The notes under the pieces: model-generated
What the model was told of the DNA's origin: nothing
Databases searched by the model: none
Seen by the model: only the letters and a program-made list of their open reading frames with translations
Source of the DNA: Candidatus Siliceabacter maunaloa
Lineage (GTDB): Bacteria; Actinomycetota; Thermoleophilia; Solirubrobacterales; Solirubrobacteraceae
Length of the DNA stretch: 41,667 nt
NCBI GenBank assembly: GCA_024330185.1
Contig: JANDLV010000036.1
Span: 1-41,667 of the forward strand
Direction: 5' to 3'
Part shown: in pieces, positions 1 through 41,667 of the stretch
Layout: the number at the start of each line of letters is the position of its first letter
How positions within the stretch are numbered: the stretch's first letter is position 1
Position numbers and translations under genes: made by a program

Positions 1-2
1 AT

Positions 3-257
3 CGCGGCGGGCGCGGCGGCGACGGCCCCGGGCGCGCCGGCGGCCCCGGGCGCGGTGGCGACCGCGGCCGCCCAGGGCGCGGCGACCGCGTCAGCCGCGA
101 GGAGCTCGAGGCCTTTGCCCGCGGTGGGACGCTGACCAGCAAGGTCCGCATCGTGGACCCCGCGGCCGAGAAGCGGGAGCGCGAGAACCAGCGCAAGGAG
201 GAGCGCGAACGCAAGCGCCAGGCAGAGCGCGACCGCCTCGCCCGCCTGGGCTACTGA
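3..257 (+). CDS. C-terminal part of an unknown RGG-rich protein (5' truncated)
   Basis: The reading frame enters from outside the window and ends at the TGA at 255-257, so only the last 84 residues are visible. The first ~30 residues are Arg/Gly repeats (RGG, GRGGD, GRPGRGD), followed by a short ordered-looking stretch (SREELEAFARGGTLTSKVRIVDP) and a highly charged Arg/Glu/Lys helix ending in ARLGY. RGG tails in other families bind RNA or drive condensation, and they occur at the ends of some RNA helicases and RNA-binding proteins. The catalytic or fold-defining part lies upstream, so I do not assign a function. The frame is convincing because codon third positions are G/C throughout and it is not interrupted. 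Confidence 0.6.
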   Translation, partial: RGGRGGDGPGRAGGPGRGGDRGRPGRGDRVSREELEAFARGGTLTSKVRIVDPAAEKRERENQRKEERERKRQAERDRLARLGY

Positions 258-348
258 GCCTGCCTCCCCCGCGGGGGGCCTCCAGTCTGCCTCGTGATAC
301 GCGCCTCGCTCAGATGGAGACCGCGGCCGGCGGGTAGCCTCGGGCCCG

Positions 349-1263
349 ATGACCGTCACCAGCCTGTACGACGAGACCGGCGCCTTCCGCCGCCCGCCCT
401 CGGCCTTCCGCGGCTGGATCGAGCCGGGCGGCGAGCACCCGCCCGAGGCCGGCCGCTACCACCTCTACGTCAGCCTGGCCTGTCCCTGGGCCCACCGCAC
501 GATCATCGCGCGGCGGCTCAAGGGCCTGGAGGAAGTCATCTCCATGTCGCTGGTCGACCCGATCCGCGACGACGACGGTTGGGCCTTCACCGGCGGGCGG
601 TTCACCGACCCGGTCAACGGCTTCGGCCTGCTCGCCCAGGCCTACGACGCGACCGACACCGCCTACACCGGGCGCATCAGCGTGCCCGTACTGTGGGACC
701 GCGAGCGCGGCGTGATCGGCGAGATCGTGAATAACGAGTCGGCCGACATCCTGCGCATCCTCGATGCGGCCTTCGGGGACCAGGCCGACAACGGCGTCGT
801 TCTCTGCCCGCCCGAGCTGCGCGAGGAGATCGACGCGGTCAACGAGCGCGTGTACGAGACGCTCAACAACGGCGTCTACGCCAGCGGGTTCGCGCGCACC
901 CAGGAGGCCTACGAGGCGGCGGTGGTGCCGCTGTTCGAGACGTTGGACTGGCTCGAGGAGCGCCTGACCGACCGCCGCCGCCTCGTCGGCGAGGTGACCA
1001 CCGAGGCCGACTGGCGCCTGTTCACCACGCTCGTGCGCTTCGACGCCGTCTACCACGGCCACTTCAAGTGCAACCTGCGGCGCATCGTGGACCACCCGGC
1101 GCTGACCCGCTACCTGGGCGAGCTCCTGGCCGAGCCGGGGGTGGCCGACACGGTCGACCTCGACCAGATCAAGCGCCACTACTACGGGACCCACCCGTCG
1201 ATCAACCCGACGCGGATCGTGCCGCTTGGCCCGGCGAATCCGCTGCCCGCGCCAGCGTCCTAG
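349..1263 (+). CDS. Glutathionyl-hydroquinone reductase-like (Xi-class GST) protein
   Basis: 304 residues. The N-terminal thioredoxin-like domain carries the motif LACPWAHR with Cys45, the redox-active cysteine of the YqjG/ECM4 (Xi-class) glutathione transferases. It is followed by the family's substrate-loop region and an all-helical C-terminal domain with NNESADILRILD. Family members reduce glutathionyl-hydroquinones. Actinobacteria often use mycothiol instead of glutathione, so the physiological thiol here may differ (inference). Length is near the family norm. The gene ends in TAG at 1261-1263 and directly abuts the stop codon of the convergent DoxX gene at 1264, with no spacer between them. 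Confidence 0.88.
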   Translation: MTVTSLYDETGAFRRPPSAFRGWIEPGGEHPPEAGRYHLYVSLACPWAHRTIIARRLKGLEEVISMSLVDPIRDDDGWAFTGGRFTDPVNGFGLLAQAYDATDTAYTGRISVPVLWDRERGVIGEIVNNESADILRILDAAFGDQADNGVVLCPPELREEIDAVNERVYETLNNGVYASGFARTQEAYEAAVVPLFETLDWLEERLTDRRRLVGEVTTEADWRLFTTLVRFDAVYHGHFKCNLRRIVDHPALTRYLGELLAEPGVADTVDLDQIKRHYYGTHPSINPTRIVPLGPANPLPAPAS

Positions 1264-1674
1264 CTAGTCGCGCATCGCGCGCCACACCGCGGCGATGAAG
1301 ACGAGCTGTAGGGGCAGGCGCGCCCACAGCGCCGCCGGGGGGAACTGCGGGTAGCGCTCGGCGCGCACGGCCATGTGGACGTTGGCCGGGAAGACGGCGA
1401 CGAGCGTGGCGATCAGCCACCAACCGGCCCAGCGGCGCGTGCGCGGATGGAGCAGCCCCAGGCCGCCTGTTATCTCGGCCACGCCGGAGGCGTAGACCAG
1501 CTCCCGCTGCGCGGGCAACTGGTCGGGCATGATCGACTCGTAGGTGTCGGGGCGCACGAAGTGCAGCAGGCCGGCCACGGTGAAGACTGCGCCCAGGAGG
1601 GGTGCCGAAAGCCCGTTGAGCACCCGCCTGAGGCGGGCCCCCGGGCGTTCTCCCGTGGACCAGCGCTGCTTCAC
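1264..1674 (-). CDS. DoxX-family membrane protein
   Basis: About 136 residues from the GTG at 1674. Hydrophobic helices and the motif GLLHFVRPDTYESIMPDQLP followed by GVAEITGGLGLL match DoxX/DoxD-like four-helix membrane proteins, whose roles range from quinone-linked oxidoreductase subunits to resistance accessory proteins. I chose this start because GTG at 1674 overlaps the TGA of the upstream TetR gene (GTGA), implying translational coupling; GTG at 1623 is a shorter alternative. Its coupling to a TetR regulator suggests it is the main target of that regulator (inference). The open frame continues upstream inside tetR, but that part is out of frame with tetR and looks non-coding. Confidence 0.82.
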   Translation of the reverse strand: MKQRWSTGERPGARLRRVLNGLSAPLLGAVFTVAGLLHFVRPDTYESIMPDQLPAQRELVYASGVAEITGGLGLLHPRTRRWAGWWLIATLVAVFPANVHMAVRAERYPQFPPAALWARLPLQLVFIAAVWRAMRD

Positions 1675-2252
1675 CGCGCGCGCAGCCCGTCGATCACGAT
1701 GGTCAGGTAGCGCTGCCAGGGCATGGGGACGGGGCAGTGCCGCCCCACCGACTGCACCTGACCCAGCCCGCACATGAGGACCCCGAGATCCTGCGCCGTC
1801 GCGTCGGCGCGCATGGCGCCCTGGGCGACGGCCCGCCCCATCAGCGTGTCGCTGACCTCGTGGAGCTGCGCGTGCAGCGCGTCGGCCTCGGGCAGGCCGC
1901 CTTGGAAGGCCTGGGCGGCGATCTCGGTCATGGCCAGGTCGCGCTCGCGCTCCTCCGCTGCCGCCCAGAGCAGCGCCTCGAAGGCGCTCCAGGCGTCCAC
2001 GGCGCCGACGGCCTCCTGCGTGCGCGCCACCAGGTGGCGCAGGTGCTCGACGGCCAGGGCGCCGATCAGCGCCTCCTTGGTGGGGAAGTGACGGTAGATC
2101 GTGCCCACGCCCACGCCGGCGTGGCGCGCGATCTCCTCCATCCCGGCCTCGATCCCGTGCTGGGCGAACACGAGACGGGCTGCCTCGAGAACCTTCGCGT
2201 GGTTGCGCCGAGCGTCGGCGCGGAGGGGGCGGTCTGGGGATTGCGTGGTCAT
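1671..2252 (-). CDS. TetR/AcrR-family transcriptional regulator
   Basis: 193 residues. The N-terminal helix-turn-helix (about residues 15-60) is typical: ARLVFAQHGIEAGMEEIARHAGVGVGTIYRHFPTKEALI. It is followed by an all-helical ligand-binding and dimerization domain that gives no hint of the ligand. Start ATG at 2252. It overlaps the downstream doxX-like gene by 4 nt, so the pair is almost certainly one transcript, and the regulator probably represses its own operon, as is common in the family (inference). The product is complete and of normal length. Confidence 0.9.
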   Translation of the reverse strand: MTTQSPDRPLRADARRNHAKVLEAARLVFAQHGIEAGMEEIARHAGVGVGTIYRHFPTKEALIGALAVEHLRHLVARTQEAVGAVDAWSAFEALLWAAAEERERDLAMTEIAAQAFQGGLPEADALHAQLHEVSDTLMGRAVAQGAMRADATAQDLGVLMCGLGQVQSVGRHCPVPMPWQRYLTIVIDGLRAR

Positions 2253-2303
2253 GCGGGGGACCGGATGGCGGGTTCAGGCAGCGACGGCGTTGCCCTCGCC
2301 ACC

Positions 2304-2816
2304 CTAGACCTCCAGCGCGAAGGCCTCGTCGCCGAGCATCACGGCGACGGCCTCGCCGTGACGGGCGACGAGGCCCAGCGGGGTGTCAGGGTCGGTGGAC
2401 TCGAACTCGGCCGCGACGGCCGTGCGCCCGCCAAGGATCTCGGCGAGGGCACGCAGGGCGCCGGCGAGGTGCTCGAGGCCACCGAGCACGCCGGTGACCT
2501 GGCCCGTCTCGGCGTTCACATCCATGGCCGGGAGCTGGCGGACCTCGGGCAGGGCGGGGAGGGCGACGGCCACCTCCTGAGTGTGGGACATGCGCCGCAC
2601 GCGCTGTGCCTCGGTGGCCAGCACCGGGGCGAGGCGGCCGGTCTCCACCACGGCGGGCGGCGTGTCCTCCCCGCGGTCCAGCAGCGCGCTGACGCGCAGG
2701 GCGCCCGAGCGGTGGACGAACTCGCGCAGGACGGCCGCCGGGAGGTCGAGCTCGTCCAGCGTGGCCACGTCCTCGATCTCGGAGTTGGGTTCGTACTCGT
2801 GCGGGGGGTCGGTCAT
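2304..2816 (-). CDS. Hypothetical acidic protein, no family recognised
   Basis: 170 residues starting at ATG 2816. It is acidic and lacks a signal peptide or membrane segments. An N-terminal disordered stretch (MTDPPHEYEPNSEIEDVATLDELDLP) precedes a helical middle part and a C-terminal alpha/beta-looking segment ending in VARHGEAVAVMLGDEAFALEV. I recognise no domain. The gene is divergent from a tiny basic ORF at 2886 and lies upstream of tetR on the same strand, separated by 51 nt. GC third-position bias supports real coding; the other long frames across it are shadows. Confidence 0.65.
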   Translation of the reverse strand: MTDPPHEYEPNSEIEDVATLDELDLPAAVLREFVHRSGALRVSALLDRGEDTPPAVVETGRLAPVLATEAQRVRRMSHTQEVAVALPALPEVRQLPAMDVNAETGQVTGVLGGLEHLAGALRALAEILGGRTAVAAEFESTDPDTPLGLVARHGEAVAVMLGDEAFALEV

Positions 2817-2885
2817 TCGGCCATGGTGCCAAGCGGACGGGCGATCCGCGGTGCACGCGAGCGCCGAACGGGTACCTTGCTGTCC

Positions 2886-3056
2886 ATGATCAATCGCATT
2901 CGCAGTCTCGTCACCGGCGCCGCCCGAGGTGGCGCCCCCGCTCGTGGCCGCCCGCGCCCCGCAGGCCGTCGCGGCCCCGCCTCTCCCGGCCCCCGCGGCG
3001 GCCAGGGTGCCGGCGGACTGGCCTCCAAGGCCACCCGCCTGCTGCGCCGCCGGTAG
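2886..3056 (+). CDS. Small basic hypothetical protein (56 aa)
   Basis: ATG at 2886 opens a 56-residue frame: MINRIRSLVTGAARGG, then Pro/Arg/Gly-rich sequence, ending in ASKATRLLRRR. The short amphipathic N-terminus and basic, disordered tail are compatible with a nucleic-acid- or membrane-surface-binding small protein, but no family is recognised. It fills the space between two minus-strand genes and ends 36 nt before the metallophosphoesterase stop. Coding status rests on its fit in the gap and on ATG usage only. A spurious frame cannot be excluded in DNA this GC-rich. Confidence 0.4.
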   Translation: MINRIRSLVTGAARGGAPARGRPRPAGRRGPASPGPRGGQGAGGLASKATRLLRRR

Positions 3057-3092
3057 CGCCCGCGCCGGCGTACGGCCCGCGTCGGCCGTCGC

Positions 3093-3794
3093 TCAGCCTG
3101 CGTCCACGCGCGCCTGCTCGATCCGGGCGGCGACGGTAACGGCCCAGGCGGCCTGCGGATGCTCGGTGCGCAGGAGGGCGACGGCGGCCGCGTGGTCGTA
3201 GGGGACGCGACGGTGCTGGACCTCGCCTCCGGGGCCCAGCAGGGCGTAGGCAGCGCGCGGGTCGTGGTCGAAGGGCATGCCCACGCTGCCGGGGTTGATG
3301 AGCTCGATGCCGTGCTGCGTGGTGGTGCGGCGGAAGGGCAGGTGGGTGTGGCCGAAGACCAGGCGGGTCTCGGTGACGCCCTCCAGCAGCTCGGCCTCGT
3401 CGTCGCCGGCCTGCGGGAGGAAAGAGCGCACGTCACTCACCGGCGAGCCGTGCCACGCGCGGGTGCCGCCGTCGATCACCGCGCTCTCGGGCAGCGCGGC
3501 CAGCTCGAGCACGAGGTGGTGGCCGAGGCCCGCGCGCGCGAAGGCGATGGCGCCCCGCACCGGATCCCCTTCCGGCGCATCGCCGGGCGCGTCGGTCCAG
3601 CGCTCGCCGTTGCCGCGGATCCACGTCGCGCCCTGGAGCTCGCGCAGTCGGGCGACGGTCTCGACCGGCCGCGGGCCGAACAGGGCGACGTCGCCGCCGA
3701 TCAGGTACCCCGTCGCGCCCTGATCGCGGGCGTCGGCCAGCACCGCCTCCAGGGCGGCGAGGTTGCCGTGCACGTCGTAGATCAGCGCGAGCAC
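3093..3794 (-). CDS. Calcineurin-like (YfcE/MJ0936-type) metallophosphoesterase
   Basis: About 233 residues from GTG 3794. The metal-site motifs of the family appear in order: IYDVHGNLAALEAVL (D-x-H), GGDVALFGPRP (GD), WIRGNGE (GNxE-like), AWHGSP and VFGHTHLPF (GHTH). This is the compact phosphodiesterase type related to YfcE/MJ0936 that hydrolyses phosphodiester bonds at a binuclear metal centre; the natural substrate is unknown. The start was chosen because the D-x-H motif begins just after it; the longer open frame upstream runs into the divergent GNAT gene. A plain VHGN replaces the more common DTHG. Confidence 0.85.
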   Translation of the reverse strand: MLALIYDVHGNLAALEAVLADARDQGATGYLIGGDVALFGPRPVETVARLRELQGATWIRGNGERWTDAPGDAPEGDPVRGAIAFARAGLGHHLVLELAALPESAVIDGGTRAWHGSPVSDVRSFLPQAGDDEAELLEGVTETRLVFGHTHLPFRRTTTQHGIELINPGSVGMPFDHDPRAAYALLGPGGEVQHRRVPYDHAAAVALLRTEHPQAAWAVTVAARIEQARVDAG

Positions 3795-3854
3795 GCGCGT
3801 AGGATCGCGCTTCTGGCCGACTTCGCCCTGTGGGGCCCCAGCCTGACCCTGCGC

Positions 3855-4406
3855 ATGCCGCGAGACGACGACGCGGTGGCGCTCTTCCTCCACGCGAGCG
3901 ACCCCGCGGTGACGGCGAGCTTCTCGTGGGGGCCCTACGCCCACGCGGCCGAGGCGCTGGCCTGGCTGCGGACATTGCCCGCCGCGCGTGAGCGGGGCGA
4001 GCAACTCGAGCTGGCCATCGCCCATCACGATGGAGGCCTCATCGGCATCATCGCCCTGAGCGAGCTCTCACGGCGCGACCGGCGCGCGATGGTCGGCACC
4101 TGGCTGGGCCGCCCCCACTGGGGGACGGGCGCCAACGCGGAGGCCAAGGCGCTGGTCTTTCACCTGGCTTTCGCGCTGCTGGGGCTCGAGCGCCTGGGCG
4201 CCTACGCGGCGGTGGGCCACGAGCGCTCCCAGCGCGCACTGGAGAAGGTCGGGTTCCGGCGCGAGGGGGTCCTGCGCCACTGGCACCGCCACGGCGACAC
4301 CGTCCACGACGTGGTGGTCTACGGCCTGCTGGCCAGCGAGTGGCGCAGGGGCGCGGTGCCCGTCGCCGTGGACGGCGAGCCGCCCGCGCCCTTCGTGGTC
4401 GCCTGA
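3855..4406 (+). CDS. GNAT N-acetyltransferase (RimJ/RimL-like)
   Basis: 183 residues from ATG 3855. Fold features include MPRDDDAVALFLHASDPAV at the start, GLIGIIALSELSRRDRRAMVGTWLGRPHWGTGANAEAKALVFHLAF (beta4 and the acetyl-CoA loop region, with a divergent WGTGANAEA in place of the classic QxxGxG/A), and the C-terminal AVGHERSQRALEKVGFRREGVLR typical of RimJ/RimL enzymes. These acetylate N-terminal amines, small molecules or antibiotics; the target is unknown. The first beta strand (LTLRMPRDDDA) appears to begin a few codons before the ATG, where there is no ATG/GTG, so a CTG start around 3813-3849 is possible. Confidence 0.82.
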   Translation: MPRDDDAVALFLHASDPAVTASFSWGPYAHAAEALAWLRTLPAARERGEQLELAIAHHDGGLIGIIALSELSRRDRRAMVGTWLGRPHWGTGANAEAKALVFHLAFALLGLERLGAYAAVGHERSQRALEKVGFRREGVLRHWHRHGDTVHDVVVYGLLASEWRRGAVPVAVDGEPPAPFVVA

Positions 4407-4411
4407 GCGGC

Positions 4412-4441
4412 CTGCGCCGCCCCGGTGCCGCGGCGGCGCAG
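4412..4441. terminator. Perfect 10-bp hairpin between convergent genes
   Basis: CTGCGCCGCC at 4412-4421 pairs perfectly with GGCGGCGCAG at 4432-4441 across a 10-nt loop. It sits in the 43-nt gap between the convergent GNAT (stop 4406) and ABC permease (stop 4450). There is no T-run, as is usual in very GC-rich actinobacteria. A bidirectional transcription terminator is the simplest reading. Confidence 0.6.
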
Positions 4442-4449
4442 CCCGGGCG

Positions 4450-5199
4450 TCAGTCGCGGTCGGCCTCCCAGCGCCATCCGCGGACGGCGAGCGCGATGCC
4501 GGCCGCCGCCCACAGCGCGATGACCGCGAGGTCGGAGAGGTGGTCGCCCAGCGGCGCGCCGGTGACCATCGCTGCGGAGAGGCCGTCGATGAGGTGGGTG
4601 AGCGGCAGGGCCTGGGCGATGTCGGCCAGGAACGCCGGCGCCGACTCGGCGTCGTAGAATACGCCCGAGACCACGACCACCGGCAGGAAGATGGCGTTGA
4701 CGTACGCGGGGGCGGAGTCGAAGTTGGGGATCGCGTGGGCCAGCGCGACGCCCAGCGCGGCGAAGCACACGACGCCGGCGACGGTGAAGACGAGCAGCTC
4801 GAGGGGCAGCGGTGGCCAGCCGATGCCGAAGAACAGCCGCCCGGCGGCGACCACGAGGGCGATCTGCAGGGCGGTGTTGGTCACCGCGTGCAGCGCCAGG
4901 GCCCCGAGGTAGGCGCCGCTGGGCAGCGGCGTACCGCGCAGGCGCTTCAACACCCCCTGCTCGCGCAGGAAGGTCACGTTCATGGCCAGAGCGACGAACG
5001 TCGTGGACATCACGCTCATGCCGGCGATCCCGGGGACGATCACGTCGAGGTCGGCCTGCGAGCCGGCGAAGATCGCGCCGAACAGGGCGAGGAACAGCAG
5101 CGGCAGCAGGAAGTTGAAGAAGGCCGCGCTGGGGTTGCGCCAGAACATCCGCCGCTCGAGGCGGTACTGGCGCCAGGTGAGGGCCAGGGCGTCGCTCAC
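4450..5199 (-). CDS. ABC-2 type exporter permease (DrrB-like)
   Basis: 249 residues with about six hydrophobic helices and the ABC-2 membrane topology. The N-terminal cytoplasmic segment MSDALALTWRQYRLERRMFWRNP is followed by helices at roughly residues 25-45, 55-75, 95-125, 135-160, 170-190 and 220-242. LREQGVLKRLRGTPLPSGAYL is the intracellular loop typical of DrrB/NodJ-type permeases. It overlaps the upstream ATPase gene by 4 nt, giving a classic two-gene ABC exporter. Families of this layout export drugs, lipids or polysaccharides; the substrate cannot be told from sequence. Confidence 0.88.
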   Translation of the reverse strand: MSDALALTWRQYRLERRMFWRNPSAAFFNFLLPLLFLALFGAIFAGSQADLDVIVPGIAGMSVMSTTFVALAMNVTFLREQGVLKRLRGTPLPSGAYLGALALHAVTNTALQIALVVAAGRLFFGIGWPPLPLELLVFTVAGVVCFAALGVALAHAIPNFDSAPAYVNAIFLPVVVVSGVFYDAESAPAFLADIAQALPLTHLIDGLSAAMVTGAPLGDHLSDLAVIALWAAAGIALAVRGWRWEADRD

Positions 5200-6101
5200 C
5201 GCACGTCGGTCCCTCCGCCGGCGCCGGCCGCCGGCACGTCATCGGTCCCCTCGGCGGTCAGCTCGATGTAGACGTCCTCCAGCGAGGGGCGGGTGACCGC
5301 GAGATCCTCCAGCCGCTCGCCGCGGGCCAGCGCCGCGCTGGTGAGCTGGTGGAGCAGACCGGTGGGGTCGTCGGTCTCGCGCTCCTGCGCCTCGCCGTCG
5401 TCGCCGCGCCAGGCCACGCGGTAGCGCGAGGCGGTGCCGACCCCGAGCGCCGCGGGCGCGCCGACGGCCAGGGCCCGGCCGTGCTTGACGATGGCCACCC
5501 GGTCGCACAGCGCCTGGGCCTCGTCGAGGTAGTGGGTGGTCAGCAGGACCGTCTTGCCCAGGCCCTGCAGGCGGCGCACGGTCTGCCATGCCGCGCGGCG
5601 GGCGGCCGGGTCGAAGCCGGTGGTGGGCTCGTCGAGAAAGATCAGCTCGGGGTCGCCGACCAGCGCCAGCGCGAAGTCCAGCCGGCGCATCTGGCCGCCC
5701 GACAGGCGCCGCGTGCGCTCGCCCGCCTTCTCCTCCAGGCCGGCCAGGGCGATGGTGTCCTGCACGTCGCGGGGTCGGGGATACAGCGCGGCCCAGTGCT
5801 CGAGGGCCTCGCGCACCGTGAGGTGGCGGTACATGCCACAGCTCTGCAGCACGATGCCCACGCGGCGGCGCAGAGCGGCGGGGCGCTGGCCGGGGTCCAT
5901 GCCCAGCACGGACACGATGCCGCCGGTGCGCTCGCGGTAGCCCTCGAGGATCTCGACGGTCGTGGTCTTGCCCGCCCCGTTGGGCCCAAGGAGGCCGAAG
6001 ACCTCGCCCCGCGCGACCTCGAAGTCCAGCCCCCGGACGGCCTCCACCGCGCCGTAGGCCTTGTGCAGATCGCGCACGAGGATGGCCGGAGCGTCGGTCA
6101 C
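5196..6101 (-). CDS. ABC exporter ATP-binding protein (DrrA-like)
   Basis: About 301 residues from GTG 6101 (an in-frame start at 6134 would add 11). Walker A GPNGAGKTTT, Q-loop, signature LSGGQMRRLDFALAL, Walker B LIFLDEPTTGFDP and the H-loop TTHYLDEAQALC are all present. A C-terminal ~70-residue extension ends in RPSLEDVYIELTAEG, characteristic of DrrA-type ATPases. It energises the overlapping permease at 4450-5199. It is divergent from the polyphosphate kinase gene with roughly 100 nt between start codons, so both promoters must lie there. Confidence 0.92.
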   Translation of the reverse strand: MTDAPAILVRDLHKAYGAVEAVRGLDFEVARGEVFGLLGPNGAGKTTTVEILEGYRERTGGIVSVLGMDPGQRPAALRRRVGIVLQSCGMYRHLTVREALEHWAALYPRPRDVQDTIALAGLEEKAGERTRRLSGGQMRRLDFALALVGDPELIFLDEPTTGFDPAARRAAWQTVRRLQGLGKTVLLTTHYLDEAQALCDRVAIVKHGRALAVGAPAALGVGTASRYRVAWRGDDGEAQERETDDPTGLLHQLTSAALARGERLEDLAVTRPSLEDVYIELTAEGTDDVPAAGAGGGTDVR

Positions 6102-6205
6102 GAGATGATTGTGGCCGATGCGCTGCGCCCGCATCGACGTGGGAGCGGGTTGCGAGAGGGCGTCGTGCTCGCCGAGCTCGCCCGCGTGGGAGGATGTGTC
6201 GGACA

Positions 6206-8431
6206 GTGAGCGCCACCGACCCCCTCACCGCGCAGGACCGCATCCGTGCCGTCGCGGCCATCGAGCCCGAGCCCGAGCCGCCGTCCGACCTCCACGACCC
6301 CTCCCTGTACACCAACCGCGAGCTGTCGTGGCTGGACTTCAACGACCGCGTCCTGCAGCTCGTGGAGGACCGCGACGCGCCGCTCATGGAGCGCGTGAAG
6401 TTCGCCGCGATCTGGACGAGCAACCTCGACGAGTTCTTCATGATCCGCGTCGCCGGCGTGCACGACCAGGTTGCGGCCGGTCTGCAGGACCGCGGCGCCG
6501 ACGGCCTCACGCCCTCGGAGGTCATCGACGCGGTGGCCGAGCGGGTCGCCGGCCAGTACGCGCGCCTGGCGCGCTGCCTGGAGCGCGAGCTGCGCCCCGA
6601 TCTGGCCGGGCACGACATCCACATCCTGCGCTTCGCCGAGGTGCCCGCCGCCAGGTGCGAGGAGCTCACGCAGCGCTTCCGCCGCCTGGTCTTCCCGGTG
6701 CTCACGCCACTGGCCGTGGGCCTGGGGCGGCCGTTCCCCTACATCTCCAACCTCTCGTTGAGCCTTGCCGTGCTGGTGCGCGATCCGCAGTCCAAGGTCA
6801 CCACCTTCGCGCGGGTCAAGGTGCCCAAGGAGCTGCTGGGCCGCCTGCACCCCGTCGAGGGGCTGGACAGGAGAACGCCGGGGGGCCCGCCGGAGGCAGC
6901 CACGCCGACGGCCTCCGGCACCCCCAGGGCCTTCGTCCTGCTCGAGGACCTCATCGCCGCCCACCTGGGCGACCTGTTCCCCGGCATGGAGATCCTCCAG
7001 CACGGCGCCTTCCGGGTGACCCGGGACGCCGACTTCGAGATCTCCGACGAGGCCGACGACCTCCTGCGCGCAGTGGAGGCCCAACTGCGCCGCCGGCGCT
7101 TCGGCGAGACGGTGCGCGTCGAGGTGGCCGCCGACATGGACCCGGTGCTGCGCACGGAGCTGACCCGCGCGCTCGGCGTCGAGGAGCGCCAGGTCTACGC
7201 CGTCGACGGCCTGGTCGACGGCGGCGACCTGTGGCAGGTCGTCAAGCTCCCCGGCTTCAACGAGCTGCGCGACCCGCCCTGGACGGCGGTCACCCAGCCG
7301 CGCCTGCAGGCCGGCTCGGACGGCCGTTGCGACCTCCTCGCCGAGATGCGCCGTGGCGACGTCCTCGTCCACCACCCCTACGACTCGTTCGCCACGTCGG
7401 TGGAGCGCTTTGTCGAGCAGGCGGTCGCCGACCCCGACGTGCTGGCCATCAAGATGACGGTGTACCGCACGTCGGACGACACGCCGCTCATCCCCGCGCT
7501 CATCCGCGCGACCGAGCGCGGCAAGCAGGCCGTGGCCCTCGTGGAGCTCAAGGCGCGCTTCGACGAGCAGGCCAACATCGGCTGGGCCCGCGCCCTGGAG
7601 CAGGCCGGGGTGCACGTGGTCTACGGCCATCCCGCGCTCAAGACCCACGCCAAGGCCATCCTGGTGGTGCGCAGGGAGGGCGACGGCGTGCGCCACTACG
7701 TCCATGTGGGCACGGGCAACTACCACCCGACCAACGCCCGCCTCTACACCGACCTGGGCCTGTTCACCTGTGACGGGGAGCTGGCCGCCGACGTGGCCGA
7801 CATGTTCAACTTCCTCACGGGCTTTGCCCGCGCGGGGCGCCACCGCAAGGTGCTCATGGCCCCAGAGACGCTGCGCGACGGGATCATCGAGGAGATCGAG
7901 CGCACCGCCCAAGCCGTCCGCGAGGGCCGCGAGGGGCGCATCCGCATGAAGCTCAACGCGCTGGTGGACCGCCGCTGCATCCGCGCGCTCTACCGCGCCT
8001 CCCAGGCCGGCGTCGAGATCGCACTCAACGTGCGCGGCATCTGCTGCCTGCGCACCGGCGTGCCCGGGATCAGCGAGACCATCACCGTGACCTCGGTGCT
8101 CGGACGCTTCCTCGAGCACACGCGCATCCTGTCCTTCGAGCGCGAGGGCGAGCAGCCGCGCGTGCTGTGCGGCTCGGCCGACCTGATGCCCCGCAACCTC
8201 GACGCCCGCGTCGAGCTCATGTTCCCCGTCGAGGACGACGCCCTGCGCGACGACGTGCTGGACACCCTCGACCGCTCGCTGGCCGACGACGTCGGCGCCT
8301 GGCGCATGGAGCCCGACGGCGCCTGGGCCAAGGTGGCGACGGGCGACGAGCCCCGTAGCGTGCACCGCGAGCTCATGCGCAAGCACGCCGCGCGCGCGCA
8401 GGCCGACAAGGAGCTGGCCCCTTCGACGTGA
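6206..8431 (+). CDS. ppk1: Polyphosphate kinase 1
   Basis: 741 residues. PPK1 reversibly transfers ATP gamma-phosphate to polyphosphate through a phosphohistidine. The four-domain layout is visible: N-terminal NRELSWLDFNDRVL, head domain, and two PLD-like catalytic domains. KTHAKAILVV (about residue 480) corresponds to the region of the autophosphorylated histidine, followed by HVGTGNYHPTNARLYTDLGL and later LNALVDRRCIRALYRASQAGVEI and CGSADLMPRNLDARVE. I chose GTG 6206 over ATG 6194 because GGGAGG at 6188-6193 sits 12 nt before the GTG but touches the ATG. A low-complexity insert around residues 220-242 (GLDRRTPGGPPEAATPTASG) interrupts the head domain. No exopolyphosphatase gene is adjacent. 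Confidence 0.96.
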   Translation: MSATDPLTAQDRIRAVAAIEPEPEPPSDLHDPSLYTNRELSWLDFNDRVLQLVEDRDAPLMERVKFAAIWTSNLDEFFMIRVAGVHDQVAAGLQDRGADGLTPSEVIDAVAERVAGQYARLARCLERELRPDLAGHDIHILRFAEVPAARCEELTQRFRRLVFPVLTPLAVGLGRPFPYISNLSLSLAVLVRDPQSKVTTFARVKVPKELLGRLHPVEGLDRRTPGGPPEAATPTASGTPRAFVLLEDLIAAHLGDLFPGMEILQHGAFRVTRDADFEISDEADDLLRAVEAQLRRRRFGETVRVEVAADMDPVLRTELTRALGVEERQVYAVDGLVDGGDLWQVVKLPGFNELRDPPWTAVTQPRLQAGSDGRCDLLAEMRRGDVLVHHPYDSFATSVERFVEQAVADPDVLAIKMTVYRTSDDTPLIPALIRATERGKQAVALVELKARFDEQANIGWARALEQAGVHVVYGHPALKTHAKAILVVRREGDGVRHYVHVGTGNYHPTNARLYTDLGLFTCDGELAADVADMFNFLTGFARAGRHRKVLMAPETLRDGIIEEIERTAQAVREGREGRIRMKLNALVDRRCIRALYRASQAGVEIALNVRGICCLRTGVPGISETITVTSVLGRFLEHTRILSFEREGEQPRVLCGSADLMPRNLDARVELMFPVEDDALRDDVLDTLDRSLADDVGAWRMEPDGAWAKVATGDEPRSVHRELMRKHAARAQADKELAPST

Positions 8432-8453
8432 GCCCGCGCGCAAGGCCCAATCG

Positions 8454-10466
<2,013 letters not shown>

Positions 10467-10478
10467 GCCGGGTTGAGG

Positions 10479-11037
10479 CTAGTGGGGGCTCTCGAGCCCG
10501 CCGCCGCCGCGCTGGGCGTCGACGAGGAGGACGTTCTCGGTGGCGACGTGGGCGGCGCTGTCGGTCAGCTCGCGGAACAGCGCCTTGAGTGCTCGGACCC
10601 CTCGTGCGCGTGCTCGACGACCTCGTGGGCGAGCGTGAGCGCAGCCGCCTCGGCCTCGGCGGCGGGCGCCGTGCGGTGCAACAGGCCCAAGGTGCGGGCC
10701 TCGTCCATGCCGATGGTGCGCCCGGTGAGGATGAGGTCCTTGGCGGTGGCCAGGCCGGTGAGCGGGACGAGCCGTGCAGAGCCGACGGGCACGCCCATGC
10801 GAGCACCCGCCCACCCGAGCTTGAGGTTGTCGCCGCCCACCCGCAGGTCGCAGCCGGCGGCCAGCTCGGCTCCCGCGCCCACGCAGTTGCCCACGCACAC
10901 CGCGACCGTGGGGGCCGGGAAGGCCGAACGTCCAGGAGCTCGGCCAGTAGTGCGGAGTCCATGGCGTTGCGCCGCTCGGGGCGGTTCAGGCGCAGAACCT
11001 CCACGGCCCCGAGGCGCTGGCGCTCGACCGACGACAC
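10479..11037 (-). pseudogene. Enoyl-CoA hydratase/isomerase (crotonase) remnant, frameshifted with internal deletion
   Basis: Crotonase-like sequence is spread over three frames. From GTG 11037, frame A encodes VSSVERQRLGAVEVLRLNRPERRNAMDSALLAELLD. Near 10930 homology jumps to frame B: FPAPTVAVCVGNCVGAGAELAAGCDLRVGGD through GVPVGSARLVPLTGLATAKDLILTGR. Near 10600 it moves to frame C: VRALKALFRELTD, ending at 10479. Between frames A and B about 50-60 residues expected in the family are missing, including the first oxyanion-hole segment (the AGADL-type motif). This missing segment makes a simple read error unlikely for that junction; the second junction could be a one-base indel. The gene starts 30 nt from a divergent small membrane protein gene. 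Confidence 0.78.
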
Positions 11038-11052
11038 GGGGCGCGACCGTAC

Positions 11053-11058
11053 TAGAAT
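11053..11058 (+). promoter_or_regulatory. Likely -10 element (TAGAAT) of the small membrane protein gene
   Basis: TAGAAT at 11053-11058 is a good sigma70-type -10 hexamer, and the GTG start at 11068 lies 9 nt further, so the transcript would have almost no leader. I see no clear -35 box about 17 nt upstream. Confidence 0.4.
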
Positions 11059-11067
11059 GGATGGCCT

Positions 11068-11337
11068 GTGAAGCGCCTGACGACAAGTGTCTCGCTCGCC
11101 GCGCTGCTCCTGCTCGCCGCCGCCCCGCTCGCGGCTGCCCACGACGGCGGCGAGGGCTGGATCGGCGAGACCAACGACCTCCTCGTCACCGAGTTCGGCT
11201 TCCTCGTCATCGCCTTCTTCCCGCTGTTCATCCTGATGATGACCCTGATCCAGTGGAAGCTCGAGAAGCGCAAGGACGAGCGCAAGGCCGCGAGCAAGGC
11301 CCGCGCCGCCGACCCCCACGGGGCCGGCGGCTGGTAG
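11068..11337 (+). CDS. Small membrane protein with signal peptide (89 aa)
   Basis: 89 residues from GTG 11068. A Sec-type signal peptide (MKRLTTSVSLAALLLLAAAPLAAA, cleavage likely near AHDGG) is followed by a short extracytoplasmic stretch, one strongly hydrophobic helix (EFGFLVIAFFPLFILMMTLIQW), and a cytoplasmic tail of mixed charge rich in Lys/Arg/Ala (KLEKRKDERKAASKARAAD). No named family is recognised. It lies between two broken crotonase genes on opposite strands, and 15 nt before the second one begins. Despite the damaged neighbourhood it is intact, with strong GC3 bias. Confidence 0.78.
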   Translation: MKRLTTSVSLAALLLLAAAPLAAAHDGGEGWIGETNDLLVTEFGFLVIAFFPLFILMMTLIQWKLEKRKDERKAASKARAADPHGAGGW

Positions 11338-11352
11338 CTGCGGCCACCGACC

Positions 11353-11687
11353 GTGCCCGGCCACTACGAGCGTCGGGGGGCGCCGCCGTGCTGCTCGCTA
11401 TCGACCGACCGGCGCGGCGCAACGCCGTGGACGGCCCGGCGGCGCAGGCGCTGGCGCTGGGATCACGAGCGCTTCGAGGCCGACGACAAGGCCCGTGTCC
11501 TCGTGCTCACCGGCTCAGGCGAGGAGGCCTTCAGCGCGGGCGCCGACCTCAACGCCATCGAGACCCTCGGGCCACGGCTGGACGACCCTGGCGGTCCGCT
11601 GGGCTCCACACGGCGCATCGCCACCAAGCCGAGGGCCTGGAGCGCGAGGCCCGCAGCGGCGGGCGCCTTCTGCGCCTCAATCCTTGA
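11353..11687 (+). pseudogene. Second enoyl-CoA hydratase remnant, frameshifted and 3'-truncated
   Basis: From GTG 11353 the sequence reads VPGHYERRG, then at a G6 run near 11378 homology moves to another frame (GAAVLLAIDRPARRNAVDGPAAQALA). Near 11455 it returns to the first frame (HERFEADDKARVLVLTGSGEEAFSAGADLNAIETLGPRLDD, GPLGSTRRIATKP). The family's next segment (VIAAVEGHAVGGG-type) is absent. Homology stops at about 11637; a short stretch in a third frame (GLEREARSGGRLLR, ending 11687) might be a scrap of the C-terminus. It is not the missing half of the crotonase at 10479-11037: both carry the N-terminal region, so they are separate genes. Confidence 0.75.
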
Positions 11688-11736
11688 GCCGCTCGCAAAC
11701 GTCCCAGGAGCCCGATCCCCGATCCGGCGGCGCTTC

Positions 11737-11758
11737 GTGTCCCGGGTATTGGGGACAC
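11737..11758. repeat. GTGTCCC/GGGACAC inverted repeat upstream of the response regulator
   Basis: GTGTCCC at 11737-11743 pairs with GGGACAC at 11752-11758 around an 8-nt centre. It ends 7 nt before the ATG of the NarL-type regulator. It could be an operator, a 5'-UTR hairpin, or one copy of a dispersed palindrome, because a related palindrome lies at 13689-13706 on the other side of the two-component pair. Confidence 0.5.
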
Positions 11759-11765
11759 TTCCTCC

Positions 11766-12401
11766 ATGGAGGGTTCCGAGCGCGGTCCGAGACTCCTGGT
11801 CGCCGACGATCACGCACCGTTCGTGGAAGGCATCATCCGCGTCGTGCCAGAGCGATGCGGCGCCATAGTCGTCGCGGTCTGCTCGGACGGTGATCAGGCG
11901 TTGCGGGAGATCGAGCACCTCCAACCCGATGTGGCCATGCTCGACCTGCGCATGCCCGGTCTCGACGGCCGCCAGGTGCTCCGAGCTGTCAACGAGAGGG
12001 GACTCACGACTCGCATCCTGCTGTGCTCGGCCAGTCTCGAGCCCCCGTTGGTCCATGCCGCGCTGGGCGAAGGCGCCACCGGCTATCTCGCCAAGACGGC
12101 TTCGTGGGACGAGATCTGCGGGGCGGTCCTCGCGGTGGCCCGCGGCCAGATCTGGCTCTCACCGTCGCTACAGGCTGGACTCAATCGGCAGGTGGGCCTG
12201 CGAAATAGGCCGCTGAGCGACAGGGAGCGTCAGGTGATCACGCTGGCTGCCGACGGCTTGACGGATGACCAGATCGCCCGGCGCCTCTTCGTGAGCCGCG
12301 AGACGGTGCGCACCAACCTGAAGCGCAGCTCGAACAAGCTCGGCGTGTCCGGCCGCACCGCACTCGTCGCGACGGCGATCCGGCAGGGGTTGCTCGAGTG
12401 A
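11766..12401 (+). CDS. NarL/LuxR-family response regulator
   Basis: 211 residues. The receiver domain has the acidic pair in LLVADDHAPF (Asp14/Asp15), the phospho-acceptor Asp60 in VAMLDLRMPGLDG, the Ser switch region in ILLCSAS and Lys110 in GYLAK. A linker follows, then a C-terminal LuxR-type helix-turn-helix (about 148-205): LSDRERQVITLAADGLTDDQIARRLFVSRETVRTNLKR. The recognition helix ends in NLKRSSNKLG rather than the common HVxNILxKL. It overlaps the downstream sensor kinase by 4 nt (GTGA), so the pair is co-translated and presumably cognate. No Shine-Dalgarno is evident before the ATG, where the inverted repeat sits. Confidence 0.92.
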   Translation: MEGSERGPRLLVADDHAPFVEGIIRVVPERCGAIVVAVCSDGDQALREIEHLQPDVAMLDLRMPGLDGRQVLRAVNERGLTTRILLCSASLEPPLVHAALGEGATGYLAKTASWDEICGAVLAVARGQIWLSPSLQAGLNRQVGLRNRPLSDRERQVITLAADGLTDDQIARRLFVSRETVRTNLKRSSNKLGVSGRTALVATAIRQGLLE

Positions 12402-13633
12402 CCCTGAGTGAGGGCGGCGGAGCAGACCCCAAACTGACGCTTCGCGCCCTGGCCACCTTCCGCCTGGGACTCATACCGGCGGCGCTGGTCGCCCAGCGCC
12501 TCATTCCCCGAGACGGTACGGACAGCGGCCTCTTCGACCTCGTCCTGGCCGGTGGCCTGGCCTACGCGCTGTTGGGGATGCTGTTCGCCTGGCATGCCGA
12601 AGATCCTGCGGGCCCACTGCGCTGGTGGTCCGCCTGCGACCTCGCGTTCGTCGGGGCCCTCACGTTCTTCTCCGGCGGGGCCTCGTCCCCCGTCCGTTTC
12701 GCCTTCTTCGCGGTGCCCTTTGCAGCTGCTTTCCTCGCTCGGCCTCGCGGCGCGGCGTGCTGGTGTGTCACCGCGTTGTCGACCTACGCTCTGGTGGCCA
12801 TCGCGCGACCCGTCGGCGGCGCCGAGCCGGCTCTGAGCTACACTCTCGCGCAGCTCGGCTTCCTGGCTTGGGCGTCGGTCGCCGCGGTGACCTTTGCCGC
12901 GGCGTTGGGCCGTCGGACCGAGGAGCTGGGGGCAGAACGCGATCGGGCGCGCCGGCTCGCCGCGCAGGCCGTGGATACTGAGAGCCGCGAACGGCAGCGA
13001 CTCGCCGACGCGCTCCACGATCACGCCGTCCAGCACCTGTCGGTCGCGTCTCGCGACATCGGCTCAGCACTCGAGGGCGATCCTGGGCAGCTCGTCGACG
13101 CCAAGTCGGCTGTGGAGGAGGCGCTGCGCCAGCTCAGAGGCGAGATCTTCGACCTCTGCCCGCACGTGCTCGACCACGCGGGCCTGGACGGCGCCCTGGC
13201 GGAGCTCGTCGGACGTGAATCCCACCACGGCGGCTTTGTCCCCGATCTGACCGTCGATCCCGGCGTGGAAGGGGTCGCGGATTTGATCGTCCTCTCGACC
13301 GCGCGAGAGCTCCTGAGCAATGCGGCCAAGCACGCTCACGCACACCGGGTGACGATCCGGGTCGGGCAGGAGGATGGGTTCCTGATCCTGCGCGTCCTCG
13401 ACGATGGTCGCGGCTTCCGGGCGGAACGTCGTGAGGAGGCCATTCGGGAACTGCACTACGGCCTGATGGCCACCACGGAACGGATCGAGGCCCTCGGAGG
13501 CACCCTCGTGGTGGTCAGCGCGCCGGGCGCGGGAACCGCCGCAACGGCACGTATCCCAGTCGCCGCGGGACGGCTGCTCGCCGCCAGCGGTGCGCAGCGA
13601 GGGGAGCAGAGCGTGATCGCAGAGACCCTATGA
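12398..13633 (+). CDS. NarX/DesK-type sensor histidine kinase (HisKA_3)
   Basis: 411 residues from GTG 12398. Five or six membrane helices occupy about residues 15-175 with only short loops, so it probably senses something in or at the membrane. A coiled segment leads to the HisKA_3 H-box SRERQRLADALHDHAVQHL with phospho-acceptor His207. The ATP-binding domain has ARELLSNAAKHAHAH (N-box), LRVLDDGRGF (G1) and HYGLMATTERIEALGG (G2). This architecture matches DesK/NarX-like kinases paired with NarL regulators, and the 4-nt overlap with the regulator supports that. The stimulus is unknown; the two secreted-protein genes just downstream are plausible targets (inference). Confidence 0.92.
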   Translation: MTLSEGGGADPKLTLRALATFRLGLIPAALVAQRLIPRDGTDSGLFDLVLAGGLAYALLGMLFAWHAEDPAGPLRWWSACDLAFVGALTFFSGGASSPVRFAFFAVPFAAAFLARPRGAACWCVTALSTYALVAIARPVGGAEPALSYTLAQLGFLAWASVAAVTFAAALGRRTEELGAERDRARRLAAQAVDTESRERQRLADALHDHAVQHLSVASRDIGSALEGDPGQLVDAKSAVEEALRQLRGEIFDLCPHVLDHAGLDGALAELVGRESHHGGFVPDLTVDPGVEGVADLIVLSTARELLSNAAKHAHAHRVTIRVGQEDGFLILRVLDDGRGFRAERREEAIRELHYGLMATTERIEALGGTLVVVSAPGAGTAATARIPVAAGRLLAASGAQRGEQSVIAETL

Positions 13634-13688
13634 ACGCACCACGCACCGGCGAGCCGGCGAGGACGTCGGTTGCCAGCCGAAGCCTTGT

Positions 13689-13706
13689 GTCCCCATTTCA
13701 GGGGAC
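13689..13706. repeat. GTCCCC-N6-GGGGAC palindrome in a 159-nt gap
   Basis: GTCCCC at 13689-13694 and GGGGAC at 13701-13706 form a perfect 6-bp inverted repeat around ATTTCA. The 159-nt space between the kinase stop (13633) and the protease ATG (13793) otherwise shows only the protease ribosome binding site (GGAGG near 13780). It resembles the palindrome at 11737-11758, so the two bracket the regulator-kinase pair. It could be a weak terminator or a dispersed repeat. Confidence 0.45.
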
Positions 13707-13792
13707 GGCATTTGCACCTCTTGCAGGGACAGACGGGGACTCCGGCTCCGCCGAGAATGCTTCCGTCGCGTTCACCACTGGAGGGAAGTCGC

Positions 13793-14926
13793 ATGGGCCG
13801 GATCAGCATCACCGCCGCTTCAAGCTGGCGCGCTCGCCTGCTCGCCGCCGGGCTTGCGGGAGGTCTTACCCTACTAGTCGCGCCAGCGCCCCAAGCGTCG
13901 GTGCAATCAGGGCAGGTAGCCTGCTTTGCGCCCGGCGGCCCCAGCAGCGCCGACCGCACCAACGGCCGCAGCCCTCAAGGGGGCCCGGAGACTACCGAGG
14001 TCTTTGAGCGCGGCTACCAAGTCAATCGCTGCGACCGTGACGGACGTCTCATCGAGAGCGTGACGGCACGTTACATCACCGTGCCAGGCGCGCCGAGCGG
14101 CTACGTGCCGATCAGTAGGACCGTCCCGTGGGGTGACGGCTTTGCCAGCGACGCCGTCACCTACGGCGACTTCGTGAGTGACCCTGTCGCGGCCGCAGCC
14201 TGGCGAGGCGCCGAGGGCGAGCGACTTCGCGCTAGCGTAACTCCACCCACGCTGGGTGCTGACACGAGCCGCAATCGCAAGGCCGACAATGGCGAGGCGA
14301 CCACCGACGAGGGCGCCCGGCAGGGCGGTCGAATTCGCGCTGCGGTGGTCGGTCCGTGCGACGACTACACGTACACGCTGTTCGGCGGTAGCTGGACCGG
14401 CCGCTACTACAACTATTACACCCGTAACGCCACGTTCCCGGCTGGCGACACGACACGCGTCGAGATCACGCGCGGCCACCATCCATGGGACTACACGCAG
14501 AACGACTGCGGATTCAACGACATCACCAACCTCACGTCTCAATGGGCGGGAACCACATCGACGGCGTTTAATGTAACCTTCGACAACATCAGCGTGATCG
14601 ACTTTGGTGACATGGCGGAGATTGGAAAGAGCAACTCGACTACGGTTGGCCACGCGAGGGTCTGGAGCAACGGTAGCGGAAGCTATGTCGGTTCCGATCA
14701 GCGCTACAATAAGTACAAGGTGTGGGTTCACAGCGGGCAGGCCAGTGGCTACGACGTGTGGAACGTCGCCACCCATGAAACCGGGCACTCGATCGGACTC
14801 AAGGGTGACTTCACGGGAAGCAGCGATACGGAGCTGACCATGTTCGGCCGGACCGACTACGGCGAGACCAAGAGGCGCACGCTCGCGCGCGGCGACATCC
14901 TCGGCATGCGCGCGCTGTACCCGTAG
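13793..14926 (+). CDS. Secreted matrixin-like zinc metalloprotease
   Basis: 377 residues from ATG 13793, with a GGAGG ribosome binding site about 8 nt upstream. A signal peptide (ARLLAAGLAGGLTLLVAPAPQA) is followed by a ~150-residue propeptide-like region and the catalytic domain. The zinc motif HETGHSIGL (about residue 328) gives HExxH plus the conserved Gly, a Met-turn candidate lies in ELTMFGRTDYG, and the C-terminus TLARGDILGMRALYP matches matrixin ends. The third zinc ligand of metzincins should be three residues after the Gly; here that residue is Gly and the next is Asp, so the third ligand is shifted or lost. The next gene starts 2 nt after this one. The DNA is less GC-rich than its neighbours. 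Confidence 0.82.
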   Translation: MGRISITAASSWRARLLAAGLAGGLTLLVAPAPQASVQSGQVACFAPGGPSSADRTNGRSPQGGPETTEVFERGYQVNRCDRDGRLIESVTARYITVPGAPSGYVPISRTVPWGDGFASDAVTYGDFVSDPVAAAAWRGAEGERLRASVTPPTLGADTSRNRKADNGEATTDEGARQGGRIRAAVVGPCDDYTYTLFGGSWTGRYYNYYTRNATFPAGDTTRVEITRGHHPWDYTQNDCGFNDITNLTSQWAGTTSTAFNVTFDNISVIDFGDMAEIGKSNSTTVGHARVWSNGSGSYVGSDQRYNKYKVWVHSGQASGYDVWNVATHETGHSIGLKGDFTGSSDTELTMFGRTDYGETKRRTLARGDILGMRALYP

Positions 14927-14927
14927 C

Positions 14928-15962
14928 ATGCGCATCCGCTGGCTTGCCTTCCTGCTGGCCAACTGCGTCCTTGCGCAGTTGGCCAGCACGACCACCGCTC
15001 ACGCGGACGAGATCATCGCCCGCGAGCAGCGCCCTACGCCCATCAGCTCGTACGGAGACCGGGCGGCCTGGAGCAGCTACGACTCCTCCTCGGACGCCTT
15101 CCGACTCATGACCCGCGTCGGCGGGGTCACCAGCATGGCGCCGATCTCAGCTCGGTCACAAGCGTTCGACGTCGATCTAGGGGAGAACTCCAGCGGCGAA
15201 GCGGTAGCGGCCTACTCTCGTTGCCAGAACGCGTTCCCAATGCCCTTGGGGCAGGCTCAACGCCGGCCATCCGAGGGTTGCGACATCTATGTCCTCAACC
15301 TCGCCACCGGCACGGAGTCGAAACTGGAGGGACCGAGCACCCATGAATCCTCCGAGTACCTTCCCACGATCGCCGGTGATCAGGTCGCCTTCGTGCGTGT
15401 GTACGAGCGCCGGCCGGGACGACGCGGGCAACTGCCCTATCTCTACCTTCGCGACCTGGTGGGAGAACGGCCCTCCAGCCGCCTACCCGGCGGGGCACGG
15501 GGGCTCACCGACCGGCCCGGCCCCACTTCGCTGAACCTCAACGCCGAGTACCTCGTATTCGCGTGGGATCGCCTGCTCGACCGCAACACTTATCGCTCGC
15601 AGGTGCGTGTCGACGAGGTGAACGCAGACGAGCATCGGATGCTCCTTCAGACGACTCGTGACGACCAGCCCGGCGGACTCATCTCACCGTCCTTTGCGGG
15701 CTCCTGGGTGCTGTTCGGTGAGTGGGGCGCTCCCACAGGCTCACGAGACGAGCTGTATCGGGTGGACCCCCAGACGGGTGGCGGGCTCTTTGCGTCGGCG
15801 CCCCCGTTGCTGAGCTCGGTGGCGGCCACCGATAACGGCGATGGCTACTTTTACGTCAAGGCGGTGTCGCTGCGCGAGGACGGCAGCCAGAGCTGCCAAG
15901 GCGGTGGCTGCGAGATCGGACGCATCGACCAGATTCCCTCGGAAGGATTCTTCGCTGAATAG
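14928..15962 (+). CDS. Secreted TolB/beta-propeller-like protein of unknown function
   Basis: 344 residues with an N-terminal signal peptide (MRIRWLAFLLANCVLAQLASTTTAHA). The mature part has repeating segments that read like beta-propeller blades: ISSYGDRAAWSSY, CDIYVLNLATGTESKL, LPTIAGDQVAFVRVYE, LYLRDL, LNLNAEYLVFAWDR, LISPSFAGSWVLFGEW, ELYRVDPQTGG. The pattern 'did you observe X, then display Y' is common to TolB/WD40-like secreted proteins in this group of actinobacteria. Cysteines (SRCQNAF, EGCDIY, SCQGGGCEIG) may form disulfides. It starts 2 nt after the protease stop, so the two are one transcript and may work together outside the cell (inference). Enzyme activity is not indicated. Confidence 0.72.
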   Translation: MRIRWLAFLLANCVLAQLASTTTAHADEIIAREQRPTPISSYGDRAAWSSYDSSSDAFRLMTRVGGVTSMAPISARSQAFDVDLGENSSGEAVAAYSRCQNAFPMPLGQAQRRPSEGCDIYVLNLATGTESKLEGPSTHESSEYLPTIAGDQVAFVRVYERRPGRRGQLPYLYLRDLVGERPSSRLPGGARGLTDRPGPTSLNLNAEYLVFAWDRLLDRNTYRSQVRVDEVNADEHRMLLQTTRDDQPGGLISPSFAGSWVLFGEWGAPTGSRDELYRVDPQTGGGLFASAPPLLSSVAATDNGDGYFYVKAVSLREDGSQSCQGGGCEIGRIDQIPSEGFFAE

Positions 15963-15985
15963 CTCACTCTGGGCCCGATCGTGGT

Positions 15986-17638
15986 CTAGGTGCCCACCGC
16001 CACGCCCAGCGGGTTGGGGTTGCCTTGCAGCACCTCGACCTGGAGCCGGTCGCGGGGCACGCGGAAGCGGGCGAGGGTCGCGGTGGGGGACTGGTCGACC
16101 ATCACCGAGGCCGGCCCGCGGTAGGTGCACAGCAGCTCTTCGGGGCGGCACTCGAGCACTCCGTAGCCACGGAAGGCGTGGTTGTTGAACTTGATGTGGG
16201 GGTTCTGGGTCTCCAGGCGCTCGGTGAGCAGCGCGGCGTCGCGCGCCTGGTCTCCCGGCAGGAAGCCCAGCGTCTCGGGCACCCCCAGCGAGGTGATCGA
16301 GCCCCCGACGAACTCGGTCGCCGCCGGCCTGCCGCCCACGCGCCCGGTGGTGGTGACCAGGCCGGCGAAGAACGTGTGGATGTCGCCGGTGATCGCTGTG
16401 ACGTTGGCGATCTCGTTGTCGGCGACGAACTGCATGAGCTCCGCCCGCTCGGCGGCGTAGCCGTCCCACTGGTCGGGGTTGATGGGGTTGCCCAGGGGGA
16501 GGTCCAGCGCCATGAGCATGATCTGGTTGGCCAGCACCTTCCAGGTGGCGTCCGAGGCGGCCAGTCGGTCCTTCAGCCACGCCTTCTGGCGCTCGCCCAG
16601 CATCGTACGCCCCGGTTGGAACGACTCGCCACACGGCACGGAGGACCGGTCCCCGCACGGCTGGTCGTCACGGTACTGGCGCGTGTCGAGCAGGAACAGC
16701 TCGGCATTGGCGCCCAGGCGCAGATGGCGGTAGAAGCGGTTGGGCTCGGGGCAGTCGACGCGTCCGAAGGGCATCCACTCGCGGTAGGCCAGGAAGGCGT
16801 TGCGTCGCCGGTCCAGGAAGCCGACGCGCGGATCCAGCGTGGCCTCGCCGGGTTGCTGCGCGGCCCAGTTGTCCTCGACCTCATGGTCGTCCATGATGGC
16901 CATGAAGGGCGCGGCGGCGTGCATGGCCTGCATATGAGGATCACTGCGGTAGAGCGCGTACTTGGCCCGGTACTCGGGCAGCGTCTGTACCTCGGCGTCG
17001 CCGTTGGCGCCGGTGGCGTCGCGGCGCGCGTCGGGGCCCTGGTAGAAGGTGCGCTCGTAGATGTAGTCGCCCAGCGAGACGATCAGGTCGAGGTCGGGCT
17101 CCCGGGCGAGGCCGGCGTGGGCGGTGTAGAAGCCCGCCTGGTAGTCCTGGCAGGAGAAGAAGCCGATGCGCACCGGCTCGTGCGAGTCGCGCGGGCGCGC
17201 GGTGACGAAGCGCCCGACCGGCGAGTCGGCCCCCCGGGTGGCGAAGCGGTAGAAGTACTGCTCGCCGGGGCGCAGGCCCTCGCCGACGCGGGCGCGCACC
17301 ACGTAGTCGCGGACCTCGGCGGCTCGCACCCGCTGCGTGTGCACGACGTCGCTGAAGCCCGGGTCGCGCGCGATCTCCAGGGCCAGGCGCCCCGAGCGCT
17401 CGATGCCGTCGACGCGGCTCCACAGCGTCACCGCCCGCTGCGTCGGGTGGCCGCTGGCCACGCCGTGACGAAACGCACCGCCCTGGACCAGCCGGTCGCG
17501 CGAGCGCTGCGGGGTCTTGGGACAGGCGGGCTCCTCGCAGGCCGCCTCCGCGCCGGGCACGCGGCCCAGCGCCAGCCCGCCGGCCCCCGCGAGGGCCCCG
17601 GCGACGACTGTGCGGCGGGAGAGGAGGTTCCCGTGCAA
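15986..17638 (-). CDS. phoD: PhoD-family alkaline phosphatase/phosphodiesterase, Tat-exported
   Basis: 550 residues from TTG 17638. The N-terminus LLSRRTVVAGALAGAGGLALG is a twin-arginine signal, as in all characterised PhoD enzymes, which fold with Ca/Fe cofactors before export. Family motifs in order: N-terminal PhoD_N domain (VASGHPTQRAVTLWSRVDG), GFFSCQDYQAGFYTAHAGL, SLGDYIYERTF, AIMDDHEVEDNWAAQQPG (about residue 253) and ITGDIHTFFAGLV (about 416). PhoD releases phosphate from phosphodiesters and monoesters. Together with ppk1 it implies phosphate scavenging and storage. The start is TTG with no evident ribosome binding site. TTGACG at 17676-17681 (minus strand) could be a -35, but the -10 is unclear. 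Confidence 0.93.
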   Translation of the reverse strand: MHGNLLSRRTVVAGALAGAGGLALGRVPGAEAACEEPACPKTPQRSRDRLVQGGAFRHGVASGHPTQRAVTLWSRVDGIERSGRLALEIARDPGFSDVVHTQRVRAAEVRDYVVRARVGEGLRPGEQYFYRFATRGADSPVGRFVTARPRDSHEPVRIGFFSCQDYQAGFYTAHAGLAREPDLDLIVSLGDYIYERTFYQGPDARRDATGANGDAEVQTLPEYRAKYALYRSDPHMQAMHAAAPFMAIMDDHEVEDNWAAQQPGEATLDPRVGFLDRRRNAFLAYREWMPFGRVDCPEPNRFYRHLRLGANAELFLLDTRQYRDDQPCGDRSSVPCGESFQPGRTMLGERQKAWLKDRLAASDATWKVLANQIMLMALDLPLGNPINPDQWDGYAAERAELMQFVADNEIANVTAITGDIHTFFAGLVTTTGRVGGRPAATEFVGGSITSLGVPETLGFLPGDQARDAALLTERLETQNPHIKFNNHAFRGYGVLECRPEELLCTYRGPASVMVDQSPTATLARFRVPRDRLQVEVLQGNPNPLGVAVGT

Positions 17639-17710
17639 GGAGCGCGGCAGTATGATCGGCGCCGCGAGAAAGGAACGTCAACGTTCGGTGAACCGGGAGG
17701 CCGTCCACGG

Positions 17711-18220
17711 TCAGGAGCCCTCACCGTGGGCGGCCGTCAGATCTGCGAGATCCTGTTGATCCTGAGCTCGTCCGGCCGCCCGCTTCATCGTGAGCAGATC
17801 GCCGAGGGAGCACACCATGATCGCGATGCCGTCCAGCTCGACCTCGATCGCCCGTTTTGCGAGCGTTGCATAGGCGTGGTCAGCTTCGATGCCGGAGACC
17901 CACTGCATGATGTCGATGTCCCCCGCCGCAGTTGACAGTCTGAAGTTGCCGCCAAGGGCCAGATCCTCCGGGCGGGTCGGGTCGTAGGGCATCTCGTCCT
18001 CAGCGAAGTCACCGACGCCCGCCTGGCGCGCGTCCAGCCGGCGCAGCAGCGCTGCGAGGCGCCTGAGGTTCTCGGCCGCGGGAGACGGGCAGATGTCGAG
18101 ATCCTTGGTGGCACGGACGACGCCGTGCGCGATCACGGCGAAGCCGCCGATGACGACGTAGTCGACGCGCTCCTCAGCCAGGAGCCGGAAGAGCGTGCGG
18201 GCGTCCAGCGGCGTGCTCAA
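17711..18220 (-). CDS. Nucleotidyltransferase-fold protein (AbiEii/DUF6036-like), possible toxin
   Basis: 169 residues from TTG 18220. The motif YVVIGGFAVIAHGVVRATKDLDI contains the GG and Asp-x-Asp of the DNA polymerase-beta nucleotidyltransferase fold, and GDIDIMQWV supplies the likely third acidic residue. Proteins of this class include the toxin halves of AbiEii/MenT-type systems and stand-alone enzymes. TTG was chosen because it overlaps the TGA of the upstream small gene (TTGA), giving a coupled two-gene unit; the longer open frame upstream is out of character. Whether it is toxic or modifies tRNA is inference from the family only. Confidence 0.75.
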   Translation of the reverse strand: MSTPLDARTLFRLLAEERVDYVVIGGFAVIAHGVVRATKDLDICPSPAAENLRRLAALLRRLDARQAGVGDFAEDEMPYDPTRPEDLALGGNFRLSTAAGDIDIMQWVSGIEADHAYATLAKRAIEVELDGIAIMVCSLGDLLTMKRAAGRAQDQQDLADLTAAHGEGS

Positions 18221-18408
18221 CGACGGTCCACGCGGGCAGCGCCCAGAAGGCGCTGGGCGAGCTCGGTGAGTGCGATGCCCTCGGCGAGATTGGCAGCCGG
18301 CCCTCGTCTGGCGTCGCGGCGCATCCGTGCGTGTCGCACGCGTTCGTTGTGCTTCAGGTCGCGAGCGCGGTCCTCCCGCGTGGGAAGCGGTCTGCCGTCG
18401 GTCGTCAC
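18217..18408 (-). CDS. Small basic protein coupled to the nucleotidyltransferase, antitoxin candidate
   Basis: 63 residues from GTG 18408: VTTDGRPLPTREDRARDLKHNERVRHARMRRDARRG, then PAANLAEGIALTELAQRLLGAARVDRR. It is very basic in the first half, with an amphipathic helix at the end. It precedes and overlaps the nucleotidyltransferase by 4 nt, the order and size expected for a partner or antitoxin. No named domain is recognised; the open frame continues 38 codons further upstream, but that part runs through a repeat region and is unlikely to be coding. Confidence 0.55.
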   Translation of the reverse strand: MTTDGRPLPTREDRARDLKHNERVRHARMRRDARRGPAANLAEGIALTELAQRLLGAARVDRR

Positions 18409-18485
18409 GGCCGGGATTGTTGCGCACGCCGAACCCGCGCGCCACCGTTGGGCAAGCCGTCCTGTCCTAGGTGGGGCAACCGTCC

Positions 18486-18505
18486 TGCTCTGGTGTGGCA
18501 GAGCA
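18486..18505. repeat. TGCTCTG/CAGAGCA hairpin between the NTase module and GH31
   Basis: TGCTCTG (18486-18492) pairs with CAGAGCA (18499-18505) over a 6-nt loop. GGTGT (18492-18496) and ACACC (18506-18510) form a competing stem, and GTCCTG/CAGGAC flank both. Just upstream, GGGCAAGCCGTCCTG and GGGCAACCGTCCTG form an imperfect direct repeat. The element lies in the 115-nt space between a minus-strand gene start (18408) and the GH31 stop (18524). A terminator for GH31 or a small dispersed repeat are both possible. Confidence 0.4.
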
Positions 18506-18523
18506 ACACCCAGGCAGGACACT

Positions 18524-20758
18524 TCAGTCGACGACGCGCGTGGCGACCTCGCGGTCGGGCTCCACCGACCAGCGCCCGCGCACCCACCGCACGCGCGACC
18601 CGTCGGCCAGGCGCGCGGCGGCGCGGCCGCAGGCCGGCTCGCCCCACAACGTCGCCTCGAGCGGGCGCTCGTGCTCGGGCGTGTCGCCCAGGCCGCTTGC
18701 CACGTGGCCCTCGGGCAGCGTCACTACGACGGAGCCGGCGCGTACCCACACGGGGATGCGCTCCAGCGGCGCGGGGGCGACGACCTCGCGCCCGCCGGCG
18801 ACCTCGCGCCCGCTCCAGGTCTCGATCCAGCGCCCGCGCGGCAGGACGACCTCGCGCTCGCACGCGCCCTCCTCGACCACCGGCGCCACCCAGAGCGCCG
18901 GGCCGAAGCCGAACGCGTCGCCCACCGACCACGCGCCCGCGTCGTCGGGCTGGAGCAGCGACAGCGGGCGGACGATCGGCAGCCCGCTGCGCGCCGCCGT
19001 GGCCGCCGCCGCCCGGATGTAGGGTACGAGGCGCTCGTGCAGGAGGACGTAGGAGCGGTACAGGTCGAGCGTGCGGTAGTCGTAGGTCCACGGCTCCTGA
19101 CGCATGCGCGCGTGGGCGTGCATGAGCGGCGTGAAGCAGCCGTACTGGGCCCAGCGCACCAGCAGCTCGGCCGGGCAGCGCTCCACGAGGCGATGGCCCA
19201 GGTAGCCGCCGACGTCATGCGACCAGTTGGAGAAGCCCGTCGAGGCGGCGGAGATCCCGGCCGCGATGAGCACCTGCAGCGCCCACGGGTCGCTGGACTG
19301 GTCGCCGCCCCACAGGTGGCCCAGCGCCTGCTGGCCCGTCCATCCGCTGCGCCCGAAGAGCACGCCGCGGCCGGGGTGGACGTCGTCCAGCGCGCGCTGC
19401 ATCGCGCGCCGGTAGGCGGTCCCGTGCGCCCAGGCCGCGTTCGCGCCGGTGCGGCCGTCGGCGAACCGGACGTGCTCGGGCAGGTAGTAGCCCTCGCCGT
19501 CGTCGGCCTTGATCCCCTCCACGCCGCGCGCCAGCAGCGCGCGGGCCTGGCCGCACCACCAGGCCTCCGCGGGCGGGCTGGCCAGGTCGACCGGTGAGCC
19601 CGTCCCCATCCACCAGCGCGCGACGAACGGCTCGCCGCCGACGTCGCACAGGAAGTGGCCGTCGCGCTCCCCCTCGGCGTAGGTTGGCGCGGGCCGGGAG
19701 TGAAGCGCCTGGGAGCCCGGGTCGGGCGGGATCTGCCCCTCGCTGGAGTCGAGGTTGACCCACGGCGTGATCCACACCACCGTGCGCACCCCCTGCATCC
19801 GGAAGGCGGCCACCATCCCGTCGAAGTCGGGGAGCTGGTGGGGGTTGGGCTCCCAGGTGTTGTACTGCGTCTCCCAGGGGGAGTCGAGCACGATCGCGTC
19901 AAGCGGGATGCCCTCGCGCGCGCATCCGTGGACGTCGTCCTCCACGTCGTCGCGGTGCTCGTGGACGTCGCGGCTCTTCCAGAAGCCATAGCCCCACTCG
20001 GGCAGCACCGCGGGCCGGCCGACGTGGGCCAGCCAGCGGCGCAGGCGGGCGGTGGGGGAGGAGGCGGTGTACAGGACGACGCGCAGCGGGCCGGCGCTCG
20101 CTCGCGCCGAGAGGGTCGTGCGCTCGCCCAGCTCGACGCGGATCCCGTTGCCCGCGCCGTCCACCCAGGCCGACCAACCGTGGCTGGAGGCCAGCCAGGG
20201 CGCGGGCGCGCAGTCGCCCTGGGGGATCCCCCCGCCGGCCAGCAGGTCGGGCGGGCAGTCCGGGCCGGTGTAGCGGCGGTCGGCGCCGAGCTGGATCTCG
20301 CGCCCCGCGTGGTCCACGGACGGGTGGTGGCGCGCGCCCAGGCCGGCGAAGGCCTCGCCCGCCTCGCCATGCCAGTCCAGCGCGAGGCGCAGGGGATCGT
20401 CGTGCGCGCTCAGCTCCAGCGCGACGATCCCGGCCGTCGGCACGGTGACCCGCAGCCGCGCCTGGCGCCCGCCCTCCAGGCGCAGTCCCAGTTCGGCGCC
20501 GTCGGCCAGAAGCTCCACCGGCGTGGCGGAGGCCGCCACCTCGGGCGGCTCGCGGTCCTCGTGGGCGATCACACCCTCGGTGAGGGGGATGAGCTGGTCG
20601 TGCACCACGCCTTCCCACACCCGGACGCCACCCTCGCGCACGACGCGCCGGCCATCCCGGCGCACCGAGAAGGCGAAGGGCGCAAGGCGCACCCGGACCT
20701 CCAGCCCACCGCGGAGCAGGCGCAGCTCCCCAGCGGCCAGCGAGACGTCGGTGGGCAC
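18524..20758 (-). CDS. GH31 glycoside hydrolase (alpha-glucosidase/alpha-xylosidase type)
   Basis: 744 residues from GTG 20758, preceded by AAGGAG with 6-nt spacing. An N-terminal beta-sandwich (to about 240) leads to the (beta/alpha)8 barrel. The nucleophile Asp lies in GIKADDGEGYYLP (near residue 416; family pattern KxDxGE), and the acid/base Asp in FGRSGWTGQQALGHLWGGDQSSD (near 483). A C-terminal beta-sandwich begins around GDAFGFGPALWVAPVVEEG. GH31 retaining enzymes release terminal alpha-linked glucose or xylose. No signal peptide is visible, so it is likely cytoplasmic. It is divergent from the PHP-GT4/GT4/MGH1-like genes with a 147-nt intergenic region. The frame is open far upstream without support for coding there. 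Confidence 0.92.
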   Translation of the reverse strand: MPTDVSLAAGELRLLRGGLEVRVRLAPFAFSVRRDGRRVVREGGVRVWEGVVHDQLIPLTEGVIAHEDREPPEVAASATPVELLADGAELGLRLEGGRQARLRVTVPTAGIVALELSAHDDPLRLALDWHGEAGEAFAGLGARHHPSVDHAGREIQLGADRRYTGPDCPPDLLAGGGIPQGDCAPAPWLASSHGWSAWVDGAGNGIRVELGERTTLSARASAGPLRVVLYTASSPTARLRRWLAHVGRPAVLPEWGYGFWKSRDVHEHRDDVEDDVHGCAREGIPLDAIVLDSPWETQYNTWEPNPHQLPDFDGMVAAFRMQGVRTVVWITPWVNLDSSEGQIPPDPGSQALHSRPAPTYAEGERDGHFLCDVGGEPFVARWWMGTGSPVDLASPPAEAWWCGQARALLARGVEGIKADDGEGYYLPEHVRFADGRTGANAAWAHGTAYRRAMQRALDDVHPGRGVLFGRSGWTGQQALGHLWGGDQSSDPWALQVLIAAGISAASTGFSNWSHDVGGYLGHRLVERCPAELLVRWAQYGCFTPLMHAHARMRQEPWTYDYRTLDLYRSYVLLHERLVPYIRAAAATAARSGLPIVRPLSLLQPDDAGAWSVGDAFGFGPALWVAPVVEEGACEREVVLPRGRWIETWSGREVAGGREVVAPAPLERIPVWVRAGSVVVTLPEGHVASGLGDTPEHERPLEATLWGEPACGRAAARLADGSRVRWVRGRWSVEPDREVATRVVD

Positions 20759-20905
20759 GTCGCTCTCCTTCCACGCGGCTGTGGCCGCGCGGCATCGGTT
20801 CACCGGATGGTCACCGCCCGGCCACACCACGTTCACCAAAGGCGCGGATTTGCAGGGGAGACTGCATCGCGACAAGGCAAGAAGGAACCGAGTGAGGAGG
20901 CATCG

Positions 20906-23200
20906 ATGACTCCCAGGACGACCAGCCGGGTCGATCTCCACGTCCACTCCACGGCGTCGCAGCTCTCGAAGCTGGGCGTGCAGCGGGCCCTGGGCCTGCC
21001 CGAGTGCGCAACGCCGCCCGAGGAGGTCTACGCGCTGGCCAAGCGCCGCGGCATGGACTTCGTGACGATAACCGACCACGACACCATCGACGGGGCGCTG
21101 GAGCTGACAGACCGCTACGACGACGCGTTCGTCTCCGTCGAGCTGACCTGCGCGTTCCGCGCCGAGCCCCAGCATGTCCACGTGCTGTGCTGGGGCATCG
21201 ACCCAGACCAGTTCGCCCGCCTGCGCGAGCGCAGCGGCGACGTCGAGGCGGTGGCCGAGGAGCTGCGCGAGCAGGACATCGCCTGCGCGCTGGCCCACCC
21301 CTTCTACGCGGTCGAGGCCCCGCTGCTGCCCCGCCACCGCCGCCGCCTCGCGCGGCTGTTCCCGGTGTGGGAGACGCGCAACGGCTCGCGCGCCCGGGAG
21401 CTCAACGCCCCCGCCGCGGTCTACATCGAGACCCACGGCGGCACCGGCGTCGCGGGCAGCGACGACCACGCCGGCGTGGACATCGGGCGCACGTACACCG
21501 AGACGCCGCTGGCCTCCGACTGGCGCAGCTTCCTGGGCTGGGTGCACGACGGTCAGGCCACCGCGCGCGGTGACCAGGGCAGCGCGGCCAAGTGGGCCCA
21601 CAGCGCGATGGCCCTGGCCGCCAGGGTCTACGGCGGGGCGGGCGACGGCAGCGACGCCGCGCCCGAGCCGACCGCGGTGCTGAGCATGGTCGAGCGCGTC
21701 ATGCGCGAGGGCGACGCGCGGCGCGGTGCCATCGGCGCCGACCTGGGCCCCGACGACGCCCGCGCGCTGCTGCGCTCCTGGCTGAGCGCGGTCGAGCTCG
21801 ACCTCGACGAACGCGAGCTGCTGGACATGTTCCAGGACGAGAGCTTCCACCACGCCGCGCTCTTCCGCCGCGCGCGGCGCTGCCACGAGCGCAAGCTGTC
21901 CGGCGCCGTGGACGCGGCGCTGGCGGCCGCGGTGCAGGGCGGCGCCGCCCTCCCGGGTGCCGCGAGCGCCCTGTTCGACGCCTGCGTTGCCGCCATCCCC
22001 TACGCGCCCGCCGCGGCCTTCCTGGGCCGCGAGAAGGCCAAGCTGGTCACGCACGACGGGGAGCCCGTGCGCGTCGCCCTGGTGGCCGATGCGGTCGGGG
22101 GGATGCACGGCGTCACCCACACGCTGGACGAGCTGCGCGAGCGCGGGGTGCCCGGCTTCGACGTCGAGGTCGTCGGCACCGATCACAACGTCGACCGCCG
22201 CCTGAGCGCGGTGGCCGAGGTCGACATCCCCTTCTACAGCGGGCTCAAGGTCGGCGTGCCCTCGCTGCCGGCGGTGGTCGAGGCGCTGGCCGAGGGCCGC
22301 TACGACCTGGTGCACCTCTGCTCGCCCGGCCCGGCCGGGGTGGCCGCCGGGCTGGTCGCGCGGATCATGGACCTGCCGGTCATCGGCAGCTACCACACCG
22401 AGCTGGCCGTCTACACGGGCCTGCGCACCGCGGACCCGATGATGGAGGCGGCGGCCCGCGCGGCCATCGCGGCCTTCTACGGCCAGTGCGCGACGGTGCT
22501 CTCGCCCAGCCCCTCCTCCGACGCGGTGCTCGAGGGCATGGGCATCGCCCCGCAGCGCGTCGGGCGCTGGGACCGCGGGGTGGACGTCGGGCGCTTCTCG
22601 CCCGCGACGGGCGACCCGGCCTCGCTGCCGGGCGAGGTCAGCGTCCTCTACGTGGGGCGCCTGACGCGCGAGAAGGGCGCCGACCTGCTGGCCGACGCCT
22701 TCCTGGCCGCCCGGGAGCGCGAACCGCGCCTGCACCTCGTGCTGGCCGGCGGTGGGCCGGAGGAGGAGGCGCTGCGCGAGCGCCTGGGGGAGCACGCGAC
22801 GTTCCTGGGCTGGCTGGAGGGCGAGGCGCTGGCCCGGGCCTACGCGAGCGCCGACCTGTTCCTCTTCGCCAGCCGCACCGACACCTTCGGCCAGGTGCTG
22901 CTCGAGGCCCAGGCCTCGGGGACGCCGGTGATCGCGGTGGCCGAGGGCGGGCCGACCTCCATCGTCGAGGACGGCGTGACCGGCCGCCTGTGCCCGGCTG
23001 ACGCCGAAGCGCTGGCCGGCGCGGTGCTCGAGCTGGCGAGCGATGAGGCCCAGCGCGACCGTCTCGCCGCCGCGGCGTTGGACGCCGTGCGGGGGCGCAC
23101 CTGGGAGCGCGCGCTCGAGCAGCTCGCCGCGGGCTACCACCGGGCGCTGGCTGCCGGCGCCGACGTGCAGCGCGCGGAGGGCGTGGCCCGTGTCGCCTGA
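20906..23200 (+). CDS. PHP domain-GT4 glycosyltransferase fusion
   Basis: 764 residues from ATG 20906 (GAGGAGG at 20894-20900). The N-terminal PHP phosphoesterase domain has RVDLHVHSTAS (9-18), FVTITDHDTIDG (52-63), an E in SVELTC, CALAHPFYAV and AGSDDHAGVDIG, i.e. the four PHP metal-binding motifs. A helical linker (~240-380) follows, then a GT-B glycosyltransferase of the GT4 type (~390-760): ALVADAVGGMHGVTHTL, YVGRLTREKGADLLADAF, ADLFLFASRTDTFGQVLLEAQASGTPVIA (EX7E-type). The chain could couple glycosyl transfer to hydrolysis of a phosphate ester. The sugar and acceptor are unknown. It overlaps the next glycosyltransferase by 11 nt. Confidence 0.9.
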   Translation: MTPRTTSRVDLHVHSTASQLSKLGVQRALGLPECATPPEEVYALAKRRGMDFVTITDHDTIDGALELTDRYDDAFVSVELTCAFRAEPQHVHVLCWGIDPDQFARLRERSGDVEAVAEELREQDIACALAHPFYAVEAPLLPRHRRRLARLFPVWETRNGSRARELNAPAAVYIETHGGTGVAGSDDHAGVDIGRTYTETPLASDWRSFLGWVHDGQATARGDQGSAAKWAHSAMALAARVYGGAGDGSDAAPEPTAVLSMVERVMREGDARRGAIGADLGPDDARALLRSWLSAVELDLDERELLDMFQDESFHHAALFRRARRCHERKLSGAVDAALAAAVQGGAALPGAASALFDACVAAIPYAPAAAFLGREKAKLVTHDGEPVRVALVADAVGGMHGVTHTLDELRERGVPGFDVEVVGTDHNVDRRLSAVAEVDIPFYSGLKVGVPSLPAVVEALAEGRYDLVHLCSPGPAGVAAGLVARIMDLPVIGSYHTELAVYTGLRTADPMMEAAARAAIAAFYGQCATVLSPSPSSDAVLEGMGIAPQRVGRWDRGVDVGRFSPATGDPASLPGEVSVLYVGRLTREKGADLLADAFLAAREREPRLHLVLAGGGPEEEALRERLGEHATFLGWLEGEALARAYASADLFLFASRTDTFGQVLLEAQASGTPVIAVAEGGPTSIVEDGVTGRLCPADAEALAGAVLELASDEAQRDRLAAAALDAVRGRTWERALEQLAAGYHRALAAGADVQRAEGVARVA

Positions 23201-24368
23201 GGGCGCAACCGCCACCTCACCGCCTCCCCGCCGCGGCCACCTCCACCTCGTCGATCGCGCCGCCCCGGTGCAGCCGCTGCGGGTCGTCGACGTGGCCATG
23301 TTCTACGGGGAGCGCAGCGGTGGCATCCGCACCTACCTCGACGCGAAGCTGCGCTGGTCGCGCGGGGAGCGGGGGATCGACCACCACGTCGTCGTGCCCG
23401 GCCCGGCCGCCGCCGGCACCAAGGCCGCAGGCTCCGCCTCGGCTGGCACATGCCTGCGCGAGGTACGCAGCCTGCGCGTGGCCGCCGCCAACGGCTACCG
23501 GCTCCCGCTGGGGGCAGGGGCGCTGAGGCGGGAGCTCTGCGCGCTGGCCCCGGATGTGGTGCTGCTGCACGACCCGTTCTGGGCGCCGCTGGGCGTGGCC
23601 CGCACGGCGCACGCGCTGGGCGCGCAGGTGGTCGTCGTCCATCACGGCTCGGTCGCCCTCGACGCAGCGGGCCTGCCCGGCCCCGACCGCGCCTGGGCGC
23701 CGGTGCTGCGCCGCTGGATGCACCACGCCTATCGGGACGCCGACGCGGTCATGGCCGCACTGCCCACGTGCGACGACACGGGCCGGGAGGCCGACGTGCG
23801 CCTGCGCTTCGGCCTGCACCCCGCCTTCCGGCCCCGGGACGGGGTGCGCCGCGGCGACCACGTGCTCTACGTCGGGCGTCTCGCGCGCGAGAAGGGGGTC
23901 TTCGAGCTCCTGCACGCCGCCGCGCGCGCCGCCGACCCCTGGCCGCTGCGCCTGGTCGGCAGCGGTCCCGCGGAGACCCGCCTGCGTGCGCTGGCCGACC
24001 GCCTGGGCATCGCCCACCGCGTGCGCTGGCGCCCCTACGTCAGCGACCCGGTGCGCCTCGGGCACGCCTACCAGTCGGCTCGCGCGGTCGTGATGCCCGG
24101 CGCCCACGAGACCTTCGGCCTTGTCGGCTTCGAGGCCGCGGCCAGCGGGGCGAGCGTGGTGGCCTGCGACACGGCGCCCGCGACGGCGGTCATGGAGGGC
24201 CTTGCGCGCACCTACCGCCCCTACGACGTCGACGACCTGGCGGCGCAGATCGACGCCGCCCGCGCCGCGCCGCCCGATCTGATCGCGGCGCGCGCGCTGG
24301 CCACCCGCTCGACCTGGGACGCCGCCTTCGCCGCCGAGCTGGCGGACCTGCGTACGCTGAGCGTGTGA
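23190..24368 (+). CDS. GT4-family glycosyltransferase
   Basis: 392 residues from GTG 23190, which lies inside the end of the upstream gene with GGAGGG about 8 nt before it. The GT-B fold is clear. The N-terminal half has VVDVAMFYGERSGGIRTYLDAK and VVVVHHGSVAL; the C-terminal half has HVLYVGRLAREKGVFELLHAA, PLRLVGSGPAETRLRALADRLG and AVVMPGAHETFGLVGFEAAASGASVVACD, including the donor-binding EX7E (ETFGLVGFE). Substrates are not predictable. It overlaps the following hydrolase gene by 4 nt, so PHP-GT4, this enzyme and the hydrolase make one coupled operon. Confidence 0.9.
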   Translation: MSPEGATATSPPPRRGHLHLVDRAAPVQPLRVVDVAMFYGERSGGIRTYLDAKLRWSRGERGIDHHVVVPGPAAAGTKAAGSASAGTCLREVRSLRVAAANGYRLPLGAGALRRELCALAPDVVLLHDPFWAPLGVARTAHALGAQVVVVHHGSVALDAAGLPGPDRAWAPVLRRWMHHAYRDADAVMAALPTCDDTGREADVRLRFGLHPAFRPRDGVRRGDHVLYVGRLAREKGVFELLHAAARAADPWPLRLVGSGPAETRLRALADRLGIAHRVRWRPYVSDPVRLGHAYQSARAVVMPGAHETFGLVGFEAAASGASVVACDTAPATAVMEGLARTYRPYDVDDLAAQIDAARAAPPDLIAARALATRSTWDAAFAAELADLRTLSV

Positions 24369-25705
24369 GGTCGGGAGAGGGCGGCCGCGCCCGGGTGGAG
24401 AGCGACCCGTGCGCGCCGGCGGCCGGCAGGGATGTGGCGTCGTCCTGTGCCAGCCGAGGCGGCACTGGTGAAGCCCGCGACGCGGCCATCCTGGCCGCCG
24501 CCCACGCCACCCTCAAGGCCAACTGGCGCGAGGGCCGCCGGCGCACCGGCGAGCACTACGCGTTCACCTGCCCGGGCCCGCCGCGCTACCGCCACCTGTG
24601 GCACTGGGACTCCTGCTTCCACGCCATCGCCTGGCGGCACTTCGACCCTGCGCGGGCCCGCGCAGAGTTGCGCACGGTGCTGCGCGCCGGTCGCTCGGAC
24701 GGCTTCCTGCCCCACACCGTCTTCTGGGACAGCCCGGCCCGCTGGCGGCGCGCGCCGCTGTACGCCACGCGGCGGGTGCGCGGCGACTGGATGACGGCGA
24801 CCATCGGCCCGCCGCTGCTGCCCTTCGCCTGGGAGATCGTGGCGGCCGCCTCGCCCGACGACCCCGGCTTCGCCACCGAGGCGCTCGCGCCGCTGGCCCG
24901 CCACCTCGACTGGCTCGAGCACCACCGCGACCCCGACGGCGACGGGCTGCTCACCATCATCGCGCCCGACGAGAGCGGGCTCGACGACAGCCCGAAGTAC
25001 GACCCCGTCTTCGGCCGCCTGTCCCACGACCGCGCGGGCTACTTCTGGCTCATGGAGCGAAGCCGCCGCCTGGGCTGGGACTCTCACGCGATCATCGCTC
25101 GCCATCGGGAGCACGTCGAGGACGTCTGGGTCTCCGTCGCCTACGCGATGTCGTGCGCCGCGCTGGGCCGCCTGCGCGGCGAGGATCCCGACGGGCGCTA
25201 CACCACCCGTGCCGCGCGCACCGCCGCGGCCCTGGTCGACCGCTGCTGGGACGAGCGCCGCGGGCTGTTCCTCGACCTCGCGGGGCCGGGGGAGCGACCG
25301 GTGCCGGTCTCCACCTGGACCGCCCTCACCCCGCTGTGCCTGGGTGAGCTGATCCCCGCCGCCCTACGCACGCGCCTGGTCGAGGAGCACCTGCTCCATC
25401 CGCGCCGCTACGCCGCCCCCGTGGGCATTCCCAGCGTGGCCATGGACGAGCCGGCCTTCCGACCGGGCTTCGACCGCTGGCGGGCCTGGCGCGGCCCCTC
25501 CTGGATGAACACCGCCTGGCTGCTGGTGCCCCACATCGCCGCCGCGGGCCACGAGGCCGCCGCCCGGCGCATCGCCGACCGCCTGGCCGCCGCCGTCCTG
25601 CGTGAGGGCTTTCGTGAGTACTACGACCCCCGCCATGGCGGCGGCCTGGGCGTCCGCGGCTTCGGGTGGTCGACACTCGTGACTGACCTGCTTCTGCCAG
25701 GCTGA
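24365..25705 (+). CDS. MGH1-like (alpha/alpha)6-barrel glycoside hydrolase
   Basis: 446 residues from GTG 24365 (GTGA overlap with the previous stop). After a ~35-residue disordered start come motifs of the GH63/mannosylglycerate-hydrolase-like six-hairpin barrel: RYRHLWHWDSCFHAIAWRHFDP, GFLPHTVFWDS, DPDGDGLLTIIAPDESGLDDSPKYD, AYAMSCAALGRL, and the C-terminal WRGPSWMNTAWLL. Characterised relatives hydrolyse mannosylglycerate or glucosylglycerate, or trim glucose from oligosaccharides. Beside two glycosyltransferases and GH31, it probably turns over the glycoside that the operon makes (inference). No signal peptide. Confidence 0.85.
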   Translation: MRSGEGGRARVESDPCAPAAGRDVASSCASRGGTGEARDAAILAAAHATLKANWREGRRRTGEHYAFTCPGPPRYRHLWHWDSCFHAIAWRHFDPARARAELRTVLRAGRSDGFLPHTVFWDSPARWRRAPLYATRRVRGDWMTATIGPPLLPFAWEIVAAASPDDPGFATEALAPLARHLDWLEHHRDPDGDGLLTIIAPDESGLDDSPKYDPVFGRLSHDRAGYFWLMERSRRLGWDSHAIIARHREHVEDVWVSVAYAMSCAALGRLRGEDPDGRYTTRAARTAAALVDRCWDERRGLFLDLAGPGERPVPVSTWTALTPLCLGELIPAALRTRLVEEHLLHPRRYAAPVGIPSVAMDEPAFRPGFDRWRAWRGPSWMNTAWLLVPHIAAAGHEAAARRIADRLAAAVLREGFREYYDPRHGGGLGVRGFGWSTLVTDLLLPG

Positions 25706-25710
25706 GCGTC

Positions 25711-26058
25711 ATGACAGCACTGCTGGTGGCCGTGGCCGGCGGACTGGGTGTGCTGGCCCGCCACCTGCTCTCCTCGGCCGTTCAGGGTCCATGGACGATC
25801 GTGGCGATCAACGTCGCCGGGTCCTTCCTGCTCGGTCTCCTCGTCGCCGCCGCATGGGCCTCGCCCCAGGCGCGCACTGTTGCGGGAGCTGGGTTCCTCG
25901 GCGGCTTCACGACCTTCTCCACGTTCTCGGTGCAGGTGGTCAGCGACCTCGACGCGGGCCGCCCGGGCCACGCGCTGGCCTACCTGCTCGTGTCGGTCGT
26001 GCTCGGCGTCCTCGCCGCGGCGGCGGGCTTCTGGCTGGCGCGCGAGTCCTGGGGCTGA
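25711..26058 (+). CDS. crcB: CrcB/Fluc fluoride channel
   Basis: 115 residues with four transmembrane helices. It contains the conserved INVAGSFLLGLL (pore Asn) and GGFTTFSTFS (Phe-box and the central Na-binding break) of the Fluc family, which exports fluoride passively as an antiparallel dimer. Only one copy is present here, consistent with a homodimer. It starts 5 nt after the hydrolase stop, with no room for a fluoride riboswitch. The 3' end overlaps the convergent HupE-like gene by 79 nt. Confidence 0.93.
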   Translation: MTALLVAVAGGLGVLARHLLSSAVQGPWTIVAINVAGSFLLGLLVAAAWASPQARTVAGAGFLGGFTTFSTFSVQVVSDLDAGRPGHALAYLLVSVVLGVLAAAAGFWLARESWG

Positions 26059-26705
26059 GGGGAGAGCGCGGTGAAGGACAGGACGGCGGCGGCGATCAGG
26101 CCGGCGATGACCAGGCCGCCGTAGGCGCCGCGGCGGACTGACGGGGTGTCGATCCTCGCTCGTCTGGCCAGCTCCACAGCGGCGACCATGGAGGCGATCG
26201 CCAGGAGCTGGCCGAGCTCGACGCCGACGTTGAACGCGATCACGCGGGCCAGCAGTCCCTCCTCGGGGAGGCCGAGGGCCTGCAGGCGAGTGGACAGCCC
26301 CAGTCCGTGCACGAGCCCGAACGCGAAGATCGACGCGCCGATCGCCGTCCAGCGTTCAGGCCGCAGGCGCAATCCCACCACGCCGACGAAGACGATGCTC
26401 AGCGCGATGGTCACGTCGACGAGGGTTGCGTCGAGCCGCCAGCCGACCAGCGTGGCGACGATGAGGGTGAGGCTGTGCCCGGCCACGAACAGCGAGATCA
26501 GCTTGGCGGCCCGCCCGATCGTGCCGGCCAGCAGGACGACGCCGGCGATGAACAGCAGGTGGTCCCAGCCCAGCATCATGTGTTCCATGCCGAGGATCCC
26601 GAAGGACGGCACGGACTCGTCGGCGGCCGTGGCGCCGATGCTGTGGGCCAGAGGCATGGCCTCCGGGAGCGCCGCGACCATGGCGCCGTGCGGGCCGTGA
26701 CTCAC
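25980..26705 (-). CDS. HupE/UreJ-family membrane protein
   Basis: About 241 residues from GTG 26705; GTG 26744 would add 13 and ATG 26681 would remove 8. Six or seven hydrophobic helices. GILGMEHMMLGWDHLLFIAGVVLLAG, GHSLTLIVATL and FGLVHGLGLS hold the His/Asp residues conserved in HupE/UreJ_2 proteins, which take up nickel or have related metal-linked roles. The C-terminal tail (PQDSRASQKPAAAARTPSTTDTSR) is disordered, and its coding DNA overlaps the end of crcB on the other strand. Metal transport fits the metal-handling genes that follow, but the metal is unproven. Confidence 0.75.
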   Translation of the reverse strand: MSHGPHGAMVAALPEAMPLAHSIGATAADESVPSFGILGMEHMMLGWDHLLFIAGVVLLAGTIGRAAKLISLFVAGHSLTLIVATLVGWRLDATLVDVTIALSIVFVGVVGLRLRPERWTAIGASIFAFGLVHGLGLSTRLQALGLPEEGLLARVIAFNVGVELGQLLAIASMVAAVELARRARIDTPSVRRGAYGGLVIAGLIAAAVLSFTALSPQPQDSRASQKPAAAARTPSTTDTSR

Positions 26706-26773
26706 CTGCTGCACGTTACCTGACCGTATGCTCAGGTCCGGCACCGTCTATCGCCAACGCGTGCGGCAAGCCT

Positions 26774-26779
26774 TAGGAT
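26774..26779 (+). promoter_or_regulatory. Likely -10 element (TAGGAT) before a leaderless-like start
   Basis: TAGGAT at 26774-26779 lies 6 nt before the GTG at 26786, so transcription would begin at or next to the start codon. It matches the same hexamer before arsR at 34785-34790. No clear -35. Confidence 0.4.
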
Positions 26780-26785
26780 GATGGC

Positions 26786-27385
26786 GTGCGTGATCGGCGC
26801 TTGGTGACCAGGACGGCGGCGCTCCTCATGCTCGGGGGCCTGGCGGTCCACGAGTTGCGCTACGTGCTGGCCTTCGGCGACCAGGCGGACGCGGTCCTGG
26901 CCCACCATGGCCACGGCTACCTGGCGATGGCCGGTCCTCTGCTGGCCGTGCTGACCGCGGTGGTGCTGGCGGGAGGGCTTGTCGTGGCGGCTTCCAGGCC
27001 GGCGCTGCGCACGCCCGGGCTGCGGGTCGTGGTCCTCTGGCCGCTGGCCACCCTCGGACTCCTTGGGCTGTACTCCAGCCAGGAGCTGATCGAGGGTCTC
27101 GCCGCTCCGGGCCATCCGGCGGGCTGGGCCGGGGTGTTCGGTGCGGGCGGCTGGATCGCCATTCCATTGTCGCTGGTCTTCGGCGGGCTTGCCGCCGCCG
27201 CGGTACGTATCGCCGACCTGGCCGAGGACCGCGTGCGCGGACTCCTGCCCAGCCTGCCGTCCATCGCCGTCGCGACCGATTGCGCCGGGCGCCTGCTCGG
27301 GGAAGAGGACGTGGCCTCTACACGGCGAGCGGGCCTCGCCGACCATCTCGCCGGACGGGCTCCTCCGGTGGGCTGCGCTTCCTGA
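26786..27385 (+). CDS. Hypothetical polytopic membrane protein
   Basis: 199 residues from GTG 26786 with four hydrophobic segments (TRTAALLMLGGLAVHELRYVL, YLAMAGPLLAVLTAVVLAGGLVVAA, LWPLATLGLLGLYSSQELI, WIAIPLSLVFGGLAAAAV). His-containing loops (VHELRYVLAFGD, LAHHGHGYLAM) sit near the membrane and might bind metal or heme. The C-terminal ~55 residues are soluble and poorly conserved-looking. No family is recognised. It is divergent from the HupE-like gene and 66 nt upstream of the cupredoxin-like gene, so it may head the same operon. Confidence 0.7.
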   Translation: MRDRRLVTRTAALLMLGGLAVHELRYVLAFGDQADAVLAHHGHGYLAMAGPLLAVLTAVVLAGGLVVAASRPALRTPGLRVVVLWPLATLGLLGLYSSQELIEGLAAPGHPAGWAGVFGAGGWIAIPLSLVFGGLAAAAVRIADLAEDRVRGLLPSLPSIAVATDCAGRLLGEEDVASTRRAGLADHLAGRAPPVGCAS

Positions 27386-27451
27386 ACGCCAGCCCGTCCG
27401 GGCGCCTCGCGATCGGGGTGCCCCGCCCGTTCCACCGATGAAGGAGCAAGC

Positions 27452-27892
27452 ATGTCCACGCGCCAGCGCGTCGGGCTCGTGACGCTCGCGGTGACCGTGC
27501 TCGCCGTCGCCTTCGTGGCCCTGCGCCCCGCCGACGACGACGAGCGACCGGCTTCCGCGGCCACGCCCGCGCCCACCAGCCCCACCGCCACACCAGACAC
27601 CGACACGCCCACCGAGCCACCCACCGCCACCGAGCCTGCGCAACCCTCCGCCCCGCTGCTCACCGCCGATGGAACGCCGCGGTCCATCGAGGTCATCCAG
27701 GGCGAGGACGTCCGCTTCCGCGTGCGCTCCTCGGAAGGTGAGCGCCTCCACGTCCACGGCTACGACATCTTCCGCGAGCTCGCGCCCGAGAAGACCGTGG
27801 AGCTCAGCTTCCCCGCCGAGCTCGAGGGCATCTTCGAGATCGAGCTGGAGCGCTCGGGCACCCTGCTGGCCGAGCTGGAGGTCTACCCATGA
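27452..27892 (+). CDS. Membrane-anchored cupredoxin-like protein
   Basis: 146 residues. One N-terminal transmembrane anchor (VGLVTLAVTVLAVAFVAL), a Pro/Thr-rich spacer (PAPTSPTATPDTDTPTEPPTATEP), then a small beta-domain: SIEVIQGEDVRFRVRSSEGERLHVHGYDIFRELAPEKTVELSFPAELEGIFEIELERSG. The pattern HVHGYD plus a C-terminal EIEL strand resembles cupredoxin or EfeO-like domains, but the usual Cys copper ligand is missing, so metal binding by a classical type-1 site is unlikely. It overlaps the next gene by 4 nt (ATGA) and starts a run of coupled genes with a CtaG-type protein at its end. Confidence 0.75.
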   Translation: MSTRQRVGLVTLAVTVLAVAFVALRPADDDERPASAATPAPTSPTATPDTDTPTEPPTATEPAQPSAPLLTADGTPRSIEVIQGEDVRFRVRSSEGERLHVHGYDIFRELAPEKTVELSFPAELEGIFEIELERSGTLLAELEVYP

Positions 27893-29298
27893 TGCGACTC
27901 CCGCCCGTGGCCGTGGCCGTGGTCGCCGCGGCGCTGGCCTGGCCGACCGCCGCGCTGGCCCACGGCCTCGCCGGCCGCCAGGACCTTCCCATCCCGCGCT
28001 GGCTGTTCGTGTGGGGAGCCACCGTGGTGCTGATCATCTCCTTCGTCGGGCTGGCCGCCCTGTGGCGCAGCCCCCGGCTGGAGGACCAGGGCCTGCGCCG
28101 GGTGACCCCCATCCCGCGTGGCCTCGAGGCGATGTGCGGCGCCGTCGGGGTGGCGGTGTTCTGCCTGCTGATCTACGCGGGGCTCGCAGGCTCCCAGAGG
28201 CCGACCGAGAACGTGGTGCCGACGTTCGTGTACGTGCTGCTCTGGGTCGGCGTTCCCGTCCTGAGCGTCCTCCTCGGCGATGTGTTTCGCCCGTTCAACC
28301 CGTGGCGCGCTATCGGGCGTGGCGCCGGATGGCTCGGCGGTCGGCTGACCGGCGGGGCGGCGCCAGCGCCGCTGAGCTACCCCGAGCGCCTCGGGCGCTG
28401 GCCGGCCGTGATCGGCCTCGTCGCCTTCGGGTGGTTAGAGCTGGTGGCGGCCAACGGGGACGACCCCGGCACGATGGCGGTGCTCGCCCTCGTCTACGCC
28501 GCGGTCCAGCTGGTGGGAATGACGCTCTTCGGCGTCGAGCGCTGGCTCGAGCGCGGCGACGCCTTCGCCGTGTACTTCGGCCTGTTCGCCCGGATGGCGC
28601 CGGTGACGGTGGACGACGGCCACCTCGCCTTGCGCCGTCCCCTGAGCGGGCTGTCGCAGGAGCGCTGGCTGCCGGGCACGGTCGCACTGTTGTGCGCGGC
28701 GATCGGCATCACCGCCTTTGACGGCGTGGCCGAGGGCCCGGTGTGGCTGGGCGCCGTGGAACCGTTGCAGACGATCTTCGAAAGCCTGGGGTTCGCCGTC
28801 GACACGGCGCTCACGCTCACGTTCACCATCGGGCTGATCGTCTCGGTGCTCCTCGTGGGCGTCGTGTACTGGATCGGTGTGCTGGGCATGCGCACGGCGG
28901 CCGGTGCCGCATCCGCGCGGCGGCTCGGTCGCAGCTTCGTCGTGTCGCTGGTGCCCATCGCGTTCGCCTACGTCCTGGCTCACTACTTCTCGCTGCTGGT
29001 CTTCCAAGGCCAGGCGACGGCCTATCTCGCCTCCGACCCGCTGGGCACCGGGGCGAACCTGTTCGGGACCGCCTCGGCCACCATCGACTACACGGTGTTA
29101 TCGGCCAACGCGGTTTGGTACTTCCAGGTCGGTGCCCTGGTCATCGGACACGCCGCCGGTCTCGCGGTCGCCCACGACCGGGCACTCGTCCTCTTCGGCG
29201 ACGGCAGGCAGGCGACCCGCTCCCAGACCTGGATGCTCGCCGTCATGATCGCCTTCACCTGCCTGGGCCTGTTCCTGCTCTCCGCGGGTAACGCATGA
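27889..29298 (+). CDS. Large polytopic membrane protein (often annotated fenitrothion hydrolase-like)
   Basis: 469 residues with a signal-like first helix ending AHGLAGRQDLPIP and about ten further hydrophobic helices. Motifs include VLLGDVFRPFNPWRAIGR, YPERLGRWPAVIGLVAFGWLEL and AYVLAHYFSLLVFQGQ. Homologues in actinobacteria lie beside cupredoxin-like and CtaG genes and are commonly labelled 'fenitrothion hydrolase', a name I do not think describes the function. A role in copper or respiratory-chain assembly is suggested by the neighbours only. It overlaps genes on both sides by 4 nt. Confidence 0.75.
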   Translation: MMRLPPVAVAVVAAALAWPTAALAHGLAGRQDLPIPRWLFVWGATVVLIISFVGLAALWRSPRLEDQGLRRVTPIPRGLEAMCGAVGVAVFCLLIYAGLAGSQRPTENVVPTFVYVLLWVGVPVLSVLLGDVFRPFNPWRAIGRGAGWLGGRLTGGAAPAPLSYPERLGRWPAVIGLVAFGWLELVAANGDDPGTMAVLALVYAAVQLVGMTLFGVERWLERGDAFAVYFGLFARMAPVTVDDGHLALRRPLSGLSQERWLPGTVALLCAAIGITAFDGVAEGPVWLGAVEPLQTIFESLGFAVDTALTLTFTIGLIVSVLLVGVVYWIGVLGMRTAAGAASARRLGRSFVVSLVPIAFAYVLAHYFSLLVFQGQATAYLASDPLGTGANLFGTASATIDYTVLSANAVWYFQVGALVIGHAAGLAVAHDRALVLFGDGRQATRSQTWMLAVMIAFTCLGLFLLSAGNA

Positions 29299-29462
29299 CG
29301 CCGCAGCTCGCCCACAGCGGCCACTGGCTCGCTCAGGTGGCGTACGTCGCTCCGGTGACCGGCTACCTGATCTTCCTCGCCGTCCGGGGCTGGCGCGACC
29401 GCCGCCGTGGACGAGGCCCGCGCTCCGAGCGGGAGCCGGTGGACGACGAGACGCAGACATGA
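29295..29462 (+). CDS. Short single-helix membrane protein (55 aa)
   Basis: ATG 29295 overlaps the preceding stop (ATGA), and its own TGA at 29460-29462 overlaps the next ATG at 29459 (ATGA). The product begins MTPQLAHSGHWLAQVAYVAP, continues with one helix (VTGYLIFLAVRGW) and ends in a highly charged tail (RDRRRGRGPRSEREPVDDETQT). The perfect stop-start couplings on both sides are strong support despite its size. Positive-inside rule places the tail in the cytoplasm. Likely an accessory subunit of the neighbouring membrane proteins; no function known. Confidence 0.75.
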   Translation: MTPQLAHSGHWLAQVAYVAPVTGYLIFLAVRGWRDRRRGRGPRSEREPVDDETQT

Positions 29463-30373
29463 CAGCCTGGACTGCGAAGCCTCCGCAGTCGCCGCTGACT
29501 CGCCGCGGCGATGGCCGGATCGCCCTGGTCGCGGTGGCGATCGTCGCTGCCGCAACGGGCTACCTGCTGCACCACCTGCCCGCCATGGCAGGCCACGCCG
29601 TGGAGATCGTGGCGTTCGCCGTGATCACGGCGGCGGCGCTCGCCGCTGCCCCTGCCGTCGTGGCCCATGGCCGGCGTCACGCGCCGCTGCCGCGCGTCAT
29701 CGCGCCCGGCAAGGCCTGCGCCGCGGTGGAGTCGGCCCGCGGCGAGCACGTCGACTTCATGGCCGCCCTGCACGCTCACACCCTCGACCACGGCTTCTTC
29801 GTGGCCCTCGGGCCCCGATTCCTACGCGACTACTACCGCTCCTACAGCGACTCGCCCCACGCCGTGGCGCTTCTGGCCACGCTCGGGGACGACCCCGTCG
29901 GAGCGCTCGTGGGCACCGTCCACCCGCGCGCCCACAAGCGCTGGGTGGTGCGCCGGCGAGGACCGCGGCTCCTGCTGGTGGGTGCCGTTGCCCTGCTCGG
30001 ACGTCCCCGCCTTGCGCTGCGCTTTGCTCGCACCCGGTCGCGGCGCTACACGCAGGCACTGCTCGACCACCGCCGCACCACGCCGCGGGCACCGGGTGCT
30101 CACGACGAGGACGCGACCGCCGTGCTCAACCACGTGGCCGTCCTCGACGGAGCGCGCGGCACCGGTGCGGGCACCACGCTGGTCCACGCGTTCGAGGACC
30201 GGGCCCGTTCGCACGGGGCGTGCCGAGCGGTGCTGGTCACCCGCAGCGGGTCCGAGGGCGCCGGCCCCTTCTACGAGCGACTCGGGTGGCGGCGCACGGA
30301 CGACCAGCGCACCGTGGATGGCCTGCCCATGACTCACTACGCGCGAAGGCTGGATCGAGGAAGCACAGCGTGA
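29459..30373 (+). CDS. Membrane-anchored GNAT acetyltransferase
   Basis: 304 residues. Two N-terminal transmembrane helices (IALVAVAIVAAATGYLLHHLPAM, AVEIVAFAVITAAALAAAPAVVAHG) precede a GNAT domain: FMAALHAHTLDHGFFVALGP at the start, AVLNHVAVLDGARGTGAGTTLVHAFEDRARSHG with the acetyl-CoA P-loop RGTGAGTTL, and AGPFYERLGWRRTDDQR at the end. A GNAT domain on a membrane anchor is unusual, and its substrate is probably at the membrane surface. It is coupled to the upstream 55-aa gene by ATGA and followed after 40 nt by ctaG. Confidence 0.82.
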   Translation: MTAWTAKPPQSPLTRRGDGRIALVAVAIVAAATGYLLHHLPAMAGHAVEIVAFAVITAAALAAAPAVVAHGRRHAPLPRVIAPGKACAAVESARGEHVDFMAALHAHTLDHGFFVALGPRFLRDYYRSYSDSPHAVALLATLGDDPVGALVGTVHPRAHKRWVVRRRGPRLLLVGAVALLGRPRLALRFARTRSRRYTQALLDHRRTTPRAPGAHDEDATAVLNHVAVLDGARGTGAGTTLVHAFEDRARSHGACRAVLVTRSGSEGAGPFYERLGWRRTDDQRTVDGLPMTHYARRLDRGSTA

Positions 30374-30413
30374 GTCCACGACTGCACGCCATGGTCGTCG
30401 TGGCCGCTTTCGG

Positions 30414-31321
30414 ATGATCGCCGTCGCCCAACGCTGGGCCTGGGACATCCAGCCCCTGACGCTGGCCGCCGAGGTGGCCCCGCTCCTGGTGGTCGCGCTC
30501 GCCTATCAGCGCCGCTGCCGCACCCTCGCGCAGCAAGAGCGACGGGTTGCGCGGTGGCGCCAACGCAGCTTCTACGGCGGGCTGGTGCTGATCCTGCTGG
30601 CCGTCGCAAGCCCCTCGCCCACGTCTCCGAGCAGCTGTTCTCCGCGCACATGGTGCAGCACATCCTGCTGGGGGACCTCGGCGCTCTCGGGCTCGTCCTC
30701 GGTCTCACCGGCCCCCTACTGGCCCCTGTGCTGCGCCCTCGCATGGCCCGCGTCGTCCGCCCGCTTGCCCATCCGGCTCTCGCGCTCCCCCTGTGGATGG
30801 TCAATCTCTACGGCTGGCATCTCTCAGCGCTGTACCAGGCCTCGCTCGAGCACCCGGTCGTGCACGCGCTCATGCACGCGGGCTTCGTGGGCCTTGGCAT
30901 CGCCATGTGGATGCCCCTGTTCGGCCCGCTGCCCACCCCACGTTGGTTCACCGACTGGGTCATGCTCCTCTACGTCTTCGTGGTCCGCCTCGCCGGAGCC
31001 CTCCTGGCCAACTTCTTCATCTGGACCCAGAGCGCCGTCTATCCCGACTACGCCGAGGGCCAGCGGCTCTGGGCCATAGAGCCCCTGGCCGACCAAGGGC
31101 TGGCCGGGGGCATCCTGATGATCGAGGGAAGCGTCGTCACGCTCGGCGCGCTGCTGTGGCTCTTCCTCCGTGCAGCTCAGCGCCAGGAGGACACCCAGCA
31201 GCTCCTGGACTTCGCCGCTGACCACGACATCGAGCTCAGCCCAGAGCGCGCCGCGCGAGCCGTGCACGCGGGCCGAGCGGATGCCCTTCGCGCTCGGCTC
31301 GCAGATCCCGAGCGACAGTGA
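30414..31321 (+). pseudogene. ctaG: CtaG-like cytochrome oxidase assembly protein, interrupted by a one-base frameshift
   Basis: The caa3-type CtaG family (about 300 residues, seven helices, with a His-rich core) is split over two frames. ATG 30414 reads QRWAWDIQPLTLAAEVAPLL to RQRSFYGGLVLILLAVASP. From about 30610 homology continues in the +2 frame: LAHVSEQLFSAHMVQHILLGDLGAL, PLWMVNLYGWHLSALYQASL, HPVVHALMHAGFVGLGIAMWMPLFGPLP, and so on to 31321. The junction lies in a CCCC run near 30611-30614, and adding one base restores a continuous protein of about 302 residues with every family motif. Nothing else is missing, so a sequence error or a recent mutation are equally plausible. Confidence 0.82.
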
Positions 31322-31383
31322 GACGTTCCTCGGGGTCGCGAGATCGCGCAGATGCGCAGATGCGCGCTCGATGGAACGGCAGT

Positions 31384-32787
31384 TCACTTGCCGCGAGCGC
31401 GCCGAGTTCGCGTGGTGGGCCAGCGCGGATGGTGGAGGTCGATGTGGACGGTGTGCGCGTGGACTTGGTGGGGGTGGCGGTGGGGGTGGGAGTGTGCGTG
31501 GGCGCCCGCGGCCTCGCCGGGCGGGTGATCGTGGCGGTGGTGGTCGTCGTGCACGTGTGTGTGGTCGTGCTCGTGGGGCTCGTGCGTGTGCTCCATCACG
31601 TCGGCCTCGTGGGCCGGCCAGGCTCGTGTCGCGACGAGCAGCGCCACGGCGGCCACCGCGCCCAGCAGCGCGGAGGTCACGGGGAGACCCAGCGCGACCC
31701 CCACGAGCCCGGCGAACGGGTAGGTGACAAGCCAGCAGGCGTGCGAGAGCGAGAACTGCGCCGCGAACAGCGCGGGCCGGTCCGTAGAGCCGGCCGACCG
31801 CTGCAGCAGTCGGCCGGCGGGGGTCTGCACGAGCGACAGGCCGACGCCCAGCACGAACCAGACGGCGAGCAATGCACCGAAGCTCGGCGTCAGCGCACCC
31901 AGCGCGAGCCCGGCGCCGATCAGCCCTCCGCCGGTGAGCATGACGGGACGGTCGTTCACCCGGTCAAGCACCGCGGGCAAGGCAAGCGCGGCGATCATCG
32001 CCCCGGCGCCCGAGGCCCCGAACGCCACGGCCACCTCGCTGCCGCCGCGCCCGAACAGGTCCCGCACGTAGACCACCGTGTTGACGATGATCATCGCGCT
32101 GGCGGCGGCCACGGCGAGGTTCAACGCCAGCAGTCCGCGTAGCCGGGGGGTGGCGAGGTAGGCGCGCGTTCCGAAGGTCAGCTTTGCGAGCGGGCCTCCC
32201 GTCCTCTCGGACGCCGCAGCGTGAGGGAGCGTCACCGAGATCACCAGCAGCGCAGAGATCAGGAACCCTGCGCCGTTGGCCACGAACAGTCCGTCGTAGC
32301 TGATCACCGCCAGAGCCAGCGCGGCCAGCGCCGGGCTGAGCAGGTTCTCCAGCTCGTACGCCAGCCGCGACAACGACAACGCGCGGGTGTAGGACTGCTC
32401 GTCTTCCAGGATGTCGGGGATGGTCGCCTGGAAGGTCGGCGTGAAGCCGGCCGAGCAGGCGTTGAGGACGAAGATCAGCACGTAGACCTGCCAGACCTGG
32501 TCGACGAAGGGCATCAGGAGCACCACGCCGGCTCGCAGCAGATCGAGCGAGACCAGAAGGGGCCTACGCGGAAGGCGGTGGGCGAAGCTGGTGATGATCG
32601 GCGAGACCACCACGTAGGCCACCATCTTCAGGGCCAGCGCGATGCCGATCACAGCCCCCGCGTTGTCGCCCGCGAGGTCGTAGGCCAGCAGGGTGAGAGC
32701 GACCGTGGTCAGGCCCGTGCCGATCAGCGCGACGACCTGCGCTGCGAACAGCCGGCGATAGGTCGCATGCGCGAGGGGGCTCAGCAT
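31384..32787 (-). CDS. MFS exporter with His-rich C-terminus, NreB-like
   Basis: 467 residues. Twelve helices of the MFS type, with signature segments FAAQVVALIGTGLTTVALTLLAYDLAG and SFAHRLPRRPLLVSLDLLRAG. After the last helix (LLGAVAAVALLVATRAWP) comes a ~75-residue cytoplasmic tail containing about 23 His, for example HTHEPHEHDHTHVHDDHHRH and HAHSHPHRHPH. NreB nickel exporters have this same arrangement (12 helices plus a His-rich tail), so nickel or cobalt export is the best guess, with zinc possible. It lies 10 nt downstream of the P1B ATPase gene, in the same operon. Confidence 0.88.
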   Translation of the reverse strand: MLSPLAHATYRRLFAAQVVALIGTGLTTVALTLLAYDLAGDNAGAVIGIALALKMVAYVVVSPIITSFAHRLPRRPLLVSLDLLRAGVVLLMPFVDQVWQVYVLIFVLNACSAGFTPTFQATIPDILEDEQSYTRALSLSRLAYELENLLSPALAALALAVISYDGLFVANGAGFLISALLVISVTLPHAAASERTGGPLAKLTFGTRAYLATPRLRGLLALNLAVAAASAMIIVNTVVYVRDLFGRGGSEVAVAFGASGAGAMIAALALPAVLDRVNDRPVMLTGGGLIGAGLALGALTPSFGALLAVWFVLGVGLSLVQTPAGRLLQRSAGSTDRPALFAAQFSLSHACWLVTYPFAGLVGVALGLPVTSALLGAVAAVALLVATRAWPAHEADVMEHTHEPHEHDHTHVHDDHHRHDHPPGEAAGAHAHSHPHRHPHQVHAHTVHIDLHHPRWPTTRTRRARGK

Positions 32788-32797
32788 GCCGGTCGCG

Positions 32798-34603
32798 TCA
32801 GGTCGCGCGGCGACGGATGAGTCTGGCGGAGTTGGCGATGACCGGGATGGAGGACAGCTCGTGCAGCAGCGCGCCGGTGACCGGTGTGAGGATGCCGGGA
32901 ATGGTCAGTCCGACCGCGATGCCCAGCACGCCGAGCGAGAAGACGAGGTTCTGGCGTATGGCCTTCAGGGCGGCGCGGGAGAGGCCGAGCAGGTGGGGGA
33001 GGCGCGCGAGCTCGTCGGCGAGCAGGCTCACGTCGGCGGTTTCGATGGCCAGGTCGGTGCCCCCGCCGCCCATTGCCACGCCGACGTCGGCGACTGCGAG
33101 CGCGGGGCCGTCGTTGACGCCGTCGCCGACGAAGGCCACCCGCCGCCCCTCGGCCTGGAGCCCGCGCACGATCTCGGCCTTCTGGGCAGGCAGCACCTCG
33201 GCGTGGACCTCGGCGATCCCGAGCTGGGCCGCGATGCGCTGCGCGGTGGCCCGGTTGTCGCCGGTGATCAGCACGGTGCGCACCGCGAGCTCGGCGAGGC
33301 GGGCGATGACCGTCTCGGCATCGGGACGCAGCCCGTCCTGGAGGACGAGCAGGCCCGCGGGCCGCTCGTCCACGGCCACGGCGACCACGGTGGCGCCGGG
33401 CGCGGCAAGCTCGTCGGCCCGGGCGCGCAGCCGCGCGTCGAGCCCTATGCCCTGCTCGGCCAGCAGTTCCGGGCGGCCGACGACGATGCTCCGGCCGCCA
33501 CTTTGTGCGCGCACGCCGAGCCCGGGCAGGGCGTCGAAGTCCTCAGGCTCCGCGACGGTCAGCTCGCGCGCTCGGGCGCCGCGAACGATGGCCTGGCCCA
33601 GCGGGTGCTCGGAGAACGTCTCGGCGCTCGCCGCGTGGCGCAGCAGCTCAGTGTCGGCGAGCCCGTCGAGGACCACGGTCTGCACGAGCCGCGGCTCGCC
33701 GAGGGTGAGCGTGCCGGTCTTGTCGAAGCAGACGGTGTCCACCTTCTCGAGGGCCTCGATCGTGGCCCCCTTCTTGACCAGGCTCCCGCGGAGCGCTGCG
33801 TTGCCGATCGAGGCGACCAGCGCCGTCGGGGTGGCGAGCACCATCACGCAGGGGCAGAAGACGATGAGCATCGTGATCGCACGGGTGGGTTCGCCGGTGA
33901 CCTGCCAGAGCACGAACGCGAGCACGAGCGCAACCGGGGTGTAGAGCTTTGCGTAGCGGTCCAGCACGCGCTCTATCGGTGCCTTGGACTGCTGGGCGTC
34001 CTCGACCATCCGGCGGATCCGCCCCAGGGTCGTCTGTGCCCCGACCTTCGTGGCGCGGACCTCCAGCGTGCCCAGCGACGCGAGCGTGCCGGCGAACACG
34101 CCGTCGCCGGGACCGCGCTCGACGGGCATGCTCTCACCCGTGATCGCCGCCTGGTCGACCGAGGCGTTGCCGGCCACGACCTCACCATCGACCGCGATGC
34201 GCTCGCCGGGGCGCACACGCAGCACGTCGCCCACGAGCACCTCCTCCAGCGCGACGGCCCGTTCGCTTCCGTCGCGGCGCACGAGCACCCGGTCGGGCAG
34301 CAGGCCCGCCAGCGCGTCCAGGGCGCGGTCGGCCCGCGCGGCGACGAACTCCTCCAGCAGCCCGCCGGCGAGCAGCAGCACCGCGACGACCGCCGCGGCC
34401 GAGTACTGCTCGATCGCGATCGCCGCGATCGTCGCGAAGCTGACCGGGATGTCGGCGGTGAAGTCGCGCTCGCGGATCCCTTGGATCGCCGACCACCAGA
34501 TGTACGCCGAGCCCACCAACGCGGAGGCCAGGTAGGGCAGCGAACCGGTGTCGGCGGGGTCCTCGCTGGCGATCACGCCGCCGGGTCGATCGATGACCGC
34601 CAC
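32798..34603 (-). CDS. P1B-type heavy-metal-translocating ATPase, N-terminus uncertain
   Basis: 601 residues from GTG 34603. Actuator motif ITGESMPVERG, metal-binding CPC in FCPCVMVLATPTALVAS, phosphorylation site CFDKTGTLTLGEP, EHPLG (HP motif), GDNRAT and VGDGVNDGPALAVADVGVAMG are complete. The last helices carry HELSSIP instead of typical Zn/Cd (DxG) or Co (HEGGT) signatures, so specificity is open. Membrane coding continues in frame upstream (SFSGRYREFLLAPGTLFTLAAFLILI) back to about 34740 with CATCARG, but there is no ATG/GTG/TTG; only GTG 34709 exists, one frame off. Either the start is non-canonical or a one-base error lies near 34690. No heavy-metal-binding N-terminal domain is seen. 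Confidence 0.88.
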   Translation of the reverse strand: MAVIDRPGGVIASEDPADTGSLPYLASALVGSAYIWWSAIQGIRERDFTADIPVSFATIAAIAIEQYSAAAVVAVLLLAGGLLEEFVAARADRALDALAGLLPDRVLVRRDGSERAVALEEVLVGDVLRVRPGERIAVDGEVVAGNASVDQAAITGESMPVERGPGDGVFAGTLASLGTLEVRATKVGAQTTLGRIRRMVEDAQQSKAPIERVLDRYAKLYTPVALVLAFVLWQVTGEPTRAITMLIVFCPCVMVLATPTALVASIGNAALRGSLVKKGATIEALEKVDTVCFDKTGTLTLGEPRLVQTVVLDGLADTELLRHAASAETFSEHPLGQAIVRGARARELTVAEPEDFDALPGLGVRAQSGGRSIVVGRPELLAEQGIGLDARLRARADELAAPGATVVAVAVDERPAGLLVLQDGLRPDAETVIARLAELAVRTVLITGDNRATAQRIAAQLGIAEVHAEVLPAQKAEIVRGLQAEGRRVAFVGDGVNDGPALAVADVGVAMGGGGTDLAIETADVSLLADELARLPHLLGLSRAALKAIRQNLVFSLGVLGIAVGLTIPGILTPVTGALLHELSSIPVIANSARLIRRRAT

Positions 34604-34746
34604 GATGAGGATCAGGAAGGCGGCCAGCGTGAACAGCGTCCCCGGCGCGAGCAGGAACTCGCGGTAGCGCCCGGAGAAGCTGCGCGCCCCGCGCGCGCAG
34701 GTCGCACACGCGGCTCCGACCCGGGTGAGGGCAGTGACGTGACTAA

Positions 34747-34760
34747 TGAGCGTCCGTTCA
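34747..34760. promoter_or_regulatory. Candidate SmtB/CzrA-type operator TGAGCGTCCGTTCA
   Basis: The 14-mer TGAGCGTCCGTTCA at 34747-34760 is an imperfect palindrome (TGARCG-N2-CGYTCA). The SmtB/CzrA subfamily binds sites with a TGAA-N6-TTCA-type core. It is placed between the divergent arsR (start 34798) and the P1B ATPase, just upstream of the arsR -10 at 34785-34790, where a repressor could control both. On the minus strand TTGAAC (34756-34761) could serve as the -35 of the ATPase. Confidence 0.5.
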
Positions 34761-34784
34761 AGCTAGCAGCTCAGCCGATCAGGC

Positions 34785-34790
34785 TAGGAT
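34785..34790 (+). promoter_or_regulatory. -10 element (TAGGAT) of arsR, transcript probably leaderless
   Basis: TAGGAT at 34785-34790 ends 7 nt before the arsR ATG (34798), so the predicted transcription start is at the initiation codon. No Shine-Dalgarno is visible (TTCCGGC before ATG), consistent with a leaderless message. Confidence 0.45.
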
Positions 34791-34797
34791 TTCCGGC

Positions 34798-35172
34798 ATG
34801 GCGCACGGGGTCGAAGGAAAGCCGCCCCGGCCGGGGCACATCGACCCGGCGACCGCCGACGCGGTCGCCGTCACCATGCAGGCGCTCGCGACACCCAGCC
34901 GGGTGCGCATCCTCGGCCGCCTGCGCGAGGGAGCCTGCTCGGTCGGCGAGCTCGCCGCCTCGGTAGAGCTGGAGCCCTCCGCCGCCTCCCATCAACTCCG
35001 CTTGCTCCGCCATCTCGGGCTCGTGGTCGGCCAGCGCACCGGCCGCCAGGTCATCTACACGCTTCACGACGACCACGTCGGCGCACTTCTAGACGAGGCG
35101 ATCTTTCACACCGAGCACCTGCGCCTGGGCACGTCCCAACTCCCTCGGAGGTGGCAAGAGGGATCCGCCTGA
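34798..35172 (+). CDS. ArsR/SmtB-family metal sensor, CzrA-like alpha5 type
   Basis: 124 residues. Winged helix-turn-helix: TPSRVRILGRLREGACSVGELAASVELEPSAASHQLRLLRHLGLV. The alpha5 site is fully conserved: Asp91-x-His93, then His104 and His107 (DDHVGALLDEAIFHTEH), matching the D-x-H-x10-H-x2-H of CzrA zinc/cobalt sensors (SmtB has E at the last place). The alpha3 Cys motif of ArsR/CadC (ELCVCDL) is absent (ELAASVEL). It therefore most likely senses Zn, Co or Ni and derepresses the divergent ATPase-MFS operon. Confidence 0.9.
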   Translation: MAHGVEGKPPRPGHIDPATADAVAVTMQALATPSRVRILGRLREGACSVGELAASVELEPSAASHQLRLLRHLGLVVGQRTGRQVIYTLHDDHVGALLDEAIFHTEHLRLGTSQLPRRWQEGSA

Positions 35173-35239
35173 GCTAGTGCGGATCGCCGGCGCTACCGTC
35201 GGCGGTGTTGTGGCCTGAGCATCAAGGGTGGCTCGTGAC

Positions 35240-35635
35240 TTACCGGCCTGCCAGTCGCAGCAGCAGGCGCAGCGAAGGCTCGGGTCCGGGCCAGTGCTGG
35301 TGTATCAGGTCCGGCGACCGACCTCGTAGCAGCAGGCGCAGCACCAGCGCGACCGCGATGGCGTCGTCGAGCTGGCCCACCACCGGGATGAAGTCCGGTA
35401 CCAGGTCGATCGGGGAGGCGAGGTAGAGACTAAGGACTCCGACCAGCGCCTTGCTGCGTCGCGGTACGCGATCGTCGCGCAGCAGACGCCCGAACAGCAC
35501 CACGCAGTCCGGGACGAACCCCGCCACCGCCCGGGCGTCGGTGCGCCGGCCCATGAGGCAGAGCCCGGCGACGAACACGAGGTACAAGGCCACGACGGCT
35601 GCCGCGGTCACGAGAAGCCAACCCGTGGTGCTCAT
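35240..35635 (-). CDS. DUF1232 (YkvA-like) membrane protein
   Basis: 131 residues from ATG 35635. An N-terminal transmembrane helix (WLLVTAAAVVALYLVFVAGLCLMG) is followed by the DUF1232 core: RDDRVPRRSKALVGVLSLYLASPIDLVPDFIPVVGQLDDAIAVALVLRLLLR, with the diagnostic SPIDLVPDFIPVVGQLDD. Function is unknown. The upstream region carries one of the six CTCATC-repeat promoters, and the predicted transcription start lies 1-2 nt before ATG. Confidence 0.85.
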   Translation of the reverse strand: MSTTGWLLVTAAAVVALYLVFVAGLCLMGRRTDARAVAGFVPDCVVLFGRLLRDDRVPRRSKALVGVLSLYLASPIDLVPDFIPVVGQLDDAIAVALVLRLLLRGRSPDLIHQHWPGPEPSLRLLLRLAGR

Positions 35636-35643
35636 ACCGCTCG

Positions 35644-35674
35644 ATGGTAGGTCTGGGGATGAGGGCCTGCTGAG
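35644..35674 (-). promoter_or_regulatory. CTCATC-repeat promoter of the DUF1232 gene (site 1)
   Basis: On the minus strand: CTCAGC (35674-35669), 5 nt, CTCATC (35663-35658), 8 nt, then TACCAT (35649-35644) as -10. The hexamers start exactly 11 bp apart. ATG is at 35635. Weakest of the six (first hexamer has T>G, spacing 8), but the layout is the same. Confidence 0.55.
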
Positions 35675-35692
35675 GACGGGCGCGGTCGCGGC

Positions 35693-36142
35693 TCAGCGGC
35701 GATCGAGGCGTTCGGTGAGCTCGGCCACGTGGCGGGTGAGCTTGAGGTTCTCCTCGAGGAGCAGGTTGTAGTGCTCCGCGAGCGCGTCGCGATGGTGCTC
35801 GTCGAGCTCGGCCTGCGCGCGGTCGCGATCGGCCTGGCGGGTCTGTGCCAGCAGGATGAGCGGCGCGGCGTAGGCGGCCTGGGTGGAGAACAGGAGGTTG
35901 AGCAGGATGAACGGATAGGGGTCCCAGCGAAGGCTTACCGCCAGCCCGTTGAGTGCGATCCACACCACGACGAGCAGGGTCTGGCCCGCCAGGAAGCCAG
36001 GCGTTCCGAAGACGCGGGCGAAGCGCTCGGCCGCCAGGCCGAAGCGGTCGCTGCCAAACACCCCGTGGGGACCGGATCGGTGGCGCGGTGGAGCGCTCTG
36101 CTGTGGAGCGCTCGGGTCGGGATGGTCGTCGCGCGTGGGCAT
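35693..36142 (-). CDS. DUF1003 family membrane protein
   Basis: 149 residues. Two transmembrane helices (TPGFLAGQTLLVVVWIALNGL and DPYPFILLNLLFSTQAAYAAPLILLA) are followed by QTRQADRDRAQAELDEHHRDALAEHYNLLLEENLKL, a helical/coiled tail. PFILLNLLFSTQAAYAAPLILLA is the family signature. Function is unknown. An alternative start slightly downstream cannot be excluded because the first ~30 residues are disordered (SAPQQSAPPRHRSGPHG). No CTCATC repeat is found in front of it. Confidence 0.85.
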   Translation of the reverse strand: MPTRDDHPDPSAPQQSAPPRHRSGPHGVFGSDRFGLAAERFARVFGTPGFLAGQTLLVVVWIALNGLAVSLRWDPYPFILLNLLFSTQAAYAAPLILLAQTRQADRDRAQAELDEHHRDALAEHYNLLLEENLKLTRHVAELTERLDRR

Positions 36143-36223
36143 GCCTCGGCGCCATCATCGCCCAAGCCGGCTCCGCCCGTCGCTGCCGCGCGGTGCGTGG
36201 CCGTCAGGCTCGCGCCGCGCGCG

Positions 36224-36255
36224 CTCATCATGCTCTCATCCGCGCAACGCAGGGT
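36224..36255 (+). promoter_or_regulatory. CTCATC-repeat promoter of the OmpR-family regulator (site 2)
   Basis: CTCATC at 36224-36229 and CTCATC at 36235-36240, both perfect and 11 bp apart, followed by 9 nt and CAGGGT (36250-36255) as a weak -10. The start codon ATG is at 36263, so transcription would start on the codon itself. A site before the regulator's own gene implies autoregulation. Confidence 0.7.
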
Positions 36256-36262
36256 GCACGTC

Positions 36263-36952
36263 ATGAGAGTCCTGATCGTCGAAGACGAGGTGAAGATGGC
36301 CAGCCTGATCCGGCGCGGCCTGCGCGACGACGGCATGGCCGCGGACGTCGCGATCAGGGGCAAGGACGCTCTGTGGATGGCCGGCTCCACCGAGTACGAC
36401 GTGATCGTGCTCGATGTGATGCTGCCCGACATGGATGGGTTCGAGGTCTGCCGGCGCCTGCGCGAGGACGGCGTCTGGTCGCCGGTGCTGATGCTCACCG
36501 CGCGTGACGCGATCGACGATCGCGTGCGAGGCCTGGACACCGGCGCCGACGACTACCTGACCAAGCCCTTCTCCTTCGCCGAGCTGGCCGCTCGGTTGCG
36601 CGCGCTCGCGCGTCGCGGCCCGGTGGAGCGACCCACCGTGCTACGGCTCGGCGACCTGCACCTGGACCCCTCCTCCAAGCGTGTCTGGCGGGGCGAGACG
36701 GACATCAGCCTGTCGGCGAAGGAGTTCTCGCTGCTTGAGACCTTCATGCGCCGTCCCGGTGCCGTCCTCGACCGCTTCCAGCTCCTCGAGCACGCCTGGG
36801 ACGACGAGTACGAGAACCGCTCGAACGTCATCGACGTCTACGTGCGCTACCTGCGCGAGAAGGTCGATCGGCCCTTCGGCGTGGAGTCCATCGAGACCGT
36901 GCGCGGCGCCGGCTACCGGATGCGTGTCAAAGGCGGCCGCGGAGAGTCATGA
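36263..36952 (+). CDS. OmpR/PhoB-family response regulator
   Basis: 229 residues from ATG 36263. Receiver domain: VLIVEDEVKMASLIRRGL, phospho-acceptor Asp51 (VIVLDVMLPDMDGFEV), Thr79 (LMLTARD) and Lys101 (DDYLTKPFSFAEL). C-terminal winged helix: LRLGDLHLDPSSKRVWRGETDISLSAKEFSLLETFMRRPGAVLDRFQLLEHAWDDEYENRSNVIDVYVRYLREKVDRPFG with ETVRGAGYRM. OmpR/PhoB-type proteins bind direct repeats 10-11 bp apart, matching the repeats found in front of this and five other genes. The gene ends 6 nt inside the convergent histidine kinase gene. Confidence 0.93.
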   Translation: MRVLIVEDEVKMASLIRRGLRDDGMAADVAIRGKDALWMAGSTEYDVIVLDVMLPDMDGFEVCRRLREDGVWSPVLMLTARDAIDDRVRGLDTGADDYLTKPFSFAELAARLRALARRGPVERPTVLRLGDLHLDPSSKRVWRGETDISLSAKEFSLLETFMRRPGAVLDRFQLLEHAWDDEYENRSNVIDVYVRYLREKVDRPFGVESIETVRGAGYRMRVKGGRGES

Positions 36953-38353
36953 GCGCGTGACGGGCACCGCGGCGGGCTCGCGGGGGAGGTTGAGCCAGAC
37001 GTCGGCGCCGCCTTCGGTGGGGTTGCACGCTCCGACCGAGCCGTGATGGGCTTGGGCGACCGCGGCGACGATCGCCAGGCCGAGCCCCGCGCCTCCCCGT
37101 CCCCGCGCGGCGTCCCCGCGGGTGAAGCGCTCGAAGGCCGACTCGATGAAGTCGTCGGGGAAGCCGGGGCCGTCATCACGGACGTGCAGCTCGATGGCCT
37201 GGCCAATGGTGCGGGCGCTCAGCTCGATCGCGGTGCCCCCGTGGCGCAGGGCGTTGTCGACGAGGTTGCCCAGCGCCTGCTCGAGGCGTAGGGGATCGGC
37301 GCAAAGATCGACGTCGCCGGCCGCGACCACCCTCAGCTCGGCGCCGCGCTCGCCGGCGCGCCGCGCGAAGCGCTCGCGGACGCCGTCGAGCACATCGTCG
37401 ATCTGAACCTCCCCGGGTCGGATCGGAAGGCGACCCTGATCCGAGCGTGCTATGACGAGCAGGTCCTCGGCGAGCTGGACCAGGCGGTCGGTCTCCTCCC
37501 CCGCCGATCGCAGCGCGTCCTCGAGCTCGCCGGTCGAGCGGCCCCCGCGCAGCGCGAGCTCCAGCTCGGTCTTGAGGATCGCCAGCGGCGTGCGCAGCTC
37601 GTGGCTGGCGTCGGCGACGAAGGCCCGCTCCCGGTCGAAGGCGGCCTCCAGGCGTTCGAGCATGCCGTTGAGCGTCGTGCCCAGCCGGCCGATCTCGTCG
37701 TCCGCCGGGGAGACCGGCAGCCGCGCGCGAGGGTCGGCGGCCTGGATCGCCGCCGCCCGGCGGCGCATGCTGTCCACCGGACGCAGGGCAGCGGCCACCG
37801 CCAGGTACCCGGTCAGGCAGGCCAGCAGCAACGCGACCGGCCCGCCGACCAGCAGGAGGCCGCCGAGGTTGCGCAGCGCCTCCTCGCGCTCCTCAAGCGT
37901 GGCGCCCACGACCACGATCAGCCGGCGATCCTGCGCCCGTACCGGCGTGGCCAGCAACCGGACGGCCTCGTCCTCACCGGCGATCGCCTCCCGGTCGACG
38001 ATCACCGTCTCACCGACCTCGTCCGGGACTTGGCCGCCGGCGAGCAGCGCACGCCCCCGCACCCCCGGCGTGGCGTCCACGACCGCCCCGGACCTGTCGA
38101 GGATCTGTGCGAAGCTCTCTCCCTGCTCGGTGAGGGCGTCGTCTCCGGCCTCCTCGAGCCCGCTGTCGGCCTGCTCGATCAGCGCCGTCACGTCGCCGGC
38201 GCGCGAGCGCAGGCTCTGCTCGATGGTCGCGTCGAGCTCTGCGCCCAGGCGCAGGAAGAGGAACAGCCCCGTCGCCGTCAGCACGACCGCCATCACCCCC
38301 GCGAAGGCGAGGGTGACGCGCATGCGGACGGTCAGACGGCTCCAACGAGACAT
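36947..38353 (-). CDS. Sensor histidine kinase (HAMP-HisKA), tail-to-tail with its regulator
   Basis: 468 residues. Helix 1 (MRVTLAFAGVMAVVLTATGLFLFL, 11-34), a ~125-residue extracytoplasmic sensor (36-162), helix 2 (GGLLLVGGPVALLLACLTGYLAVAA, 164-188), HAMP, then the H-box FVADASHELRTPLAIL with His251. ATP-binding domain: LGNLVDNALRHG (N), VRDDGPGFPDDF (G1), FERFTRG (F) and GGAGLGLAIVAAVAQAHHG (G2). The sensor is acidic, with no Cys. The kinase is convergent with the regulator, overlapping by 6 nt, rather than in one operon, yet both have the same repeat promoter. Partnership is inferred from position. Confidence 0.92.
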   Translation of the reverse strand: MSRWSRLTVRMRVTLAFAGVMAVVLTATGLFLFLRLGAELDATIEQSLRSRAGDVTALIEQADSGLEEAGDDALTEQGESFAQILDRSGAVVDATPGVRGRALLAGGQVPDEVGETVIVDREAIAGEDEAVRLLATPVRAQDRRLIVVVGATLEEREEALRNLGGLLLVGGPVALLLACLTGYLAVAAALRPVDSMRRRAAAIQAADPRARLPVSPADDEIGRLGTTLNGMLERLEAAFDRERAFVADASHELRTPLAILKTELELALRGGRSTGELEDALRSAGEETDRLVQLAEDLLVIARSDQGRLPIRPGEVQIDDVLDGVRERFARRAGERGAELRVVAAGDVDLCADPLRLEQALGNLVDNALRHGGTAIELSARTIGQAIELHVRDDGPGFPDDFIESAFERFTRGDAARGRGGAGLGLAIVAAVAQAHHGSVGACNPTEGGADVWLNLPREPAAVPVTRS

Positions 38354-38362
38354 CGTGGTCGG

Positions 38363-38395
38363 ACGCTACCGCCCCGGGGATGAGCCCACGATGAG
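38363..38395 (-). promoter_or_regulatory. CTCATC-repeat promoter of the histidine kinase (site 3)
   Basis: Minus strand: CTCATC (38395-38390), 5 nt, CTCATC (38384-38379), both perfect and 11 bp apart, then 10 nt and TAGCGT (38368-38363) as -10. The kinase ATG begins at 38353, so the leader is only a few nucleotides. Confidence 0.72.
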
Positions 38396-38490
38396 CCAGC
38401 TCAGCGGGAGGCTGGGCGCCTCACGGCCAGCGCGGCGACTCGCACATCAGCAGAAGGTTGCACTAGTGATACAGCCGCGCGGTCGCCACG

Positions 38491-38496
38491 TATCCT
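38491..38496 (+). promoter_or_regulatory. -10 element (TATCCT) of the DUF305 gene
   Basis: TATCCT at 38491-38496 ends 7 nt before the ATG at 38503, pointing to a leaderless transcript. This gene does not have the CTCATC pair in front of it; the nearest pair (38379-38395) faces the other way and is about 100 nt off. Confidence 0.4.
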
Positions 38497-38502
38497 GTTG
38501 AC

Positions 38503-39057
38503 ATGAACCGCATAATCCACCCAATCCGCACGCTGGCTCTGGCCGCCGCACTGGTCCTCTCGCTGGGTGCGCTGGCTGCCTGCGGCGGGGACGACACGCA
38601 GGCCAACGGGACCGACCGCTACTTCGCGGAGATGATGATCCCCCACCATCAGGGGGCCGTCGACATGGCGGAGATCGCCCTGGAGCGCTCCGAGCGCCCG
38701 GAGCTGCGCGAGCTGTCCGAGCAGATCATCACGTCGCAGAAGGCCGAGATCGCCGAGCTCGAGGAGGCGCTGGACGGCGACCTGGAGGGCGTCGAGCCCG
38801 AGGGCATGGGGATGTCCATGGACATGATGGGCATGGGCATGGACCACGGGATGCTGCGCTCCGCGCAGCAGTTCGACCTGGCCTTCATCGACATGATGAT
38901 CCCCCACCACGAGGGCGCCATCGTGATGTCTGACGTCGAGCTGGAGCGCGGCGAGAACCCCGGCATGCAGGACCTGGCCCGCGAGATCACTTCCGCCCAG
39001 GAGCGCGAGATCGCGCAGATGCGCGAGTGGCGCACGGCCTGGGCGCAGGAGGGCTGA
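38503..39057 (+). CDS. DUF305 lipoprotein with Met-rich segment, likely copper-related
   Basis: 184 residues. A lipoprotein signal peptide ends LSLGALAACGG (lipobox LAAC, Cys27). The mature protein contains two copies of the DUF305 helical motif: EMMIPHHQGAVDMAEIALERSERPELRELSEQII and DMMIPHHEGAIVMSDVELERGENPGMQDLAREIT. Between them lies GMGMSMDMMGMGMDHGM, a Met/His stretch like those that bind Cu(I) in periplasmic copper proteins. DUF305 members often sit with copper genes. It is convergent with the decayed PP2C gene. Confidence 0.88.
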   Translation: MNRIIHPIRTLALAAALVLSLGALAACGGDDTQANGTDRYFAEMMIPHHQGAVDMAEIALERSERPELRELSEQIITSQKAEIAELEEALDGDLEGVEPEGMGMSMDMMGMGMDHGMLRSAQQFDLAFIDMMIPHHEGAIVMSDVELERGENPGMQDLAREITSAQEREIAQMREWRTAWAQEG

Positions 39058-39060
39058 CAG

Positions 39061-39080
39061 CCCCACGGCTGACCGTGGGG
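39061..39080. terminator. Hairpin 1 after DUF305 (CCCCACGG/CCGTGGGG)
   Basis: CCCCACGG (39061-39068) pairs with CCGTGGGG (39073-39080) across CTGA, a perfect 8-bp stem starting 4 nt after the DUF305 stop. Likely a terminator without a U-run. It shares GGGG at 39077-39080 with hairpin 2, so only one can form at a time. Confidence 0.6.
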
Positions 39081-39099
39081 CGGGCTTGCGGCCCGCCCC
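39077..39099. terminator. Hairpin 2 (GGGGCGGGC/GCCCGCCCC)
   Basis: GGGGCGGGC (39077-39085) pairs perfectly with GCCCGCCCC (39091-39099) around TTGCG. It is placed between the DUF305 gene and the 3' end of the convergent PP2C remnant, so it can serve both strands. It overlaps hairpin 1 by 4 nt. Confidence 0.55.
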
Positions 39100-39609
39100 A
39101 GGCCGGCCGCGCTGCACATCGCCGCAAGGGCCAGTCGCTCGAACTGTTCGGGCTCGACCGTGTCGGCGTGAGCTGGTGCAGGCGGCCGTCGCTGAGCAGG
39201 TAGGCACGGCTGTCCCCCGCATGCGCGATCGTCAGCGTGCCGGCACCGAGGGAGCGCGACGACGATCGTGGTCGCCATGCCCTCCCGGCCGTTGTCGGCA
39301 GCGGCGTGGCGCACGTCGCGGTTGGCGCTGCCCAGCGCGGCGCAGCTCCGTCTCGGGATCCGCCGGACACGCTCGCACCTCGCGGCGCAGGACGTCGAGG
39401 ACGAGCGCCGAGGCATCCTCGCCGGCGCACTGTCCGCCGACCCCGTCGACGACGGCCAGCACGGGCGCGGCCACGAGCACGGCGTCCTCGTTGACCGGTC
39501 GGCGCGCGCCGCGATCCGTGCGCGCCGCGCAGGCCACGACGCGGAGCGCGACGGCCGGCTGTGTCGCGGCGAGATCGGCGGTGTCGTGGGAGGCGGTCGC
39601 TGTGGTCAT
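39100..39609 (-). pseudogene. PP2C-type Ser/Thr protein phosphatase remnant, multiply frameshifted and truncated
   Basis: From ATG 39609, frame A reads VVACAARTDRGARRPVNEDAVLVAAPVLAVVDGVGGQCAGEDASALVLDVLRREV, containing the PP2C motifs NEDA and DGVGG. Near 39335 homology moves to frame B (AALGSANRDVRHAAADNGREGMATTIVVAL, the GTT-like motif). Near 39250 it moves to frame C (GAGTLTIAHAGDSRAYLLSDGRLHQLT, the GDSR motif). After about 39165 nothing family-like continues, so the second half, with the DHS and DGL(T/W) motifs, is missing. The 3' boundary given is approximate. The promoter in front (39616-39647) is intact. Confidence 0.8.
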
Positions 39610-39615
39610 GGACAG

Positions 39616-39647
39616 ATCGTCGGCCCGCTGGATGAGGGGGCGATGAG
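39616..39647 (-). promoter_or_regulatory. CTCATC-repeat promoter of the PP2C gene (site 4)
   Basis: Minus strand: CTCATC (39647-39642), 5 nt, CTCATC (39636-39631), both perfect and 11 bp apart, then 9 nt and GACGAT (39621-39616) as -10. ATG begins at 39609, where the transcription start is predicted. The control region is intact although the gene behind it is broken. Confidence 0.68.
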
Positions 39648-39671
39648 GAGTGGCCCGCGTGGCGCCGGCTT

Positions 39672-39703
39672 CTCACGGTCGGCTCATCGGTGCTGCCTAG
39701 CTT
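39672..39703 (+). promoter_or_regulatory. CTCATC-repeat promoter of the first PepSY gene (site 5)
   Basis: CTCACG (39672-39677), 5 nt, CTCATC (39683-39688), 9 nt, TAGCTT (39698-39703). The stretch from CTCAC to the -10 is closely similar to site 6 (shared TCTCAC, GGCTCATCGG, GCCTA). A leader of about 46 nt follows, with AAGGAGG at 39739-39745 before ATG 39756. Confidence 0.7.
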
Positions 39704-39755
39704 GCCGGTGGACGGGATCCCCCGTCGACCACACCGACAAGGAGGACGAATCACC

Positions 39756-40235
39756 ATGAACGAGAAGCTCAAGAAGATCCTGGCCGCCATCGGCATTCTG
39801 GGGGCCTTCGGCCTGGGCGGCACTGCCATCGCCGGCGCGCAGAGCGACAAGCCCGCCGACAAGCCGGCGACCTCGCAGTCCGGCGAGCAGGAGGAGGCCG
39901 GCGAGCAGGAGGAGGCCGTCACGGGCGCCCCCGCCGACCGCGCCGGGCAGGCGGCCCTGCGGGCCGTGGGCGGTGGCAAGGTGCTGGAGGTCGAGAAGGA
40001 GACGCCCGAGCAGGAGGTCGAGCGTCCGGAGGCGGGTGAGAAGCCCGATTCGGCCCAGGAGCAGGCGATCGATCAGAAGACCGCCTACGAGGTGGAGGTG
40101 CGCACGAGCGACGGCAAGACGGTCGAGGTCGCGCTCGACGACGCCTTCAGCGTCCTGGGCACCGAGCAGGACGGCGACGACGAGGAGACGGAGAGCTCGT
40201 CCGAGCCGGCCGCCGAGGCGCCTGCGCAGCGCTAG
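39756..40235 (+). CDS. Secreted PepSY-domain protein
   Basis: 159 residues from ATG 39756, with a strong ribosome binding site (AAGGAGG, 10 nt before). Signal peptide: MNEKLKKILAAIGILGAFGLGGTAIAGAQ. A Glu/Gln-rich linker (SGEQEEAGEQEEAVTG) leads to the PepSY fold: DRAGQAALRAVGGGKVLEVEKETPEQ, then TAYEVEVRTSDGKTVEVALDDAFSVLGTE, then a very acidic tail. PepSY domains are known as inhibitory or modulatory modules outside the cell, and some act on membrane-bound sensor proteins. Placement in the putative OmpR-type regulon suggests envelope homeostasis (inference). Confidence 0.85.
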   Translation: MNEKLKKILAAIGILGAFGLGGTAIAGAQSDKPADKPATSQSGEQEEAGEQEEAVTGAPADRAGQAALRAVGGGKVLEVEKETPEQEVERPEAGEKPDSAQEQAIDQKTAYEVEVRTSDGKTVEVALDDAFSVLGTEQDGDDEETESSSEPAAEAPAQR

Positions 40236-40262
40236 AAGCCGCGGCGTGACCATCGGCGTAAC

Positions 40263-40290
40263 GGGGCCCGGGCCGCATGGCTCGGGCCCC
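40263..40290. terminator. Long GC hairpin after the first PepSY gene
   Basis: GGGGCCCGGGCC (40263-40274) pairs with GGCTCGGGCCCC (40279-40290) over a GCAT loop, with a single G-U pair. It lies 28 nt after the PepSY stop and 33 nt before the next ATG. No T-run. Probably a terminator or attenuator separating PepSY from the membrane gene pair. Confidence 0.55.
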
Positions 40291-40322
40291 GCGCCGTGGC
40301 GCCAGCTGCTGTCCTGCGAGCG

Positions 40323-41054
40323 ATGAACGCCGTATTGACCGCACTGGCCGCCGCTGTCGCGGTGTGGCTCGAGCTGCTCGAGGCGATGGCGATCGTGCTG
40401 GCCGTCGGCGCGAGCCGGGGGTGGCGCGACGCGGTCTGGGGGGCTGGGGCAGGCGTGGCGGTGTGCGCGGTCCTCGCGGTGACTCTCGGCCCGCTGCTGG
40501 CCGATCTGCCGCTGGACGTGCTGCGTCTGGTCATCGGGACGCTGCTGTTGCTGTTTGGCCTGGAGTGGCTGCGCAAGGGCACGTTGCGACTGGCGGGGCG
40601 ACGGCGGCGGTCGTCTGCGGTGCACGAGTTCGAGGAGGCGCGCGAGGAGCTCGACGAGGCGCCGCTGCCCGCCGCCGGTCGGGCCGACTGGGCGGCTCGG
40701 CTGGTGGCCTTCAAGGGGGTGTTGGTAGAAGGCGTCGAGATCGTCGTCATCGTCAGTGCCCTGGCCGCCCGTCCCTCGGGGGCCGTTCCCGCCATCGCCG
40801 GCGCGGCCGTTGCGGCGGTCGCGGTCACCGCGGCCGGTGCGTGGCTGCGCGCGCCGCTCTCCCGCCTTCCCGAGACCGAGCTCAAGTACGGCGTCGGCGT
40901 GCTGCTGACGACGTTCGGGATCTTCTTCGCCGCCGAAGGCCTGGGTGTCGAGTGGCCCGGGGGCGACCTCGCGCTGCTGTACCTCGCCGCCGCGCTGCTC
41001 GCCGCGACGCGCCTGCAGATTCGCACGCAGCGCCCACGCGAAGCCGGCGCATGA
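40323..41054 (+). CDS. Uncharacterised polytopic membrane protein (COG4280-like)
   Basis: 243 residues from ATG 40323 (GTG 40296 would add nine). About six helices, beginning [34 protein letters not shown] and [25 protein letters not shown] cytoplasmic loop ([16 protein letters not shown]) is acidic, and [22 protein letters not shown] and [25 protein letters not shown] repeat the first half, suggesting an internal duplication with a Glu in the helix of each half (LELLEAM and LVEGVEIV). This resembles the two-repeat transporters of the LysE/TerC/UPF0016 kind, so ion transport is possible. It is coupled to the next gene by ATGA. Confidence 0.75.
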
Positions 41055-41242
41055 GCCTCCTGCGGGCCCTCAGGCTGCTGCTTCTCGGTGAGACCTGGAC
41101 GCTGCCGGCCGGGGTGCTCGCGGTCATGCTCGCGGGCGTCGGGCTGCGAGCGGTCGCCCCGGATCTCTGGCGCGACGCGGGCGGCTTCGTGCTGCTGGCC
41201 GGCGTCATCGCGGTCCTCGCCGTCGCCGTCGCACGCGAGTAG
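41051..41242 (+). CDS. Short two-helix membrane protein (63 aa)
   Basis: ATG 41051 overlaps the preceding TGA (ATGA). Product: [16 protein letters not shown], then two hydrophobic segments ([18 protein letters not shown] and [18 protein letters not shown]) and a short RE end. The stop-start coupling supports it as an accessory of the COG4280-like protein. No family recognised. Confidence 0.68.
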
Positions 41243-41261
41243 GTGGGGCGAAGATGAGCGT

Positions 41262-41293
41262 CTCACCTGTGGCTCATCGGCGCCGCCTACGGT
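41262..41293 (+). promoter_or_regulatory. CTCATC-repeat promoter of the second PepSY gene (site 6)
   Basis: CTCACC (41262-41267), 5 nt, CTCATC (41273-41278), 9 nt, TACGGT (41288-41293). The same layout as site 5, down to GGCTCATCGG and GCCTA. A leader of about 33 nt carries AAGGAG at 41317-41322 before GTG 41333. Confidence 0.7.
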
Positions 41294-41332
41294 CCGCGCA
41301 CTCCGTCCCCGACCCCAAGGAGACACGTACAC

Positions 41333-41667
41333 GTGACGGACAAGATGAAGAAGGTCGCGATGGCCATCGCCGCGCTCGCGGCGCTCGCGCTCGTCGGAGC
41401 GGCGCTCGCCGGCGCCGCCTCGGACGGCAACGAGCCCCCTGCGTCCCAGCGCAGCGACACGGCCGCCGGCCCCGAGACCGAGGAGACCGAGAACAGCGCC
41501 GCCGACCCCGACGACCTCCAGGAAGAGGACGGCGACGACGACGGCGAGCAGGGCGAGCAGGAATCCGACGTGACGGTCACCGTCGAGGCGGCCACGCGCG
41601 CCAGGGAGGCCGCCTCCAAGTAGACACGCGGCCGTCCGGGTGAAGTCGAGCGCGACGACGAGAAGGG
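41333..41667 (+). pseudogene. Secreted PepSY-family gene interrupted by an in-frame TAG, continuing off the window
   Basis: GTG 41333 with AAGGAG 10 nt upstream. Signal peptide MTDKMKKVAMAIAALAALALVGAALAGAA, a highly acidic linker (EETENSAADPDDLQEEDGDDDGEQGEQ), then the start of the PepSY domain (VTVTVEAATRAREAASK) and TAG at 41621-41623. The same frame resumes directly after it with TRGRPGEVERDDEKG up to the window edge, which is what a PepSY domain should read at that point (first helix, then a beta strand with EVERD). The simplest reading is a nonsense mutation or base-call error; amber readthrough is an outside possibility. If translation stops, a 96-residue secreted acidic peptide results. 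The end lies beyond the window. Confidence 0.72.

What the first reader, a model, noticed from the sequence alone, without database searches (positions are those of the whole stretch)
20906..25705. PHP phosphoesterase-GT4 fusion in a coupled glycoside operon facing GH31
One 764-residue chain joins four PHP metal motifs to a complete GT-B transferase. It is overlapped by a second GT4 (11 nt) and an MGH1-like hydrolase (4 nt), with GH31 divergent. PHP domains hydrolyse phosphate esters, so a transferase that yields a phosphorylated glycoside could have it dephosphorylated in cis, as separate synthase/phosphatase pairs do for glucosylglycerate and mannosylglycerate. The MGH1-like hydrolase relates to enzymes that cleave exactly such compounds. 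This makes a complete make-and-break unit for a glycoside solute plausible but unproven.
Basis: inference. Interest (0 to 1): 0.62.

Follow-up and report, generated by a model that had tools for sequence, protein, structure and literature searches.

The report
Phosphate-starvation enzyme fusing phosphoesterase and glycosyltransferase
A soil actinobacterium carries one long enzyme that joins a phosphate-removing domain to a sugar-adding domain behind a phosphate-starvation control site, and the best reading is that it helps swap phosphate-containing membrane lipids for sugar lipids when phosphate runs out, although this activity has not been measured.

Summary
ORF 20906-23200 (764 aa) is a PHP phosphoesterase joined to a GT4 transferase, followed by a second GT4 and an MGH1-like hydrolase, with GH31 divergent. 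The fusion is old: it recurs across Solirubrobacterales, other families of the class and a second lineage of the phylum. Its two halves have co-evolved (r = 0.94) and the PHP metal residues are kept in nearly all of 53 sequences. The compatible-solute reading is weakened. (1) The promoter carries four tandem 11-bp PHO-box repeats. The strict motif occurs only twice in the 3.79-Mb genome; the second copy precedes a phoD remnant. The motif recurs upstream of most close orthologues, and before ppk, phoD, phoB-like and pst genes. (2) The conserved partner across families is an N-deacetylase, not a glycoside hydrolase. Two unrelated kinds fill that role: DUF2334/GpgD-like and PIG-L. (3) Both GT4s match GlcNAc-phosphatidylglycerol synthase best, well below its cut-off. 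The best explanation is a Pho-regulon enzyme for phosphate-starvation glycolipid synthesis, a one-chain analogue of the PlcP + Agt pair. Pho control is well supported; lipid substrates are inferred. Mycothiol is excluded because MshC is absent.

The parts
20798..20841 (+). PHO box: four tandem 11-bp repeats GTTCACCGGAT|GGTCACCGCCC|GGCCACACCAC|GTTCACCAAAG in the GH31/PHP-GT4 intergenic region
   Evidence: Direct reading. The two-repeat pattern with up to 1 mismatch is unique in the window (expected 0.02). The strict form occurs twice in 3.79 Mb with 0 control matches. It is conserved upstream of 29/41 close orthologues.
20906..21550 (+). PHP phosphoesterase domain (residues 1-215) of the fusion
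   Evidence: Metal-ligand residues H12 H14 H58 E79 H92 H131 D186 H188 conserved; PHP fold
21551..22060 (+). Mostly helical linker (residues 216-385)
   Evidence: AF2 model; conserved in the order, no detectable match in distant fusions
22061..23200 (+). GT4 (GT-B) glycosyltransferase domain (residues 386-764)
   Evidence: PF00534/PF13439/PF13692; best NCBIfam model NF053787 sub-cutoff; fold nearest MshA/BshA
23190..24368 (+). Second GT4, GpgS-like
   Evidence: PF00534 2.8e-21; NF053787 4.2e-38, 131 of 480 bits
24365..25705 (+). MGH1-like (GH63-type) glycoside hydrolase; start uncertain
   Evidence: PF22422 2.1e-73; nearest solved structure T. thermophilus TTHA0978
18524..20758 (-). Divergent GH31 alpha-glycosidase; no obvious signal peptide
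   Evidence: PF01055 2.2e-58, PF21365
15986..17638 (-). PhoD-like alkaline phosphatase, Pho-regulon type neighbour
   Evidence: PF09423 4.3e-96
17676..17693 (-). Degenerate two-repeat PHO-box-like site GTTCACCGAACGTTGACG upstream of phoD
   Evidence: Direct reading; the genus relative L039 has GTTCACCGAACCGTCAC at 3744 (-), near the 5' end of its phoD

Best explanation
The fusion is a Pho-regulon enzyme for phosphorus-sparing glycolipid synthesis. When phosphate is scarce, a PhoB/PhoP-type regulator binds the four-repeat PHO box at 20798-20841 and turns on PHP-GT4, the second GT4 and the MGH1-like hydrolase, and perhaps the divergent GH31. The PHP domain hydrolyses a phosphate ester on or derived from a phospholipid (phosphatidate, or a head group in phospholipase-C fashion), freeing phosphate and a (di)acylglycerol-type acceptor. 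The attached retaining GT4 then adds a sugar, probably GlcNAc or glucose, to that acceptor. The second GT4 adds another sugar. In most relatives a neighbouring deacetylase (DUF2334 or PIG-L) would expose an amine, giving an amino-glycolipid; this genome has no DUF2334 gene. The hydrolases would recycle the alpha-glycosides. Shown: the fusion, the conserved PHP site, the PHO box and its regulon-wide recurrence, and the deacetylase partnership. Inferred: regulator binding, lipid acceptor, donor sugar, order of steps and the role of the hydrolases.
For: PHO box: unique in the window; the strict motif is found only here and before a PhoD_N remnant in 3.79 Mb, reversed control 0. Motif pair upstream of 29/41 close orthologues on the forward strand, 0/41 on the reverse, against a background of 0.0126 per 250 bp. 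In 10 relatives, 23 strict sites against 0 control sites, lying before PHP-GT4, ppk, phoD, phoB-like and pst genes where assignable. Consensus matches the published S. coelicolor PHO box GTTCACC in 11-nt repeats (PMC4415409). In family f3 the fusion lies inside a pst-phoU-ppx-fusion-ppk cluster, and in f20 next to phoD. Both GT4s match GlcNAc-PG synthase best; 53/53 fusions match that model. Deacetylase partners from two unrelated families: DUF2334 (NF053788 best) and PIG-L. Precedents: PlcP-agt pairs with Pho boxes (PMC4796936; PMC8231724), gpgSDF (PMC12713373) and hexSDF (PMC10128005). PHP and GT halves co-evolve, r = 0.94.
Against: No lipid activity of a PHP domain turned up in the papers searched; solved PHP relatives act on nucleotides, RNA or small phosphates. 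GT4 matches to GpgS are far below the 480-bit cut-off, and the nearest folds, MshA and BshA, use soluble acceptors. Only 2 of 32 distant orthologues show the box. GH31 and MGH1-like enzymes are unexplained by a lipid pathway except as recycling. This genome lacks DUF2334. No flippase gene was sought.
Confidence: 0.5

Rival explanations
1. Soluble-glycoside route, close to the first reader and to MshA: the GT4 makes a phosphorylated small glycoside (GlcNAc on inositol phosphate, glycerol phosphate or phosphoglycerate), the PHP domain removes the phosphate in cis, and a deacetylase follows. Pho control would make it a phosphate-recovering route to a solute or thiol precursor.
For: Best folds of the GT half are MshA and BshA; synthase/phosphatase pairs are common; PHP relatives hydrolyse phosphomonoesters; MGH1-like and GH31 cleave small alpha-glycosides.
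Against: Mycothiol is excluded: MshC is below cut-off in the own genome and 21 others. Hydrolases are not conserved with the fusion outside the order. PHO-box control is not expected for an osmolyte. Glucosylglycerate hydrolase cut-off not met.
Confidence: 0.25
2. Envelope-polymer switch: under phosphate starvation the operon builds a phosphate-free wall or capsule glycan (teichuronic-acid style), and PHP acts as a regulatory or trimming phosphatase like CpsB/YwqE.
For: Weaker matches to TuaC, EpsE and PEP-CTERM glycosyltransferases; PHP phosphatases occur in capsule loci (PMC2364625); Pho control.
Against: No polymerase, flippase or initiating transferase noticed among the recurrent neighbours; GpgS is a better match than these models in P0001; deacetylase is the recurrent partner.
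Confidence: 0.12
3. Glucan side route: fusion plus GH31 and MGH1 handle maltose/trehalose-type phosphates (GlgM-like GT4 giving a phosphorylated disaccharide).
For: f6 loci have a trehalose-phosphatase family gene and a GH57-like gene next door; GT4 includes GlgM.
Against: Those genes lie beyond a PIG-L gene, the phosphatase gene on the opposite strand, and were found only in f6; the GlgM-type model is weak (46 bits); does not explain the PHO box or deacetylases.
Confidence: 0.05

Closest known systems
PlcP + Agt (GT4) phosphate-starvation lipid remodelling pair
   Same: Metallophosphoesterase paired with a GT4, Pho-box controlled, genes adjacent (PMC4796936, PMC8231724)
   Different: Here both activities are on one chain, the phosphoesterase is of the PHP fold, and activity is untested
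gpgSDF of Pseudomonas aeruginosa (GlcN-phosphatidylglycerol) and hexSDF of Clostridioides difficile
   Same: Glycosyltransferase followed by an N-deacetylase; NCBIfam GpgS and GpgD models are the best matches
   Different: Scores well below equivalog cut-offs; PHP domain has no counterpart; deacetylase absent in this genome; no flippase identified
MshA and BshA GT4 enzymes with PIG-L deacetylases (mycothiol, bacillithiol)
   Same: GT4 fold match and, in f6/f78, a PIG-L partner; the MshA product needs a phosphatase
   Different: No MshC in 22 genomes checked; PHO-box control; DUF2334 in other families
Glucosylglycerate/mannosylglycerate synthase-phosphatase pairs and MGH1 hydrolase
   Same: MGH1-like hydrolase fold (PF22422), alpha-glycoside logic
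   Different: Different transferase families, GgH cut-off not met (136 of 550 bits), hydrolase not conserved with the fusion

Membership tests
PHP phosphoesterases | Metal-binding motifs and PHP fold | tested here: met
   Ligand residues conserved in 51-53 of 53 (H92 in 49 of 53); Foldseek to RNase AM, TM0559, BAD_1165, Cv1693; Pfam PHP 21.0 bits, just below its 26.4 cut-off
GT4 glycosyltransferases | GT-B fold with Glyco_transf_4 and Glycos_transf_1 domains | tested here: met
GlcNAc-phosphatidylglycerol synthase GpgS (NF053787) | Score above the 480-bit equivalog cut-off | tested here: not met
   127 bits (fusion) and 131 bits (second GT4), though the best model for both window proteins
GlcNAc-PG deacetylase GpgD (NF053788) | Score above the 280-bit cut-off, gene in the operon | tested here: not met
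   90-98 bits for relatives' DUF2334; no DUF2334 in the own genome
Pho regulon | PHO box of 11-nt direct repeats upstream | tested here: met
Pho regulon | Induction at low phosphate | not testable with these tools
   Needs expression data
Glucosylglycerate hydrolase (NF047898) | Score above the 550-bit cut-off | tested here: not met
   136 bits
Mycothiol pathway | MshC ligase in the genome | tested here: not met
   No match over cut-off in own genome or 21 relatives; the control search is over cut-off in one of 14 genomes
PlcP-Agt type lipid remodelling | Phosphoesterase releases diacylglycerol that the GT4 glycosylates | not testable with these tools
   Requires enzyme assay or lipidomics

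The most novel reading that the evidence does not exclude
A single-chain enzyme that converts phospholipid to glycolipid under phosphate starvation: a PHP domain with phospholipase-C or phosphatidate-phosphatase activity hands its lipid to an attached GT4. It would be a PHP-based counterpart of PlcP plus Agt, spread over at least two deep actinobacterial lineages.
Probability: 0.35. Interest if true: 0.78.

Novelty: new variant of a known kind. Interest (0 to 1): 0.6.

Why it matters
If true, it would give Solirubrobacterales and related actinobacteria a genetic route for phosphate-starvation lipid remodelling, and would add lipid head-group hydrolysis to the known roles of PHP domains. It also gives a testable function to a conserved fusion for which no description was found in the papers searched, and a usable PHO-box consensus for these bacteria.

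Tried and rejected
Mycothiol (PHP as the missing MshA2 phosphatase): rejected, no MshC. Recent or artefactual fusion: rejected, congruent halves and many genomes. Degenerate PHP domain: rejected; of 53 fusions one paralogue, L126, has lost most motifs, while L096 lacks H92 and H188 and L099 and L100 lack H92. Own-genome DUF2334 deacetylase elsewhere: none found. Plasmid copies of the PHP domain: none. PHROGs gave only generic GT hits. A PHP-only AlphaFold model was poor (pLDDT 67) but still matched PHP folds; the full model was good (90). Papers describing a PHP-glycosyltransferase fusion, or PHP with phosphate starvation and phospholipids: none found in the library.

Full report
What is there. 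The 764-aa chain at 20906-23200 has an N-terminal PHP domain, a helical linker and a complete GT4. A second GT4 (23190-24368) and an MGH1-like hydrolase (24365-25705) follow; GH31 lies divergent, with its 5' end near 20758. The 11-nt overlap is supported by the genus relative L039, whose second GT4 aligns from residue 2 and overlaps the fusion; the 4-nt overlap depends on which GTG is taken.

The PHP half is a real, kept active site. Pfam PHP falls just short of its cut-off, but the motifs are present, and across 53 fusions down to about 30% identity H12, H14, D57, E79 and D187 are invariant and H58, H131, D186 and H188 nearly so. The fold matches RNase AM, TM0559, BAD_1165 and Cv1693, from a model of moderate quality. 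The GT half matches MshA and BshA folds best.

The fusion is old. It is in 48 of 101 genomes of the close circle, 97 of 299 genomes of the class and 18 of 396 of the phylum, the last including a lineage outside the class (f20). Of 55 loci fetched and scanned, 51 have clear PHP and GT4 matches in one frame; L121 has a partial GT match, and L127, L142 and L159 show none, the first two being cut by a contig end. Trees of the two halves agree on most families, with distance correlation 0.94. A single old fusion inherited largely vertically is the simplest reading.

The neighbours that matter. Within the order, GH31 usually lies divergent and the second GT4, a DUF2334 protein and the MGH1-like gene often follow. 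Across families GH31 and MGH1 drop out, while an N-deacetylase stays: DUF2334 downstream of 9/13 f1, 5/9 f5 and 2/2 f9 fusions, and PIG-L downstream of 8/8 f6 and 3/10 f78 fusions. In L147, L150 and L151 DUF2334 follows the fusion directly, without the second GT4. Two unrelated deacetylase families in the same slot point to an N-acetylhexosamine product. The families f3, f8 and f20 have no such partner. The window's own genome lacks DUF2334, so in this lineage the deacetylation step is missing or done otherwise.

The control site. The 147-bp divergent region holds four 11-bp direct repeats at 20798-20841, the layout and GTTCACC core published for the S. coelicolor PHO box (PMC4415409). The two-repeat pattern is unique in the window (expected 0.02). 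In the 3.79-Mb genome the strict form occurs twice, here and before a truncated PhoD_N frame, with no match for the reversed control pattern. A looser form is upstream of 29 of 41 close orthologues in the same orientation, mostly at -70 to -116, against 0.0126 expected per 250-bp strand; relatedness means these are not 41 independent cases. In ten relatives 23 strict sites were found against none for the control; those I could assign lie before the fusion (six), ppk, phoD, phoB-like regulators and a pst gene, and about ten remain unassigned. In f3 the fusion is inside a pst-phoU-ppx-ppk cluster. Ppk (6194-8431) and PhoD (15986-17638) are also in the window. Distant families mostly lack the recognisable box (2 of 32).

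Mechanism. A metallophosphoesterase plus a GT4 under PHO control is the known PlcP-Agt lipid-remodelling arrangement (PMC4796936; PMC8231724). A GT plus an N-deacetylase is the gpgSD/hexSD amino-glycolipid arrangement (PMC12713373; PMC10128005), and NF053787 is the one model matched by all 53 fusions. I therefore favour phosphate-starvation glycolipid synthesis, with PHP supplying the dephosphorylated acceptor. The substrates are inferred; the nearest GT folds act on soluble acceptors, so a soluble-glycoside route stays open. Mycothiol is excluded by the absence of MshC in 22 genomes.

Verdict. Observation confirmed. The compatible-solute reading is weakened by context and promoter; the idea that PHP and GT4 work on one substrate in sequence survives in another form. 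New variant of a known kind, conditional on assay.

Noticed in passing
window 6194-8431 (+): Polyphosphate kinase (PF17941, PF13090, PF02503), another phosphate-metabolism gene in the same window.
   Followed up: partly
L164 (G000:C81 around 11234): The only other strict PHO-box pair in the genome stands before a truncated PhoD_N reading frame, apparently a pseudogene with an intact box.
   Followed up: partly
L061 9177-10272 (Svornostia abyssi CP088295): GT half of the fusion is split over two frames in a chromosome-level assembly: a frameshift or a sequencing error.
   Followed up: no
L062: Record titled Bifidobacterium breve carries a clearly Solirubrobacteraceae-like locus; the public label is probably wrong.
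   Followed up: no
L126 (f78 paralogue): Fusion copy with most PHP metal motifs replaced, perhaps a structural or regulatory PHP domain.
   Followed up: no
L089 and L093, f6 loci: Trehalose-phosphatase family gene and GH57-like gene recur beyond the PIG-L gene.
   Followed up: no
L050 14006-14872: Tocopherol-cyclase-like domain protein downstream of the MGH1 gene, also clustered in L056 and L066.
   Followed up: no
window 17711-18445 (-): DUF6036 nucleotidyltransferase-like frame next to the GH31 gene.
   Followed up: no

Follow-up and report, generated by a model that had tools for sequence, protein, structure and literature searches.

A putative nickel/cobalt efflux cassette with an NmtR-type sensor and a CPC/HELSS-type P1B ATPase in Candidatus Siliceabacter maunaloa

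Gene content of the cassette

The window, i.e., the whole stretch of 41,667 nucleotides that was analysed (contig JANDLV010000036.1, positions 1 to 41,667), contains a gene for an NreB-type MFS exporter (31384–32787, minus strand; 467 amino acids), a gene for a P1B-type ATPase of a CPC/HELSS subfamily (32798–34747, minus strand; 649 codons, counted from an ATT start) and, on the plus strand, a gene for an NmtR-type ArsR/SmtB sensor (34798–35172; 124 amino acids). An earlier note on this DNA had proposed metal-efflux genes next to a single ArsR sensor; open reading frames, motifs and domains showed all three genes, and the gene content bears the proposal out. Rfam and tRNA searches of the window gave no match.

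The exporter was assigned from the list of open reading frames, Pfam, TIGR00900 and pairwise identity. It matches Pfam MFS_1 and reaches 266.7 bits with TIGR00900, under the cut-off of 319.6. Identities were 61% to a Halomonas homologue and 56%, over 437 aligned residues, to a protein encoded on the Streptomyces mirabilis plasmid pI. The latter is taken to be the tested NreB of PMC9195940, since it is encoded next to ArsR and is annotated with 448 codons, compared to 444 amino acids in the paper. S. mirabilis NreB raises tolerance to nickel and, mostly more weakly, to cobalt (PMC9195940, excerpt). The C-terminal tail of the exporter (residues 393–467; 31387–31611, minus strand) contains 23 His in 75 residues, which agrees with the approximate count given before, and tail and 56% identity together support the description as an NreB-like, His-tailed exporter. 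At its end the tail has H..ID..H..WP in common with the Halomonas homologue; the Shinella end is similar. NreB relatives (E ≤ 1e-40) were present in 4 of 139 genomes of the host's class, its own genome counted; the other three have a different ArsR-like frame nearby and no His-rich tail in the residues printed, and therefore the tail is not a class-wide feature. A search without positive control found no NreB-type protein in genome G367 or in two methanogen genomes.

Sensor and operator

The best match of the sensor among solved structures was Mycobacterium tuberculosis NmtR (E 9e-35). CzrA, to whose type the sensor had been assigned, followed about 20 orders of magnitude behind (E 3e-14) and was ruled out as its identity. 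The alpha5 ligands Asp91, His93, His104 and His107 had been recognized correctly; the sequence also has His3 (N-terminus MAH...), i.e., the N-terminal His of NmtR, which had gone unmentioned. Position 109 is Arg; NmtR itself has His109. The sensor of the orthologous locus L114 matches NmtR at E 5e-42, and that of L141 is about equidistant (NmtR 6e-18, CzrA 4e-17). D-x-H and H-x2-H were read in 38 of 38 related sensors, a set which includes L200, a duplicate of L132; 32 of these sensors carry a His at position 3. NmtR binds nickel through Asp91, His93, His104, His107 and His3 plus the amino end (PMC7055735, excerpt); it responds to Ni/Co and CzrA to Zn/Co (PMC7689651, excerpt).

In the host's class most NmtR-like sensors are adjoined by a CDF gene rather than by an ATPase gene. 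Seven NmtR-like loci with neither CDF nor ATPase encode a HAxxPDHW-containing membrane protein; of its copies, four gave no Pfam match and one gave no NCBIfam match.

The TGAR-N6-YTCA palindrome TGAGCGTCCGTTCA is present at 34747–34760, as noted earlier, and overlaps the start codon of the ATPase gene by a single base. In the window by itself the number of such palindromes is not clearly above chance (2 matches, 0.61 expected; 14 of 100 shuffles reached 2). Its role as a putative operator is borne out by conservation across relatives, the pattern being found in the upstream regions of 23 of the 38 related sensors (500 letter shuffles: mean 0.19, maximum 3). A scan for sigma-70-type promoters over 34600–34900 found none.

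The P1B-type ATPase

We infer that the ATPase gene starts with ATT at 34745–34747 (minus strand), where the orthologue L114 has ATG (tgaacatccgctcATG, compared to tgaacggacgctcATT in the window). No in-frame ATG, GTG or TTG occurs upstream of 34603, the start given by the mechanical list of open reading frames. The latter start was rejected because homology extends further upstream and the orthologue fixes the start; it would lose 48 N-terminal codons of 649, and with them the C-x-x-C common to the relatives and the greater part of the first membrane helix. A frameshifted GTG start at 34709 was considered as well and discarded, since L114, L140 and L141 all match the CATC region that lies in frame. 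ATT is a permitted but rare start codon; it may weaken the gene, and a sequencing error is possible.

The general features of P1B ATPases were found, namely DKTGT, CPx and the E1-E2 and hydrolase domains, and the helices of an AlphaFold2 model (mean pLDDT 86.5) can be read as the eight-helix P1B layout. The N-terminal C-x-x-C is CATC (34697–34708, minus strand) and is kept in the actinobacterial relatives (CLAC in L114, CATC in L140 and L141, CAAC in L142, the last read by eye). Motif alignment confirmed CPC in the fourth core transmembrane helix (33848–33856, minus strand) and the non-standard HELSS in the last one (32849–32863, minus strand), as described before; FCPCV is present in all 14 aligned HELSS members and in the 20 HELSS rows of the tree. 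The ATPase scores above the cut-offs of both TIGR01512 (cadmium) and TIGR01511 (copper), and by fold it is closest to Zn and Cu pumps. Family models thus leave its metal unsettled.

The suspicion that the specificity class is a non-standard one proved justified, as the ATPase lies outside the P1B-1, -2, -4 and -5 motif sets. From the last-helix motif of P1B-1 (Cu), M-x-x-S-S, it retains SS, with His replacing Met. It does not have TPC with QE..D, a pairing seen in the alignment which we take to be P1B-5 (Nia type). SPC with HEG(S/G)T, as in P1B-4 (Co/Ni/Fe/Zn), is not found either, CPC and HELSS being present and the clade being separate; and the last helix has HE, not the HN of P1B-6 or P1B6-like pumps. 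The P1B-2 (Zn/Cd/Pb) motifs, QN-x7-K in TM7 and D-x-G in TM8 (PMC4932525), are likewise missing.

A subgroup analysis of P1B last helices, which had been suggested as a check, placed the CPC/HELSS ATPases in one clade with an SH-aLRT of 100 (quick tree method, SH-aLRT only). The tree holds 20 HELSS rows, with members L159 and L161 outside it, and was built without CtpC, CtpJ and P1B-6/-7 reference sequences. Full-length members numbered 22, of which 5 are actinobacterial and 17 archaeal; L130, cut by a contig end, was left out, and L034/L119 as well as L035/L116, being the same gene in each case, were counted once. By motif and tree, the HELSS ATPases are one subfamily; its members come from a small number of Actinomycetota and from archaea belonging to the phylum of the methanogen Methanoculleus. 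Among viral contigs, 18 stretches matched a pattern and none codes for a relative; among 5,000 plasmid matches listed, all had less than 60% identity to the ATPase.

Neighbourhoods of HELSS ATPases

Each of the five actinobacterial members lies next to an NmtR/CzrA-like ArsR gene with the ligands named above. Of the archaeal genes, 5 of 17 are oriented head-to-head with cfbA of the operon for the nickel cofactor coenzyme F430, at gaps of 254–598 bp, and CfbA scored above the NCBI curated cut-off at all five loci; these members are close relatives and perhaps represent one event. No cfb gene was seen with the other 12 in the fetched stretches, some of which are short. A CooC-like gene lies within about 5 kb of six archaeal members (best solved match of the L034 copy: CooC, E 7e-15). 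Four archaeal loci contain an ABC-3-type permease together with a binding protein, the latter having MntC, far below cut-off, as its sole model match; FeoAB lies near one archaeal member, and the L140 locus contains a CDF and an ABC-3 permease that most resembles zinc permeases, though at a score under the cut-off. Such Zn/Mn-type and Fe transporters count against a Ni/Co reading.

Interpretation

The classes of P1B pumps are defined by helix motifs, and for some of them a tested metal is missing. The metal of the HELSS pumps has become testable, because they occur in two separate contexts, i.e., with a bacterial Ni/Co-type sensor and NreB-type pump, and at an archaeal nickel-cofactor operon. 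Thus, a hitherto unassigned subfamily gains a specific substrate for experiments, with Ni(II) and/or Co(II) as the most likely one.

A zinc or broad Zn/Co/Ni cassette, in which a CzrA-like sensor would govern a HELSS ATPase exporting Zn(II) like CtpC, appears rather unlikely. The four alpha5 ligands are common to CzrA as well, the L141 sensor matches CzrA as well as NmtR, several HELSS loci lie near Zn/Mn-type ABC genes, and a CDF adjoins L140 and L035. CtpC, with CPC and a last-helix HN ("P1B6-like"), exports zinc (PMC9374683, excerpt). However, for the sensors of the window and of L114 NmtR leads the matches by a wide margin, His3 is retained, HELSS genes are linked to cfb, and the HNxGS and D.G (Zn-type) rows of the tree fall outside the HELSS clade; moreover, NreB exports Ni/Co (PMC9195940, excerpt).

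That the ATPase transports copper or another soft metal and lies by chance next to a Ni/Co sensor is highly improbable, since 63 Cu-type rows and two others are separated from HELSS by a branch of support 100, the last-helix motif has no Met and 5 of 5 actinobacterial members are linked to a sensor, although CPC, the N-terminal C-x-x-C and SS are as in Cu pumps, the copper model cut-off is exceeded and the best fold matches include Cu pumps. Decay of the ATPase gene by a change from ATG to ATT, with the NreB-type pump as the working exporter, would explain ATT in place of the orthologue's ATG and the lack of another in-frame start upstream of 34603. This, too, is quite improbable: the 649-codon frame is otherwise open, identity to L140 is 69% over 582 core columns, residues invariant among the aligned members are retained, and ATT might be used or be a sequencing error.

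We infer nickel or cobalt as the metal, and the cassette is probably induced by it and equipped with two parallel exporters. The NmtR-type repressor would sit on the TGAR-N6-YTCA site where the ATPase gene begins, shutting off transcription of an ATPase-NreB operon, probably also of its own gene. Ni(II) or Co(II), held by the N-terminus, His3, Asp91, His93, His104 and His107, would cause its release; then the ATP-driven CPC/HELSS P1B-ATPase and the His-tailed NreB-type antiporter, presumably proton-driven, could export the metal. Actinobacteria are monoderm, and both pumps are expected in the cytoplasmic membrane, therefore they should operate in parallel, and export in "two steps", as proposed earlier, is unlikely. 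From the earlier interpretation, the cassette, the operator, the NreB-like pump and the odd ATPase class can be kept; the CzrA-type sensor is not supported. Zinc may be an additional substrate.

The pump gene that faces cfbA head-to-head is a candidate contributor to metal control there. A wider reading, which is unlikely, takes the HELSS ATPases for a Ni/Co-handling subfamily common to archaea and bacteria with two roles. In some methanogens the cfbA-adjacent pump would set the cytosolic Co:Ni ratio, e.g., through cobalt export, and in this way allow nickel to be inserted into F430 by CfbA, a chelatase with an in vitro preference for cobalt; in Actinomycetota the pump would be a detoxifier controlled by an NmtR-type sensor.

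Comparison with known systems

NreB of strain 31A has a His-rich C-terminus. It is an MFS nickel exporter (named in PMC9195940), as the exporter of the window is proposed to be. The latter is encoded with an ATPase beside ArsR, and the two are likened by protein family and His-rich end. NmtA is presumed here to be CtpJ. In NmtR-nmtA (ctpJ) of M. tuberculosis, an NmtR-type sensor with His3, Asp91, His93, His104 and His107 likewise controls a P1B ATPase gene (PMC7055735, excerpt); CtpJ is, however, a P1B-4 pump with SPC and HEG(S/G)T (PMC7689651, excerpt), whereas the window ATPase has CPC and HELSS, and the window cassette contains the extra NreB-type gene. CtpC of M. tuberculosis ("P1B6-like") shares CPC and a last-helix His with the window ATPase (PMC9374683, excerpt) and differs by HN for HE, by its partner PacL1 (DUF1490) and by its substrate zinc, the distinction being one of motif, outside the tree. 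The nickel region of S. mirabilis pI likewise combines NreB, an NmtR-like sensor and a P1B ATPase in one neighbourhood, the NmtR-like/P1B-4 pair being one gene away from nreB; unlike in the window, its ATPase has SPC/HEGST, and its nreB forms a separate unit next to kmtR.

Gene arrangement and start of the ATPase

The ArsR sensor gene (34798-35172, forward strand) and the P1B ATPase gene (reverse strand, ending at 32798) are divergent; the gene for the MFS pump (32787-31384, reverse strand) begins ten bases past the end of the ATPase gene. The pump gene is followed by CtaG-like and GNAT genes, and on the far side of the sensor gene there is a DUF1232 gene. The list of open reading frames also contains, downstream of the sensor gene (35693-38353), a frame for a small membrane-type protein and a response-regulator/sensor-kinase pair.

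The ATPase frame is open up to 34762, with no in-frame ATG, GTG or TTG before 34603. In L114, the orthologous locus, 32 bases separate the starts of sensor and ATPase, and tgaacatccgctcATG is found there, versus tgaacggacgctcATT at the equivalent place in the window. The ATT of the window is taken as the putative ATPase start codon, or else as a mutated ATG.

Operator

Since the ATPase start was placed by comparison with L114, its codon would have one base in common with the candidate operator TGAGCGTCCGTTCA (34747-34760), a match to TGAR-N6-YTCA. Within the window alone this pattern is weak (2 matches versus 0.61 expected). A survey covered 120 upstream bases and the first 15 gene bases of 38 NmtR-like genes with script-chosen starts: one from the window, four from other HELSS-linked loci, five from plasmids and 28 from loci of the class, one pair being duplicate DNA. 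The strict pattern was present in 23/38 regions (500 letter shuffles: mean 0.19, maximum 3), and TGA-N8-TCA in 28/38 (500 letter shuffles: mean 0.62, maximum 4). All five HELSS-linked sensors carried the operator pattern, at -33 to -51.

Extent and phylogeny of the HELSS subfamily

In a scan of 84,980 species the nearest two ATPases, among the matches listed, were those of methanogens at 62% identity, and the other 78 had at most 42%; no match above 48% was listed among 60 related genomes. At E 1e-125, 2/399 genomes of the class sample passed, namely the window genome and G367 (65%). Of the sample from the window's phylum 27/396 passed, the close ones being its own and three at 68–69%, the rest at most 49%. 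Corresponding numbers were 15/199 for the order of Methanoculleus (nine at 54–64%) and 20/392 for its phylum sample (13 at 54–63%).

A tree built from 159 P1B cores placed 20 HELSS rows together with L130, a truncated sequence, in one group (SH-aLRT 100), separate from the M..SS (Cu), D.G (Zn), HEG.T (P1B-4), QE..D and HNG groups; the branch uniting HELSS, HNxGS and a third group reached SH-aLRT 94 only. With L159 and L161 counted beyond the 20 tree rows, there are 22 full-length members, five actinobacterial and 17 archaeal. FCPCV and HELSS are common to 14 aligned members. An N-terminal C-x-x-C is present in four actinobacterial members and, by eye from the DNA, likewise in the fifth (L142). 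At L142 (1109-1687 and 1147-3060) the HELSS ATPase of genome G743 seems split over two frames near the N-terminus, which appears to be an assembly error or a frameshift. Another P1B group in the tree, standing apart from HELSS, carries FCPCA and HN(A/V)GS; it occurs in archaea and Actinomycetota (L124-L127, L144, L145, L147, L149-L151, L154, L167) and is possibly the CtpC-like class.

An AlphaFold2 model of the ATPase (53 alignment rows, mean pLDDT 86.5) had its best fold matches to ZntA, CopA and a cadmium/cobalt-type P1B pump, a set that does not single out one metal. P1B-6 and P1B-7 pumps were described as biochemically unexamined as of 2016 (PMC4932525). Literature on P1B classes, F430/cfb and Methanosarcina ATPases (leading titles, mainly open-access; no proof of novelty) yielded no title on ATPases of the HELSS type or on pumps linked to cfb genes.

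Genomic context and metal

In five archaeal loci (L215, L217, L218, L219, L221) the HELSS gene stands head-to-head with cfbA of the coenzyme F430 operon, followed by cfbE, cfbD, cfbC and cfbB as assigned by clustering. NCBI cut-offs were passed by all five Cfb proteins of L217, by CfbA of the other four loci and by CfbE of L215. A sixth member of this clade, L165, is located instead near an Opp/Nik-type ABC operon, of which one permease scored above a nickel-permease cut-off (324.5 versus 300) and the other three scanned proteins below. For the archaea, the linkage to cfb genes suggests nickel or else control of cobalt.

Zinc is kept as the rival metal of the HELSS ATPases, as the remaining neighbourhoods are mixed. 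Four archaeal members (L034, L117, L118, L120) have an ABC-3-type permease and a binding protein nearby; an ABC-3 permease is found near L140 and FeoAB near L123, and a cation diffusion facilitator (CDF) gene adjoins the HELSS gene at L140 and L035. These neighbourhoods stand against the cfb contexts and against the presence of a CooC-like gene, no more than about 5 kb away, at six archaeal members (L034, four near relatives, and L161); the copy at L034 has CooC as its top solved match (E 7e-15).

At L203 (4099-6006), an ABC-3 metal permease and a His-rich CDF lie beside an actinobacterial HELSS ATPase; a similar CDF adjoins the Methanoregula HELSS gene (L035, 726-1775).

The sensor and its partners

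The bacterial context, via sensor and partner pump, points to Ni/Co. An ArsR gene with the ligand set adjoins the HELSS gene in all five actinobacterial members, divergent in the window and L114, immediately upstream on the same strand in L140, L141 and L142. Searched against solved chains, the window sensor had M. tuberculosis NmtR as its top match (E 9e-35), followed by SmtB (7e-16) and CzrA (3e-14), and HGVEG near its N-terminus aligned to HGVEG of NmtR. Its His3, Asp91, His93, His104 and His107, with Arg at 109, may be compared with the nickel ligands of NmtR, given in a review as the N-terminal amine and these same five residues (PMC7055735). NmtR is described as sensing Ni and Co and discriminating against Zn via the need for a six-coordinate site, and CzrA as Zn/Co-selective (PMC7689651). 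All 38 NmtR-like sensors have D-x-H with H-x2-H, and 32/38 have His at position 3.

Such a sensor was found at E <= 1e-20 in 60/399 genomes of the class. Neighbours were fetched at 30 class loci: a CDF was nearby in 21, a HELSS ATPase in two (window, G367), and a membrane protein with the motif HAxxPDHW in the remaining seven. Plasmid contexts rest on 5/102 plasmid records counted; on those of Rhodococcus, Streptomyces F8, S. mirabilis and Gordonia, all actinobacterial, the sensor gene diverges from an ATPase gene whose product has SPC and HEGST, the motifs of P1B-4, and on the Miltoncostaea plasmid it is followed by a CDF. Genome G159 of the class agrees with the Miltoncostaea oceani plasmid record over the 1,000 bases checked, so this class is most probably Thermoleophilia (Actinomycetota).

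The HAxxPDHW proteins are membrane proteins of 220–270 residues paired with NmtR-like sensors (L188, L191, L192, L194, L195, L196 and L199, e.g., L199 1933-2601); four scanned copies matched no Pfam model. Their motif is similar to the His/Asp motif found in NiCoT-type transporters, and they are possible candidates for an undescribed Ni/Co transporter family.

The MFS pump

The window pump shares 61% identity with homologues in Halomonas and Shinella, which adjoin genes for a 'metal-sensing transcriptional repressor'; in Shinella a nickel/cobalt efflux gene is next to the homologue. Its last 75 residues contain 23 His (Halomonas 22, Shinella 9, S. mirabilis 11) and no His-rich end was seen in three relatives from the class; a His-rich tail is thus a known but not a general feature of the family. 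The window pump shares 56% identity with an MFS protein encoded on S. mirabilis plasmid pI. This protein is taken as the nreB of PMC9195940, since an ArsR gene is adjacent, like nreB beside kmtR, and its length is nearly that stated, with locus tags differing between paper and record. That nreB was reported to raise tolerance to Ni and, mostly more weakly, also to Co (PMC9195940).
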